Source of the DNA: Frankiales bacterium
Lineage (GTDB): Bacteria; Actinomycetota; Actinomycetes; Mycobacteriales; SCTD01
NCBI GenBank assembly: GCA_025965475.1
Contig: JAOPWV010000069.1
Span: 1 to 64,000 of the forward strand
Reading direction: 5' to 3'
Length of the DNA: 64,000 nucleotides
Part shown: positions 1 to 64,000 of the stretch, piece by piece
How the letters are laid out: each line of letters opens with the position of its first letter
Numbering within the stretch: the stretch's first letter is position 1
The notes under the pieces: generated by a model
Told to the model about the DNA's origin: nothing
Databases searched by the model: none
Seen by the model: only the letters and a program-made list of their open reading frames with translations
Program-made: the position numbers and the translations under genes

Positions 1-1311
1 CTGCGCAGCGAGTGCGATCGGCTCGTTGAGGGCCCCGATCGGTGGCGAGTAGACGTTCTCCATCGTGGCCAGGTCGCGCAGCGTGATGCCGGTGCGGACC
101 GCCATCGCCAGGAAGTCAGCGCGCTCCTTGATGCCCTCGCCGCCCACCATCTGCGCGCCGATCAGCCGGAGCGTGCCCGGCTCGGCGAGCAGCTTGACCT
201 TCACGGGCTTCATGTCCGGGTAGTACCGGGCCCGCGAGATGCCCTGCGCGACACCCATGACGAACGGGATGCCGAGCGCGGTCGCCAAGGTCTCGCTGAA
301 CGAGACCCCGCCGATCATCCACTTGCCGGCGACCATGCCCCAGGGGACGTAGACCGGCTGATAGGCCCGCGAACCGCCGGCGACGTTGACGCCGGCGACC
401 TTGCCCTGCGAGTAGGCGTGGCTGCCGGACAGCCCCTGGATGGGGACGTTGGACACGCCGTGCGGGACCTCGATGCAGTCACCCGCCGCCCAGACGCCGG
501 GTACCGAGGTGGCCATCGTCTCGTCCACGATGAACCCACCGGCCGTGCCCACCTTGAGGCCGGCAGCCTGACCGAGAGCGGTGTTCGGGACCTTGTGCGT
601 CGCGACGACCAGGAGCTGGCAGGCGATCTCGCCCTCGGAGGTGCGGACCCCCCGGACGGCGCCGTTGGCGTCGCCGAGGATCTCCTCGAGCTTGGTGTTG
701 AAGTGCAGCTGGACGCCCATCTCGACCCAGGAGTCCTCGACGGGCTTCGCGATGTCGGGGTCGGTGGCCATCGACAGCGCCCACGGGGTGGGGTCGACCA
801 GATGGGTCTCGATCCCGCGATGCGCCAGCGCAGTCACCATCTCCAGCCCCAGCGGGCCGGCCTCCAGCACCACGGCGCTGCTCACGGAGTCGAGGACCTT
901 GTCCCACTCCATCGCCTCGCGGATGTTCTTCATGTAGTAGATGCCCGAGAGGTCGTTGCCGGGCACGTCGGGCTTGCCGTAGTTCCAGCCGGTGCCGAGG
1001 ACGAGGGCGTCGTAGTGCTCGGCACGACCGTCCACCGTGACGGTCTTGGCCGCGAAGTCGAGGTCGGTCACGACCGTCTCGTAGCGGATGTCGATCCCCT
1101 GGTCGGCGTACTGCTGCTTGGTCCCCAGGAACAGCCGCTCGAAGTCGGGGATCTCCTTGCCGTGCACGTAGGGGATGCCGCACGGGCTGTACGCGGCGTC
1201 CTGGTACTCGGTGAAGACCGTGACCTCGGCGCCAGGGTCGGTGCCCTTTGCCGCGCCCGCAGCTCCGATGCCGGCCGCCCCTCCGCCGACGATCACGATG
1301 CGCTGGGCCAC
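1..1311 (-). CDS. FAD/NAD(P)-dependent pyridine nucleotide-disulfide oxidoreductase, CoA-disulfide reductase/NADH oxidase-like (3' end outside window)
   Basis: Own translation from GTG at 1311: VAQRIVIVGGGAAGIGAAGAA...AAYSPCGIPY...AAGDCIEV...YSPPIGALNEPIALAAQ. Rossmann GxGxxG, single redox Cys in SPCGIPY, second FAD motif. Open to position 1; missing from the ORF track. Confidence 0.85.
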   Translation of the reverse strand, partial: MAQRIVIVGGGAAGIGAAGAAKGTDPGAEVTVFTEYQDAAYSPCGIPYVHGKEIPDFERLFLGTKQQYADQGIDIRYETVVTDLDFAAKTVTVDGRAEHYDALVLGTGWNYGKPDVPGNDLSGIYYMKNIREAMEWDKVLDSVSSAVVLEAGPLGLEMVTALAHRGIETHLVDPTPWALSMATDPDIAKPVEDSWVEMGVQLHFNTKLEEILGDANGAVRGVRTSEGEIACQLLVVATHKVPNTALGQAAGLKVGTAGGFIVDETMATSVPGVWAAGDCIEVPHGVSNVPIQGLSGSHAYSQGKVAGVNVAGGSRAYQPVYVPWGMVAGKWMIGGVSFSETLATALGIPFVMGVAQGISRARYYPDMKPVKVKLLAEPGTLRLIGAQMVGGEGIKERADFLAMAVRTGITLRDLATMENVYSPPIGALNEPIALAAQ

Positions 1312-1368
1312 AGAGGGTCTCCTTCGGCGGGCATGACCCGCATGGACGTTGATTATGGAATATGAGAC

Positions 1369-1384
1369 GTCCACTATGTTGGAC
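1369..1384. promoter_or_regulatory. Inverted repeat GTCCA-ctatgt-TGGAC, candidate operator
   Basis: Perfect 5-bp arms, 6-bp spacer, in the AT-richer region upstream of the oxidoreductase. Confidence 0.35.
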
Positions 1385-1701
1385 AGACGGGGTGCGTGGC
1401 GTCAAGCAGGGCACGCCGGAGTTTCTTCACGGCAGCATTGGATGACGCCCGCGGGACGCCCTCCCGGCGCGCTGCGCAACGCAGCCAAGTCAGGACCAGG
1501 ACCGGTCCGACCGCTCGCCCGACCTGGCGGCACCGACGTTGGGCACTCAGTCGCTCCAGGGTCGAAAGCCGTTGCGGATGGTCACCCAGATCCTCGGCCC
1601 TCAGACCAGCACCAGTCGAACCTGAAGGTACAAACCAACATGTGCTCTGAGGTCGAGGGTCTTCTGGACCAGTTCTTCGGCGTCTCGGGCCTGCCCTTCG
1701 C

Positions 1702-2979
1702 CTATCCGACCGTGGGGAGAACCTCGGGCAGGTCGAGCAGGTGGCCCATCCGGTCCCGCTTGGTGCGCAGGTAGGAGACGTTCTCCGCGGTGACGTGGCT
1801 GGGTAGCGGCACCCGTCCGGCGATCGTGAGGCCGTAGCCCTCGAGTCCGGCACGCTTGGCCGGATTGTTGGTCAGCAGTCGCAGGGTGCGTACGCCCAGG
1901 TCGACCAGGATCTGCGCCCCGGTCCCGTAGTCGCGCGCGTCAGCGGGCAGGCCCAGGTACAGGTTGGCCTCGACCGTGTCCTGCCCGGCGTCCTGCAGTT
2001 GGTAGGCCTGCAGCTTGTGCAGCAGGCCGATGCCCCGGCCTTCGTGCCCGCGGATGTAGAGGACGACGCCGCGCCCCTCCTGCGCCACCGCACCCAGGGC
2101 GGCCTGCAGCTGCGGGCCGCAGTCGCAGCGCAGCGAGCCGAACACATCACCCGTGAGGCACTCGGAGTGCACCAGGACCAGGACGTCCTCGCCGTCGCCG
2201 ATGTCGCCCATCACGAAGGCGACGTGCTCGCGCGCGTCGTACGAGGACCGGTAGCCGACGGCGGTGAACACGCCCGGGGTCAGCGGCACGGTCGCCTCGG
2301 CGACCCGCTCGACCAGCGTGTCGAAGCGCCTGCGGTAGGCGATGAGGTCGGCGATGGAGATCAGGCAGAGGCCATGCTCACGGGCGAACTCGCGCAGTTC
2401 CTCGCCGCGCGCCATGCCCGTCGGGTCCTGCTCGCTGACCAGCTCGCACAGCGTCCCGGAAGGGCGCAGCCCGGCGAGCACGGCGAGGTCGACGGCAGCT
2501 TCGGTGTGACCTGGCCGCCGCAGCACTCCCCCGTCCCGGGCGCGCAGTGGTACGACATGGCCTGGGCGCGCGAGGTCGACCGACATGGTCCCCTGGTCGG
2601 CGAGCAGCTGGATGGTGTGCGCCCGGTCCGCCGCCGAGATGCCGCTGGTCACGCCGTCGCGGGCGTCGACGGTGACGGTGTAGGCGGTGCCGCGACGGTC
2701 CTGGTTGACCCGGAACATCGGCGGCAGGTCGAGGCGGTCGGCATCGGCGTCGGTGACCGCGACGCAGATGTAGCCCGACGTATAGCGGACCATGAACGCG
2801 ACCAGCTCGGGGGTGGCCAGCTCTGAGGCGAAGATGAGATCGCCTTCGTTCTCGCGGTCCTCGTCATCCACGACGATGACGGGCCGGCCGCTCTTGATGG
2901 CGGCGATCGCGGCGTCGACCGACGCCCACTGCGGGCCGGTGTCCAGCTCCTCGACGTGCAGCTGCGGGTTGCCCGTCAT
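1702..2979 (-). CDS. ribBA: Bifunctional 3,4-dihydroxy-2-butanone-4-phosphate synthase / GTP cyclohydrolase II
   Basis: [15 protein letters not shown] and [15 protein letters not shown] (RibB); [18 protein letters not shown] and [10 protein letters not shown] (RibA). Confidence 0.95.
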
Positions 2980-3473
2980 CAGCGGACCAGCGTCGTGAAG
3001 CCGGAGCGGTACCAGACGAGCGGCTGGTGCGCCATGTCGTCGTGCAACGCGAGCACGCGCAGGACGACGATGTCGTGGTCACCTGCTGCGTGGACGTTCT
3101 CCACGGAGCATTCGAGCAAGACGGGAGCCTCATCCAGGAAGACCGCGCCTGAGGGCACGGCGACGGAGGCGACCCCCGTCAGCCGGCCGTGGCGCTCCTT
3201 GCTCGCGAGCTGCCTCGCCTTCGGTGCGTGCGCCTCCCCCAGGACCGACACTCCCAGCGTCGGTGCCGTGGCGAGAACCGGCCAGGTGGTGGAGCTCCGC
3301 TGCACCGCGAACATGACCAGCGGCGGGTTCTGGGACACGCCGACGGTGAACGACGACACGACCATGACGGTCGGCGTGCCGTCGATGTCTGCGGCGACCG
3401 CCGCCACACCGGACGGGAAACCGGCGAACGCCTGCCGCAGAGCGGTCACGTCCGTGCCGACCGAAACGAGCAT
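2979..3473 (-). CDS. Flavin reductase family protein (HpaC/RutF-like)
   Basis: [56 protein letters not shown]; end abuts ribBA start. Confidence 0.85.
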
Positions 3474-3499
3474 GGTGACGACCTTTCGGGGCGGGGAGC

Positions 3500-3808
3500 C
3501 TAAGCCTGTGGTGCCGGCGCGAGTACTTCTCGGGTGACGCGTACGAGCTGCACGCCGGCCCCTGCGAAGTTCACGAGGTCCGCGGCGGCAGCCGAGCCTT
3601 CGGCAGAGGCGAAGGCGACGTCTGCATGCGCTTCGTCGGCGAAGGTCATGCGGGCCACCACGTGGGCCTCCGGGATGTCCCCGTAGCCCCAGCTGAACTC
3701 CGCGAGCCCCGGCATCGCCCGGGACAGGGGCACGTGGACGGTGCGGTAGCGCACGTCGAACGCCGACGCATCCTCCGGTGGGGCGTAGATCGCAAAGACG
3801 TCGAACAC
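3500..3808 (-). CDS. EthD family dimeric alpha/beta-barrel protein
   Basis: YAPPEDASAFDVRYRTVHVPLSRAMPGLAEFSWGYGD, EthD-like length and pattern. Confidence 0.75.
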   Translation of the reverse strand: MFDVFAIYAPPEDASAFDVRYRTVHVPLSRAMPGLAEFSWGYGDIPEAHVVARMTFADEAHADVAFASAEGSAAAADLVNFAGAGVQLVRVTREVLAPAPQA

Positions 3809-3944
3809 GGCGACCCCTTCTCGTCCGCGGGCGGAGTCCGATCGGCCTCGGATACCGCAGGGGGACCGTAGTCCGCGCTGTAACGGCTATGCAAGACCTG
3901 ATTCCGCTCTTTTCACGGGCGCCAGTGTCGTGTTACGTTCCGAC

Positions 3945-3958
3945 GTGACGGGCGTCAC
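3945..3958. promoter_or_regulatory. Inverted repeat GTGACG-gg-CGTCAC between divergent ethD-like and aldehyde dehydrogenase genes
   Basis: 6-bp perfect arms, 2-bp spacer, in divergent intergenic region. Confidence 0.4.
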
Positions 3959-4035
3959 TCCGCTGAGCGGGTGGCCCCACTGCCTCGTCTTCGTCAGCGC
4001 GTCTTCGTCAGATCCACTCCTCGAATGGAGCAGCT

Positions 4036-5520
4036 GTGACCGCGACCACTCCCCTTTCCGGTCTCCTCCCGGAAGCCGAGCGCTTCATCTCGCAGCCGGC
4101 GGTGCCGGCTGCAGCCGCGCACCACGACGGCCCGTGGATTCCTACACACGATCCGTCGACGGGACGGGAGATCACGCAGGTGGCCGCCTGTTCACCGCAG
4201 GAGGTCGACGCGGCCGTCCGCGCGGCGCACGACGCGTTCACCGTCTCGTGGGGGCGGATGTCGCCCGTTGCCCGGGAACGGGTGCTCCACCGTCTGGCGG
4301 ACCTGATCGAGGAGCACGCTCTCGAGCTCGCGCAGTACGACGCGTTGGAGAGCGGCAAGCCGGTGGCCTTCGTCCAGGCCATCGACATCGGCCTTGCGGT
4401 GGAGCAGTTCCGGTACTACGCCGGCTGGCCGACGAAGATCACCGGCACCGTCGTACCGGTCGCAGATCCTTCTGCGCACGTGTACACCACGCGACGGCCG
4501 TACGGCGTCGTCGCCGCGATCACGCCGTGGAACTTCCCGTTGTGCCAGGCCGCCATCAAGATCGCCCCGGCCCTGGCGGCCGGAAACACCGTCGTCCTCA
4601 AGCCCTCGGAGCTGACGTCGCTGTCGACGCTCCGGCTGGCGGAGCTGGCGCTCGAGGCGGGGCTGCCGGAGGGAACCCTGTCCGTGATCACCGGCCCAGG
4701 GAGTGGGGCCGGAACGGCGCTGGTCACCCATGCGCTCGTGCCGGCGATCTCCTTCACCGGCTCGGAGGCGGTGGGCCGACACCTCGCGTCCCAGGCCGGC
4801 GCCGCGCTCAAGCACATCTCGCTCGAGCTGGGCGGAAAGAACCCGAACGTGATCTTTGCCGACGCCGACATCCAGGCGGCTGCGTCAGCGGCTGCCGCGA
4901 CGGCCTTCTTCTACACCGGCCAGGTGTGTTTCGCCGGATCGCGGCTCCTGGTGCAGGAGAACGTCCTGGACGAGGTGCTGCAGGTGGTTCACGACCACGC
5001 CGCCGCGCTGGTGGTCGGACCCGGGCTGTCGGCCGACTCGACGATGGGGCCGCTGGTCTCCTCGGCGCATCGCGACAAGGTGCGCCGGTACGTCGACGAG
5101 GCCGCCCGCGCCGGAGCCGACATCACCACCGGCGGACATGACATCGGCGGCGAGCTCGCCGGCGGCTTCTTCTTCGAACCGACGGTGGTGCTCAATCCGA
5201 CGGACGATTCGCCGGTCGCCTCGGAGGAGGTATTCGGGCCGGTGCTCGTCGTGCAGACCTTCAGCGACGAGGACGAGCTGCTTCGGCGGGCGAACGCCAC
5301 GCCGTACGGCCTGACGGCGGGGCTCTGGACGCGTGATGTCGGCCGGGCTCACGCTCTTGCCGACCGGCTCGAGGCCGGCACGGTGTGGGTGAACACGTAT
5401 GGCGACTTCAGCGCGTCAGCCCCGTGGGGCGGAGCCAAGGCCTCCGGCCTCGGCCGGGACTGCGGGCCGGACGGGCTCAACAAGTACCTGGAGACCAAGA
5501 GCGTCTGGGTTGCGGGGTGA
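4036..5520 (+). CDS. Aldehyde dehydrogenase family protein
   Basis: ITPWNFPLCQAAIKIAPALAAGNTVVLKPSE, SFTGSEAVG, ELGGKNPNVIF, GQVCFAGSR, EEVFGPVLVV. Confidence 0.93.
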   Translation: MTATTPLSGLLPEAERFISQPAVPAAAAHHDGPWIPTHDPSTGREITQVAACSPQEVDAAVRAAHDAFTVSWGRMSPVARERVLHRLADLIEEHALELAQYDALESGKPVAFVQAIDIGLAVEQFRYYAGWPTKITGTVVPVADPSAHVYTTRRPYGVVAAITPWNFPLCQAAIKIAPALAAGNTVVLKPSELTSLSTLRLAELALEAGLPEGTLSVITGPGSGAGTALVTHALVPAISFTGSEAVGRHLASQAGAALKHISLELGGKNPNVIFADADIQAAASAAAATAFFYTGQVCFAGSRLLVQENVLDEVLQVVHDHAAALVVGPGLSADSTMGPLVSSAHRDKVRRYVDEAARAGADITTGGHDIGGELAGGFFFEPTVVLNPTDDSPVASEEVFGPVLVVQTFSDEDELLRRANATPYGLTAGLWTRDVGRAHALADRLEAGTVWVNTYGDFSASAPWGGAKASGLGRDCGPDGLNKYLETKSVWVAG

Positions 5521-5531
5521 GCCACCGCCGG

Positions 5532-6563
5532 TCAGGCCGGCTGGTACGGCAGCAGCGGCTTGTACAGCAGGTCCAGGTAGATGGACACGTCGACGGAGGC
5601 GACGCCGTCTATGGCGCGCACCTCGTTGTCGATGAGCGCCAGCAGGCTCTCGCGGTGCTCGCAGACCACCTCGGCCAGGACATCGCCCCGGCCGGCCGTG
5701 ATCGCGACGTAGGAGACAGCGCCCAGCGCGGTCAGGCGTTCGGCGACATCGAGGGCTCGTGCTTCCGGAGCGAGCCGGATCGCGAGCCAGGCCGTTGCGG
5801 CGTACCCCAACGTGAGCGGGTTCGCGATGGACATGACCTTCACGACACCCGAGCTGGTCAGGCGCTGGAACCGCTGCCGGACCATCGTCTCCGAGACGCC
5901 CAGCCGCGCCGCTACGTCGCTGAAGGGGGTACGGCCGTCGAGGGCCAACTGCGTCACGATGGAGCGGTCGACCTCGTCCATGACGGTCGGCCGCACACCC
6001 GGCGTCGCCTTGAGACGCTCGGCATTGAAGCGGGCCTGCTGGTAGTGCAGCCGGAGATACGGCAGGACGTCCACGCCGGCTACGCCCGGCAGCGCACGGA
6101 ACTTCGTGTCGACCAACGAGCGCAGCGCTGCGGAGTCCCGGCACAGCACCTCCACCTGCAGCGCAAACGGACCCGTCGTGACGGTGACGTAGTCGACCTC
6201 GGGCAGTTTCACGATCCGGGCCGCGAGCTCGTCAGTGCTCGCACCGTGGCCCAGGACCAGCCCCAGCAGGGCCATGGCGGCATAACCCAGCACTTCCGGA
6301 TCCGTGACCGCAGCGATCTGCAGGACCCCGCGTTCCTGCAACCCCGCCACCTTGCGGCGGGCCGTCCGCTCGGTCACCCCGAGGCGCCGCGCCAACTCCG
6401 CGTAAGGGGCTCTGCCGTCCTCCTGGAGCAGGTCCACCAGCTGGAGCTCCACCGCGTCGAGCGCCGGTCCGGCGGGCGCAGTCCGCATGACCGATGGCTG
6501 CACCGGCACCGGCTCCCCCAGCGCCTCTCCCGGACGCGACTGCTTAGCGGGCTGCGCTGACAC
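5532..6563 (-). CDS. Double-length Lrp/AsnC family transcriptional regulator
   Basis: Two AsnC HTH units (LVDLLQEDGRAPYAELARRLGVTERTARRKV and SIVTQLALDGRTPFSDVAARLGVSETMVRQRF), each with a RAM-like domain. Confidence 0.88.
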   Translation of the reverse strand: MSAQPAKQSRPGEALGEPVPVQPSVMRTAPAGPALDAVELQLVDLLQEDGRAPYAELARRLGVTERTARRKVAGLQERGVLQIAAVTDPEVLGYAAMALLGLVLGHGASTDELAARIVKLPEVDYVTVTTGPFALQVEVLCRDSAALRSLVDTKFRALPGVAGVDVLPYLRLHYQQARFNAERLKATPGVRPTVMDEVDRSIVTQLALDGRTPFSDVAARLGVSETMVRQRFQRLTSSGVVKVMSIANPLTLGYAATAWLAIRLAPEARALDVAERLTALGAVSYVAITAGRGDVLAEVVCEHRESLLALIDNEVRAIDGVASVDVSIYLDLLYKPLLPYQPA

Positions 6564-6661
6564 AGCCGCAATCTACAGCCAACGCGGAATGGCACAGCGC
6601 GACGCCCGAACTGCCCCTGCGTGACCCGCGCGGGGCGCCTCGACCGAAGGAGACAACAGAC

Positions 6662-7735
6662 ATGCGCGTAGGCCTGCTTCAGGAAGGCGACCTCGTTGGC
6701 ACCGATGTCGCCAGCCGCTATCACCAGATGATCGAGGAGGTGCGCCTGGCCGACCGGATGGGCTTCAGCACCTGGGGAACTTCGGAGCAGCACTTCAGCC
6801 CGCCGCACTTCTCGGTCGCGGCCCCCGAGGTTCTCTACGCGGCCATTGCCGCCCAGACCGAGAACATCAAGCTGCGAACGATGGCCTCGGTACTGCTCAG
6901 CTGGAACCACCCCATCCTCATCGCGGAGCGCCTCGCCACTCTGGACATCGTCTCCCGGGGCCGCGCGGAGATCTGTACGGCCCGGAGCAACAACCTGCAC
7001 ACGCTCGCGGCCTTCGGGGTCGATCCGTCGACGACCCGCGCGCAGTGGGAGGACGGCATGGACCTTCTGATGAAGGCGATCAGCCAGCCCGTGGTGGAAC
7101 ACGACGGGCCCGTGTGGAAGGTGCCCAGCCGCGAGATGATGCCCACTCCGGTCACCAAGCCGCACCCGCCCGTCTCCGTCGCTGCATCGAGCGTCCAGTC
7201 CCACGGCAATGCGGGTACGCGCGGGATCGGCGTGATCACGTTCGACAACTACTTCGGCTTCGAGTACCTCGACGAGTGCCTGTCCGAGTACCGGACGACC
7301 TTCGACTCGAGCGACCACCAGCAGGTCATGGCACCGAACGACTACCGCGGCCTCTACGTCGCGACTGCGTTCTGCGCCCCCACCAAGGCTGAGGCGCTCG
7401 AGGTGGCCGGCGGCATCGCGAAGACCTATTTCGACTTCATCCTCGACCTCTACGTGCCGCTGGCCGACAACCCCGGCTACGAGTACCTCGAGCGCATCAA
7501 GCTGCTCATCGAGCACCGTGACGACATGGCGTGGCTGTGCGAGAACACCCCGGCTGTCATGATCGGCGATCCCGAGGACTTCATCCAGCGCATCAAGCAG
7601 CTGGAGTCGATGGGTATCGACGAGCTGCTGCTGCGCGTCGACGGCGTCGGGCACGACCAGATCATGCGCTGTCTCGAGCTGATCGGTCACGAGGTCATTC
7701 CGGTGGTCGACCCGACGGCCGGAGCTGTCCGGTGA
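6662..7735 (+). CDS. LLM class (luciferase-like) flavin-dependent oxidoreductase
   Basis: EQHFSPPHFSVAAPEVLYAAIAAQT...LLSWNHPILIAERLATLDIVSRGRAEICTARS; typical LLM pattern. Confidence 0.88.
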   Translation: MRVGLLQEGDLVGTDVASRYHQMIEEVRLADRMGFSTWGTSEQHFSPPHFSVAAPEVLYAAIAAQTENIKLRTMASVLLSWNHPILIAERLATLDIVSRGRAEICTARSNNLHTLAAFGVDPSTTRAQWEDGMDLLMKAISQPVVEHDGPVWKVPSREMMPTPVTKPHPPVSVAASSVQSHGNAGTRGIGVITFDNYFGFEYLDECLSEYRTTFDSSDHQQVMAPNDYRGLYVATAFCAPTKAEALEVAGGIAKTYFDFILDLYVPLADNPGYEYLERIKLLIEHRDDMAWLCENTPAVMIGDPEDFIQRIKQLESMGIDELLLRVDGVGHDQIMRCLELIGHEVIPVVDPTAGAVR

Positions 7736-7962
7736 ACGCAGAGGACCGGCTCCACCGGGCCGGTGTCGACGGCGAACTCGACGGTCGGGCTGTGCTGGAG
7801 CACGACGCGGCGTCGGAGGCGACCGAACTGGCTCGCCGCTGCAGCTTGATCGAAGAACTGGACCTCCAAGGCCTGCCGCTGCTGCGGCGCGACTACGTGA
7901 CTCTCGTCGTCGCGACCGTGCTCATCCCGATCGTCCTCATCATCGTTGGGAACCTGAAATGA
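7732..7962 (+). CDS. Small single-pass membrane protein of unknown function
   Basis: GTG at 7732 overlaps the upstream stop; VNAEDRLHRAG...LRRDYVTLVVATVLIPIVLIIVGNLK; stop overlaps the next ATG (ATGA). Confidence 0.7.
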   Translation: MNAEDRLHRAGVDGELDGRAVLEHDAASEATELARRCSLIEELDLQGLPLLRRDYVTLVVATVLIPIVLIIVGNLK

Positions 7963-9464
7963 GCGCGCACGAGACCTCGGCCCAGCACGCGGCCCTGCAG
8001 AACGGCTGGCCGCAGACGCGTCAGGAGCGTCACTGGAGCGGCACGAACATCTTCGGGACAGCGATCGCCACCGCGATCGCGACCTGGTGCTTCATCATCG
8101 GCGGCTTCGTCAGTTTCTATCTTGCCGCCGCGCCGGGCACGCTCGCTGTCCTGGCCGGTTCGCTGATCGGCATGCTGTTCATCGTGCTGGCGCTGCTGCC
8201 CGTATGCGGCAAGTACGGGATCGACTCAGCGGTCTCGACCCGCCCGCAGTTCGGCGTGCGCGGCTCGCTCTTGTCCGTCGTCCTGATCTACGGCTCGACG
8301 CTCGGCTGGAACATCATCCTGTTCATCTTCATGGGCCGCGCGACCAACTCGATCCTCAAGGGGTTCGGGGTGCATCCCCCCGGGTGGGTCACCGGCGCCG
8401 CCGGCGTGGCGGGCATCCTGCTCGCCCTGCTGGCCCTACGGCGAGGGCCCGAGTCGCTGAAGGACTTCGGGCCCCCGATCGCCGTTCTGACTCTGGTGCT
8501 GGGCGTCGTGGTGATGTACCTGCTGGTCCACAAACTGGGCGTCCAGAAGCTGCTCCATGCTCATGCGGTGGCGCCTGCGGCATCGCGCCGGGTGAACTGG
8601 GCCAGTGGCGTCGAGGTACTCGTCGCCTCCAACCTGTCGTGGTGGGCGTACACCGGCGGCATCGTCCGGAACGGCCCGTCGGCCCGGAAGGCGATGTGGC
8701 CGCTGATCACCGGTCTGGGGCTCGGCGTGGGCGTCGGCTCGCTCGCCGGTTTCTACGCCGGCCTGGTGATCCCGACGTCGGGCGGTGACCCCACCCAGTT
8801 CCTGATCCAGACGGGCGGCAACGTCATCGGGGTCATCCTGCTCGTCTTCGTGATCATCGCCGACTTGGGCACGGTGGTGGTGGGGGTCTACTCGTCCGCC
8901 ATCGGCTTGCGTCAGGTGGCCGGCGTGTCGAAGCTCTCGTGGAACGCGACGACGCTGCTGGCGGTCCTTCCTGCGTTCGTCATCGTCGGGATCTTCCCCG
9001 ACCAGGTCTTCGACCGCTTCGGAACCTTCCTCGCCTTCCTCGGGGTGTGCTTCGGTCCGGTCTGCGGCATCCAGATCGCCGACTACTTCCTGCTTCGCCG
9101 TCAGACGCTGGATGCGCACGGCCTGTATGACCGGACGCGTGCCGGCGCCTACCGGTACTGGGCGGGCTTCAATCCGGTCGGCTTCGTGTCCTTCGCCGCG
9201 GGCGTCGTGGTGTATCTCTATCTGCTCGACCCGGTGACGTATTCGTCTCGCACGCCGTTCGAGTTCCTGGGGGCGTCGATCCCCTCGGTGTTCGTCGCCG
9301 GGCTCGTCTACTACGTCGGCACCCGGCTGGTCCTCGTTCCAGCGCGTCGCGGCGGTTACGAGCACCTCGAGCCTGCCGGCCGTGCGCTGCGCAGCCAGCG
9401 TCGTATCGGCCCGGACCCGCAACCGGGAGCGGCTTCCACGGCCACGGTGCCGGACACCCTGTGA
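7959..9464 (+). CDS. NCS1 family purine/cytosine-type permease
   Basis: Polytopic; N-terminal WSGTNIFGTAIATAIATWCFIIGG and PQFGVRGSLLSVVLIYGSTLGWN typical of NCS1/CodB-like permeases. Confidence 0.85.
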   Translation: MSAHETSAQHAALQNGWPQTRQERHWSGTNIFGTAIATAIATWCFIIGGFVSFYLAAAPGTLAVLAGSLIGMLFIVLALLPVCGKYGIDSAVSTRPQFGVRGSLLSVVLIYGSTLGWNIILFIFMGRATNSILKGFGVHPPGWVTGAAGVAGILLALLALRRGPESLKDFGPPIAVLTLVLGVVVMYLLVHKLGVQKLLHAHAVAPAASRRVNWASGVEVLVASNLSWWAYTGGIVRNGPSARKAMWPLITGLGLGVGVGSLAGFYAGLVIPTSGGDPTQFLIQTGGNVIGVILLVFVIIADLGTVVVGVYSSAIGLRQVAGVSKLSWNATTLLAVLPAFVIVGIFPDQVFDRFGTFLAFLGVCFGPVCGIQIADYFLLRRQTLDAHGLYDRTRAGAYRYWAGFNPVGFVSFAAGVVVYLYLLDPVTYSSRTPFEFLGASIPSVFVAGLVYYVGTRLVLVPARRGGYEHLEPAGRALRSQRRIGPDPQPGAASTATVPDTL

Positions 9465-11134
9465 GCTCCGGAGGGACCCCGGCCGACACCGTCCTCGTCG
9501 GCCGGGCGATCACGATGAGCCCAGCTCATGACCGGCTGGGTCCCGTGGCGGTCGGCATACGGGACGGGCTCATCTCCGCCGTGGTGCCGGCCGAGCGGCG
9601 CGACACACTGATCGGGCCAGGGACGGCCGTGGTCGAGGCCGGCGATGGCGTGATCCTGCCGGGCTTCGTGGACCCGCACGTGCACTCCGAAGTCGCTGCT
9701 CGCACGCGCTCCCTGACGGTTGACTGCCGAGCCCCAGGGTGCCGAAGCATCGCCGACGTCCTCGACCTGCTCACGTCGGCCCTGCCGCAGGCGCGGGACG
9801 GCTGGCTCGTGGGCGAGGCGAACCTCTTCTTCGACCGCAAGCTGACCGATGGCAGATTTCCCACCCGCCAGGAACTCGACAGCGTGAGCCGGTCGGTGGC
9901 CATCGCGCTGCGCTGCGGTGGACACCTGAGCGTGTTGAACTCCAAGGCCCTGGAGCTGGCCGGCATCGACAGCTGCTATGAGGCGGCGAACTACAGCATC
10001 ACCGGTCTGCCTACGGTCGAGCGCGACTCCTCAGGGGCACCCACCGGCGTGGTCAAGGAGATGGACAATCTCTTGCCGTTGCCCGATCTCGACGCGGGAG
10101 AACTGCGACGCGCCATCGAAGAGGGCGTCACTGACCTCTTCACCCGCCACGGGGTGACCACGCTCGGAGAGATCTCCGAGACGGCGGCCGGTATCCGGTG
10201 TTACGACGCCGCCCTGGCGTCCGGAGCAGTTGCCGCCCGCATGCACTTCTACCTCTGGGTTCCCGGTACGACCACCCTCGACGAAGCCTGCCGGCACCCT
10301 GACTGGCTCACCTTCACGGTGGGGCGGGAGCTCGCCCGCATCCAGGGCGTCAAGATGTTCAGCGACGGCGGGTACTCCGCCGCCTCGGCCGCCATGAAAC
10401 GTCCCTATGTGCTGCCCGAGCTCGGCCCGGACCATCACGGACACGTCGCGCTCAGCCGCGAGCAGTTGATCGACGCGCTACGGCGCACCGCAGCTGCCGG
10501 GCTGCAGCTCGCCGTACATGCCAACGGCGACCGGGCCCAGGAAGCGGTGTGCGACGCCTTTGCGGAGGTCTTGCCCGACGTACGGGGCGCGCAGCCAGCG
10601 CCCCGGATCGAGCACGCCGGCAACTTCATACCCGACTATGCCGGCACCACTGCCGCCTGGCGCCGGGCCGGCATCATCCCCTGTCCCCAGCCGGTCTTCA
10701 TCCGGAACTTCGGGGAGTTCGTCCCCGGGTACGTCGGCGCCTACGCGCGCCGCGGCCAGTTCCCGTTCCGTCGGCTGCTCGACGACGGCTGGCCGATATC
10801 GGCCAGCTCAGACGTGTGGATCGGCTCGGACCAGGGGCAGACGAACCCGTTCCTCAGCATCGCCAGCTGCGTGGCGCGGGCCGACTTCCACGGCAATCCC
10901 CTCGAGCCCGATCAGGCGATCACGGTCGATGAGGCCTTGAGAATGCACACGCTTCACGCGGCAGCCGCGCTCGGCGAGGAGGGCACGCGCGGATCGATCG
11001 AGCCCGGCAAGTTCGCGGACATCATCGTGGTCGACCGGGATCCTCGGACGTGCCCGCCGGAGGCACTGCCGGACGTGCGGGTCGAGCAGGTCTACCTGGG
11101 CGGCCGGCTCGTCCACCAACAGGCCACGGTCTGA
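9461..11134 (+). CDS. Amidohydrolase family protein (YtcJ-like)
   Basis: ILPGFVDPHVHSE, LQLAVHANGDRAQEAV, SSDVWIGSDQGQTNPF, GKFADIIVVDRDP; ATGA overlap with permease. Confidence 0.88.
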   Translation: MSSGGTPADTVLVGRAITMSPAHDRLGPVAVGIRDGLISAVVPAERRDTLIGPGTAVVEAGDGVILPGFVDPHVHSEVAARTRSLTVDCRAPGCRSIADVLDLLTSALPQARDGWLVGEANLFFDRKLTDGRFPTRQELDSVSRSVAIALRCGGHLSVLNSKALELAGIDSCYEAANYSITGLPTVERDSSGAPTGVVKEMDNLLPLPDLDAGELRRAIEEGVTDLFTRHGVTTLGEISETAAGIRCYDAALASGAVAARMHFYLWVPGTTTLDEACRHPDWLTFTVGRELARIQGVKMFSDGGYSAASAAMKRPYVLPELGPDHHGHVALSREQLIDALRRTAAAGLQLAVHANGDRAQEAVCDAFAEVLPDVRGAQPAPRIEHAGNFIPDYAGTTAAWRRAGIIPCPQPVFIRNFGEFVPGYVGAYARRGQFPFRRLLDDGWPISASSDVWIGSDQGQTNPFLSIASCVARADFHGNPLEPDQAITVDEALRMHTLHAAAALGEEGTRGSIEPGKFADIIVVDRDPRTCPPEALPDVRVEQVYLGGRLVHQQATV

Positions 11135-11166
11135 CGCGTACGCCATCGGCCGGGGTCCGTCAGACC
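11128..11166. terminator. Inverted repeat GGTCTGAC...GTCAGACC spanning both convergent stop codons
   Basis: 8-bp perfect arms, 23-nt loop; TGA at 11132 and the opposing stop at 11160 both lie within the arms. Confidence 0.45.
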
Positions 11167-11846
11167 TGGTCGGGAGGCAGTTCGCCGTACGCCACGACGG
11201 AGAGGAACTTGATCGGGAGCCGCACCAACCGCTCGGGCCCGTGCACCCCCTCGCCGTCGAGCTGCAGCGCGTCGCCGGGCGACATCGGGTAGCTGCTGTC
11301 CCCATGCCCGTAGACCATCTCCCCTTCGAGCATGTACAGCAGCTCGGTCCCAGGGTGCTGGAACAGCGGGAACTCCTCACTCACCTCGGTCAGGGTGACC
11401 AGGTGCGCTTCCATGCGCTTGTGCGACCCGCGCAGCGCGCCCAGCAGGGTGTAGTCGTGCCCTACCCGGGTGCCTCGTTGGACGATCCGGGCCCCCGCAC
11501 CGGCCGGCGTGTAGACAGCCTCACGGGCGGTGTCAGCGCCGCGGAACAGCGCGGTCACCGGCACTTCGAAGGCGTCCGCCAGCCTGGCGACCGTCGTCAG
11601 ACTGCAGGAGATGGAGGCGTTCTCGATCTTGGAGAGCATCGCCTTCGACACGCCGGTCCGGACCGCCAGGTCCGCCAACGTCAGACGCGACGACAGGCGC
11701 AGGCGCCGCACCTCGTTCGCGATGGCCCGCTCGAGGCGACGTTCCTCGGGGGGGCGCTCCTCGATCTCGCGGGCGGCGGGGCCATGTCCGGTCGTCTGCT
11801 CGCGGTGCGGGGCCGCCTTCTCACGCGAGCCGCCCATGGAAGGCAT
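11160..11846 (-). CDS. XRE family transcriptional regulator with C-terminal cupin domain
   Basis: VRRLRLSSRLTLADLAVRTGVSKAMLSKIENASISCSLTTVARLADAF plus cupin FPLFQHPGTELLYMLEGEMVYGHGDSSYPMSPGDALQLDGEGVHGPE. Start trimmed to ATG 11846. Confidence 0.85.
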   Translation of the reverse strand: MPSMGGSREKAAPHREQTTGHGPAAREIEERPPEERRLERAIANEVRRLRLSSRLTLADLAVRTGVSKAMLSKIENASISCSLTTVARLADAFEVPVTALFRGADTAREAVYTPAGAGARIVQRGTRVGHDYTLLGALRGSHKRMEAHLVTLTEVSEEFPLFQHPGTELLYMLEGEMVYGHGDSSYPMSPGDALQLDGEGVHGPERLVRLPIKFLSVVAYGELPPDQV

Positions 11847-11919
11847 CGTAGAGCCAGGGCGTCCCTCGCGGTGACCGGCACGCGGAGCAACGTCGGTTCG
11901 CCGGGGCTGACCCTTCGTG

Positions 11920-13173
11920 TCAGCCGCCGTCGGACACGAGAAGGGCCTCCAGACAGTCGGCCAGGGCAACCGCACCGCGTTCCGCGTCCTCGTCCTCGAC
12001 GTACTCCTCAGGAGAATGCGATACACCGGTCGGGTTCCGTACGAAGAGCATGGCCGTCGGCACGTGCGGAGCGAGGACGCCGGCGTCGTGCCCTGCGCCC
12101 GTCTCGAGAACTGGAGCATGAGGTAGTACCGCGGACAGGCGCTGGCGCAACGGGCTGCTGAAGTGGACGGTCCCGCTGTACGACTCCTCGCTCAACGACG
12201 CCGTACAGCCCTCCTCGGCGGCGATGACCCGCGCCCGGGCGTGCAGGTCCTCGACGAGCGCAGCAGTCGCCGCGTCGTCCGGATGCCGGACGTCCAACCA
12301 GAGGTCGACCCGCGAGGCGATCACGTTCGTGCCCCCTGGGACGGGCGCGACCCGCCCCACCGTGGCCCTCGCCCCCTTCTGGGCGGCTGCACCGTCACGG
12401 ATGGCGACGATGGTTCGCGCAGCCGCGACCATGGGGTCGCGACGGTCGGCCATGAGCGTCGTTCCCGCGTGGTTCCCCTGGCCGGAGACGGTGAGCTTCC
12501 ACCGGCCATGACCAAGGATCGACGACCCGACAGCAACCGGCTCGCCGACATCGATGAGGCTGCGCCCCTGCTCCACGTGCAGCTCGACGAACGCCCCTAT
12601 CCGTCGCAGGGCCTCGTCGTCACGACCCAGACGGTCGGGGTCGACACCCGACGCGGCGCAGACGTCGGCGAACGTGTCCCCCTGTTGATCGCGAAGGTTC
12701 CGCGCGCGGTCCGGGTCGATCGCACCGGCCATCAGGCGCGAACCCAGGCAGGCGACGCCGAACCTCGAACCCTCTTCCTCGCCGAAGACAGCGATGGCCA
12801 GCGCCCGGCGGGGGGTGGTGCCCCGCGTCACCAGGTGGTCCACGGCGGCGAGCGCGGAGGCGACTCCGAGAGGACCGTCGAACTGTCCGCCACCCGGTAC
12901 GGAGTCGAGGTGGCTCCCCGTCACGACAGAACCCTCCAGGGGATGTCCCCGGGGATTCCACCAGGCCCAGATCGTCCCGTTGCGGTCGGTGGTGACCTCG
13001 AGGCCGCGCGCCGAGGCGGCTCCGGCAAACCACTGCCGGAGGTCCTGCTCGGCGGTCGAGAACACGGGCCGCGAGTAGCCACCGCGGACCGGATCGATTC
13101 CGGTGGAGGCGATCTCCCGAAGAAGACCGGCCGCCGAGCCGGAGCCGGGCGCGCGGATCGGGCCCTCAGGCAT
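11920..13173 (-). CDS. Zn-dependent M20 amidohydrolase (allantoate amidohydrolase / N-carbamoyl-amino acid hydrolase family)
   Basis: SVVTGSHLDSVPGGGQFDGPLGVASAL, FGEEEGSRFGVACLGSR, ELHVEQGRSL, GQGNHAGTTLMADRRDP, TGAGHDAG. Confidence 0.9.
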   Translation of the reverse strand: MPEGPIRAPGSGSAAGLLREIASTGIDPVRGGYSRPVFSTAEQDLRQWFAGAASARGLEVTTDRNGTIWAWWNPRGHPLEGSVVTGSHLDSVPGGGQFDGPLGVASALAAVDHLVTRGTTPRRALAIAVFGEEEGSRFGVACLGSRLMAGAIDPDRARNLRDQQGDTFADVCAASGVDPDRLGRDDEALRRIGAFVELHVEQGRSLIDVGEPVAVGSSILGHGRWKLTVSGQGNHAGTTLMADRRDPMVAAARTIVAIRDGAAAQKGARATVGRVAPVPGGTNVIASRVDLWLDVRHPDDAATAALVEDLHARARVIAAEEGCTASLSEESYSGTVHFSSPLRQRLSAVLPHAPVLETGAGHDAGVLAPHVPTAMLFVRNPTGVSHSPEEYVEDEDAERGAVALADCLEALLVSDGG

Positions 13174-13273
13174 CGACGGTCACGTCCGGTTGCGGGGACC
13201 GCGAACTGCCGCCGTCCCCGCAGTTCTCTGGGAGGATGCGTACGTGCATCGCGCCGGGGACGAAGCGACTTCC

Positions 13274-13828
13274 ATGGTCCTTCCCTTCGAGCTGTTGACC
13301 CCGAGCGCCTGGCGCAACGGAGGTGGTGTCACACGTGAGGTCGTCGCCTCCCGGAAACCGGAGTGGCGGCTGAGCATCGCCTCCCTTCAGGAGAGCGGCC
13401 CCTTCTCGTTCTTCCCAGGCCTGGACCGCACCTTCCTCCTCGCGTCGGGCGGCGGGGTGACGCTCCACGTCGACGCGTCGGCACACCCTCTTGCCTTCGG
13501 GCAGTGCCTTGCCTTCGGAGGTGAATCCACGGTGGTCGCGGACGTTCCGCCGGAAGGTGGGGTCGGCGTGAACCTGATGGTTCGCCGCGACCACGGCGTC
13601 GGGACCATCCGCGTGCTCCCCGTGGCGGGAAGCGCCGATATGGCCGCGCGCGGGCTCCGGGCTGTGGTTGTCCTGACGGGTGAGTTGGCACTCGCTGACG
13701 GATCGCGACTGGCTCCGCTGCATTCGCTGGTCCACCTCCCGCCGTCGATCAGCCTCGTCGGCGAGGGGACGGTCGCGCAGGTGATCGTCAACGCATCTCA
13801 CCGGCCCCCTCGTACGGATGCAGGCTGA
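13274..13828 (+). CDS. HutD/Ves family cupin-like protein
   Basis: LLTPSAWRNGGGVTREVV...WRLSIASLQESGPFSFFPGLDRTFLLASGGGVTLHV. Start trimmed to ATG 13274. Confidence 0.82.
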   Translation: MVLPFELLTPSAWRNGGGVTREVVASRKPEWRLSIASLQESGPFSFFPGLDRTFLLASGGGVTLHVDASAHPLAFGQCLAFGGESTVVADVPPEGGVGVNLMVRRDHGVGTIRVLPVAGSADMAARGLRAVVVLTGELALADGSRLAPLHSLVHLPPSISLVGEGTVAQVIVNASHRPPRTDAG

Positions 13829-14978
13829 TCAGCGGGTCGTTCTCCGCGAACCGGGAGTACCGAAAGTCGTCGGGATCGACGTTCGGCAGCTGCGTCGAAC
13901 CCTCGAGCAGGAGGTCGGCGACGAGCGTGCCGACCGCCGGCGAGATCTTGAACCCGTGGCCCGAGAACCCGGTGGCCAGGAACAGGCCGGCGACCGGCGA
14001 CGGGCCGATGATGGGGTTGTAGTCGGGCGTGACGTCGTACGCCCCGACGTAGGAGCTGGTGATCCGGGGGTCGGGCATGCTCGGCAACCGGTGCTCGAGT
14101 TTGCCGATGTTCTTCTCGATCGCCTTCTCGTCCGCGCGGTTGACGTAGTTGTCCGGGTCGATGTACTCCGGTGCGGCGTGATCGCTGTTTCCCACGAGCA
14201 GCTCACCGTTGGGCTCGCGGCAGAGGTACTGCAGACCAGCCAGATCCGACAGCACCGGTACCTCCGGCGTGGGCTCCCCCTGGTGGATCAGCACGAGCTG
14301 GGCGCGTTGCGCCTTGACGGGGATGTCGACGCCGACGCCGGCGGCCAGTTCAGGCGCCCACGGACCGGTCGCCAGGATGACGTGGTCGGCATGCACCTCG
14401 TCGCCGTTGGCCAGCACTGCTCCGTGGACCCAGCCGCCGGAGCCCTGGAGCAGGGACGCCACCCGGGCTCCCTGACGGATCTTGACGCCGAGCTTGCGAG
14501 CGGACGCAGCGAACGCCATTCCCGTGATGTAGGCCTCGCCACGCCCGGACAGCGGCTCGTACGCGAAGGCCGCGAAGTCATCGAGGTTCATGCCGGGCCA
14601 GAGCTCGGCCATCTTGTCGTGGGCGATGAAGTCCACGGCGATACCGAGGTCCCGCTGCATGGCGACGTTCGCCTCGAGAGGTGCGACGTTGTTCTCCCCC
14701 ACGCCCACGACGTAGCCGCACGGCCGGAACGCCATGTCGTCTCCGAAGATCTCGGTCGCCCGGGTGAAGACGTCGACGCCGTACCAGGACATCGCGGCGA
14801 GCGACGGGGTGCCGTAGTGGCAACGGACGACGCCGCTGGACTTGCCGGTCATTCCCGAGCACAGCGTGCTGCGTTCGAGGACCAGGACGTCGGTCTCCCC
14901 GCGGTCGGCCAGCGACCAGGCGATGGCAAGGCCCTCGAGACCCCCGCCGATGATCAGGAACTTCGTCGTCTCAGCCAT
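13788..14978 (-). CDS. FAD-dependent oxidoreductase, DAO / sarcosine oxidase beta-like family
   Basis: FLIIGGGLEGLAIAWSLADRG...CSGMTGKSSGVVRCHYG...YVGAYDVTPDYNPIIGPSPVAGLFLATGFSGHGFKISPAVG. Confidence 0.88.
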   Translation of the reverse strand: MAETTKFLIIGGGLEGLAIAWSLADRGETDVLVLERSTLCSGMTGKSSGVVRCHYGTPSLAAMSWYGVDVFTRATEIFGDDMAFRPCGYVVGVGENNVAPLEANVAMQRDLGIAVDFIAHDKMAELWPGMNLDDFAAFAYEPLSGRGEAYITGMAFAASARKLGVKIRQGARVASLLQGSGGWVHGAVLANGDEVHADHVILATGPWAPELAAGVGVDIPVKAQRAQLVLIHQGEPTPEVPVLSDLAGLQYLCREPNGELLVGNSDHAAPEYIDPDNYVNRADEKAIEKNIGKLEHRLPSMPDPRITSSYVGAYDVTPDYNPIIGPSPVAGLFLATGFSGHGFKISPAVGTLVADLLLEGSTQLPNVDPDDFRYSRFAENDPLISLHPYEGAGEMR

Positions 14979-15032
14979 GGTCTTCTCTCGTCGTTGCGTG
15001 TCCCGCGGGCCGAGGTGCTGCTGGGCCAGCCG

Positions 15033-16355
15033 TCACAGGCCCGCACCGGGAATCCAGCTGGTGCCCGCCAGCGGTACTCGTGCCATGGCAGCCGCCTCGA
15101 TGGTGAGCGCGACCAGATCCTCGGGCTCGAGGTGCTGCAGGTGCGACTTCCCGCAGGCCCGGGCGATGGTCTGCGCCTCCATCGTCAGGACGCGCAGGTA
15201 GTTCGCGACCCGGCGTCCGCCGGCGACGGGGTCGAGCCGGGCGGACAGCTCGGGGTCCTGCGTCGTGATACCGGCGGGGTCGCGACCGTCCTGAAAGTCG
15301 TCGTAGAAACCGGCAGCAGAGCCGAGAGCCGCGTACTCGGCGGCGTGGCGCGGATGGTTGTCCCCCAGTGCGATAAGGGCAGCCGTCCCGATCGCGACTG
15401 CGTCGGCCCCCAGCGCCATCGCCTTGGCGACGTCGGCGCCCGTCCGGATCCCCCCTGACACGATCAGCTGTACCTGCCGGTGCATGCCCAGCTCCTGCAG
15501 CGCCTGGACCGCCTGCGGGAGCGCGGCGAGCGTCGGAATGCCGACGTGCTCGATGAAGACGTCCTGCGTCGCCGCCGTACCGCCCTGCATCCCGTCGACG
15601 ACCACCACATCGGCTCCCGCCGCGACGGCGAGCTTGACGTCGTAGTACGTGCGCGTCGCACCGACCTTGACGTAGATCGGCTTCTCCCAGTCGGTGATCT
15701 CGCGCAGCTCGAGGATCTTGATCGCCAGGTCGTCGGGCCCCGTCCAGTCCGGGTGCCGGCAGGCGGAGCGCTGGTCGATGCCTGGCGGCAGCGTCCGCAT
15801 GGCCGCGACCCGGTCCGAGATCTTCTGGCCGAGCAGCATCCCGCCGCCGCCGGGCTTCGCGCCCTGGCCGAGGACGACCTCGATGGCGTCGGCCTTGCGC
15901 AGGTCGGTCGGGTTCATGCCGTAGCGGGACGGGAGGTACTGGTACACAAGGTGTTTCGACTGGCCGCGCTCCTCCGGGGTCATCCCACCGTCGCCGGTGG
16001 TCGTCGAGGTACCGACCTCGCTGGCGCCTCGCCCCAACGCCTCCTTCGCCTGGGCGGACAGCGCGCCGAAGCTCATTCCGGCGATCGTGACGGGCGTCGC
16101 GAGCCGCAGCGGGTACTTCGCGTGGCGGTCGCCCAGGGTGACGTCGGTGCCGCACCTCTCGCGGTAGCCCTCGAGCGGGTAGCGGGACATGGACGCACCG
16201 AGGAACAGCAGGTCGTCGAAGTGGGGCAACCGGCGTTTGGCGCCCCACCCGCGGATGTCGTACACCCCGGTCTCGGCAGCCCGCTGGATGCCGGCGATCG
16301 TGGCGCGGTCAAAGGTCGCCGACTCGCGGAGGCCGAGGACGCTGGGGTCGGTCAC
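15033..16355 (-). CDS. FMN-binding glutamate synthase domain protein (GltB2 / MgsC / GlxD-like)
   Basis: MSFGALSAQAKEALGRGASEVGTSTTTGDGGM, GQGAKPGGGGML, DGMQGGTAATQDVFIEHVGIPTLAAL, VSGGIRTGADVAKAMALGADAVAIGTA. Start GTG 16355. Confidence 0.9.
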   Translation of the reverse strand: MTDPSVLGLRESATFDRATIAGIQRAAETGVYDIRGWGAKRRLPHFDDLLFLGASMSRYPLEGYRERCGTDVTLGDRHAKYPLRLATPVTIAGMSFGALSAQAKEALGRGASEVGTSTTTGDGGMTPEERGQSKHLVYQYLPSRYGMNPTDLRKADAIEVVLGQGAKPGGGGMLLGQKISDRVAAMRTLPPGIDQRSACRHPDWTGPDDLAIKILELREITDWEKPIYVKVGATRTYYDVKLAVAAGADVVVVDGMQGGTAATQDVFIEHVGIPTLAALPQAVQALQELGMHRQVQLIVSGGIRTGADVAKAMALGADAVAIGTAALIALGDNHPRHAAEYAALGSAAGFYDDFQDGRDPAGITTQDPELSARLDPVAGGRRVANYLRVLTMEAQTIARACGKSHLQHLEPEDLVALTIEAAAMARVPLAGTSWIPGAGL

Positions 16356-16363
16356 GAAGGCTC

Positions 16364-17098
16364 CTAGTACGCGGCGGAGTTGTGGGCGGCGAAGTGGTAG
16401 AGGGTGCGGCCGGAGCCGTAGCGCCGGAAGGCGCGGGGGTCGTGGTCCAGCCGCGCGGCCGTCAGGAGCGCCGCCAGCTCTGCCAGGTGCTCGTCGCGCA
16501 TGGGCTTCTCGATGCAGTCGGCGCCCAGGGCGCCGACCTTGCCGCGCACGTAGATGCGGGCCTCGTACACGGAGTCCCCCAGGTCGTCGCCCGCGTCGCC
16601 GCAGACGACCAGCCGTCCCGCCTGTGCCATGAAGGCGCTCATCGGGCCGATGTCGCCTCCGACGACGATGTCGATGCCCTTCATCGAGATCCCGCAACGC
16701 ATGGACGCGGAGCCCTCGATGACCAACAGCCCGCCGTGTCCGGTGGCCCCGGCCGACTGTGAGGCGTCCCCGCGGATGCGGACACTGCCGGACATCATGT
16801 TCTCCGCAACGCCCGTGCCCACGTTGCCGTGCACGACGATCTGCCCGCCGTCGTTCATCCCGGCGCAGTAGTAGCCGGCGTGTCCGCGGATGTCGACGGT
16901 CAGTGCCTGGTCGATGCCTGCTGCGATGGCATGGGCCCCTTGCGGCTGCAGCACCTCGTACGCCGCCGCGCTCGGGTGGTGCAGTTCGTTGTTGAGAGCA
17001 CGCACCGTCGCGACGGACACGTCGATGGACACGAGTCGCTCCAGCGGAGGCGGGCCGGCGTGGTTCGGCGGTGTGGCGTCCGTTGTCAGCGGTTCCAT
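16364..17098 (-). CDS. GXGXG domain protein (GltB3 / MgsB / GlxC-like)
   Basis: DIRGHAGYYCAGMNDGGQIVVHGNVGTGVAENMMSGSVRIRGDASQSAGATGHGGLLVIEGSASMRCG; beta-helix GXGXG repeats. Confidence 0.88.
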   Translation of the reverse strand: MEPLTTDATPPNHAGPPPLERLVSIDVSVATVRALNNELHHPSAAAYEVLQPQGAHAIAAGIDQALTVDIRGHAGYYCAGMNDGGQIVVHGNVGTGVAENMMSGSVRIRGDASQSAGATGHGGLLVIEGSASMRCGISMKGIDIVVGGDIGPMSAFMAQAGRLVVCGDAGDDLGDSVYEARIYVRGKVGALGADCIEKPMRDEHLAELAALLTAARLDHDPRAFRRYGSGRTLYHFAAHNSAAY

Positions 17099-17979
17099 GC
17101 GTAGACCTTCTCGGGCTCGGGCTCGTAGATGCGGGCGTGGTCGATGCCGGGAAGGTCTGCAAGGGCACGGAACTCGGACGCCATCGCCACCCAGGCATCG
17201 GTCTCCGCGATGACCGCGGGCTTGCAGGCGATCGCGTCGCGCACGACGGCGAACCCGTCCTTGCTGGTCACGAGAAGGGTGTAGAAGCCGTCGAAGCGTT
17301 CGCAGAGCAACCGGAGCGCCTCGTCCAGGTCGTCGCCCTGCGCCAGTCGTGAGGCGACGAACCGCGCGCCGACCTCGGAGTCGTTCTCGGAGTCGAAGGA
17401 CGCCCCGTCCGCGATCAGCTCGCGGCGGATCGTCGCGTGGTTGGCGAAGGAACCGTTGTGCACGAGGCACTGGTCCGGACCGACCGAGAACGGGTGGCAG
17501 CCCTGCGGCGTCACGGCGGACTCGGTCGCCATCCGGGTATGGGCCAGGCCCTGCCAGCCTTGCGCGTGAGCCAGGTCGTAGGTCTTCGCCAGTGCCCGGG
17601 GGTGGCCGATGCCCTTGTAGACCGTCAGGTCCGTACCCGAGCCGACCACCAGGGCAGCGGGTGCGGCGACGCGCACCGCCGCAACCAGCTCGTCCACACT
17701 GACCGGCGCAGCGAGCACGGTGGTGTCGCCCGCCTCTGTCGACATCACGTCCGGCTGTCCGGCCAGAAGCTTCCGCAGCGCCTCGGGCAGGCCCAGCGGC
17801 GCGCCGAGGAGGCTGACAGCGGCGTACCCCTCCGGACAGCGGCGCTGGTCGCCGTACACGGCCACACCGGCCGAGTCGGGACCGCGTTCGACGACCTGAC
17901 AGAGCATCGTCTCCAGCAGGCCGCCGAGACGGGGGTAGAGCGCGGGGTCGCGTAGGTGCAGACCGACGATGCCGCACAC
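17086..17979 (-). CDS. Class II glutamine amidotransferase (GltB1 / MgsA / GlxB-like)
   Basis: Start GTG-TGC gives V/M-CGIVGLHL with N-terminal catalytic Cys; GLAHTRMATES...HPFSVGPDQCLVHNGSFANH. Confidence 0.9.
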   Translation of the reverse strand: MCGIVGLHLRDPALYPRLGGLLETMLCQVVERGPDSAGVAVYGDQRRCPEGYAAVSLLGAPLGLPEALRKLLAGQPDVMSTEAGDTTVLAAPVSVDELVAAVRVAAPAALVVGSGTDLTVYKGIGHPRALAKTYDLAHAQGWQGLAHTRMATESAVTPQGCHPFSVGPDQCLVHNGSFANHATIRRELIADGASFDSENDSEVGARFVASRLAQGDDLDEALRLLCERFDGFYTLLVTSKDGFAVVRDAIACKPAVIAETDAWVAMASEFRALADLPGIDHARIYEPEPEKVYAWNR

Positions 17980-18038
17980 GGGCCGGCTCCTTTCTTCTCT
18001 TCGTGAGCGATCTCGGGCGAGCGCGATGTCCGGCGCGG

Positions 18039-19418
18039 TCAGAACGCAGTCAGGTATCGGTCGTGCTCCCACGTGCCGACGGTGGCGTGCCAGGCGAAGA
18101 ACTCCTCGCGCTTGAGTGCGACGAAGTAGTCCGCGATCCCGGGCCCGGCGCAGTCCAGGGCACCGCTGACGACGGCGTCGGCGCCCAGCGCGTCGACCGC
18201 GTGCAGGAGGGTCGGAGGGAGCTCCGGGCGCTGTGGTGCGTCGGGTCCCGTTCCGGGCGTGCCGGGGTTGAGGCGACGCTCGATGCCGTCCATGCCGGCG
18301 GCGAGGGTCGCAGCGAGCGCGAGATACGGGTTCGCGGAACCGTCGCCGCCGCGGAGCTCGATGCGGTGGTGGTCCGGGATCCTCACGTAGTGCGTGCGGT
18401 CGTTGCCGCCGAAGCTCGCCCGGCGAGGTGACCAGGTCGCCCCGGAGCGCGTGGACGTTGCGCCGGTGCGCTTGTAGGAGTTGACGGTCGGCGCGAGCAC
18501 GGATTGAAGTCCGGGCGCGTGGTCCAGGATCCCCGCCATGAACTGGTAGGCGATTTCCGAGAGACCGAAACCGTGCTCGTCGGCATCCGTTGCAGGAAAC
18601 AGGCTGGCCCCGTCCCGCCACAGCGACAGGTGGAAGTGCATCCCGGACCCGGTGCGGTCGGCGAACGGCTTGGGCATGTACGTCGCCGTCATGCCGCGCT
18701 GCTCAGCGAGCATCGAGATCAGGTAGCGCGCGGTGATGACCCGGTCGGCCGTCGTCAGGGCGTCCGCGTAGGCGAAGTTCTGCTCGAACTGACCGTTGGC
18801 GTCTTCGTGATCGTTCGCGTAGTTGCCCCAGCCGAGGGCGTTCATCGCGCTGGAGACGGCGGTCAGGTGTTCGTACATCCGGGTCAGCCCGCGCGCGTCG
18901 TAGCAGGGGCGCTCGGCGACATCGAGTGCATCGGCAGGCACGAGCTTGCCCTGCGCGTCCCGCGACACCAGGAAGTACTCCACCTCGGCGCCGGCGAACA
19001 GCTCCAGCTGCGCCGCCCGTGCCTTCGCGAGCATCGACTTGAGGATCACCCGCGGGGCAAACGGCCAAGGCCGGCCCTCCACGTGCGGGTCGCAGTGCAC
19101 CAGCGCAAGACCGTCCCGGACCCACGGGATCGGCGTGTAGCTCCCGAGGTCGGGCATCGCGACCAGATCCGGATCACTGGGCTGCTGGCCGATCGCACCG
19201 ACCGCATAGCCGGCGAATCCGACGCCCGCCTCCTGCAGCTCGGCTGCGGCTTCGACCGGGACGAGCTTGGCGCACGGCTTCCCGGTCAGATCGACGAACA
19301 CCGCCAGCAGGAAGCGGACCCCGTCCTTCTTGGCCCGCGTCGCGAGGTCGTCCTGCGCCGAGGTCAGGGATGAGCGATCGGTGGTGCCCGGTGACAGAGC
19401 CGCCGCGTCAATCGTCAT
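18039..19418 (-). CDS. Glutamine synthetase family protein (GlnT type; possibly gamma-glutamyl-amide synthetase)
   Basis: VDLTGKPCAKLVPVEAAAEL, FAGAEVEYFLV, DHEDANGQFEQNFAYADALTTADR, GMTATYMPKPFADRTGSGMHFHLSLW. Start trimmed to ATG 19418 (alternative 19424). Confidence 0.9.
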   Translation of the reverse strand: MTIDAAALSPGTTDRSSLTSAQDDLATRAKKDGVRFLLAVFVDLTGKPCAKLVPVEAAAELQEAGVGFAGYAVGAIGQQPSDPDLVAMPDLGSYTPIPWVRDGLALVHCDPHVEGRPWPFAPRVILKSMLAKARAAQLELFAGAEVEYFLVSRDAQGKLVPADALDVAERPCYDARGLTRMYEHLTAVSSAMNALGWGNYANDHEDANGQFEQNFAYADALTTADRVITARYLISMLAEQRGMTATYMPKPFADRTGSGMHFHLSLWRDGASLFPATDADEHGFGLSEIAYQFMAGILDHAPGLQSVLAPTVNSYKRTGATSTRSGATWSPRRASFGGNDRTHYVRIPDHHRIELRGGDGSANPYLALAATLAAGMDGIERRLNPGTPGTGPDAPQRPELPPTLLHAVDALGADAVVSGALDCAGPGIADYFVALKREEFFAWHATVGTWEHDRYLTAF

Positions 19419-19533
19419 GTGCATCCTTCGGCCGGTCAGTGAGGGAGACGACGGGTCACGCAGCGAGCCGACGGTTCGGGCTGCGGTACGCACCGCCCTG
19501 CCCTCCCGACGGTCATATCCTGGTGCGAAACAC

Positions 19534-19552
19534 TGTCTCTGGTCAAGAGACA
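19534..19552. promoter_or_regulatory. Perfect inverted repeat TGTCTCT-ggtca-AGAGACA upstream of glnT-like operon
   Basis: 7-bp arms with 5-bp spacer, about 115 bp upstream of the GS-like start and within the divergent promoter region. Confidence 0.6.
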
Positions 19553-19702
19553 ACGCGCGTCGGCCTGCTGACGCCCCTGACGGCGCAGCCTGCCGGGAGC
19601 CGAGGCCCCTGGCGACGCAGATTCGGGATTTGACGGCCATTTCAACCGCAGGTACTGGTCGACAGGTGACAAAGAGCAGCATCTGCGGATACGGTTCCGG
19701 TC

Positions 19703-20113
19703 ATGCAAGTGTTCCGGATCAGCGAGGCCGCCACGCTGCTCGGCGTCAGCGACGACACCCTGCGCCGCTGGGCGGACGCCGGGCGGGTGCCCACCACGCA
19801 GGACGCATCGGGCCGGCGGGCGATCGACGGCCCCGCACTGGCCCGGTTCGCGGAGGAGATCGCCGCCGTCACCGAGCGGGCGCCCGCACGGCCGGTCGTG
19901 TCCGAGTCGGCCCGCAACCGCTTCCTCGGCCTGGTCACCAACGTCAAGCGGGACACCGTGATGGCGCAGGTGGAGATCCAGGCCGGCCCGCACCGCATCG
20001 TCTCGCTGATGAGCCGCGAGGCCGCCGACGAGCTCGGCCTGGAGCCAGGGGTGCTGGCGGTCGCGGCCGTGAAGTCGACCAGCGTGGTCGTCGAAGTCCC
20101 CGCCCCGTCCTGA
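19703..20113 (+). CDS. MerR/excisionase-type HTH protein fused to a TOBE (Mop) molybdate-binding domain
   Basis: FRISEAATLLGVSDDTLRRWADAGRVPTTQDASGRR plus SARNRFLGLVTNVKRDTVMAQVEIQAGPHRIVSLMSREAADELGLEPGVLAVAAVKSTSVVVEV. Confidence 0.88.
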   Translation: MQVFRISEAATLLGVSDDTLRRWADAGRVPTTQDASGRRAIDGPALARFAEEIAAVTERAPARPVVSESARNRFLGLVTNVKRDTVMAQVEIQAGPHRIVSLMSREAADELGLEPGVLAVAAVKSTSVVVEVPAPS

Positions 20114-20142
20114 CGTTCCCGACCATCCCGCAGGAGAAGACC

Positions 20143-20934
20143 GTGCGCCGCCTTTCCGTACCGCTCACCGCTCTCGCCGCCGCCGCCGGGCTGCTCGCCG
20201 GCTGCGGTGGATCCACCGGCTCGCAGGCGACGAGCAAACCGGCGAACGCGTCGGCATCGGTGACGGGCACCGTCAACGTGTTCGCGGCGGCGTCGCTGCA
20301 GAAGGCGTTCACGAAGCTGGGCGCCCAGTTCGAGGCGGCCCACCCGGGTACGAAGGTGGTCTTCAACTTCGGCCCGAGCTCCGGGCTGGCCCAGCAGATC
20401 GGTCAGGGCGCCCCGGCGGACGTGTTCGCCTCGGCGAGCACCAAGAACATGGACCAGGTCGTGTCCGGCGGCGAGGCGGCGAAGCCGACGAACTTCGTGG
20501 CGAACAGGATGCAGATCGCGGTGCCGCCGAAGAACCCCGCGGGCATCACCACGGTCGCCGACCTGGCCGAGAAGGGCGTCAAGGTCGCGCTGTGCCAGGC
20601 ACAGGTGCCGTGCGGAGCGACGGCGCTCAAGGTGTTCGACAAGGCGAAGGTCACGGTCACCCCGGTCACCCAGGAGGTCGATGTGAAGGCGACCCTGAGC
20701 AAGGTCAGCCTCGGCGAGGTGGACGCCGGAGTCGTCTACGTCACCGACGTCCTGTCCGCCGGCGACAAGGTCAAGGGCATCGCGATCCCGGACGACGTCA
20801 ACGCCTCGACCATCTACCCGATCGCGACGCTGACCGGGTCGAAGAACGCCGCCACCGCGCAGGCGTTCGTCGACTACGTCCTGTCCCCCGACGGGCTCGC
20901 GGTGCTGACCGCCGCCGGGTTCGCCAAGCCGTAA
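20143..20934 (+). CDS. modA: Molybdate ABC transporter substrate-binding lipoprotein
   Basis: Lipobox LLAGCGG; GTVNVFAAASLQKAFTKLGAQFEAAHPGTKVVFNFGPSSGLAQQIGQGAPADVFASAS. Start GTG 20143. Confidence 0.93.
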   Translation: MRRLSVPLTALAAAAGLLAGCGGSTGSQATSKPANASASVTGTVNVFAAASLQKAFTKLGAQFEAAHPGTKVVFNFGPSSGLAQQIGQGAPADVFASASTKNMDQVVSGGEAAKPTNFVANRMQIAVPPKNPAGITTVADLAEKGVKVALCQAQVPCGATALKVFDKAKVTVTPVTQEVDVKATLSKVSLGEVDAGVVYVTDVLSAGDKVKGIAIPDDVNASTIYPIATLTGSKNAATAQAFVDYVLSPDGLAVLTAAGFAKP

Positions 20935-20981
20935 CCGGGTTCGAGCGAGGTACCGCACGACGACCAGGCAGGCTGTCCGGC

Positions 20982-21853
20982 ATGAGCGCACGACCCGACC
21001 GCACCCGGGCCACACCGTCCGGCGCACCGCGGCCCAGGGATCCACGGCGGGTCGCCGACCCGTCGCAGCGGGGCGGGGTCCCGTGGCCCCTCGGGCTGCC
21101 CGCGCTGGTCACCGTCGCGTTCCTGCTGCTGCCCCTGGCCGGACTGCTGGTCCGCGCCCCGTGGCGCAGCCTCGGCCGGCTCCTCGTCGAGAGCCAGGTC
21201 GTCGACGCCCTGCGTCTGTCCCTCATCTGCGCCAGCGCCGCGACTGTCCTGTCCCTGCTGTTCGGGGTGCCGCTGGCATGGGTGCTGGCCCGGGCCACCT
21301 TCCGCGGCCGAGGGCTGCTGCGGGCTGCGGTCACGCTGCCGCTGGTGCTGCCGCCCGTCGTCGGCGGTGTCGCCCTGCTGCTCGCGTTCGGCCGGCGCGG
21401 CATCGTCGGGCAGTACCTCGACTCCTGGTTCGGGATCACCCTTCCGTTCAGCACGGTGGGCGTCGTGATCGCCGAGACGTTCGTCGCGATGCCCTTCCTC
21501 ATCGTCACGGTCGAGGGCGCCTTCCGTACCGCCGATCGCGGCTACGAGGAGGCAGCCGCGACCCTGGGTGCGTCCCGGCTGACCGTGTTCCGGCGCGTCA
21601 CCCTGCCTCTCATCGGCCCGTCGCTGGTGGCCGGCTCGGTGCTGTGCTGGGCCCGGGCGCTGGGTGAGTTCGGGGCCACCATCACCTTCGCCGGCAACTT
21701 CCCCGGCCGCACCCAGACGATGCCGATCGCGGTGTACCTCGCGCTCGAGAGCGATCCGGAGGCGGCCATCGCCCTGTCCCTGGTCCTGCTCGCCGTCTCC
21801 ATCGCCGTGCTGGTCGGGCTGCGTGACCGTTGGCTGAACACGGGGACCGCGGC

Positions 21854-21857
<4 letters not shown>
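20982..21857 (+). CDS. modB: Molybdate ABC transporter permease
   Basis: LRLSLICASAATVLSLLFGVPLAWVLARATFRGRGLLRAAVTLPLVLPPVVGGVALLLAFGRRG, RALGEFGATITFAGNFPGRTQTMPIAVY. Confidence 0.93.
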
Positions 21858-23005
<1,148 letters not shown>

Positions 23006-23022
23006 AGCTCCGCCTGACGACA

Positions 23023-23065
23023 CAGGCCGCGCCGGACACCTCGACGTGAGGGTCGGCGCGGCCTG
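23023..23065. terminator. Strong hairpin between convergent modC and FAD monooxygenase
   Basis: CAGGCCGCGCCG...CGGCGCGGCCTG, 12-bp perfect arms plus nested CCTC-gacgt-GAGG. Confidence 0.65.
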
Positions 23066-23089
23066 AGTGTCAGGGCTGGCGGTGGAGGC

Positions 23090-24286
23090 TCAGACGTCCG
23101 GGCCGTAGAGACCGAAGTGCAGCGCCGGGTCCGCGGGGTCCCAGGTGTTGTGCTGCTGCGCGCGGGCGCCCATGTCGCGCACCCGGTCCAGCAAGGCGTG
23201 GCCCAGCTGCAGCTGACCGGGCTCCCATGCCTTGAGGCCGATCGGCACGTCGCCGGCGGAGGCCCGCAAGGCGTCGGCGAGCGCCCACGCGTCGGACGCG
23301 ACCTTGGCGGTACCGGCCGCGGCGTGCGGACGCGCCGCGAAGGCGGCATCGCCGATGAGGGCGACCCGGCCGAAGGCCATCCGGTCGATCTCGATGTCGA
23401 GCACCGGCTGGATGTACGGCTCGGCGGTGCGCCGGACCAGCTCGGCGGCGGCCGGCGACAGCTCGGTCAGCGCGGCCTCCTTCAGCTCCGCGACGTACCG
23501 GTCCTGCACCTGACCGGGGTGGACCGAGACCGCGGCCGGGAAGCCCCGCTTGTCGGTGAGCATCTCGTCGAGCTCCGGGCCGCCGGTCACGTTGCGGTAC
23601 CAGACGTAGTTGAGCAGGCGCTTCCCACGCTCGAGTTCCCCGCCGAGGCCGGGGATCGGGTACATGCAGATGTGCGTGGACGGACCGACGGTGTAGCTCA
23701 GCGCGTCGTCGAGCAGGGCATGCGTCTCAGCGGACACCTCGGTCTCCGGGACGGTGCCGCGCCAGCCGACGTAGCCGGAGTAGACCGGTGCCACCTCGGG
23801 CAGCATCCGGCGACGGCCGGTGGAGGAGATGCCGTCGGCGAAGACGACCAGGTCGGCGCGCTCGGTGCGGCCGCTGACGAAGCGCAGGTCCACGCCGTCG
23901 ACGTCCTGGTCCAGGCCGGCAGCGACCTCACCGAGGTGGTAGTGCTCGGTTCCGAAGTCCTCGAGCAGGAAGCGGTAGAGCGTCGTCCAGGAGGTGAACC
24001 GCCACTGGGCCGGCTCCTCGTGCACGATCGCGTTGCCCGCGCCGATGTAGCGCAGCTTCGAGGAACCGGTGCTCACCGCCTCCACCGAGACGTCGGTACG
24101 GCGCTCGGTCAGCCAGCGGACCGTGTCCGGCTGCAGCACGATGCCGGCGCCGCGACCGTCGAGAACGGTCGGTGTGCGCTCGAAGACGTCGACGCGGAAG
24201 CCCAGGTCACGCAGCAGGAGTGCGGCGGTCAACCCGCCGATGGACCCGCCGACCACAATGGCCCGCTGCTCGTCGAACGCCGGCAT
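23090..24286 (-). CDS. FAD-dependent aromatic-ring hydroxylase-type monooxygenase (UbiH/salicylate hydroxylase-like)
   Basis: AIVVGGSIGGLTAALLLRDLGFRVDVFERTP...GAGIVLQPDTVRWL...VALIGDAAFAARPHAAAGTAKVASDAWALADAL. Start trimmed to ATG 24286. Confidence 0.88.
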   Translation of the reverse strand: MPAFDEQRAIVVGGSIGGLTAALLLRDLGFRVDVFERTPTVLDGRGAGIVLQPDTVRWLTERRTDVSVEAVSTGSSKLRYIGAGNAIVHEEPAQWRFTSWTTLYRFLLEDFGTEHYHLGEVAAGLDQDVDGVDLRFVSGRTERADLVVFADGISSTGRRRMLPEVAPVYSGYVGWRGTVPETEVSAETHALLDDALSYTVGPSTHICMYPIPGLGGELERGKRLLNYVWYRNVTGGPELDEMLTDKRGFPAAVSVHPGQVQDRYVAELKEAALTELSPAAAELVRRTAEPYIQPVLDIEIDRMAFGRVALIGDAAFAARPHAAAGTAKVASDAWALADALRASAGDVPIGLKAWEPGQLQLGHALLDRVRDMGARAQQHNTWDPADPALHFGLYGPDV

Positions 24287-24308
24287 CCGGGTCCTCCCTG
24301 AAACTGGT

Positions 24309-24333
24309 GACAGCGACGCCGATCGTCGCTGTC
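24309..24333. promoter_or_regulatory. Perfect 10-bp-arm hairpin GACAGCGACG-ccgat-CGTCGCTGTC
   Basis: 25-bp dyad, 23 bp upstream of the FAD monooxygenase start, between it and the Cox-like operon. Confidence 0.5.
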
Positions 24334-24413
24334 TGTCGGGTTCCAGCCTGACCGCACGGGACACCTGGACCTATGGGAGCTGACACACCGTTCTGCCAGA
24401 TCCCTGTTGCAGC

Positions 24414-25595
24414 TCACATCCGCCGGGCGGCACTGGAACGCGCCGCGACGACCGCCGCAAGCTCCTCCAGACTGGCCACGTTGTGCCCAGGCAGGAACAC
24501 GTCGAGGTGCGGCAGCGCGGCTGCCATACCCCGGGCCAGCGGCTGGTAGCGCGGATCGCCCTTGAGTGGGTTGAGCCACACGAGCCGGTGCGCGAGCCGG
24601 GCCAGCCGGGCGGTCGCCGCGCCCAGCAGCTCGGGGTCGTCGCGGTCCAGACCGTCCGAGCAGACGACGACGATCGCGCCGCGTAGGGCCGCGTGCCCCC
24701 GGCGAGCCGCCAGCAGCTGGGTCAGGGACGTCGCCAGGCGGGTGCCACCGTCCCAGTCCGCCACCTGCCGGCCCACCTGGGCCAGCGCCCGGTCGGCGTT
24801 GTCGTGCCGCAGCGCGTCGGTGACCCGGCTCAGCCGAACGCCGACCGTGAACACCTCGACGCGGTGCCCCGCGTGCAGCAGGGCGTGCCCGAAGCGCAGC
24901 AGTGCCACGGCGTACGGGGTCATGGAGCCGGAGACGTCCACGATCAGGGTGACCGGCCGTTGCCGGACCCGACGGCGCCGCCGGCCCAGCCGGGCCGGTT
25001 CCCCGTCCGTGGCCAGCGACCGGCGCAACGTCGTGCGCATGTCCAGGTACCGGCCGCTGGACGCGGCCCGGCGCCGCCGGCTCAGCCGGCGGGGCAGCCG
25101 GACGCGCAGCCGGCGGATGAGCAGCGCAGCGGACCGGCGCTCCTCGTTCGTCATCCGGGCGAACGACTTCTCCCGGAGCCGCTCCGCCTCGCTGGCGACG
25201 ACCCGGGCCTCCTCCGGGACCTCCTGCAGCTCCTCGGCTACCGCGACGTCCATGGCCGCGCGGGCGAGGGTCTCGCTGTCGCGGTCCAGCACGGTCGTCG
25301 GCGGGTGCGGTGGCGCGGCCGGGAGCAGGTCGGTGTCGTCGCTGAAGGCGAAGAACTCCGCGAAGGCGCGGGCGTAGGCCGGCAGCACCGCGACATCGGT
25401 CGCCAGCACCGCCTGCCCCGCGCGGTAGAACTCGCCGGCGGTCGGGGCGCCGAGCAGGTACAGCGCCTGAAGGAAGGCCACCGTCTGCGCCGGCCCGACC
25501 GGGACGCCGCGGCGCCGCAGCAGGTCGGTGAAGTCCGCGCAGGTCTTGGCGAGGTCGGCCCCGTCCTGCCGCCCGGCCACCCCCTGCTCGGTCAC
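24414..25595 (-). CDS. CoxE-like VWA domain protein
   Basis: TLIVDVSGSMTPYAVALLRFGHAL (MIDAS); GGTRLATSL; CoxE-like length, downstream of a MoxR ATPase. Confidence 0.85.
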   Translation of the reverse strand: MTEQGVAGRQDGADLAKTCADFTDLLRRRGVPVGPAQTVAFLQALYLLGAPTAGEFYRAGQAVLATDVAVLPAYARAFAEFFAFSDDTDLLPAAPPHPPTTVLDRDSETLARAAMDVAVAEELQEVPEEARVVASEAERLREKSFARMTNEERRSAALLIRRLRVRLPRRLSRRRRAASSGRYLDMRTTLRRSLATDGEPARLGRRRRRVRQRPVTLIVDVSGSMTPYAVALLRFGHALLHAGHRVEVFTVGVRLSRVTDALRHDNADRALAQVGRQVADWDGGTRLATSLTQLLAARRGHAALRGAIVVVCSDGLDRDDPELLGAATARLARLAHRLVWLNPLKGDPRYQPLARGMAAALPHLDVFLPGHNVASLEELAAVVAARSSAARRM

Positions 25596-25602
25596 GGGAC
25601 CC

Positions 25603-26487
25603 TCAGGCCGTGTCGGGAACGACGTCGTCGATCGCCTCGACGACGGCCTGCTGGTCGTCGACGTCCTTGATCAGCGCGGCGAGCGTGTCCAAGGCGGTCT
25701 GCCGGTCCAGCTTGGCCAGCCCGAGCATGTGCAGGGCGCTGGCCCAGTCCACCGCCTCGCCGACCCCGGGCCGGTTGACCAGGTCCAGCCCGCGGATGCG
25801 GGCGACGGCGCCGGCGACCTCGGCGGCCAGCGCCTCGGGCACCTGGGGGGCCCGCAGCCGCAGGATCTCCAGTTCCCGCCGGGCGTCGGGGTGCGCCACC
25901 CAGCTGTACAGGCAGCGTCGCCGGACCGCGTTGTGCAGGTCACGTGTCCGGTTGGAGGTCAGCACGACCAGGGGCCGGGTGGGCGCCTGGATCCGGCCCA
26001 GCTCGGGGATCGTGACGGAGAAGTCCGACAGCAGCTCCAGCAGGAACGCCTCGAACTCGTCGTCGGCACGGTCCAGCTCGTCGATGAGCAGCACCGCCCT
26101 GGACCCGAGTTCCAGGGCGGACAGCAGCGGCCGCGGCAGCAGGAACTCCCGGGTGAACACGTCCGCGTGCGCCTGGCCCTCACGCACCGCCAGCAGCTGG
26201 CGGGCGTAGTGCCAGTCGTAGAGCGCCTGACTGGTGTCGATGCCTTCGTAGCACTGCAACCGGACCAGCTCCCGGCCCAGCAGCTGGGCCAGCGCCAGGG
26301 CGATCTCCGTCTTGCCGACCCCGTTCTCCCCCTCCAGCAGCAGCGGGCGGCCCATCCGCAGGGCGAGGAACGCCGCCATCGCCAGGCTGTCGTCGGCGAG
26401 GTAGTCGACACTGGCCAGGCCCCGCTGCAGGTCCGCGACCGTGCTGAACCCGGCCGCCGCCTCGCTGGAGGGGGAGGTGGTGCTCAT
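25603..26487 (-). CDS. MoxR/CoxD-like AAA+ ATPase
   Basis: RPLLLEGENGVGKTEIALALAQLLGRELVRLQCYEGID, AVLLIDELDRADDEFEAFLLELLSDF, VVLTSNRTRDL. Start trimmed to ATG 26487. Confidence 0.9.
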   Translation of the reverse strand: MSTTSPSSEAAAGFSTVADLQRGLASVDYLADDSLAMAAFLALRMGRPLLLEGENGVGKTEIALALAQLLGRELVRLQCYEGIDTSQALYDWHYARQLLAVREGQAHADVFTREFLLPRPLLSALELGSRAVLLIDELDRADDEFEAFLLELLSDFSVTIPELGRIQAPTRPLVVLTSNRTRDLHNAVRRRCLYSWVAHPDARRELEILRLRAPQVPEALAAEVAGAVARIRGLDLVNRPGVGEAVDWASALHMLGLAKLDRQTALDTLAALIKDVDDQQAVVEAIDDVVPDTA

Positions 26488-27167
26488 GCCGCGTCCACGA
26501 CCCGCTTCCGGCGCCCGGTGACCAGCTGGCCGAACCGTCGGACGAACCCGGCGAGGATGACCAGGGCGATCCGGAAGCCGGACAGGCCGGCGTCCTGCTC
26601 CGGCGGTGTCACGACCCGCGGCGCGGCGGCAACCGGGGCCGCCGCGGTGGCGGCCACCTGCTCCGGGCCCTGCGGCCTGGCAGCCGGGCCGGCCACCTGT
26701 GCCGGGACGTCCCGACCCGCGGTCAGCCGGGCTTCGAGACGGTCGGCGAACTGCTTGGTCATGGTCTTCGAGACGTCGGCGATCATGCCGCGGCCGAAGG
26801 AGGCGATCTGTCCGGCGACCTTGAGGTCCTGGACGATCTCCACCGTCGTCGTACCGGGCTCCGCGCCGGCCAGCACCGCGACCGCGATGTCGGCGGTCGC
26901 GCTCCCCCGGCCCGACTTGTCCTTGCCGGCGCCCTGCAGCCGCAGCCGCCGGCCGGCGTCGTCGCGCTCGACCATGGCGACGTCCCCGGCGAAGGCCAGC
27001 GCCACCGGACCGAACTTGATCTTCAGACGACCACGCCAGTGCGTGTCGTCGACAGTCTCCAGCAACTCCGCGCCCGGCATGCAGGGCACCAGGTTCTCGA
27101 CCGCGAGCAGGTACTCCCATACCTGCGCGGGGTCGCCGGAGACGGTGAACGAGTTCTGCAGTTCCAT
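26484..27167 (-). CDS. CoxG-like SRPBCC family protein with C-terminal hydrophobic helix
   Basis: MELQNSFTVSGDPAQVWEYLLAVENLVPCMPGAELLE...IASFGRGMIADVSKTMTKQFADRLEARL; ATGA overlap with coxD-like gene. Confidence 0.88.
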   Translation of the reverse strand: MELQNSFTVSGDPAQVWEYLLAVENLVPCMPGAELLETVDDTHWRGRLKIKFGPVALAFAGDVAMVERDDAGRRLRLQGAGKDKSGRGSATADIAVAVLAGAEPGTTTVEIVQDLKVAGQIASFGRGMIADVSKTMTKQFADRLEARLTAGRDVPAQVAGPAARPQGPEQVAATAAAPVAAAPRVVTPPEQDAGLSGFRIALVILAGFVRRFGQLVTGRRKRVVDAA

Positions 27168-29660
27168 TTAGCTGCGCTGCTCCTTCTGCTGCTCCCGTGC
27201 TGCGAGCACGGTCGCCACGATGTCCGACGGCTTGACCGGCAGGTTCTGCACGTGCATACCGAACTCGCGCAACGCGTCGTCGATGGCTGCCGAGATGACG
27301 CCGGGCGTCGCCATGCGGCCACCCTCGCCGCCACCCTTGATGCCGTACTCGGTGTACGGCGACGGGGTCTCGACGTGGCCGAGCTTCATGGCCGGGATCT
27401 CGTTGGCCGTCGGGATGAGGTAGTCCAGGAAGGTCGAGGACTTGAACTGCCCGTCCTCGTCGTAGGCCAACTCCTCGAGCAGGGCTGTACCCACACCCTG
27501 CGCCGTTCCACCCGTGACGTGACCGCCCAGGGTGATCGGGTTGACGATCGTCCCGGCGTCATGGACGGCGACGTAGTCCAGCCACGTCGTCATGCCGGTG
27601 TCCGGGTCGACCTCCATGACCGCGATGTGGCAGTTGTGGCCCATGATCGGGTAGAAGATGCCCAGATCGCTGCGGTCCGGCGAGGGCAGCGTGGTGAGCG
27701 GGTGGTCGTACGTGTGCTGCTCCTCCAGGCCGCTGGTCATGCCCGGGGGCAGGTTCAGCGCGAAGAAGTACGCCGTGGCGGCCACCTCGCCAAGGCTGAG
27801 GCCGACCTCGGGGGCGCCCTTCACCTGCACCCGCGCGTCGGTGATCTCCATGTCCTCCGGCGGCACCTCGAGGGTGTGCGCGGCGATCTCGATGATCTTC
27901 TTCTGCAGTTTCTTCGCCGCGCCCCGGATCGCGCCGGTCACCATGACGGTGAAGCGGCTGCCGCCGGGGCCGGTGCCGGGCAGGGCGTGCGCCGAGTCGG
28001 CGTACCGGATATTGACCTTGTCCGGCTCGACGCCGAACTCCTCGGCCACGACCATCGCCGCGACCGTCTCCGGGCTGTTGCCCCACATGGCCTGCGAGTG
28101 CAGCAGCACCTGGAACTCGCCCGAGGGGTCGATCGTGATCGTCGCGCTCTCCGGGCTGGAGGTGATCGGGAACGCCGGCTCGTCGAACCAGTACCAGAAC
28201 TCGGTGGAGCTGAAGACGCTGCGCTCCTGGGTGGTGACCAGGCCGATGCCGATGTAGCGGTTCTCCTCCTCGCGCAGGCGCTTCTTCTCCTTGCGCCAGT
28301 GCTCGAGGTCGATCATCGACAGTGCCTTGTCCAGCACGGCCTCGTAGTCGCCGCTGTCGTAGAGGTTCCCGCCCGGGATCTTGTGCGGGAACTGCTCCGG
28401 CTGGATGAAGTTCTTCCGGCGGATGACCTCGGGGGCCATGCCCAGCTTCTCGGCGGCCTGGTCGACCAGCCGCTCGAGCACCCAGTTGTGCACCTCGGAG
28501 CCGAAGCCGCGGTAGGCGCCCTGCTGGCACTTGTTGGTGAGCACCGCGCGCAGGTGGTAGCGCAGGTTGTTGAAGTTGTACGGGCCGACGCCCTGCGACA
28601 GCGCGTTGCCGTGCGTGCCCACGCCGAACTGCAGGTACGCGCCGTAGTCGTCGACGACGTCGACGTCCATGCCGACGATGGTGCCGTCGCACGTGAGCGC
28701 CAGCTTCGCCTCGTAGTAGCGATCCGACGCGTGGTGGTCGGAGTTCATCAGGTGGTCGAGCCGGTCCTCGACGTACGACACCGGGCGGTTGACCTGCAGC
28801 GCCAGGAAGCCGGCCAGGGTCGGCACCTTGTGTGCGGTGAACTTGCTGCCGAAGCTGCCGCCCGCTGGGACGGGGTTGATCGTCACCCGGTTGCTGGGCA
28901 GCTTGAGAGCGGTCGCGATCAGCCACACGAAGTAGCTGAAGTTCATCGAGTTGCAGTAGATCTCGAGCACGCCGTTGAGGCCGGGCTTGCCGATCGCCCC
29001 GGTGGTCTCCAGCGGCATGCCCGCCGAGCGACCCCAGTGCAGGGTGTCGGAGACGACGAGGTCGGCGCGCTCGAACGCCTCGTCCACCTCACCGAACGTG
29101 AAGCTCCGCTCGTAGGCCAGGTTGCTGCCGTGTCCCTCGTGCAGCAGGGCCGCGTCCGCCTCGAGCGCCTTGAACGGGTTCACCACCGGCGGGAGCTCCT
29201 CGAACTCCACGTCGAGCGCGTCCACGCCGTCCTCGGCGAGGTACCGGGTGTCGGCGATGACGGCGACGACGGCCTCGCCGACGTACCGGACCTTGTCCAC
29301 CGCGAGCGGGTACTGGGGGATCGTCGACGGACCGAAGTTCATGCAGGGGTTCATCTTCGCCCTGCAGTCCTCACCGGTGACCACGGCGATGACGCCGGGG
29401 ATGGCGAGGGCGGCAGTGGCGTCGATGGAGACGATCCGGCCGTGCGCGACCGGGCTGCGGAAGATGGCGGCGTGCGTGAGGCCGGCGATCTTCTGGTCGG
29501 CGATGAAGCCACCGCGACCGGTGAGCAGCCGCGGGTCCTCGACCCGCTTCATGCTGCGGCCGATGTACTTGCGCTTGACCTGCCCACCGGAGGGGGCAGC
29601 GGCCTCGGCGGCGCGGGCCAAGGCGTCGTTGAAGGCGTCATTGGTCGTGTCGGAGGTCAT
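27168..29660 (-). CDS. Xanthine dehydrogenase-family molybdopterin-binding subunit (CoxL-like, not a canonical CO dehydrogenase)
   Basis: VGEAVVAVIA, GGSFGSKF, AYRGFGS at the CoxL signature position, C-terminal GIKGGGEGG with the presumed catalytic Glu. Start trimmed to ATG 29660. Confidence 0.92.
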   Translation of the reverse strand: MTSDTTNDAFNDALARAAEAAAPSGGQVKRKYIGRSMKRVEDPRLLTGRGGFIADQKIAGLTHAAIFRSPVAHGRIVSIDATAALAIPGVIAVVTGEDCRAKMNPCMNFGPSTIPQYPLAVDKVRYVGEAVVAVIADTRYLAEDGVDALDVEFEELPPVVNPFKALEADAALLHEGHGSNLAYERSFTFGEVDEAFERADLVVSDTLHWGRSAGMPLETTGAIGKPGLNGVLEIYCNSMNFSYFVWLIATALKLPSNRVTINPVPAGGSFGSKFTAHKVPTLAGFLALQVNRPVSYVEDRLDHLMNSDHHASDRYYEAKLALTCDGTIVGMDVDVVDDYGAYLQFGVGTHGNALSQGVGPYNFNNLRYHLRAVLTNKCQQGAYRGFGSEVHNWVLERLVDQAAEKLGMAPEVIRRKNFIQPEQFPHKIPGGNLYDSGDYEAVLDKALSMIDLEHWRKEKKRLREEENRYIGIGLVTTQERSVFSSTEFWYWFDEPAFPITSSPESATITIDPSGEFQVLLHSQAMWGNSPETVAAMVVAEEFGVEPDKVNIRYADSAHALPGTGPGGSRFTVMVTGAIRGAAKKLQKKIIEIAAHTLEVPPEDMEITDARVQVKGAPEVGLSLGEVAATAYFFALNLPPGMTSGLEEQHTYDHPLTTLPSPDRSDLGIFYPIMGHNCHIAVMEVDPDTGMTTWLDYVAVHDAGTIVNPITLGGHVTGGTAQGVGTALLEELAYDEDGQFKSSTFLDYLIPTANEIPAMKLGHVETPSPYTEYGIKGGGEGGRMATPGVISAAIDDALREFGMHVQNLPVKPSDIVATVLAAREQQKEQRS

Positions 29661-29664
29661 CGCG

Positions 29665-30240
29665 TCAGGCTCCCGGGTTCTGGTCGGAGGAGCCGCCGGT
29701 ACCGGTACCCGCGGCGATCGGTGCCGGGGAGCCGGCACGGAGCTTGCGGGCCGCGCACTGCACCGAGTTGATGATGTTCTGGTAGCCCGTGCAGCGGCAG
29801 AGGATCCCGGAGATATCCTGGCGGACCTCCTCGTCGGTCCGTTCGCGGCCGTCGGCCAGGATCTCCTTGGTACGCAGGACCATGGCCGGTGTACAGAAGC
29901 CGCACTGCAGGCCGTGCTCCTCCTGGAAGGCCTCCTGGATCGGGTGCAGTTTGGTCTGGTCGCTCGACAGGCTCTCCACCGTCTCGACGTCCCGGCCGTT
30001 GACCTGCGCGGCCAGCATCAGGCAGGCACGCACCGACTGGCCGTCGAGCAGGATCGTGCAGCATCCGCACACGCCGTGCTCGCAGCCGAGATGAACGCTG
30101 ACCAGGTCGAGCTCGTCGCGCAGCCAGTCGGCGAGGGTGGTGCGGGTGTCCACCACGCCGGACACGTCCCGCCCGTTCACGCGCGCGGTGATCGTGCGCT
30201 GCAGCGTCGGATCCACGCCGCCCTGGGTCTGGATCGTCAT
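29665..30240 (-). CDS. (2Fe-2S)-binding subunit of molybdenum hydroxylase (CoxS-like)
   Basis: HLGCEHGVCGCCTILLDGQSVRACL and QCGFCTPAMVL...GILCRCTGYQNI, both [2Fe-2S] motifs. Confidence 0.95.
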   Translation of the reverse strand: MTIQTQGGVDPTLQRTITARVNGRDVSGVVDTRTTLADWLRDELDLVSVHLGCEHGVCGCCTILLDGQSVRACLMLAAQVNGRDVETVESLSSDQTKLHPIQEAFQEEHGLQCGFCTPAMVLRTKEILADGRERTDEEVRQDISGILCRCTGYQNIINSVQCAARKLRAGSPAPIAAGTGTGGSSDQNPGA

Positions 30241-31118
30241 GAACGGTTTCCTTCCTGCGCGCGGCCGACTGCCTCGAGAACGGCGCGCTGGGTGACGGTG
30301 GCGGCGAGGTGCCGGCGGTAGCTGTGGGTGGCGTGCATGTCGTCGGAAGCGGTCACCTGCTCCTCGATGGCGCGGGCCGCGACGGCGACCGCGTCCGCAG
30401 TCGGCAGCTGGCCGAGCAGCTGCGCCTCGACCTCGGTGGCGCGCAGCGGGCGGTCGCTGATGCTGGCGAGGCCGATGGCGATCTCGGAGACCCGACCGGC
30501 CTCGTCAAGGCGCAGCTGCGCCGCGGCGGCGGCGAGCGCGAAGTCGCCCTCACGGCGGGCCACCTCGACGAACCCCCAGCCGGCGTCGGCGGGCGTGATC
30601 GGGAAGCGGACGGCGACAAGCAACTCGTCGGGCGCGATGGTGCTGGTCATCCAGCCGGCGAAGAAGTCCCGGGCCGCCTCGACGCGACGGCCGGCGGGGC
30701 CCTCGATCACCATCTCGGCGTCGAGCGTGACCGCGGCAGTGGGCAGCTCGGCTGCGGAGTCCGCGTGCGCGAGGCTGCCGCCGACCGTGCCGCGGTGCCG
30801 GTTCTCCACGTGCCCGATGTAGTGGGTCACCGCGGCGAGCAGCGGGACGTTGCGCGCGACGAGCGGGTCGGTCTCGAGCTGGTACTGGCGGACCAGCGCA
30901 CCGAACTCCACGTGGGTCGGGCCGACCTCGAGCTGCTGCAGCGAGGAGATCCGGTTGATGTCCAGCAGCGCGTCGGGCTTGGCCAGCCGGGTGGCGAGCA
31001 TCGGCACGAGGCTCTGGCCACCGGCGAGCACGACGGCGTCGGTCTCGAACCGGGCCTTGAGCTCGACGGCCTCGGCGACGGTGTCCGGGTCGTAGTAGGC
31101 GAAACGGGGCGGCTTCAT
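30237..31118 (-). CDS. FAD-binding subunit of molybdenum hydroxylase (CoxM-like)
   Basis: AVVLAGGQSLVPMLATRLAKPDALLDINRI, THYIGHVENRHRGTVGGSLAHADSAAELP. Start trimmed to ATG 31118. Confidence 0.94.
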   Translation of the reverse strand: MKPPRFAYYDPDTVAEAVELKARFETDAVVLAGGQSLVPMLATRLAKPDALLDINRISSLQQLEVGPTHVEFGALVRQYQLETDPLVARNVPLLAAVTHYIGHVENRHRGTVGGSLAHADSAAELPTAAVTLDAEMVIEGPAGRRVEAARDFFAGWMTSTIAPDELLVAVRFPITPADAGWGFVEVARREGDFALAAAAAQLRLDEAGRVSEIAIGLASISDRPLRATEVEAQLLGQLPTADAVAVAARAIEEQVTASDDMHATHSYRRHLAATVTQRAVLEAVGRAQEGNRS

Positions 31119-31180
31119 CGCGCTCCTTAGCGCTGCACCGCGCGGCAGAACCACACGGCTGGCGGGTACGGGGGGTGGGT

Positions 31181-31591
31181 TCAGTGCTGGTGCGGCGCGA
31201 AGGGGTGGTCCTCCAGGTTGACCACGATCGCGTCCTGGGTGCTGCGCGCGACGATCATCTGCACCGGCTCGGTGTGACTGGCGTTCTCCTCCCAGTGCAC
31301 CACGTTCGGCGGGATGAAGACGAAGTCCCCAGGGTGCGCCTCCCGCTTGGCGTCGAGGCGGTCCCCCACCCACCAGCGGCCGACGCCGCTGAGGATGTAG
31401 AGCGCCGTCTCGGACTGCCCGTGATGGTGCACGCCGGTCTTGCCGCCGGGCGGGAGCACCGACAGTCCCATCCACAGTTCGGTGGACCCGAGACGCGCGG
31501 CCGATACGGCCTCGAAACGCTGCAGACCGGCCGTCTGAGCGGTCTGGTCACTGAGCTCGTCAGCACGGACGACCTGGACGTCAAGCTCCAC
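31181..31591 (-). CDS. Cupin domain protein
   Basis: LSVLPPGGKTGVHHHGQSETALYILSGVGRWWVGD...GDFVFIPPNVVHWEEN. GTG start at 31591 inferred. Confidence 0.82.
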   Translation of the reverse strand: MELDVQVVRADELSDQTAQTAGLQRFEAVSAARLGSTELWMGLSVLPPGGKTGVHHHGQSETALYILSGVGRWWVGDRLDAKREAHPGDFVFIPPNVVHWEENASHTEPVQMIVARSTQDAIVVNLEDHPFAPHQH

Positions 31592-31679
31592 GGCACTCCT
31601 CGGGGTCTGCGGTCGGTGGGGCGACACTGACTGCCACCCCGGCGTGACCTTCGCGTCACTGTGCAGCAACACGACCACC

Positions 31680-31694
31680 GCTCCCAATGGGAGC
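31680..31694. promoter_or_regulatory. 15-bp palindrome GCTCCCA-A-TGGGAGC in divergent cupin/PucR promoter
   Basis: 7-bp perfect arms around one central base. Confidence 0.5.
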
Positions 31695-31740
31695 CGCCAC
31701 TACATCCGGGCCGACCGCTGTGGCGTGGCACAGTGGGGCG

Positions 31741-33666
31741 ATGACCGCACTGCCGACCGTCGCCGGAGCCCGGCCCGCCGCCTCTGTTCCCACGGCACCC
31801 ACGGCGCAGCGGATGTCCCGGACCGACGAACGACACGTCGAGCTGCAGCGGTGGCTGGCCGGGATCGCCCGGATCGCCGCCGCCGTGAACGCGCCCGTGT
31901 CGCTGGCCGAGCTGTTGGACCTGGTCAGCCGGACGGCGTGCGAGCTGATGGACTACCGGGTCTGTGCGGTCACCCTCGCCGACACCGAGCGGGGGGTGCT
32001 GGTCATCGAGGGCTCGCACGGGCTGTCCGCGGAGTACATCGCCGGCGTGAACGCCGACCACCCGATCGCCCTGCGGCCCGGGGACCCCGACCAGGCGCCG
32101 TCCAGCCGGGCGTTCACGACAGGTCAGGCGGTGCAGCTGGCCGACATCTCGGTGGAGCCCACCTTCCGACCATGGGGCGGCGTCGCGGCGGACCAGGGGT
32201 TCCGGTCCATGATCGCCGTACCGCTGCTCGTCTCCGGTCGTGCGTTCGGCACGCTGAACTGCTACCGCCGCGAGGTCCACGAGTTCGGGCCCGACGAGAC
32301 CGACCTGCTCACCACGCTGGCCGCCCAGGCGGCCATCGCCATCGAGACGGCCCGCCTGCGGGACCGCGAGGCCACCACCATCGCGGACCTGCGGGCGCTC
32401 AACCGCTCGCTGGCCGAGCAGCACGCGCTGCTGCAGCAGGGCGAGCAGATCCACCGCGAACTCACCGAGGTGGCGCTCCGGGCCGGCGGGATCACCTCGG
32501 TCGCCGTGGCACTGGCCACCCTGCTGCGCCGCCCGGTTCTGGTGCAGGACCCGGCGGGGGTCACCCTGGCCGCCGGGAAGTACGCGGGGCGCAGCGTGGA
32601 CGCGCCGCTCCAGGACGAGTCGGCGGTCTCCGGTGGTGACTCCTTGGCAGAGGGACCCACCGAGGTTCCGGCCTGGCCGGGAGCGGCGCTGCCCGGACCG
32701 CGCGTGACGACCCCGGTGCTGCTCGGCGGCGACCTCGTCGCCCGGATCTGGCTGCCCGGGCCGCTGTCCGATCTGAGCCCGCTCGATCACCGGGCCCTCG
32801 AGCACGCCGCGACCATTTCCGCACTGGAACTGCTGCGCTCACGTACCGCGCTGGAGGTCGAGTGGCGCCTGTCCGGAGAGCTTGTCAGCGACCTGCTGTC
32901 GGGCAACCCGACGGCGCTGGCCACCATCACCTCGCGGGCGGCCCGGCTCGGCCACGACCTGCGCCGGCCGCACGCCGTCCTGGTCGTGAAGGCCGACCCC
33001 GGCAGCCCCGCCGACGTCCAGGCGGTGCTCGCGACGGTCCGTTCGGTGTCCGGTCCGGTCCGCCCCCGTCCGCTGGTGACCGCGCTGGCCGACTACGTCG
33101 TGGCCCTGTGGCCGGAATCGGACGAGGAGACCGCGGCGGCCCTGCCCAGCGCCGACGCGGTACGCCGGGCCGTCCGCGTCCAGACCGGCACCACCGCCTC
33201 GGTCGCGGTGACCCGGCCCTGCAGCAGCCTGCAGGACCACCCCGCCATGTTCCGGATCGCCCGAGGAATGGTCGAGCTGTCCCAGCTGCGCGGCACAAGG
33301 GACGTCTCGGTGACCCTGCCGGACCTGGGCATCTACGGTCTGCTCCTGCAGCTGGACGACACCCGCGAACTGGTGCGCTATGCCGAGGGTCTGCTCCGCC
33401 CGCTGCGTGAGCATGACGCCGGCAGAGGCACGGCGCTGCTGGAGACGGTCGCCGCCCACCTCCGCCACGGCCTGAGCACGGCGGCGACCGCCGCTGCCCT
33501 GTATGTCCATCCCAACACCGTGGGCCTGCGGATCCGGCGGGCCGAGGAGTTGCTCGGGCTGTCCTTGTCCGACGTCGAATCGCTGGCCCAGGTCAAGGTC
33601 GCACTCATGGCCGACGACGTGCTGGCCTTCTCCGCCTCCCCCGCCGAACCCGGCACGCCCCCCTGA
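31741..33666 (+). CDS. GAF domain and PucR-type C-terminal HTH transcriptional regulator
   Basis: GAF-like N-terminal region; C-terminal LLETVAAHLRHGLSTAATAAALYVHPNTVGLRIRRAEELLGLSLSDVE. Confidence 0.9.
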   Translation: MTALPTVAGARPAASVPTAPTAQRMSRTDERHVELQRWLAGIARIAAAVNAPVSLAELLDLVSRTACELMDYRVCAVTLADTERGVLVIEGSHGLSAEYIAGVNADHPIALRPGDPDQAPSSRAFTTGQAVQLADISVEPTFRPWGGVAADQGFRSMIAVPLLVSGRAFGTLNCYRREVHEFGPDETDLLTTLAAQAAIAIETARLRDREATTIADLRALNRSLAEQHALLQQGEQIHRELTEVALRAGGITSVAVALATLLRRPVLVQDPAGVTLAAGKYAGRSVDAPLQDESAVSGGDSLAEGPTEVPAWPGAALPGPRVTTPVLLGGDLVARIWLPGPLSDLSPLDHRALEHAATISALELLRSRTALEVEWRLSGELVSDLLSGNPTALATITSRAARLGHDLRRPHAVLVVKADPGSPADVQAVLATVRSVSGPVRPRPLVTALADYVVALWPESDEETAAALPSADAVRRAVRVQTGTTASVAVTRPCSSLQDHPAMFRIARGMVELSQLRGTRDVSVTLPDLGIYGLLLQLDDTRELVRYAEGLLRPLREHDAGRGTALLETVAAHLRHGLSTAATAAALYVHPNTVGLRIRRAEELLGLSLSDVESLAQVKVALMADDVLAFSASPAEPGTPP

Positions 33667-33682
33667 CCGGCGGAGGGACGGA

Positions 33683-34882
33683 TCAGCCGGTCGCGCGGAG
33701 CCGTCGGCCCAGGGAGCGCGGCAGCGCCAGCAGCGGTACGAGCCAGAGCACCGCGACGACGAGCAGTCCCGCGGTGCTCAGCTGCCGCTGGATCGCCGCC
33801 CCCAGCAACGGCGCGCCGAGCATCACGAGCGTGTTGGCCTGCAGGTTCATGACGCCGACCGCCGCGGCCGGCCGGTCCGCGCGCCGGGCCTGCGCGGCGG
33901 CGAGCACCGCGGCGAAGGGCAAACCGGGCGCGACCCCCAGCACGAACACCGCCAGCGCCGCGACGGGCACGCTCGAGGGAACCGCGAGGGTCGCCGTCGC
34001 CGCGGCCGAGGCGACCAGGGCGCCGACGACCATGATCCTGGTGTCCTCCGGCCGGCGTCGGCCGAGGTAGCCGCCCAGCGGCCGGCTCGCGATCGCCAGC
34101 CCCAGGACCATCGAGCCCAACAGCGCGGACAGGCCCGACCCCAGGCCCCAGACCCGCTCGAGGACGACGGCAACCCAGTTGCTGAGCACCACGCCCAGCC
34201 CGAGCGTCACGGCGTGGATGGATGCGAGCCGGTGCAGCTCGGCGTCGCGGAGCACCGACGCGTGCCCCTGCCCGGGGACAGGTGGCCGCGCCGCCGCCGA
34301 GGTGGCCGCGGGCACCAGCGCGACGGCCACCAGGGCCACCAGCGACATGGCCATCGACGTGGCCCACGCCGAGCGCCAGCCCAGCAGCCCCTCGGCCAGG
34401 GGCACGCCGAGGACGGCCGCGCCGCCGGTGGCGATGGCGACTCCCCCGAAGATGCCCAGCCCGGTCGGGCCGGTCCGGGACGTCCTGGCGAAGTCGGCGC
34501 CGGCCGCGAAGCACACCGCGCTGCCCACACCGACCACGATCCGCGCGGTCAGCGCCAGGGCGGGAACCGGCGCCACGAGCGCGCCGAGGTAGGCGACGAC
34601 CACCAGGACCAGGCCCAGCAGCGCCGTCGCCCGTGCGCCCCATCGGTCCACGAGAGAGCCGCCGCTCAGCTGCAGCAGCGCATACGGCACGGCCATCGCC
34701 GTCGTGAACAGCCCGATGACCACGAGGTCCACGCCATAGGCGGCCTCGAGCGCTGTCGTCCCGGCGCCGGCCGCGGTCAGCGACCAGCCGGCCGCGCCAC
34801 CCACCAGGCAGCCGGCCACCAGCGCGCGAACGGACCGGCCGGGCTGGGCAGCGTTGCCCGGGCTCCCGGGAACGTCCGCCAC
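33683..34882 (-). CDS. MFS transporter
   Basis: Multiple hydrophobic TM segments; VDRWGARATALLGLVLVVVAYL (MFS motif A-like). GTG start at 34882 inferred. Confidence 0.85.
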   Translation of the reverse strand: MADVPGSPGNAAQPGRSVRALVAGCLVGGAAGWSLTAAGAGTTALEAAYGVDLVVIGLFTTAMAVPYALLQLSGGSLVDRWGARATALLGLVLVVVAYLGALVAPVPALALTARIVVGVGSAVCFAAGADFARTSRTGPTGLGIFGGVAIATGGAAVLGVPLAEGLLGWRSAWATSMAMSLVALVAVALVPAATSAAARPPVPGQGHASVLRDAELHRLASIHAVTLGLGVVLSNWVAVVLERVWGLGSGLSALLGSMVLGLAIASRPLGGYLGRRRPEDTRIMVVGALVASAAATATLAVPSSVPVAALAVFVLGVAPGLPFAAVLAAAQARRADRPAAAVGVMNLQANTLVMLGAPLLGAAIQRQLSTAGLLVVAVLWLVPLLALPRSLGRRLRATG

Positions 34883-34958
34883 GCTCGGACCTCGTGTGCC
34901 GTTCGGAACCACAGACCACCTCCGGTACGGCGCGTCGGGCAACCCGGACCGGTTAGAA

Positions 34959-34982
34959 ATGCGACGCGACGTCGCGTCGCAT
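34959..34982. promoter_or_regulatory. Perfect 24-bp palindrome ATGCGACGCGACGTCGCGTCGCAT, probable TetR operator
   Basis: Fully self-complementary, in the divergent MFS/TetR intergenic region 17 bp upstream of the TetR GTG. Confidence 0.8.
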
Positions 34983-34995
34983 ACTGGCATACTGG
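34980..34995 (+). repeat. Tandem direct repeat CATACTGG x2
   Basis: catactggcatactgg adjoining the TetR palindrome. Confidence 0.6.
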
Positions 34996-34999
34996 TCGC

Positions 35000-35599
35000 G
35001 TGCCAGCAGCGAGTACGCGGCCCGGTGAGGGGGACCCGGCGGGTCCCCGGGACAGGCACGCCATCCTGACGGCCACCCTGGACGCCCTCGGTGAGCACGG
35101 CTACCAGCGGATGACCGTGGAGGGTGTGGCCACCCGGGCCGGCGTGCACAAGGCGACCCTCTACCGCTGGTGGGCATCGAAGGGGTCGCTCGTCGGCTGG
35201 GCGCTGGGCGCCGGACTGCCGACGGGGCCGGTGCCCGACACGGGGAACACCCGGGACGACCTCGTCGCCTGGCTGCGCGGAACGATCGACAACTACACCT
35301 CGACCCCCGCCGAGTCCGCGCTGCCCGCGCTGCTCAGCGACCTGGCCTCCGAGCCGGGGACGCTCGAGGGGTTCCGCCGCTCGTTCCTCGACGCCCGGCG
35401 GTCCCACTGCGCCGCTACCGTCACCCGGGGAATCGCGCGGGGTGACATCCCCGCCGATGTCGACGTCGGTCTGCTCATGGATGTGCTGGCCGGGACGGTG
35501 TTCTACCGGCAGCTGGTCAGCGGCGAGCCGCTCGACGAGGGCATCGCCGAGCGACTGGTCGACCTGGTCCTGGCCGGCACCGTGCCGCGACTGCCCTGA
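35000..35599 (+). CDS. TetR family transcriptional regulator
   Basis: RHAILTATLDALGEHGYQRMTVEGVATRAGVHKATLYRWWASKGSLV. Start GTG 35000. Confidence 0.92.
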   Translation: MPAASTRPGEGDPAGPRDRHAILTATLDALGEHGYQRMTVEGVATRAGVHKATLYRWWASKGSLVGWALGAGLPTGPVPDTGNTRDDLVAWLRGTIDNYTSTPAESALPALLSDLASEPGTLEGFRRSFLDARRSHCAATVTRGIARGDIPADVDVGLLMDVLAGTVFYRQLVSGEPLDEGIAERLVDLVLAGTVPRLP

Positions 35600-35628
35600 C
35601 GACCTGACGACCTGACGACCTGACGACC
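35597..35628 (+). repeat. Four tandem copies of TGACGACC (8-bp repeat)
   Basis: tgacgacctgacgacctgacgacctgacgacc, beginning at the TetR stop codon. Confidence 0.95.
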
Positions 35629-35655
35629 ATCTTGGTCCGAGACCCCCGCGCCGCT

Positions 35656-35879
35656 CTAGCCGCGGCTCGCGCAGGCGATGCACCGGGTGGCCGACGGCAG
35701 CAGCTCCAGACGGTCCGCTCCATCCGGTCCACCGCGATGGTCGTGCCGTCCCCGACCCGCTTGCCGAAGCCGATGCCGATGCCGATGCCGACGATGTTCG
35801 GGTCGACGGCGCTGAGCCGCACCATCTCGCTCTCGAGTTCCTCCCGCATGGCGGCGAGACGAACACCGACGTCGGCCAT
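35656..35879 (-). pseudogene. Internally deleted and frameshifted DksA/TraR-type C4 zinc-finger protein remnant
   Basis: Frame 1: MADVGVRLAAMREELESEMVRLSAVDPNIVGIGIGIGFGKRVGDGTTIAVDRMERTV; shifted frame continues RLELLPSATRCIACASRG*, matching the DksA/TraR C-terminus. The first CxxC half is absent. Confidence 0.6.
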
Positions 35880-35915
35880 CGCGGGTCTCCTTCGTCCTCC
35901 AAGGCTCGGCGTGCC

Positions 35916-37211
35916 CTACCGACCTCGCCGAGCGTTCACCGCCGGGCGGGTCCGGTCGGCGGCGAGCAGGGAGAAAGCCGTGAGCAAGGCGCAGGCGGCG
36001 ACGGCCGTGAACGCCGCGCCGTAGCCTGCCGTACTGATCAGCAGGCCTGCGGAGACCGGGGTGGCGACGCGCGCCATGTTGACGGCGAGTGCCTGACCAC
36101 CCGAGACGGAGGCGAAGACCCTGGCGGGGACATAGCTGCCGAGCAGCGCGGCGCGGGAGATCGACATCACCCCGAACCCCGCACCGAACAGCACCACGAA
36201 GACCGGCAGTGCCGCGGGCCGGGGCAGCCAGAACAGAGCGGCGACGCCGGCTGCCTGGCCGGCCACCATAGCGGCGGTGAGCCGCGCCAGGCCGACGCGG
36301 GACGCCAGTGACGTGAGCACGAGCCGCCCGATCACCTGCAGGACGCCGATCGCCCCAGCCGTCACGGCCGCCAGCGTGGCACCGGCGCCGGTGTCCCGCA
36401 GGTACGCGAGCAGGTACACGCCGACGACGGTGATGGCGAGCCACTCCAGGACGTCCGCCAGTGTCAGCCAGCGCACCGCGGGCAGCCGCCAGGCGGCGCG
36501 GACGCTCAGGTCGGCTCCCCCTGTCACGTCCGCCTGACCGACGTCCACCATCTGGTCCCAAGGGCGACCGTCGATGGGCAGCCCGAAGTCGTGGGGGTGG
36601 CGGCGAAGCAGCAGGGCGTGGGGCACCGCACAGCAGGCGAGCAGGGCGGCCAGCACCAGCAGCGCGGAACGCCAGCCGAGCGCATCGACGAGGGCCTGCG
36701 ACGTCGGCAGGAAGATCGTCGAGGAGAAGCCGGCGATGACGGTGAGGGTGACCAGCGCCGCGGTGCGGTCCCGCTCGAACCAGCTGTTGATGAGCGCGAA
36801 GGCGGGCTCGTAGAACACAGCCGCGCCGGCCAGGCCCACCCCGACGAACACCAGGTACAGCTGCGGCAGGGTCCGCACCTGGGACCAGCCGACCACGGAG
36901 AGAGCCCCGACCACCGATCCGGCGGTCATCAGGGCTCGCGGGCCGTGGTCGTCCAGCCACCGCCCCGCGTACACGCCGGCCACGCCGGTCGTGGCGATGC
37001 CCAGGGACATCGCGCCGGACAGCTCAGTCGTGCTCGCGTGCAGGGTCTCGCGCATCGGCACGAGGAACACCGCGAAGCTGTAGTACAGGACGCCGTACCC
37101 GACCGCCTCGGTCAGACCCAGGGCCCAGACCATGCGCCAGCCCGGGTAGTCACGGCGCCGCATCGGCTGCACGGTGACGGCCCGCGTGCTGGTGTCGGCG
37201 TCACCGGTCAT
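35916..37211 (-). CDS. MFS transporter
   Basis: YPGWRMVWALGLTEAVGYGVLYYSFAVFLVPMRETLHASTTELSGAMSLG...YAGRWLDDHGPRALM; 12-TM pattern. Start trimmed to ATG 37211. Confidence 0.88.
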   Translation of the reverse strand: MTGDADTSTRAVTVQPMRRRDYPGWRMVWALGLTEAVGYGVLYYSFAVFLVPMRETLHASTTELSGAMSLGIATTGVAGVYAGRWLDDHGPRALMTAGSVVGALSVVGWSQVRTLPQLYLVFVGVGLAGAAVFYEPAFALINSWFERDRTAALVTLTVIAGFSSTIFLPTSQALVDALGWRSALLVLAALLACCAVPHALLLRRHPHDFGLPIDGRPWDQMVDVGQADVTGGADLSVRAAWRLPAVRWLTLADVLEWLAITVVGVYLLAYLRDTGAGATLAAVTAGAIGVLQVIGRLVLTSLASRVGLARLTAAMVAGQAAGVAALFWLPRPAALPVFVVLFGAGFGVMSISRAALLGSYVPARVFASVSGGQALAVNMARVATPVSAGLLISTAGYGAAFTAVAACALLTAFSLLAADRTRPAVNARRGR

Positions 37212-37316
37212 CCCGGCAGCATCCTCCGGCCCGGCCACAGAAGTCTCCCCGGCGTCTGACAGCCTGACACCGGCCCCCTGGTCCTGCGGCCCTGAGGAGA
37301 CGAGAGGTACCCACGC

Positions 37317-38351
37317 GTGCGCACAGGCTCGGTGGACCCGGCGCGGCTGTTCAAGGAGTTCTCCCCCCAGGCCGGCGACCTGGACGCCGGGCGCCGGGAC
37401 GTACGGGACGGGATCCACTGGCTCGGGCGCCAGGGGTTCCTGCGGTCCCCCGACGCCACCGCCGCGCGGGCTCCGCTGCCGTACCTCGTGAGCCTGGTGC
37501 GCGCGCTGGCGGCCGCGTCGCTGTCGACCGCCTTCTCGGTCTGGTCGCAATGCATGGTCCTCGAGTACCTGACCCTCTCCGAGCCCACCAGCGAGACCGA
37601 GCCGCTCCTCGAGGCGCTGCGGTCCGGACGCGTGATGGGAGCCACCGCCCTGGCCCCGGCGATCCCCGCCGTCGGCGACTCCGCCCCGCTGCCGGTGTCC
37701 GCGGAACTGTCCGGTGGTGGCTACCTGCTCAAGGGCACCATCGGCTGGGCGAGCAACCTGTTCGACAGTGCCGTCGTGGTGACACCGGCCGACACCGCGG
37801 AGGGCCGGATCGTCGCGGTGTTCCGCCTTGCTTCCCCCGGTGTCCAGGTGGCGGCGCCCGCACCTCTGCTGGCGCTCAACGGCACCGGGTCCTCCTCGGT
37901 CACGCTCGACGGTGTGCGGGTCGCCGAGGCGGCCGTGCTCAGCTGGGACCTGCCGGGTTTCCTGGCCGCCTGCCGGCCCACCATGCTCCTGCTGCAGACC
38001 GCGCTGGCCGTGGGAGTGACCGACGCCTGCCTGGCCGCCATCGGCGCGGACAGCCGGGTGCCACCCCACTGCCCGGAGTTGGACGGCCGCCATCAGCGGG
38101 TGGCCGCGACGCTGTCCGGTTACGCGGAGGCTCCGGGTTCCGCCGGGCCGGGCGGGTTGGCGCAGTTGCGCGTCGACGCGATGTCGGTCGCGCATGCAGC
38201 GGCCGGCCTCGAGATGGCGGCCGGCGGCGGGAAGGCCTTCCAGGCAGGCAGCGCGAGCAGCCGCCGCGTACGCGAGGCCGCCTTCCTCCCGGTGCAGGCA
38301 CCGACGCTCGAGCACCTGCGCCGCGAGATCGCCCGTACCGCCTCGGCCTGA
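37317..38351 (+). CDS. Acyl-CoA dehydrogenase family protein
   Basis: FSVWSQCMVLEYL, GATALAPAIPAVGDSAPLPVSAELSGGGYLLKGTIGWASNLFDSAVVV, ACAD beta-domain pattern. Confidence 0.72.
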   Translation: MRTGSVDPARLFKEFSPQAGDLDAGRRDVRDGIHWLGRQGFLRSPDATAARAPLPYLVSLVRALAAASLSTAFSVWSQCMVLEYLTLSEPTSETEPLLEALRSGRVMGATALAPAIPAVGDSAPLPVSAELSGGGYLLKGTIGWASNLFDSAVVVTPADTAEGRIVAVFRLASPGVQVAAPAPLLALNGTGSSSVTLDGVRVAEAAVLSWDLPGFLAACRPTMLLLQTALAVGVTDACLAAIGADSRVPPHCPELDGRHQRVAATLSGYAEAPGSAGPGGLAQLRVDAMSVAHAAAGLEMAAGGGKAFQAGSASSRRVREAAFLPVQAPTLEHLRREIARTASA

Positions 38352-38413
38352 GCGCAACGAGAAGGTGCAGCTCGTCCTCGACCGGCACGTGCAGCAGTCG
38401 CCGAAGACGCCCT

Positions 38414-38692
38414 TTAGCTGACGCCGTCTGCCGTGGCCGACAACGCGTCGCGCGCGTCCTCGGTCGCCTCCTGGACCTGCTCGTCCTGCTTGACCTCCAC
38501 CCGGGCAGCCTGCCAGGAGGAGAAGTGGCCGACGAAGTTCGCCCACACCGACATCAGGGCGATCCAGATGATGCTGCCCTTGAGCCCGGTGAACACGGTG
38601 ACCGGAATCAGCAATCCCCAGGACAGGGTCATCCAGCCGTGGAAGGCGCGAAGGAACTCCGGACGCCCGAACAGAGCCTGGGACCGGCCCAC
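38414..38692 (-). CDS. Small two-TM membrane protein of unknown function
   Basis: MGRSQALFGRPEFLRAFHGWMTLSWGLLIPVTVFTGLKGSIIWIALMSVWANFVGHFSSWQAARVEVKQ. Confidence 0.7.
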   Translation of the reverse strand: MGRSQALFGRPEFLRAFHGWMTLSWGLLIPVTVFTGLKGSIIWIALMSVWANFVGHFSSWQAARVEVKQDEQVQEATEDARDALSATADGVS

Positions 38693-38801
38693 CGCTCACC
38701 CCTACCTGTATCGGCCGCGCGAACACGCTGCCGTGAGACACCTTCCTTGCAGTGAGCGGGCGCACACGCCCTGTGAGGTAAACGTCTGGCCAGAAGGAGG
38801 C

Positions 38802-39356
38802 TCAATACCAGTTGTGCGCCTGCGAGTGAGCCCAGGCCGCGCAGGGCGAGCCGTAGCGGCCCTCGATGTAGCGCAGCCCCCACCGGATCTGCGTCCCCGC
38901 ATTGGTGCGCCAGTCCGCGCCGACCTCGGCCAGTTTCGACGCGGGCAGCGCCTGCGGGATCCCGTAGGCCCCGCTGGAGGTGTTCGTCGCCGTGACGGAC
39001 CAGTTGCTCTCGCGGGTCCACAGGTCGTCGAGGCAGCTGAACTGCCCCGACCAGTCGTAGTCGGCGAGCATGCTGCGGGCGACGTCCTGCGGCGCGACCT
39101 CTGCCGGTGCGGCCACGGGACGGTCGCGGCTCGCGCGGACGGACCCGGGCCGGGCGGGGGCCGGCGGGAACGTCGCGGCGACGATGCGCTCAGGGGGCCG
39201 GACCGCCTGCGCGACGACCGTCGCGGTGCGGCTGGATTCCGCATCGGCCTTGCGCGGGCGGTCAGCCTCGGCGATCACCGCGATCCCGGTGGCCGCGATC
39301 CCGGTGGCCGCCAGTCCCGTGGCGGCGTAGAGCAGCCCGCGTCGCGCACAGGACAT
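38802..39356 (-). CDS. Secreted lytic transglycosylase-like protein
   Basis: LWTRESNWSVTATNTSSGAYGIPQALPASKLAEVGADWRTNAGTQIRWGLRYIEGRYGSPCAAWAHSQAHNWY. ATG 39356 preferred over TTG 39362. Confidence 0.88.
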   Translation of the reverse strand: MSCARRGLLYAATGLAATGIAATGIAVIAEADRPRKADAESSRTATVVAQAVRPPERIVAATFPPAPARPGSVRASRDRPVAAPAEVAPQDVARSMLADYDWSGQFSCLDDLWTRESNWSVTATNTSSGAYGIPQALPASKLAEVGADWRTNAGTQIRWGLRYIEGRYGSPCAAWAHSQAHNWY

Positions 39357-39370
39357 GGACAAGACCTCCG

Positions 39371-39427
39371 GGGCAGGCTGCGTGCCGCCCCGCGGACTGC
39401 GGGCGGCGTCGAGCGGGGCACCTGCCC
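39371..39427 (-). promoter_or_regulatory. Nested hairpin in the 5' leader of the transglycosylase-like gene
   Basis: Outer GGGCAGG/CCTGCCC and inner GCCGCCC/GGGCGGC, 7 bp each. Confidence 0.4.
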
Positions 39428-39513
39428 GGGTGCTTGCGGGGTGAAACGAGGTCCGGGAGCCTCGATCACCGGGATACGGACACCGGCTGACGAATCACCG
39501 CACCCGGTGGTTC

Positions 39514-40482
39514 TCAGGCGCGCACGGACAGCGACAGTGCGAAGTCGCCCGCCGGATCCGTCCACCAACGGAGCATCCGCAGGCCGGCCTCGGCGAGCTC
39601 CGCCTCCACGCCCGCCCGGCGGAACTTCGCCGAGATCTCCGTGCGCATCTCCTCGCCCGCGGCGAAGGGCACCACGAGGTTCAGCGTCGGCACCTGGACG
39701 CGCTGCGCCTTCACCGACCTCAGTCGCATCTCGATCCAGGCCCGGTCCGCGTCCCACAGCGCCACATGGTCGAACGCGGCCGGATCGAAGTCGGCGCCCA
39801 GCTCACGGTTGATCACGGCCAGCACGTTGCGGTTGAACGCTGTCGTCACACCAGCCGGGTCGTCGTACGCCGCGATGAGCCGGTCCGGGTCCTTGACCAG
39901 ATCCGTGCCGAGCAGGAACGCGTCGCCCGGCTCGAGCGCGTCCCGCACCGCGGCCAGGAACCGCCCGCGGGCCCCCGGTTCGAAGTTGCCGATGGTCGAG
40001 CCGAGAAACCCCACGAGCCGCCGGCCGTCGCGCGGCAGCATGCCCAGGTGCCGTTCGAAGTCGCCCACGACAGGGCTGACCTCGAGCGCCGGGTACTCGT
40101 CCGCGAGGGCGGCCCCGGCCCGGCTGAGCACCGCGCCGTCCACGTCGAAGGGCACGAACCGGCGCAGAGTGCCGGCGTCGCGCATGGCGTCCAGCAGGAG
40201 CCTGGTCTTCTCGGACGTCCCGCTGCCGAGCTCCACCAGCGTCTCCCCGCCGGTGAGCTCGGCGATCTCGGCGGCGTGGGCCGCGAGCAGGCCGCGTTCC
40301 GTGCGCGTCGGGTAGTACTCCGGCAGGCGGGTGATCTCGTCGAACAGCTCGCTGCCGCGCTCGTCGTAGAAGTACTTCGGGGGGAGCGATTTCGGTGAGC
40401 GGGTGAGGCCGGCCAGCACGTCGCTGCGCAGCGCCTCGGTGTACGCGGACGGGGGCAGGTAGGTCGCGACGGGGCCGGGCAT
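39514..40482 (-). CDS. egtD: L-histidine N(alpha)-methyltransferase
   Basis: [73 protein letters not shown]. Confidence 0.95.
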
Positions 40483-40523
40483 CTGCAGGACTCCTTGCTC
40501 AGAAGGTCAGGGCCGCTCGGAGG

Positions 40524-41792
40524 TCACGGGTCCCAGGCCAGGCGCACCCCCGCGAAGATCTGCCGCCGGATCGGCAGGTCCCAGTTGCGGAACGACGGCC
40601 GGACGGCGCCTCCAGCCGTGGCCCACGACCCGCCCCGGAGCACCCGGAAGTCGCCCCCGAAGAAGGGCGCGCTGTACGTGGCGTACAGCATCGGTGTGAA
40701 GCCGGGCCACGGCCGGAACTCCGACGAGGTCCACTCCCAGACGTCGCCGACCATCTGCTCGACGCCGTACGCCGACGGGCCCGCCGGATAGGCACCGACC
40801 GGGGCGGGCCGCAGGGCGTCTCCCCCGAGGTTCGCGCGGTCCCGCGTCGGCGGCCCGTCACCCCAGGGCCAGCGGCGCCGGCGACCGGCGACCGGATCCC
40901 ATGCGCATGCCTTCTCCCATTCGATCTCGCTGGGCAAGCGGGCCCCCGCCCACGCGGCGAAGGCCTGCGCCTCGAAGTAGCAGACGTGCTGCACCGGCTC
41001 GTCCCACGGGATGTTCTCGACGATGCCGAAGCGGAGCCGGGCACCGTCCCGCGTCCAGAACAGGGGGCGCTCCAGACCCGCCTCCGCGACGTGCCACCAG
41101 CCCCGGGCCGACCACCATTGCGGCTTCGCGTAGCCGCCGTCGTCGACGAAGGCCTGCCACTGGGCGTTGGTCACCGGGACGCGGCCGATGCGGAAGGCCG
41201 GTACGTCGACGACGTGCGCGGGTCGCTCGTTGTCGAGGGACGACGGTTCGGTCGCCCCGTCGACGCCGACGAGGCACTCGCCGGCCGGCACGAGCAGGGC
41301 ATCGGGCAGACCGCCGGTCGTCGCGTCGCCGCTCGGCAGAACCACGCCCGGGCCGAGCAGCGCCGGACCGCGTCGGAGCTGGTGGGTCGCGAGCATCGTC
41401 TCGTCGTGCTGCTGCTCGTGCTGCTCGACCATCGCGTACGGGAACAGGTCCTCGGCGCGATCCAGACCGTCGAGGACGCGACCGCGCACCTCCGCGAGGA
41501 AGCCCCGGGACTGCGTCGGCGAGAGCAGCGGCAGCGACGGCCGCTCCGCCCGCGGGTGCTGGAAGGCGTCGTACAGCCCGTCGATCTCGGCAGGCAGGAC
41601 CCCCTCCCGCCGGGCGTCGCCCTGGCGCAAGAGCCAGAGGTCCTCCTGCTGACCGACGTGCGCCAGGTCCCACACGAGCGGGCTCATCAGCGGGCTGTGC
41701 TGCCGGAGGAGCTCCGGCTCGTCGAAGCAGGTCAGTCCCAGCGTGCGTTCCCTGGCCCGCTCCAGACCCGCCGCGATCTCCTCACCACGCAT
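40524..41792 (-). CDS. egtB: Ergothioneine biosynthesis sulfoxide synthase
   Basis: [34 protein letters not shown] (metal ligands), FGE-sulfatase-like C-terminus [28 protein letters not shown]. Confidence 0.93.
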
Positions 41793-43074
41793 GCGCTGCC
41801 GCCTCCAGTACCGCGAGCGGCCCGTGCCGGTCCGCCTGCTCGCGCACCTCATCTCCCGGGCTTCGGCCTCGCGTCACCAGTTCGGCGTACTCCTCGACCT
41901 CGCGCCGGAGATCCACGGGGCAGCGTTGGGCGGCCAGCTCGACACACCGACGGGCGGCGCGCGCGACCCGCGGATCGTCCAGTCCGTCACGGGCAGCGAC
42001 CGACCAGGCGCCCGCGAGCGGTTCGCACGCTTCAGCCGCCCCGTCCGCCACCACCGCGTCGTCGAGCAGGGTGACGGTGAGCGCCGCGAGCCCCGGCCAC
42101 CAGCGGTCGGGCACGGCGTCCAGGCACCGGAGCTCCACGAATCCGCGCAGGCGGACCGGCGGGAAGAGCGTCGACAGGTGGTAGTCCAGGTCGGCCACCG
42201 TGGGCATCCGTCCGGCGAGCGCGCGCTCCTCGGAGAGCCAGGCGAGGAACGGGACCCGGTCGGTCACCGGCACGGCCTCACCGGTGTCCGGGTCGCGCAC
42301 CAGCATCACCGGCGCTGCCATCGCGTAGGACGCCCAGTCCTGCCTGGGATCGGTGCCCTCAGGGGCCGGGCCGCACCGCGCCTGATCAAGCTGGCCCCAG
42401 ACCTGCTGACGCATCGACCGCCAGCCGGTCCGGCGGCCACCCAGGACCGGGGAGCACGCCGAGATCGCCACCAGGACGGGGCCGAGCCGGTTCAGGTGCC
42501 GCATCCGCGACGACCAGCAGCTGGCGGGCCCGGCATCCACGTTGATCTGGAGCGCGGCGGTCGCGCACATCATGGCCCGCGCCGCGGTACCGCAGCCGGC
42601 CGCATCGAAGTGCCTTTCCATCGCGGCGTACCGGCTCGCCGGGTTGACCCGCTGGGCCGGCCGGGCGGGGTCGGTGCCCAGCGACGCCAGACCGAGCCGG
42701 CTCGCGGCCAACGCGGCGGACAGGGCCGTCCTGTCCTCCCGCAGAACCCGTACGGCCGAGCGCACGTCGGGCATGGGCAACGTGGAGAGTTCGAGCTGAC
42801 CGCCCGGTTCGACGGTGATCCGGCTGCCGCCGGGCATCACCGGCACCCTCGCCAGCAGCCCGCTGACCTCCGGCCATTCAAGGCGCCGTCCCGGGCGCTG
42901 AAGGTCGACAAGATGGAACTCCAGCTCCAGCCCGACACGGCCGTGCGGCGTGGGGCTCAGGGCCCGGGCCTCCGCGTGGGCCCGCGCTTCCTGCTCCGAG
43001 GCGAGGGCCACGCAGGCATCGGCGACGGCGAGTTGAGCGGCCATCCGCCCCCTCCAGGTCCGGACCGGTCGCAC
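41782..43074 (-). CDS. egtA: Glutamate-cysteine ligase family protein, ergothioneine type
   Basis: [41 protein letters not shown]; overlaps egtB start. Confidence 0.9.
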
Positions 43075-43200
43075 AACGGCACGACCGCGGGTCGGTGCGG
43101 GGAGCGGCCGGGCGAGGCCGTCCTCGACACCATGCTCACCCCGGCTCCAGACCCTGGCAACCCCACCGGCCGCATCCGCCGGACCCTGTCGCGGACCCCG

Positions 43201-43950
43201 TCAACGCGGATCACGGAAGGGCGGGGCGACCGGCTTCTGGCCGCTGGTCGCCGTCACGAGCGCCGCCGCGACCTCCCAGAGCTTGCGGTTGCTGTCCTGT
43301 GACGTCTTGCGCAGCAGGGCGAACGCCGCCGCGGGGGTGCAGCCTTCCTGGGCGATGAGGATGCCGATGGCCTGATCGATGACGCTGCGCGTGCTGAGCG
43401 CCTGGCGCAACTGGTCGGTCAGCTCGGCCTGGTGAGCCTGACGCATCACGATGTCGAGCAATTTCGCGGCGAAGCGGGCCAGGCCGCGGGCCCGGCTCAG
43501 CGTGTCGGCCTCGTCGAAGGCGTGCGGACGGACGCTGTAGTGGTTCATCGCCCCCAGCGTGCGCCCGTCCACCGTCAAGGGCAGGGAGAGCGAGCTTCGG
43601 ACACCGCGATCCTCCGCGAAGGTCGGGTAGCCGCCCCAGCGGGTCTCGGCCGCGACATCGGGCACCGCGACCTCCCGGCCGCTCTTCAGCGCCTGGAGGC
43701 AGGGCCCATCCCCCGCTTGGTACTGCACCTCGTCGACCGCCGCGGCGAAGGCGTCACTGCTGGCCACCGTCAACGAGCCGCCGACCTCGCGCACCGTGAC
43801 CCCACACGAGGCCGGCTGCACACCCATGCCCGCCGCCGCGACCGTGAGCTCATGAAGGAAGCCCTCGACGCCGGACGTGCTCAGGAGCAACCCCACCAGC
43901 TCAGTCAGCGCCACGTCGTCCCCGTCCGGCCCGAACGAGTTGCTGTCCAT
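43201..43950 (-). CDS. GAF and ANTAR domain-containing protein
   Basis: N-terminal GAF region; C-terminal LRQALSTRSVIDQAIGILIAQEGCTPAAAFALLRKTSQDSNRKLWEVAAALV (ANTAR). Start trimmed to ATG 43950. Confidence 0.88.
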   Translation of the reverse strand: MDSNSFGPDGDDVALTELVGLLLSTSGVEGFLHELTVAAAGMGVQPASCGVTVREVGGSLTVASSDAFAAAVDEVQYQAGDGPCLQALKSGREVAVPDVAAETRWGGYPTFAEDRGVRSSLSLPLTVDGRTLGAMNHYSVRPHAFDEADTLSRARGLARFAAKLLDIVMRQAHQAELTDQLRQALSTRSVIDQAIGILIAQEGCTPAAAFALLRKTSQDSNRKLWEVAAALVTATSGQKPVAPPFRDPR

Positions 43951-44039
43951 CGTGGCCACCGTCCAGGACCGGCAGAGCCGCAGTCGACGGAGCCGCCGGC
44001 TCCGGCGGGCCACGACTCGAGGAAAGCCTCGACGGGACG

Positions 44040-44270
44040 GTACGACCGCCGCGGCGCTCTGCCTACCCTCCGGCAGCTGCCGTCGGGCGCCCGCTCGTAC
44101 CGGGGCAGCACCCCCACCCGCCGGAAGCCCACGCTCTCGTACGCCCGGAGCACGACCTCGTCACCCTCGCCGCGGATCGTCTGCGGGGCGGCGGCGTCCG
44201 CGGGCAGCCCCGGACGCAGGGCGATGCCTTCCGCGGAGATCCCGGGTGACGTGCGGTCCACGGTGATCTC
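44040..44270 (-). pseudogene. GNAT acetyltransferase remnant with internal deletion (approximate bounds)
   Basis: Frame of ORF 44693..43905: VDRTSPGISAEGIALRPGLPADAAAPQTIRGEGDEVVLRAYESVGFRRVGVLPRYERAPDGS. N-terminal LRPxxPxDA-like and C-terminal AYESVGFRRVGV..RYERAPDG pieces are juxtaposed, with no acetyl-CoA-binding core. Confidence 0.4.
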
Positions 44271-44454
44271 CTCCGCCGGCGCTGACGATGCTGGCAGGTC
44301 CCGACCGGCTTGCGCCACCGCATTCACGCAGGACACCAGCGCCACCGCCCGAGCGTTGATCCCGGGGGGCGACCCGGGTCCGGGCGGGACCGAAGGCGGC
44401 CGTAGAATGGTTAGCGAAAGCAACGACTTCGTGTGATCCGACCTTGGAGGACTC

Positions 44455-44706
44455 TTGCCGACCCACGCTCGCGACGAGGTGACCGACCGCCTCACCGCCG
44501 AGTACGCCGACCGCTTCAGCTCTGACGAGGTGGCACAGCTGGTGGATCGCTGCTGGCAGGACCTGGCCGCGGGTGGCGGGAGTCCTACCGTGGGCCTGCT
44601 GGGCCGGATGGCCCGGCGCCAGCTGGAGGACATCGGGCTGCGCAGCCGGGTCGGCCGCGCGACGTTCGGCATCACGGCCAGTCGCGGGCGCACCGTCCTG
44701 CACTAA
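44455..44706 (+). CDS. Small predicted helical protein (three-helix bundle type)
   Basis: TTG start with GGAGG upstream; MPTHARDEVTDRLTAEYADRFSSDEVAQLVDRCWQDLAAGG...RMARRQLEDIG. Confidence 0.7.
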   Translation: MPTHARDEVTDRLTAEYADRFSSDEVAQLVDRCWQDLAAGGGSPTVGLLGRMARRQLEDIGLRSRVGRATFGITASRGRTVLH

Positions 44707-44868
44707 GCGCGGCACGGTGGCCGGCTGACCGGCGCCTGCTGACGACGTCCCACCTGGCCAGGAACGCCAGGAAGCGGAGCGATGACACACGGGGTCTCCC
44801 GCCGTACTTTCAGTGCGGGCCCCGTCGCGTCCGCTCCCGTGCGGAACCCGGCTGAGGTAGGGACGCCG

Positions 44869-46521
44869 ATGACAGCAGCGACTCGCGCCGGCACGTCCAG
44901 CGACGAAACCGGGCTGCGCAGAAGCATCGGCCTCTGGGGCCTGATGTTCGTCTCACTCGGCTCGATCATCGGCTCCGGCTGGCTGCTGGGTGCCCTCGGG
45001 GCGGCCAAGTCCGCGGGACCGGCCTCCCTGCTCTCCTGGCTACTCGCCGGCGCCATGCTCGGGGTACTCGCTCTCATCCATGCCGAGCTCGGGGCGGCGT
45101 ACCCGGTGGCGGGCGGTACGGCGCGGTTCCCGTACTTCGCCTTCGGCGCCCTGGCCGGTTTCACCGCGGGCTGGGCCGCATGGCTCCAGGCCGTGACGAT
45201 CGCACCGATCGAGGTCGAGGCGAGCATCCAGTATCTCAGCAACACGAGCTGGGCGAAGCAGCATCTGGTGATGCTGCACCCCAACGGCACCCTGAACCTG
45301 ACCGGCCTGCTCGTCGCCACCGTGCTCATGCTGCTGTTCACGATCATCAACCTGGCCGGCGCCAAGCTGCTGTCCGACAGCAACGCGGCGATGGTCATCT
45401 GGAAGACCGCGGTGCCGGTCCTCACCATCGTGGTGCTGCTGACCCTGTCATTCCACGCCTCGAACTTCCACGCGGGCGGCGGGTTCGCTCCCTATGGTGC
45501 GCACGGGATCTTCGCGGCCCTTCCGGCCGGCGTGGTCTTCGCCCTCCAGGGCTTCGAGCAGGCCATCCAGATGGGCGGCGAGGCACGCAACCCCCAGCGC
45601 GACATCTCCCGGGCGGTCATCAGCGCCATGCTGATCGGCACCGCCATCTACATCCTGCTCGAGGTGGCGTTCATCGCCGGCCTCTCGCCGGCGAACCTCA
45701 CCCACGGGTGGGCGAACCCCGTTCAGCCCGGCGACTTCGGCCCGTACGCCACCATCGCCGCCGCGGCCGGTGCGGCCTGGTTGGCCAGCCTGCTCTACAT
45801 CGACGCCTTCATCTCGCCCGCCGGGACGGGCCTGGTCTACGTCGGCACGTCGGCCCGCCTCTCCTACGCCCTCGGCGAGGAGGAGGTTCTCCCGGAAGCA
45901 CTGACCAAGCTCAACAGGCGCGGCGTCCCGGTGTACTCGATCCTGCTGGCCTTCGTCGTCGGCGAACTCGCCTTCCTGCCGTTCCCCAGCTGGCAGTCCC
46001 TGGTCGGCCTCGTCACCTCCGCGACCGCGATCATGTATGCCTTCGCCCCGGTCTCCCTGGCCGCCCTGAACCTGCGCGACCCGGACCGGCCGCGTCCCTA
46101 CCGGATGCCCTTCCCCCGGGTCCTGGCGCCGGTGGGCTTCGTCTCGGCGAACCTGATCATCTACTGGAGCGGCTTCGAGGCCACCTGGAAGATCCTGGCC
46201 GCCATCTTCGTCGGACGGGTCCTTTTCGAGATCGCGCTGCACCAGCAGCATGACGTGCGGCGCAAGGACGTCGACTGGCGCGCGGCGTCCTGGATCTGGC
46301 CGTGGCTCATCGGCCTGATGCTGATCGGCCTCATCGGCCGGTACGGCCGCGGCTCGGAGCACGTCCTGCCGAACTGGATCGACCTCGTCGTCGTCGTCGT
46401 GTTCGCCGTCGTCATCTTCTACTACGCCGTCAGCGTCGCGATGAGTCCGGAACAGGTCGGCCACGCGGTCGCGGTGGAGGAACGCCGGTTGGCCGAGGCG
46501 CCCGCGATCACGACCGCCTAG
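44869..46521 (+). CDS. APC family amino acid permease
   Basis: SIGLWGLMFVSLGSIIGSGWLLGALGAAKSAGPASLLSWLLAGAM...ALQGFEQAIQMGGEARNPQRDISRAVISA. Confidence 0.9.
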   Translation: MTAATRAGTSSDETGLRRSIGLWGLMFVSLGSIIGSGWLLGALGAAKSAGPASLLSWLLAGAMLGVLALIHAELGAAYPVAGGTARFPYFAFGALAGFTAGWAAWLQAVTIAPIEVEASIQYLSNTSWAKQHLVMLHPNGTLNLTGLLVATVLMLLFTIINLAGAKLLSDSNAAMVIWKTAVPVLTIVVLLTLSFHASNFHAGGGFAPYGAHGIFAALPAGVVFALQGFEQAIQMGGEARNPQRDISRAVISAMLIGTAIYILLEVAFIAGLSPANLTHGWANPVQPGDFGPYATIAAAAGAAWLASLLYIDAFISPAGTGLVYVGTSARLSYALGEEEVLPEALTKLNRRGVPVYSILLAFVVGELAFLPFPSWQSLVGLVTSATAIMYAFAPVSLAALNLRDPDRPRPYRMPFPRVLAPVGFVSANLIIYWSGFEATWKILAAIFVGRVLFEIALHQQHDVRRKDVDWRAASWIWPWLIGLMLIGLIGRYGRGSEHVLPNWIDLVVVVVFAVVIFYYAVSVAMSPEQVGHAVAVEERRLAEAPAITTA

Positions 46522-46556
46522 GGCGTTCCGATGCAACCGGTGAGGCTCACCGGGCG

Positions 46557-47402
46557 TCAGGGGCGACGCGCCGCCCAGGCGGTCCGGCTGCCGCGGACCG
46601 TCAGGTCGCGGCGGCGCATGAGGCCGTCCTGGTTGTCGTCCGCCAGGAGGTGGTCGAGGGTGATCCGGTCCTCGGCGGTCAGCCGGCCGTCGAGGGCGGA
46701 GCGCAGGTGACTCAGGTAGGCATGCGCGTAGCGCCCGGTGCTCGGCGCCGGGCTCACCTCGAGGGCGAAGGTGCGCTGCTCCACGATCGCGAACCCGGCT
46801 CGCTCCAGGTGCGGCCGCCAGTCCGGGTGCACGTTCCCGTTCGCCTGCCCCGCGGCCCCATGGAGACGTGACTCCAGGCCGGGTCGGCCCAGCCCGACGT
46901 CGTCGGGCAGGAAGCGTGGGAGGGCGTCCATCTCGATGACCACCAGCAGGCCGCCTGGATCGAGCGCGGCGTAGATGTCGCGGAACACGCGGTCCGGGTC
47001 GGTGACCTCGTGCAACGACAGCGCCGCCCACACGATGTCCACCCCACCGTCCACCGGGCCGATCTCGGGCCATGCGTCGTCCAGGTCGGCCTGCACGACG
47101 CGCAGCCGGTCAGCCAGCCCCTGCTCGAGCGCTGCCGCCCGGATGCGCTCGAGCATCAACGCCGACCGGTCGATCGCGACCACGTCGGAGGCCGGGAACC
47201 GACGCGCGAGCGCGCGGCTGCCGGTCCCCGTTCCCGCGCCCACGTCGACGACCGTGCGCGGAACGACCCGAGCGTGCTCCGCGGCCCACCCGGTCATCTG
47301 GTCCAGGTACGAGCCGAGCACCTCAGCGTCGAGGTCCAGCAGCTCCACCAGCACCGCCTCGTCCTGGTGTGCCTGCGCGCCGTGGTGCGGGTGCTCTGTC
47401 AT
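46557..47402 (-). CDS. Class I SAM-dependent methyltransferase
   Basis: RTVVDVGAGTGTGSRALARRFPASDVVAIDRSALML...DIVWAALSLHEVTDPDRVFRDIYAALDPGGLLVVIE. Confidence 0.9.
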   Translation of the reverse strand: MTEHPHHGAQAHQDEAVLVELLDLDAEVLGSYLDQMTGWAAEHARVVPRTVVDVGAGTGTGSRALARRFPASDVVAIDRSALMLERIRAAALEQGLADRLRVVQADLDDAWPEIGPVDGGVDIVWAALSLHEVTDPDRVFRDIYAALDPGGLLVVIEMDALPRFLPDDVGLGRPGLESRLHGAAGQANGNVHPDWRPHLERAGFAIVEQRTFALEVSPAPSTGRYAHAYLSHLRSALDGRLTAEDRITLDHLLADDNQDGLMRRRDLTVRGSRTAWAARRP

Positions 47403-47429
47403 GCCGCCACGCTAGGCCTTCCATGCGTA

Positions 47430-47460
47430 CAAGACATAGACTCTTGCGCATGACGCAAGA
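47430..47460. promoter_or_regulatory. Overlapping dyads CAAGA-N7-TCTTG and TCTTGCG-N5-CGCAAGA sharing a half-site
   Basis: Second dyad covers the ATG of the XRE-cupin gene; both lie in the divergent promoter with the methyltransferase. Confidence 0.6.
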
Positions 47461-48037
47461 ACTCGCCCTGGACAGCCTGATCCGCCAGCGCATCCGCGGG
47501 TTGCGCCTGGCTCGCGGCTGGTCGCTGGAGTCGCTGGCCGCCCGCTGCTTTCTCAGCGCTTCCACTCTGAGCCGCATCGAGACCGGGCACCGCAGGATCG
47601 CTCTCGATCAGCTGGTCCCCATCGCCCGGGCCCTCGGCACCACGCTCGATCAACTCGTCGAGTCGGCCGACGACGAGGACGTGGTGATCCGGCCGCAGCC
47701 CGAGCACATGCGGGGGCTGACGACCTGGCTCCTGTCTCGCGAAGGCGCTGTCCATGGCGTGACCGTGGCGAAGATGCGCATCACCGCCGAACGACCGACC
47801 GGACCGGAACAGCGGGGGGTGCACCCCGGCCGTGACTGGTTCACCGTTCTGTCCGGCACAGCGCGCCTGCACCTGGGCGAGCGGACCATCCTGGTCCGGC
47901 CGGGCGACGCGGCCGAGTTCTCGACCATGGTCCCGCACACCATCGGAGCTCACGACGGTCCGGTGGAGATACTCACGATCCTCGACCACGACGGCGACCG
48001 AGCCCACCTGCACGCCATGGACGCTCTCCAGCCTTGA
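47450..48037 (+). CDS. XRE family regulator with C-terminal cupin domain
   Basis: IRGLRLARGWSLESLAARCFLSASTLSRIETGHRRIALDQLVPIARALG plus cupin HPGRDWFTVLSGTARLHLGERTILVRPGDAAEF. Start trimmed to ATG 47450. Confidence 0.88.
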   Translation: MTQELALDSLIRQRIRGLRLARGWSLESLAARCFLSASTLSRIETGHRRIALDQLVPIARALGTTLDQLVESADDEDVVIRPQPEHMRGLTTWLLSREGAVHGVTVAKMRITAERPTGPEQRGVHPGRDWFTVLSGTARLHLGERTILVRPGDAAEFSTMVPHTIGAHDGPVEILTILDHDGDRAHLHAMDALQP

Positions 48038-48120
48038 TGCCGGTCGGCAGCAGCTGGACGCCGGTTTCGGCACGTCGGCCCTCCGCTGTTCGGTGGACCT
48101 CCGGCGGGTAACCGGCTGAC

Positions 48121-48426
48121 ATGGCAGACAACGGCACGAGCAAGACGACGACCGACCACGACGAGATCCGCCGCTGGGTCGAGGAGCGGGGCGGCCGACC
48201 GGCACGGGTGAAGGGCACCGACCGCGGCGGCGACGACGTGGGCATCCTGCGGATCGACTTCCCCGGGGTGGGCGCCGAGGAGGAGTCCCTGGACCCGATC
48301 TCGTGGGACGAGTTCTTCAAGGAGTTCGACGAGAAGCAGCTGGCGTTCCTGTATCAGGAGCGGACGGCCGACGGTCAGATAAGCCGGTTCAACAAGTTCG
48401 TGAGGCGGGACGCCGCGAAGAGTTGA
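48121..48426 (+). CDS. Small acidic protein of unknown function
   Basis: MADNGTSKTTTDHDEIRRWVEERGGRPARVKGT...DPISWDEFFKEFDEKQLAFLYQERTADGQISRFNKFVRR; natural-looking composition. Confidence 0.75.
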   Translation: MADNGTSKTTTDHDEIRRWVEERGGRPARVKGTDRGGDDVGILRIDFPGVGAEEESLDPISWDEFFKEFDEKQLAFLYQERTADGQISRFNKFVRRDAAKS

Positions 48427-48436
48427 TGCGGCCGGC

Positions 48437-51400
48437 TCAGGACCCCTGCGGGTCCGCGGCACCCGCGGGCACCCCCGTCGCCAGCGTGACGTGGGCGCGA
48501 CGGCGATAGCCGGCGACGTACTCCAGGAGCGCCGGGCCACGGGGACGACGGCCGGGCCGGACGTCACAGGTGAGGACCTTGGTGTCCTGGATCAGCACGT
48601 TCGGCTCGAGCGCGATCCCGAACAGGTCGTTGACGACGTCGCCGGTCACCAGGCCGGTGTGGCCCCAGTGGTACGGCATCCAGATCTGGTGCACGACCCG
48701 GTCCTGCACCCGCAGCGGCACGAGGCGGTCGGTGACGACCACGCGCGCCTCCACCGCGGTCCGGCTCGTCACCACATGGCCCCAGCCCAGGTGCTGCAGC
48801 CCCCGCTCCGCGGCCAGTTCGGGCGAGACCTCCATGAACAGCTGCGGCTGGAGCTCCGACAGGTACGGCAGCCACCGGCTCATCCCGCCTGCCGTGTGGT
48901 GCTCGGTCAGCCGGGAGGTCGTCATCACGTAGGGGAAGACATCCCCGAACGGCTCGGGCGGCGACGGGTTCGACGGGTTGTCCGGCCGGGGGTAGACGAT
49001 GCGCGTCGGGTTGCTCTGCTGTCCGTAGAGGAGGTTACGGACCGGCGACTCGTGCGGCTCGTAGTGCGTCGGCATCGGTCCGTCCAGCAGGCCTCGCGGC
49101 GCGAACAGCCAGCCCTTGCCGTCCGCCTGCATGATGAACGGGTCGTCGCCCCGCAGCGCCGCCGGCCCCACGGCGTCCGGGGGCGGTACGTACGTCGGCG
49201 GCTTGGTGCGCTCGAAGTCCGGCACGTCCTCCCCGGTCCACTCCCCGCGCTCCTCGTCCCACCAGACGCAGGCCTTGCCCTCACTCCACGGCCTGCCCTG
49301 CGGGTCCGCCGAGGCCCGGTTGTAGAGGATCCGTCGGTTGTACGGCCAGACCCACCCCCACTCGAGGGCGTAGAAGGTCTGCTCGTCGCGTGGCCGGCGC
49401 CGTGCCGCCTGGTTGACCCCGCCGGCGTAGACGCCGCTGTAGATCCAGCATCCGCACGAGGTCGACCCGTCCGCCTTGAGGTCCATGTAGCCGTCGACGA
49501 GCCGGCCCGTGGTGAGGTCCGAACCGTTGATGTGCCGCAGGACGTCCTGCCCGGAGGGCTCGTCCCCGTCCACCTCGTAGTCCCAGGCGAGGTCGAGCAG
49601 CGGACGGTCGCGGTCGTCCGTCGAGGCGGCCAGCCGATCCTTCAGGAGCCGTCCCAGGTGGTAGAAGAACCACAGCTCCGAGCGCTGGTCCCCCTTGGGC
49701 TCGAGCGCCTTGTCCCGCCACTGCAGCATCCGCTGCGTGTTGGTGAACGTGCCCTCTTTCTCGACGTGCGAGGCAGCCGGGAAGAAGAAGACCTCGGTGC
49801 GGCACTGCTCCGGCACAAGCTCGCCGGTCTCCACCTCGGGCCCGTCCTTCCAGAACTCCGCGCTCTCGATCATCGCGAGATCGCGCACCACGAGCCAGTC
49901 GAGGTTCGCCATGCCGAGCCGCTGGAGCCGGCCGTTCGCCGAGCCGACAGCCGGGTTCTGCCCGAGCAGGAAGTAGCCGTAGACCGTCCCGTCGACCATG
50001 TCCATCGCGGTCCGGTACGTCCCGTGGTCGCCGGTGATCTTCGGGAGGTAGTCGAAGCAGAAGTCGTTGTCCTTGGTCGCGGCATCCCCCCAGTACTCCT
50101 TGAGCAGGGAGACGATGTAGGTGTCGGCGTTGCGCCAGAACCCCTTCTGCTTGTCCGCACGGATGCTGTCGATGTAGCTGGTGAGGTCCCTGTGCGACGT
50201 CCCGACCGGCATCGGCAGATACCCGGGCAGCAGGTTGTAGAGCGTCGGAATGTCCGTGGAGCCCTGGATGCTGGCGTGGCCGCGCATCGCCATGATCCCG
50301 CCGCCCGGCCGGCCGATCTGCCCGAGGAGCAGTTGGATGATCGACGCGGCGCGGATGAACTGCGCACCCAGGCTGTGCTGCGTCCAGCCCACCGCGTACA
50401 CGACCGCCGACGTCCGCTCCCGCCCCGAGTTGCGGGTCCACGCCTCACAGACCTGGGCGAACAATTCCGGAGGCGTGCCGCAGATCTGCTCCACCACCTC
50501 GGGCGTGTACCGCGCGAAGTGCCGCTTGAGCACCTGGTAGACGCAGCGTGGATCCTGCAGCGTCGGATCGGCCGGAATGTCGCCGGTCACGTCCTCCAGC
50601 ACCGGTCCGCCGGCTCCGTGCTGGTGGCCGGTGGCCAGCTCCCGCGCCTCCTCCGGCGAGGTGTCCCCGACGTCCGCTGCCGGGACGCCCGCGTACTGCC
50701 AGGTCGCCGTGTCGTACGCCCTCGTCTGCGGATCGAAGCCGCTGAACAGCCCGTCGAGATCCTCGGTGTCCCGGTAGTCCTCGTTCAGCAGGAACGACGC
50801 GTTCGTGTACGGCAGCACGTACTCGCGGAAGGCGAGGTCGTTGGTCAGGATGTGGTTGATCACCCCGCCGAGGAACGCGATGTCGGTGCCGGCGCGCAGC
50901 GGGACGAACTGATGGGCCAGTGCGCTGGTACGGGTGAACCGCGGATCGATGTGGATGACGGTGGCGCCGCGGTTCTTCGCCTCCACGACCCACTGGAAGC
51001 CGACCGGGTGCGCCTCGGCCATGTTCGAGCCCATGATGATGATGCAGTCGGACTTCGACAGGTCCTGCTGGTAGTCGGTGGCGCCGCCGCGCCCGAACGA
51101 GGTGCCCAGACCGGGCACGGTGGCGGAGTGTCATATGCGCGCCTGGTTCTCGATCTGCACGGCGCCCAGCGCGGTGAACAACTTCTTGATGAGGTAGTTC
51201 TCCTCGTTGTCCAGGGTGGCTCCGCCGAGGCTGGCTATGCCCATCGTCCGGCGCACCCGGTGGCCGTGCTCGTCGATGTCCTGCCACCCCTTGCGCCGGG
51301 CGTCGAGGACCCGGTCGGCGACCATGCCCATGGCGTCGTCGAGACCGAGTTCGCGCCAGGAAGTGCCGTACGGCGGCCGGTACAGCACTTTCTGCTCGCG

Positions 51401-51700
51401 CTGCGGGCCGGTCACCAGCTGCTTGCTCGCCGAGCCCTTCGGGCACAGGCGCCCGCGGGAGATCGGGCTCTCGGGGTTGCCCTCGATCTGGATGACCTGC
51501 TCGTCCCGGACGAAGACCCGCTGGGCGCAGCCGACCGCGCAGTACGGGCAGACGGAGCCGGCCTCGATGTCCGCGGTCGCGATGCGGGGCCGCACCCCGG
51601 CGTAGCGCGGCGACTGCACTGCCCGTCCGCGGGCCAGTGGGTCGGGTGAGGTGAGCTGCCGGTAGACCGGCCACCGCTCGACCCACTCCCGAACGCCCAC
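48437..51700 (-). CDS. Formate dehydrogenase alpha subunit, selenocysteine-containing (in-frame TGA at 51131-51133)
   Basis: Two track ORFs (51745..51131 and 51118..48437) are in one frame: CPYCAVGCAQRVFV...GRLCPKG...LFTALGAVQIENQARI-[TGA]-HSATVPGLGTSFGRGGATDY. Matches the FdnG/FdoG pattern NQAR-U-H. GTG start 51700 inferred (alternative 51745). Confidence 0.93.
51102..51133 (-). promoter_or_regulatory. Bacterial SECIS-like element downstream of the UGA
   Basis: Minus strand: TGA-CACTCCGCCACC-GTGCCC-GGTCT-GGGCAC. 6-bp apical stem with GGUCU loop, loop starting 18 nt after the UGA. Confidence 0.8.
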
Positions 51701-51781
51701 GCCGCACCTCCGTCCTCCGGCGCTACCCCCGTCGACGTGACACAACCGGCGCTGTCCGAGGCGTGATCACAGGCCTAGCGT

Positions 51782-52762
51782 GTGACCGTGGACGACGACG
51801 GCCGGGACGCTCCGCCCGACCTGCAGGCCGCGAGCAGCCGCACGATCATCGTCGCCGGCGCGGCCAACCTGGCCATCGCTGTGGCGAAGATGATCGCCGC
51901 CGTCATCAGCGGCTCGGCGGCGATGCTGTCGGAGGCGGCGCACTCGCTGGCGGACACGGTGACCGAGATACTGCTGTACGTCGCCCTGCGCCGGGGGCAT
52001 CGGCCCGCCGATGACCGGCACCCCCTCGGCCACGGCCGGGAGGCGTACCTGTGGGCGCTGCTGGCCGCCTTGGCCACCTTCACCTTGGGCGCCGGGGTCT
52101 CGATATCCCAGGGCATCGCGAAGCTGAGGGAGCACGCCGAGGCCGGCGACCCGACGATCGCGTTCGTCGTCCTCGCGGTTGCCTTCGTCATCGAGAGCGT
52201 GTCCCTGACCCAGGCGGTGACGCAGATCCGCCGCAGATCGAGGCGCTGGCGGATGAGCCCGTTGACGTACCTGCGGGTGACGACGGACACCACGGTCAAG
52301 GCCGTCGCCTTCGAGGACAGCGCGGCTCTGGTCGGTCTCCTGCTGGCGGCCGCCGGCCTGTCCCTGACCCACGCGACCGGCAGCCCCGTGTGGGACGGCC
52401 TGGCCTCCATCGGGATCGGGCTGCTGCTCGTCGTCGTCGCCGTGGCGCTGGTCATGGCGAACTCGGCACTGCTGGTCGGGCGATCCGCGCTGCCCCAGAT
52501 CGAACAGGCCCTGCGGGCGGACCTGGAGGCGCTGCCCGAGGTCCTCAGCGTCCCGCTGCTCCTGACCAGTGTGCTGGGACCCGAACAGCTGATGGTCGGG
52601 GCGAAGGTCGAGTTCGCCGACCACCTCACGGCGGACGACATCGAGCGGGTCGCCGACGAGGCCGAACGGCAGTTCACCAGCCGGTACCCGGGGATCAAGC
52701 TGGTCTTCCTGGACCCCACGCGGCGCCGCTCCACCGCGCGGCCGGACGGTCCGTGCGCGTAA
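51782..52762 (+). CDS. Cation diffusion facilitator (CDF) family transporter
   Basis: NLAIAVAKMIAAVISGSAAMLSEAAHSLADTVTEILLYVALRRGHRPADDRHPLGHGREAYLWALLAAL. Confidence 0.92.
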   Translation: MTVDDDGRDAPPDLQAASSRTIIVAGAANLAIAVAKMIAAVISGSAAMLSEAAHSLADTVTEILLYVALRRGHRPADDRHPLGHGREAYLWALLAALATFTLGAGVSISQGIAKLREHAEAGDPTIAFVVLAVAFVIESVSLTQAVTQIRRRSRRWRMSPLTYLRVTTDTTVKAVAFEDSAALVGLLLAAAGLSLTHATGSPVWDGLASIGIGLLLVVVAVALVMANSALLVGRSALPQIEQALRADLEALPEVLSVPLLLTSVLGPEQLMVGAKVEFADHLTADDIERVADEAERQFTSRYPGIKLVFLDPTRRRSTARPDGPCA

Positions 52763-52831
52763 CCGCTGGTGTGACGGACCATCACGGCGCATACTCGGAC
52801 GCACCAAAATCCGCCGCTGTGGGGGCGCCCC

Positions 52832-53530
52832 ATGTCGAGCTACGACATCCACCCGCCCGAGCTGGTCCCGATCCTCTCGCGAGGCAAGCATCGCAATCCC
52901 CGCAAGGGGGCGTGCTTCATGGAGATGGCCTCGTACCTCGCCGGTGAGCGCTGGAGCGATCATCCGGCGTGTACGCATCCGCTGCTCGGTGCGGTCGCAC
53001 GTCACGTCAACGACCGGACCACCGATGAAGGCCGTCAACGGCTCGTGGAGCTGATCCCGTCGGTGATCGGCCTCACCAGCAACGACCTGCATGTCGACGC
53101 CGCGATCGCTCTGCGCTGCGCGACGACGGCACTGCCCGTCGTCGCGGCCGAGCGCCAGCGGATCATGGCCGCCGCCGTCCTCGGGGCGATGCGCGTGCTC
53201 GCCGACCTCGACGGGCGGACCTCGGCCGCCATCGAGGAGCGGGGCCGCACGGCGCTGGCACAGGTGCCGCAGGCCGCCCGCTGGGCGCGGGACTTCACGT
53301 TCGAGATCAGAACCTCTCCCGTGGTGTTCCGCCGCGTCTCCGCGCCGACGATCGCGCACTACGCCGTCGAGGGCATCGCGCAGGCGTGTGTGCCCGAGCC
53401 GGACGAACTCCTGCGGGCTCTGCTCATCGGAGCCATCGCGGACGTCCGCGCGTGGGTGCAGACGGAGGACGTGCCCGCCGGGCCGCCCGTCCCGGCGCAG
53501 CCGGACCTCAGGGCGCGCGCGGCCCGCTGA
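52832..53530 (+). CDS. Conserved protein of unknown function
   Basis: MSSYDIHPPELVPILSRGKHRNPRKGACFMEMASYLAGERWSDHPACTHPLLGAVARHVND; consistent protein-like composition. Confidence 0.75.
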   Translation: MSSYDIHPPELVPILSRGKHRNPRKGACFMEMASYLAGERWSDHPACTHPLLGAVARHVNDRTTDEGRQRLVELIPSVIGLTSNDLHVDAAIALRCATTALPVVAAERQRIMAAAVLGAMRVLADLDGRTSAAIEERGRTALAQVPQAARWARDFTFEIRTSPVVFRRVSAPTIAHYAVEGIAQACVPEPDELLRALLIGAIADVRAWVQTEDVPAGPPVPAQPDLRARAAR

Positions 53531-53568
53531 GCAGGGCCCGGCACCCGGCCTCGAGCCCGGAGTCCGTG

Positions 53569-53946
53569 ATGGCGGTGACGCTGCACCGGCCCGGGTACGA
53601 CCATGCCCGGCGGGTGATCGCTGCGGGCCGGGTGGTGCTCGACGACAGGGATGCATGGAGCGAGCATCAGCCGACCGCCGCTCAGGAGAACGCCTACCTC
53701 GAGGAGCACGGCTTCGCGGCGTACGGCAGGTGGCACCTGGGCGTCGACGACGCCGCCGCCGAGGACACCAAGGCGCGGTACCGCTTCCCGTACGGGGACT
53801 TCGAAGCGGTGCACCGGTGCGGCGTGCTCGCCGCCGAGGTCCGCGCGGGGCAGTACAAGCACGCGGACATCCAGGTCGCCGCCGCCCACCTGCACGGGAT
53901 GCTCGACGAGCTGATGGCGGCGAGACCGGGTTCAGGCGGCGGCTGA
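53569..53946 (+). CDS. Conserved protein of unknown function
   Basis: MAVTLHRPGYDHARRVIAAGRVVLDDRDAWSEHQPTAAQENAYLEEHGFAAYGRWHLGVDDAAAEDTKARYRFPYGDFEAVHRCGVLAAEVRA. Start trimmed to ATG 53569. Confidence 0.75.
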   Translation: MAVTLHRPGYDHARRVIAAGRVVLDDRDAWSEHQPTAAQENAYLEEHGFAAYGRWHLGVDDAAAEDTKARYRFPYGDFEAVHRCGVLAAEVRAGQYKHADIQVAAAHLHGMLDELMAARPGSGGG

Positions 53947-54038
53947 CCGGCGGGTTGACGCCACCGAGGCCGGGAAAGGACCGTCGCACCTGAGAGGACC
54001 GGAACCCTCGGAGCCCCGAGGGCCTCCAAGGAGGCGCA

Positions 54039-54650
54039 GTGCACGTCCGCCTCAATCTCGTGACGGCCGACCCGGCCAAGCTCTACGACGTCGTGGACTA
54101 CGTCCGGCACGACGTGCGCGCGATGCTGGAAGGCCGGCCGGGGAACATGGGCATGTCCCTGCTGGTGAACGATCCGCTGGGCATCGCCATCGTCGAGTCG
54201 TACTGGTTCTCCGGCGACGCGATGCGGGAGAGCGAGCACAGCGTCGCGGCCAGCCGGGCCCAGGCGGTCCGCCGTGGGGCCGCCACGGTCTCCGTCGAGC
54301 GATTCGTCGTCGCCAGCTCGACCCGCACACGACGGCCCGAGGCGGGTGCAGGGGTCCGCCTGACCAGGGTGGAGGGCGATGCCAAGGCCGTCGACCGGAT
54401 CGCTACGGCCTACGAGGACATCGCCCTGCCGTGGTTGACGGATACCGACGGCTTCTGTGGCGCGACGCTCTACGAGGACCGGGCGACCGGCCGGGGAATC
54501 CGGCAGACCTACTGGCGGGATCCGGTGGCCCTCAGCGCGAGCCGGGGCGCCGCAGCCGGAGTACGCGCGGAGGTGGTCGCCGCGGCGGACGGCTCGATCC
54601 GCGCGCTCGAGGAGTACAGCCTCGTCTTCACGTCCGGCTGGCCGGAGTGA
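54039..54650 (+). CDS. Duplicated ABM-like (dimeric alpha/beta-barrel) protein
   Basis: Two half-domains each with a YxDVVD/YEDI..GxxG-like pattern; GTG start. Confidence 0.6.
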   Translation: MHVRLNLVTADPAKLYDVVDYVRHDVRAMLEGRPGNMGMSLLVNDPLGIAIVESYWFSGDAMRESEHSVAASRAQAVRRGAATVSVERFVVASSTRTRRPEAGAGVRLTRVEGDAKAVDRIATAYEDIALPWLTDTDGFCGATLYEDRATGRGIRQTYWRDPVALSASRGAAAGVRAEVVAAADGSIRALEEYSLVFTSGWPE

Positions 54651-54666
54651 TGCCCGTTACCGGCGG

Positions 54667-55317
54667 TCAGCGGTCGAGCAGCCTGCGTACCTGGCCGGTC
54701 GTCGTCTGCTTGAAGTCGGCGTAGTACCTGCTCACCGCACCGAACCCGTCCGGCGCATGAAGGCACAGCACGAGGTCGGCCACCTCGTCGAGCGCGCGGC
54801 AGCTGTCGGGGGCACCGACCGGTACGGCGACCACGACGCGGCCTGCGCCGGACGCGCGCGCCGCCTCGACGGCGGCCCGCATGGACATGCCGGTGGCCAG
54901 CCCGTCGTCGACGAGGACCACGGTGCGGCCCGTCAGGTCCTGCGCCGGCCGGTCGCCCCGGCACTCGCGCTCCCGGCGGGTCAGTTCGCGGCCCTCCCTG
55001 ACCGCCACGGCCTCGATCTCCGCCGGGGAGATGCGGAAGCGGCGTACGACGGCCCCGTTCAGGACGCGCACACGGCCGCTCGCGATCGCGCCCATCGCCA
55101 GCTCGGGCTGTCCTGGGGCACCCAATTTGCGCACCACGGCCACGTCCAGCGGCGCGCCCAACGCGACCGCCACCTCGGCGGCGACGGGCACACCGCCCCG
55201 TGCCAGACCGAGGACGACGAGGTCGGCCTCGGGCGGCGCCGCATCGGACAGCACATCGGCCAGCCGGGCCGCCAGCTCCCGGCCGGCACTGCTCCGATCC
55301 TTGAACAGCACGGACAT
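54667..55317 (-). CDS. Phosphoribosyltransferase family protein
   Basis: MSVLFKDRSSAGRELAARL, VVLGLARGGVPVAAEVA, TVVLVDDGLATGMSMRAAVEAAR (PRPP loop). Confidence 0.9.
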   Translation of the reverse strand: MSVLFKDRSSAGRELAARLADVLSDAAPPEADLVVLGLARGGVPVAAEVAVALGAPLDVAVVRKLGAPGQPELAMGAIASGRVRVLNGAVVRRFRISPAEIEAVAVREGRELTRRERECRGDRPAQDLTGRTVVLVDDGLATGMSMRAAVEAARASGAGRVVVAVPVGAPDSCRALDEVADLVLCLHAPDGFGAVSRYYADFKQTTTGQVRRLLDR

Positions 55318-55395
55318 CCCGGCACCACTCACGCGCTGCCCTTGCGCACCTGGCGCAAACGCCCCACGGGTGCGCGCGCACAGCTGGGGTACGGG

Positions 55396-55677
55396 ATGCG
55401 CATGACGGACGAGGAGGTGGCGCGGGCGCTGGAACAACTGCCCGGCTGGACCGGCGACGCCCGGCGCCTGAGCCGCACGCTCGAGGTGCCGGCGGACCGG
55501 CAGCAGACGATGCTCGACGCGATCCGCGAGGTCCAGCGTGAGCTCGATCATCATGCGGTGATCGCCGAGGAGCCCGGCCGCCTGACCCTCACGCTGTGGA
55601 CCCACACCCGCGACGAGGTCACCCGGCGCGACCTCGAGCTGGCCGGCCGCATCAACGAGATCGCTGCCCGCTTCTGA
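55396..55677 (+). CDS. 4a-hydroxytetrahydrobiopterin dehydratase (pterin-4a-carbinolamine dehydratase)
   Basis: LEQLPGWTGDARRLSRTLEVP...QRELDHHAVIAEEPGRLTLTLWTHTRDEVTRRDLELAGRINEIA. Confidence 0.85.
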   Translation: MRMTDEEVARALEQLPGWTGDARRLSRTLEVPADRQQTMLDAIREVQRELDHHAVIAEEPGRLTLTLWTHTRDEVTRRDLELAGRINEIAARF

Positions 55678-55754
55678 TCCGGCGGTCAGGCGTCAGCGGG
55701 GTACGAGCGGGCACAGCACGGTTGCCGGCCCCGCTGCCGGCACGGAGGTCGGTC

Positions 55755-56372
55755 ATGCGCGTCGCCGTCGTCGGCACCGGCCGGCTCGCCCGCAGCCTCG
55801 TCGTCCGGCTGAAGCGGGCGGGCTACGACGTCGTCGTCACAGAGCTGCCCGGACAGGAGCCACCGGCCGGCCTCGCTGTCGACGCGGGGGCGGAGGCGGA
55901 GCCGCTGGACGAGGCGGTCGCGGGGGCTGACGTGGTGTTCCTCGCGATCCCGTTCGGGCGGTTCCGGGACCTGCCCGCCGAGACCTTCGCCGGCAAGGTC
56001 GTGGTCGACGCCACGGACTACGACGCGGCTGACGACGGACCCATGCCGGAGCTGGAGGCGACACCGTCCAGCCAGCTGCTGGCCCGCCACCTGGCCGGAG
56101 CCAGGGTCGTGAAGGCGCTCAACACGCTGAACCTGCTGACCCTCGGCGAGACCGGCCTGCTCGCAGGTGACGTACCTCGACCTGCTGTGCCCGCGGCCGG
56201 GGACGATCCGAAGGCCAAGGCCGTCGTGTCCGACATCCTGGTCGACCTCGGCTTCGATCCGGTCGACGCCGGAGCGCTCGCCGACAGTTGGCGGCTCCAG
56301 CCCGGCATGCCGGTGCACGGACTGCTGACCGACATCGACGACGTACGCGCCAAGCTGGCCCTCACGTCCTGA
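55755..56372 (+). CDS. NADPH-dependent F420 reductase-like NAD(P)-binding protein
   Basis: MRVAVVGTGRLARSLVVRLKRAGYDVVVTEL...DVVFLAIPFGRFRDLP...KALNTLN...AAGDDPKAKAVVSDILVDLGFDPVDAGAL. Confidence 0.85.
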   Translation: MRVAVVGTGRLARSLVVRLKRAGYDVVVTELPGQEPPAGLAVDAGAEAEPLDEAVAGADVVFLAIPFGRFRDLPAETFAGKVVVDATDYDAADDGPMPELEATPSSQLLARHLAGARVVKALNTLNLLTLGETGLLAGDVPRPAVPAAGDDPKAKAVVSDILVDLGFDPVDAGALADSWRLQPGMPVHGLLTDIDDVRAKLALTS

Positions 56373-56383
56373 CGCGAAACCGT

Positions 56384-56791
56384 CTAGGCCGCCAGCGGGA
56401 CGTAGACGCTGCTGCCGTCCGCGAGGGTGCCGCCGACCAGCCGCAGGCCGGTGGCGTTCTGGGACGGCGCGGGCCCGAAGGTCAGGTACTGCGTCCACCA
56501 GCGGCCGTCACCGCCGGAACCGCCACCCATCAGGCGGTACGGCGTGTCGGCATCGTCGACCATGCTGAAGACGGGCAACGCGCGCCCGACCACGGGGCGC
56601 GGCGGCGGGGGGAACTGCGCGAGGTTCCACTTGATGCGGTCGCCCCACAGTTCGACGGACGCCACCACGAGGCGGCCGCCCTCGGTCGCCGGGCGCTCCT
56701 GGGCGACCGGCAGGACCCGGTGCAGCGTCGGCACCTCGCCCAGCCAGCGCTCGAAATCGTCACTCAACACGGACAGCACTCCCTCATTCAC
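56384..56791 (-). CDS. Protein of unknown function
   Basis: MNEGVLSVLSDDFERWLGEVPTLHRVLPVAQERPATEGGRLVVASVELWGDRIKWNLAQFP; protein-like composition. Confidence 0.7.
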   Translation of the reverse strand: MNEGVLSVLSDDFERWLGEVPTLHRVLPVAQERPATEGGRLVVASVELWGDRIKWNLAQFPPPPRPVVGRALPVFSMVDDADTPYRLMGGGSGGDGRWWTQYLTFGPAPSQNATGLRLVGGTLADGSSVYVPLAA

Positions 56792-56886
56792 CGAGCGTCA
56801 TCCCCCGCAGCCACGGTAGTCCCGACACCGATGATGTTGGGCTGCGGCAGGCGGTTCCGTCGGCCCCTGCCGGGTAGCGGCGCGCC

Positions 56887-57375
56887 ATGGGAAGCGGTCC
56901 CATCGTCATCGGGTACGACGGCACGGCGACTGCCGAGCAGGCGCTGCTGCAGGCAGCGGCGTTGATGGCCCCGCGGCAGGCCCTGGTCGTCGTCGTGTGG
57001 GAACCGGATCGGGTCTTCGAGGTCATGGCCTGGCCGGCGGCGACCGCCGGCATCCCACTGGCGCCGCTCGACATCCGCGCAGCCCTGGAGGTCCAGCAGA
57101 AGGAGGCGGAGCGGGTCCAGGAACTGGCCGCGCGGGCCGCGGACCGGGCCCGGGAGGCCGGCCTGGAGGCGGACGGCCTGGCCGTCGCGGACGACCGCAC
57201 CGTCGCCGAGACCCTGGTGCGGATCGCGCGCGAGCAGGACAGCCGCGCGCTCGTCATCGGTGCGCGACCGCACCCATCCCTCGGGGAGTTGGTCCTCGGC
57301 AGCACCGAACGCGACGTGGTCCGCACCGCGCCGTGCGCCGTCCTGATGGTGCGCGGCCAGGATCAGGCCGGCTGA
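56887..57375 (+). CDS. Universal stress protein (UspA family)
   Basis: IVIGYDGTATAEQALLQAAAL...ALVIGARPHPSLGELVLGSTERDVVRTAPCAVLMVR. Confidence 0.9.
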   Translation: MGSGPIVIGYDGTATAEQALLQAAALMAPRQALVVVVWEPDRVFEVMAWPAATAGIPLAPLDIRAALEVQQKEAERVQELAARAADRAREAGLEADGLAVADDRTVAETLVRIAREQDSRALVIGARPHPSLGELVLGSTERDVVRTAPCAVLMVRGQDQAG

Positions 57376-57737
57376 GCCGGCAACCGGCCCAGCAACCACC
57401 CCGGCCCGACGACCGACCCGCCGGTGCCCCGCACCCGCTCCCCGAGGCCCCGGTCGGCCGACACGAGCGTGACGGGCTCGTCGGCCTCAGCGGCGACGGC
57501 GGCGAGGGTGTCGTCGCCTTCCCCCCTGGCGTGTACGACGCGCACCCCGTCCTCGGTGCTCTCCTCGACGCCTCTACGCGCCTGCCCCTCCAGGACCAGC
57601 ACCACAGGCAACGGCAGGCTGCCGTCCCGCGCGGCCGCGCGTACCCGGTCGTACAGGGCCCGCGCGGCGCCAGGACGGTCCCGCCACCAGCCGGTGGGGC
57701 GCGAGCCGACCACGTTGGCGGCGTCGATGAGCAGCAC
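57363..57737 (-). CDS. NYN/PIN-like nuclease-domain protein
   Basis: LLIDAANVVGSRPTGWWRDRPGAARALYDRV...GVRVVHARGEGDDTLAAVAAEADEPVTLVSADRGLGERVRGTGGSVVGPGWLL; GTG 57737 preceded by GGGGAGG. Confidence 0.75.
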   Translation of the reverse strand: MLLIDAANVVGSRPTGWWRDRPGAARALYDRVRAAARDGSLPLPVVLVLEGQARRGVEESTEDGVRVVHARGEGDDTLAAVAAEADEPVTLVSADRGLGERVRGTGGSVVGPGWLLGRLPAQPA

Positions 57738-57772
57738 CAGTCCGTCCTCCCCGCTCCGCGTCCACCTGAGCG

Positions 57773-59200
57773 TCAGCCGGGGACGCCTCGGCCTGCGGTG
57801 CGTAGCGCGACGTCGCGCGCCTCGCCGTACGCCGCCCGGACCCGCTGCCCGGACGCGACGTCCGTGGGCTCCAGCACGACCAGTCCCGGCAGCGTCCAGT
57901 CCGGCGGGGCCGCGCCGCCCGCCAGGACCCACGCGGCCTGCCGGGCGGCGCCCCGGGCGACGTACTCCTCCGGCTCCGGCACGGCCACCTGGGTGCCGAA
58001 CAGCGACGGGGCGACAGTGCGTACCGCGCCCGACCGGGCGGCGCCACCGATGAGCAGCAGCCGCCGCGGGGCGACGCCCTGTCGGGTGAGTGCCTCGACC
58101 GCGTCGGCCAGCCCGCAGAGCATCCCCTCGACCGCGGCGCGGGCGAGATTCGCCGGCGTCATCGACGCCCGGGTGAGCCCGGACAGGCTGCCGGTCGCGT
58201 CCGGCAGGTCCGGCGTGCGCTCCCCGTCGAGGTACGGCAGCAGCACCAGTCCGCCGGCACCCGGCTCGCCCTTCAGGGCGAGCGCGTCAAGGCCGGCCAG
58301 GTCGGTGCCCAGCAGCTGCGCGGTGGCGGTGAGGACGCGCGCGGCGTTGAGCGTGGCCACGAGCGGCAGGAAGCGTCCCGTTGCGTCGGCGAAGCCCGCG
58401 ACGGTCCCGGTCGCGTCGCCGACGGGGGCGTCGTGCACCGCGAACGCCGTGCCGCTCGTCCCCAGCGACACGATCACGTCCCCGGCCACGGCGCCCAGAC
58501 CCAGCGCCGCGCCCATGTTGTCGCCGGTACCCGCTGCCACCACGACGCCGTCGGCGGTCTCGCCGGCGCGCTCGTCAGGGCCGAGCACCCGGGGGGTCTC
58601 GATCGCGCGGCCGAAGGCCAGCGCCAGCAGGTCCTGGCGGTACGTCCCGGTCGAGGGCGCCCAGTAGCCGGTTCCGGACGCGTCGCCGCGGTCCGTGACG
58701 AGGTCGGCGGCCGACCCGGTCGGCCGCTCCAGCAACCGCGACGTCAGCCAGTCATGCGGCAGGAGCACGCTCTGCACCCGGCCCGCCGAATCCGGCTCGT
58801 GCTCGGCCAGCCAGCGCAGCTTGGTGACCGTGAAGCTGGCCACCGGGACGCTGCCGACGGCCTCGGCCCAGGCGGCCGCACCGCCGCGCTCCGCGATCAG
58901 GTCGCGCGCGGCACCTGCCGAGCGCACGTCGTTCCAGAGCAGAGCCGGCCGGACGACGGAGCGGTCCGCATCCAGGACGACCATGCCGTGCTGCTGTCCG
59001 GCGACGGCCATGGCGGACACGCCGTCGAGCAGCCCGCCGGAAGCCGCCTGCTGCAGGGCCTGCCACCAGGCCCCCGGGTCCACCTCAGTCCCGTCCGGAT
59101 GGGGCGCCTGCCCGCGGCGTACCACCTCACCCGTCGCCGCGTCACAGACGACGATCTTCGTGGACTGCGTCGAGGAGTCGATCCCGGCAACGAGGGTCAT
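57773..59200 (-). CDS. xylB: Xylulokinase
   Basis: [38 protein letters not shown] kinase pattern; adjacent to xylose-type ABC operon. Confidence 0.92.
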
Positions 59201-60417
59201 GCGCCAGCTTTCTGGAGGGCCGGTGCCAGGCGGGCGAGGGCACCGAGCGGATCGTCGAGCAACGGTGCAAAGGCGAGTTCGGCGGCCCCGACCGCGATCG
59301 AGTCGTCGCCCAGGCCGGGGAGCTCGAGCCGCACGTGCTCGCGCGGCGCGGCCAGCGCTCCCCCCAGCGCCTCCCGGACCAACGGCTCCGTCGCCGTGAA
59401 GATGTGCCGGCTGACCCCGCCGAACAGGATCAGCTCAGGGTTGAAAACGTTGACCAGGTTCGCCACCCCCACTCCGAGTGACCGGCCTACCCGCCGCATC
59501 CCGGCCTGCGGCCACCGCTCCCCCGCGGCGTACGCCTCGAGGACTCCGGCCAGGGTCATGCCGGCCGGTGCCCCCGTCGCCAGCAGGACCGCCTGGTCGC
59601 CGACCTCGGTCTCCCAGCACCCGCGCCGGCCGCAGCGGCACAGCCGGCCCCGCGGGTCGATGCTCATGTGCCCGATCTCGCCGCCGTACCCGCCGGAACC
59701 CCGCATAGGCCGGCCTTCGAGGATGAAGCCGCCGCCGATGCCCACCTCGCCGGAGATGTAGACCATGTCGGACAACCCGACACCGGCACCACGCCGGTGC
59801 TCGGCCATAGCACCCAGGTCGCCGTCGTTGCCGACGTCGATCTGCAGCGAGGTCCCGAGCCGTTCGGCCAGCAACTCCCGCAGCGGCACGTCCACCCAGC
59901 CCAGGTTGGGCGCGAAGCGCACCGCGCCGTCGTCCGAGCTCACCACGCCGCAGACGCCGACGCCGATCCCGACGCAGACCGCGTACGGCGGAGCCCCGGC
60001 GAACATGGCGCCGGCGAGCGCGTCGAGCCGCCCGAGCGTGCGCGCGACGTCGTAGTCGCCGAGGGACTGGCCGAGGTCGGTGCGGTCCAGAACGACACCA
60101 CCGAGACCCACCCGGACCGCGGTCAGGTGCTCGACGCCGACATCGAGCGCGAGCACGTAGAAGCGCTCGGACTCCGGCTCCACCGTGATGGAGGGGCGAC
60201 CGGCGCCGGCGCCGCCCCGGCCCACCGGTGCTGCCTCACGGACCAGGCCGGCCTGCACCAGGTCGGCGGTGAGGGCCTTGATCGTGCTGCGGTTCAGGCC
60301 GGTGAGGGCCGTGAGATCCGAACGCGACGTCGCCCCGTGGACATGCACCAGCCGCAGCAGGCTGCCGAGGTTGTGGCGGCGAACCTCGTCCTGCGTCGCG
60401 GCAGACCGTCTGTCCAC
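59197..60417 (-). CDS. ROK family transcriptional regulator (XylR-like)
   Basis: N-terminal [51 protein letters not shown]; zinc motif [10 protein letters not shown]. Start uncertain (60480 in the track). Confidence 0.9.
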
Positions 60418-60436
60418 GTGGAGGTCTGGGTCCCGC

Positions 60437-61705
60437 TCAGACGCGCCCGGTGGCGGCCGCGCGACGACGCGAGATCGCATCCACGCTGGCCGCGACGAGC
60501 AGGACGACGCCGGTGACCATGTAGACGACGCTGGACGGTTGGTTGAGCAGCCCCATCCCGTTGATGATGATCGCGATCACGAGGCCACCGAGCACGGCGT
60601 CCATCATCTTGCCCTTGCCGCCGAACAGGCTGGTCCCGCCGATGACGGCAGCGCCGACGGCGTACAGCAGCGTCTCGGCGCCACCGGTCGTCGGGGAGAT
60701 GGAGTTGTCGCGGCTGGCCAGCAGGAAGCCGCCGATCGCCGCCAGCGTCGAGCAGAGCACGAAGCACAGCAGCTTGACGCGCTGCACGTTGATGCCCGCG
60801 CGGCGGGCCGCCTCGGCGTTGCCGCCGACCGCATAGACGTGCCGGCCGAAGGCCGTCCTGCCGAGCAGGAAGTTCAGCAGCACCAGCAGGGCGACGAGCA
60901 GCACGATGACCTCCGGGACGCCCTTGATCGACGTCACGGCGGGGTTGCGGCTGCGCTCGGTGCTCAGGTACCAGGTCGCCGCACCCAGCAGGACCGCCAG
61001 CACCGCCACCTTCGCCAGCACGACCTCGATCGCGTCGGCGTGCAGCCCGTCGGCCCGACGGGCCGCGGCACGCCGCAGCGACACGTAGGCGTACGCCCCG
61101 ACGACGACCGCGAAGAGCACCCAGCCCAGCCAGACCGGCAGGTTGTTGTTGTTGAGCGCGAGCAGCACCGGGTCGCGGACCGAGATGGTGCCACCCTCCC
61201 CGATGAGCTTGAGCAGAACGCCCTGCAGCCCCAGGAAGGCCGCCAGGGTGACGACGAACGACGGGATCCCGAGCCGCGCGACGAGCATGCCGATGCACGT
61301 TCCGATGACGGCTCCCGTCACCAGTCCGGCGATGATGGCGAGCCACCAGGGATGTCCCTGGCGGGTCAGCACGATGCCCATGATCGATGCCGCGGTGCCT
61401 GCCGAGAAGCCCGCGGACAGGTCGATCTCACCGAGCAGCAGGACGAAGACCAGCCCCATCGCGATGACGATCAGGGCGGCGCTCTGGTTGATGAGGTTCG
61501 CGAAGTTGAAGGCGTTGGTGAACGTCGACGGACGCAGGATCGAGAAGACCAGGGTCAGGACGACCAGCCCGAGGACGGCCGGTAGCGCGCCGACGTCGCC
61601 ACCGCGTACGGCCGAGACGTACGCACGGATCGCGGTTCCCAGCCCGGGACGGGGGCGCCCCTCGTCAGCCGCGGGGGCCTCGGGCGCGAGTGTGCTCGAG
61701 GTCAT
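60437..61705 (-). CDS. xylH: Sugar (xylose-type) ABC transporter permease
   Basis: VFVLLLGEIDLSAGFSAGTAASIMGIVLTRQGHPWW, FLLGRTAFGRHVYAVGGNAEAARRAGINV, GGTSLFGGKGKMMDAVLGGLVIAIIINGM. Confidence 0.9.
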   Translation of the reverse strand: MTSSTLAPEAPAADEGRPRPGLGTAIRAYVSAVRGGDVGALPAVLGLVVLTLVFSILRPSTFTNAFNFANLINQSAALIVIAMGLVFVLLLGEIDLSAGFSAGTAASIMGIVLTRQGHPWWLAIIAGLVTGAVIGTCIGMLVARLGIPSFVVTLAAFLGLQGVLLKLIGEGGTISVRDPVLLALNNNNLPVWLGWVLFAVVVGAYAYVSLRRAAARRADGLHADAIEVVLAKVAVLAVLLGAATWYLSTERSRNPAVTSIKGVPEVIVLLVALLVLLNFLLGRTAFGRHVYAVGGNAEAARRAGINVQRVKLLCFVLCSTLAAIGGFLLASRDNSISPTTGGAETLLYAVGAAVIGGTSLFGGKGKMMDAVLGGLVIAIIINGMGLLNQPSSVVYMVTGVVLLVAASVDAISRRRAAATGRV

Positions 61706-62568
61706 GATGCCTCCGCATTGGTCAGCGGGCCGGTGGGTTCGGTGCCGTCGGCGGGTCCGGCGGTCAGGGCCGCGGCGCCCAGGCCGAGGGCGCCGGACCG
61801 GCCCGAGGTGATCAGTTCGACGACCTGGTTCCGCGTGACGTCCGCGGAGCGCACCTGCGCAGCCATGCGGCCCAGATAGAGCACCGAGATGTTGTCGGCG
61901 ACCTCGAACACGTCGTTGAGGTTGTGGCTGATGAGGACCACGGCGAGCCCGTTGTCCGCGAGCCGGCGTACCAGTTTCAGGACCTGTTCGGTCTGGGCGA
62001 CACCCAGCGCGGCGGTCGGCTCGTCGAGGATGACCACCCGGGAGTTCCAGATGACGGACCGGGCGATCGCGACCGTCTGGCGCTGGCCGCCGGACAGACT
62101 CGCGACCAGCTGCCGGATCGACTTCACGGTGCGCACGGACAGGCCGGCCAGCGTCTCGGCGGCGCGGCGTTCCATCGCCGCCTCGTCGAGGCGGCCGCCC
62201 TTCGTGATCTCCCGGCCCAGGAAGAGGTTGTGCACGATGTCGAGGTTGTCGCAGAGCGCGAGGTCCTGGTAGACGACCTCGATGCCCAGCGCGTTGGCCT
62301 GCTTCGGGTTGGTCACCGTGACGCGGTGACCGTCGAAGGTGTACATCCCGGAGTCGAACCCGTAGATGCCGGCGATGCCCTTGATGAGGGTGCTCTTGCC
62401 GGCGCCGTTGTCCCCGACGAGCGCGGTCACCTGCCCGGCGTAGGTGTCGAAGTCGACGTCCTGCAGGACGTGCACCGCCCCGAAACTCTTGTTGACGCCG
62501 CGCAACTGCAGCAGCGCCTCAGGTGCCGGGTCGGCGGACGGGGCATCGGTCGTACTCGGCATCGTCAT
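61702..62568 (-). CDS. xylG: Sugar (xylose-type) ABC transporter ATP-binding protein
   Basis: VTALVGDNGAGKSTLIKGIAGI, LSGGQRQTVAIARSVIWNSRVVILDEPTAALGV. Single ABC domain. Start trimmed to ATG 62568. Confidence 0.9.
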   Translation of the reverse strand: MTMPSTTDAPSADPAPEALLQLRGVNKSFGAVHVLQDVDFDTYAGQVTALVGDNGAGKSTLIKGIAGIYGFDSGMYTFDGHRVTVTNPKQANALGIEVVYQDLALCDNLDIVHNLFLGREITKGGRLDEAAMERRAAETLAGLSVRTVKSIRQLVASLSGGQRQTVAIARSVIWNSRVVILDEPTAALGVAQTEQVLKLVRRLADNGLAVVLISHNLNDVFEVADNISVLYLGRMAAQVRSADVTRNQVVELITSGRSGALGLGAAALTAGPADGTEPTGPLTNAEAS

Positions 62569-62662
62569 GGGGACCTCGCAGGTGGCGCCGGTGTGGTGTG
62601 GGGATCGAACAGGGTCGGGCTGGCGGCCCGGCTCAGAGAGCGCGGGCCGCCAGCCTGCCTGG

Positions 62663-63784
62663 TTACTGGATTCCTGCAGCCTTACAGGCGGCGGCGTAGT
62701 CGGCGGTGCAGATGTCCGACGCCTTCCAGAAGCCATCGGTGATGACGTCCTTGACGTTCGCCTTGTAGATGGCCTGCGGGATCTCGAGCGCCGACGGGAC
62801 GTCCTTCTTCAGGACGGTGTCGGTGACCTTGCCGGTCGCGATGCTCGAGGCATCCTTGCCCTGGATGAGGGCGATCGCGAGCTGGGAGGCCGCGTCGGCC
62901 TCCTTCTTGATGGCCTTGTAGACGGTCATGCACTGGTCACCCGAGAGGATGGCCTGCAGCCCGGCGACGCTCGCGTCCTGGCCGGTGACGGGCACCTTGC
63001 CGTTCAGCTTGTTGGCCTTGAGGCGGGCGATGATGCCGCCGGCCATCGTGTCGTTGGCGGACACGACACCGTCGACCTTGCCGTTGTTCTGGGTGTACAG
63101 CTGCTCGAACGCGGTGCCCGCGATCTTCGCGTCCCACTTGCCGGTCTGGTCACCCACGAGCTTGTACTTGCCGTCGAGGGGCTTGAGGGCCTCGACGTAG
63201 CCCTGCTTGAACAGAGCGGCGTTGTTGTCGGTCGGGTCGCCGTTGATCTGGACGTAGTTGACGTTGGACGTCTTGCCCATGTCCGTGAGGCACTTCTGCA
63301 GGCCCTCACCCATGAGCTTGCCGACCGCCACGTTGTCGAACGACACGTAGTAGGACGCACCGCCGCCGAGGGTCAGGCGGTCGTAGTCGATCGTCTTGAT
63401 GCCGGCGCCCTGGGCCTTCTTGAGGCAGGCGGAACCGGAGTCGGAGTCGAGGTTGACGATGAGCAGGACCTTGACACCGGCGTTGATCATGCCGTCGCAG
63501 ATGGTGCCGAACTTCGACTTGTCGCCGTTGGCGTTCTGGATGTCGGCGCCGACGCCGGCGGCCTGGAACGCGGCCGCGAGCAGGGGCCGGTCGTTGGCCT
63601 CCCAGCGCGGCGACGTGGCGGCGTCGGGGAGGATCACGCCGACCTTTCCGGTCGCGGCGGCGGCGCTGCTGGCGCCACCGGTCGCGCCGGCCGTCGTCGA
63701 GCTGGAGCTCGAACCGCCGCACCCGGTGACGGCGAGGGCGATCGCGGCGACTGCGGCGATCCCCCACAGGGACTGCTTGCGCAT
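62663..63784 (-). CDS. xylF: Sugar (xylose-type) ABC transporter substrate-binding lipoprotein
   Basis: Lipobox AVTGCGG; VGVILPDAATSPRWEANDRPLLAAAFQAAGV, VDGVVSANDTMAGGIIARL, VTGQDASVAGLQAILSGDQCMTVYKAIKKEADAASQLAI. Start trimmed to ATG 63784. Confidence 0.92.
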   Translation of the reverse strand: MRKQSLWGIAAVAAIALAVTGCGGSSSSSTTAGATGGASSAAAATGKVGVILPDAATSPRWEANDRPLLAAAFQAAGVGADIQNANGDKSKFGTICDGMINAGVKVLLIVNLDSDSGSACLKKAQGAGIKTIDYDRLTLGGGASYYVSFDNVAVGKLMGEGLQKCLTDMGKTSNVNYVQINGDPTDNNAALFKQGYVEALKPLDGKYKLVGDQTGKWDAKIAGTAFEQLYTQNNGKVDGVVSANDTMAGGIIARLKANKLNGKVPVTGQDASVAGLQAILSGDQCMTVYKAIKKEADAASQLAIALIQGKDASSIATGKVTDTVLKKDVPSALEIPQAIYKANVKDVITDGFWKASDICTADYAAACKAAGIQ

Positions 63785-63968
63785 GCTGGTCCTTTCGTGG
63801 CTGGAGTCGTGCACCGGGCAGGCCCTGCTGGCTGGCCCCCGACTATGGCTGAGCATCCGTGCGGGGCAGGCGCACCGACGGTCCGCACACCCATTTGTTG
63901 TGGCCCGCAACTTATGCATGATCGGTGCGCCCGACAAGGGTTTCAGGCCTGTTGCTTGAGCCCACCGG

Positions 63969-63981
63969 CGTAACGATTACG
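63969..63981. promoter_or_regulatory. CGTAA-cga-TTACG dyad upstream of xylF-like gene
   Basis: 5-bp arms, 3-bp spacer; resembles LacI/ROK-type sugar operators. Confidence 0.4.
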
Positions 63982-64000
63982 TGACGGTGACCGCATCACG

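Follow-up and report, generated by a model that had tools for sequence, protein, structure and literature searches.

Does the in-frame TGA that interrupts a formate dehydrogenase gene of a Frankiales bacterium end translation, or does it encode selenocysteine (Sec)? The window, by which we mean the whole 64,000-nt stretch that was analysed (contig JAOPWV010000069.1), carries on its minus strand two ORFs, 51745..51131 and 51118..48437, which a plain ORF caller delivers as separate halves of the gene. The initial annotation had joined them into a single gene split by a TGA, and the joining holds: the frame is open from the internal TGA (51133-51131) down to a second TGA (48439-48437), both pieces fall within one 1919-bit profile match, and 74 of the best 80 homologues have TGA at exactly that codon. 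The profile match and the homologues together show that the TGA-split frame is not due to chance.

The complete alpha-subunit gene occupies 48437..51700 of the minus strand, with a GTG start at 51700, 1087 codons including that for Sec, and the stop TGA at 48437-48439. The start codon was picked by comparison with relatives, whose N-termini agree with it (own VGVREWVERWPVYRQLT versus MGVGDWLRSWPVYRQLT in Amycolatopsis, L029). Counted from this GTG, the Sec codon (minus strand, 51131..51133) is codon 190, so that both the coordinates and the codon number proposed earlier were right; its placement follows from aligned-codon counts in the homologues and from the Sec (X) of the solved enzymes 1h0h and 1kqf. 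Around the site the minus strand reads ATC GAG AAC CAG GCG CGC ATA TGA CAC TCC GCC ACC GTG CCC GGT CTG GGC ACC. The NQAR-U-H context that had been described needs a small amendment: the Sec site does lie within NQAR...H, in the exact form NQAR-[I/V]-U-H, where one residue (here I) separates R and U.

The 1087-residue read-through product scores 1919 bits against the actinobacterial formate dehydrogenase model NF041513.1 of NCBIfam (formate_DH_Act; cut-off 1400) over 1063 residues, and 915 bits against TIGR01553 (FDH-N alpha; cut-off 814); the C-terminal part by itself scores 1563 and 761, respectively. Pfam domains on the minus strand appear in the order of the alpha-subunit architecture: the N-terminal Fe4S4 domain of molybdopterin oxidoreductases (PF04879, residues 64-111, 51413..51556), the molybdopterin oxidoreductase domain (PF00384, residues 169-625, 49871..51241), which spans the TGA, and the C-terminal molybdopterin dinucleotide binding domain (PF01568, residues 940-1048, 48602..48928). 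The internal TGA aligns with the Sec residue of 1h0h and of Escherichia coli FdnG (1kqf), the latter as the initial annotation had expected. These two enzymes share with the window protein the Sec at the aligned position, the Fe4S4 and molybdopterin domains and the overall length class. FdnG carries a twin-arginine leader, whereas by inspection no such motif is apparent at the N-terminus of the window protein.

Closer relatives are known from Actinomycetospora chiangmaiensis, in which formate removal or oxidation is selenium-dependent, FdhA1 and FdhA2 (1078 and 1089 aa) are predicted Sec formate dehydrogenases, and SelA, SelB and SelD are expressed (PMC7176365). The window gene resembles FdhA1 and FdhA2 (PMC7176365) in length (1087 aa), in-frame Sec codon, downstream SECIS and a family score above the cut-off, and differs from the actinobacterial FdhA1/FdhA2 type in having no adjoining fdhB or nrfD. 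It is an ordinary further member of the known actinobacterial Sec formate dehydrogenase family.

The Sec sites were compared in an alignment of the best 80 homologues from named genomes; the aligned codon is TGA in 74 of them, TGC (cysteine) in four and TAG in two. A quick tree puts all four Cys genes into a single clade, so they look like the product of one Sec-to-Cys change. Both TAG genes, from Modestobacter and Blastococcus MAGs (L062, position 5478; L096, position 431), have the SECIS intact. UAG-coded Sec with an anticodon-CUA tRNA is reported for Geodermatophilaceae (ref. 56 of PMC5330540); formate dehydrogenases of this kind share their protein family and hairpin with the window gene, which uses the standard UGA. 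One further homologue (L160, on contig C295 of genome G019) contains an additional in-frame TAG 23 codons ahead of its Sec TGA and is possibly a pseudogene.

A bacterial SECIS hairpin, GUGCCC-GGUCU-GGGCAC, lies at 51102..51118 on the minus strand, beginning 13 nt after the Sec codon, and is recognized by invariant codons and covariation. A hairpin 13-29 nt past the Sec codon (GUN CCC GGU CUG GGN') is common to every TGA or TAG gene. We examined it in a set of 78 Sec genes, namely 76 of the best 80 homologues, the window gene and a paralogue on contig C52 of the same genome. In all 78, codon +6 is CCC, codon +7 is GGT or AGT and codon +8 is CTG or TTG (CCC-[GA]GT-[CT]TG), AGT being found in four genes and GGT in the remainder; the four Cys genes lack the invariant hairpin codons, having different ones at +6 and +7. 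GGT is rare: the window gene uses it for six of its 109 GGN codons and the pooled genes for 171 of 1815 (9%). CCC accounts for 25% of pooled Pro codons. Set against these frequencies, the invariance of CCC and the use of GGT in all but four genes indicate selection at the RNA level.

Of the alignment cells of the helix GU[N]CCC-GGUCU-GGG[N']AC, 99.7% are paired; all slid-helix controls do worse (at most 68% of cells paired). Its variable pair (columns 18/30), formed by synonymous third positions, occurs as C-G, U-A, U-G and G-C, that is, with compensatory changes; double-sided changes are seen in 18 cells against a shuffled mean of 5.2. The minimum-energy fold of the single 54-nt sequence chooses another, longer hairpin (z -2.19) over the conserved short one, so the support for the SECIS is comparative, not energetic. 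An Rfam scan of the whole window gave no matches. The loop resembles that of the E. coli fdhF SECIS (GGUC), which stands equally far from its UGA.

Selection on the protein tells the same on either side of the TGA. Pairwise comparison of the window gene with three homologues (L026, L027 and L028) gave pN/pS of 0.13-0.15 over 0.40-0.44; with L026 the values are about 0.15/0.39 before the TGA and 0.13/0.43 after it, and this similarity indicates that the sequence past the TGA is maintained as protein. Four independent lines support reading codon 190 of this formate dehydrogenase alpha subunit as Sec: conservation of the site as TGA, TAG or Cys, its alignment with the Sec of solved enzymes, a covarying hairpin confined to the Sec genes, and purifying selection that is equally strong before and after the codon.

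The same evidence bears on two other readings of the TGA. A sequencing error or nonsense mutation at 51131-51133 of a Cys enzyme could be entertained because this is a single draft assembly, though nothing specific points to it; TGA at the site in 74 other genomes (among the best 80 homologues) refutes it. The TGA of the C52 paralogue also speaks against it, as does the presence of a Sec-type hairpin unlike the sequence of the Cys genes, and we regard such an error as extremely improbable. The idea that UGA is read genome-wide as another amino acid, such as Trp, has nothing in its favour and practically no probability left: it is refuted by the use of TGA as an ordinary stop here, including that of the window gene itself, and homologues carry Sec or Cys at this residue.

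The C52 paralogue is a second Sec formate dehydrogenase alpha gene (C52:29859-33143, L115), 65% identical to the window copy and with a single TGA; its SECIS loop is AGU instead of GGU. Next to it come fdhB and an nrfD-like gene, in a complete fdhA-fdhB-nrfD operon of normal layout, with selD further along. A tree places the C52 copy among those of its own family, but the window copy with ones from Frankiales, Acidimicrobiaceae and other actinobacterial MAGs, two same-family genomes among them. In 78 of the best 80 relatives, both of these tree-neighbouring same-family genomes included, the gene directly downstream is fdhB, yet neither fdhB nor nrfD was found anywhere in the 64,000-nt window, and the usual place of fdhB is occupied by a small convergent ORF of 101 aa with no family (plus strand, 48121..48426). 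The window copy is therefore a free-standing alpha subunit. It probably lost its partners, either as an old paralogue or as a copy that was transferred. An adjacent fdhB/nrfD pair is the usual operon arrangement and does not define the alpha subunit itself.

The initial annotation had looked to selA, selB and selC for a decision, and the genome gives a mixed answer. The draft assembly (3.89 Mb, 215 contigs, 98% complete) has selD complete on C52, the 5′ end of selA and both halves of selC; selA is cut at a contig end, selC is split and selB was not found. Of selA only a 5′ stub is present, codons ~3-33, right at the end of contig C178; it was found with a mycobacterial SelA query, the NCBIfam model alone having matched no selA in this genome, and a pirin gene lies near it, as also in the same-genus genomes G002 and G003. 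Searches of the draft for selB with the NCBIfam model, one protein and a three-sequence profile returned only other GTPases. In Mycolicibacterium (L036) and in same-family G011, selB directly follows selA, so selB would fall into the selA assembly gap here. This region is break-prone: selA is cut by contig ends in other genomes of the family (e.g. G013, G019 and G022, where the selA matches start at contig bases 4-5), and the G003 contig ends about 1 kb past selA.

Genomes of the same genus hold selA, selC and selD, and in G001-G003 selC is normal, with anticodon UCA; ARAGORN calls three same-genus selC genes, and no tRNA in the window. One of these genomes, G002, has selA, selC and selD (L155, L194) yet no close Sec formate dehydrogenase homologue; another selenoprotein may keep the machinery, or the dehydrogenase gene may be unassembled. 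In the present assembly no intact selC was found, only two separated halves. One, C145:3491-3552 (L024), agrees with same-genus selC at 62 of 62 positions over the 3′ half, from the anticodon loop onward, and on its 5′ side is unrelated, mobile-element-like DNA with a DUF5343-like ORF that scores just below its cut-off. An Rfam match here as intact selC was rejected, as the 3′ half is fused to unrelated DNA and ARAGORN calls no tRNA there. The 5′ half, at C52:44866-44912 (L154), with about 250 bp between it and the contig end, is decayed, with 5 changes in 45 nt relative to same-genus G001. The likeliest arrangement, we infer, is an integrative element for which selC served as attachment site, the intact copy being absent from the assembly.

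These findings could also mean that Sec decoding was recently lost, with selC split by the integrative element and selB gone, and that the window gene, now ended by the TGA, has only lately become a pseudogene. The separated selC halves, the truncated selA, the missing selB and the five substitutions in the selC 5′ half all lean that way. Against such a loss, both Sec formate dehydrogenase genes retain intact frames, SECIS and low pN/pS, and selD is intact; the perfect selC 3′ half is what would be expected of a recently displaced attachment-site copy with an unassembled intact partner, and in genomes of the same family, too, contig ends interrupt selA and selB. On balance we hold a recent loss to be very unlikely. 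Scarcely better are the prospects of a free-standing Sec paralogue that works with the FdhB/NrfD of the other operon, or with a different electron acceptor, in a genome with a mobile element in selC, which we rate as unlikely; were this so, and no intact selC to exist, Sec decoding would need a split tRNA gene.

A Sec-decoded formate dehydrogenase alpha subunit with distant electron-transfer partners is the explanation that we hold with high confidence, even though no intact selC and no selB were found in this 98%-complete draft, selA sits at a contig end, the 54-nt fold prefers another hairpin and the window has no fdhB/nrfD. The gene encodes the catalytic (alpha) subunit of an actinobacterial formate dehydrogenase, whose metal would be molybdenum or tungsten. 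The ribosome would read UGA codon 190 as Sec by way of the SECIS 13-29 nt downstream in the mRNA, recognized by SelB, which presumes working selC and selB in this strain. The selenium of Sec would coordinate the active-site metal, formate would be oxidized to CO2, and the electrons would pass to an FdhB/NrfD module not adjoining the gene, for which the second Sec formate dehydrogenase operon, on C52, is the nearest known candidate. What is unusual here is the lack of fdhB/nrfD partners and the broken selC.

The window also carries genes for a molybdate-type ABC transporter and for a molybdenum hydroxylase that resembles aerobic CO dehydrogenase (20592-23005 and 27168-29738). Ergothioneine genes (egtD, egtB and an EgtA-like ORF) lie at 39514-43074, the EgtB-like protein matching selenoneine synthase SenA below its cut-off. 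There is also a cluster of type III glutamine synthetase, glutamate-synthase-domain and sarcosine-oxidase-like genes, which may serve methylamine use; formate oxidation is plausible in such a C1-using actinobacterium.

The result makes whole a gene that simple ORF calling splits. The 78-gene picture of the actinobacterial SECIS, with its [GA]GU loop and covarying closing pair, could improve the automatic annotation of selenoproteins, and Sec formate dehydrogenase is seen to be spread over soil actinobacteria, including a free-standing copy and TAG and Cys variants.
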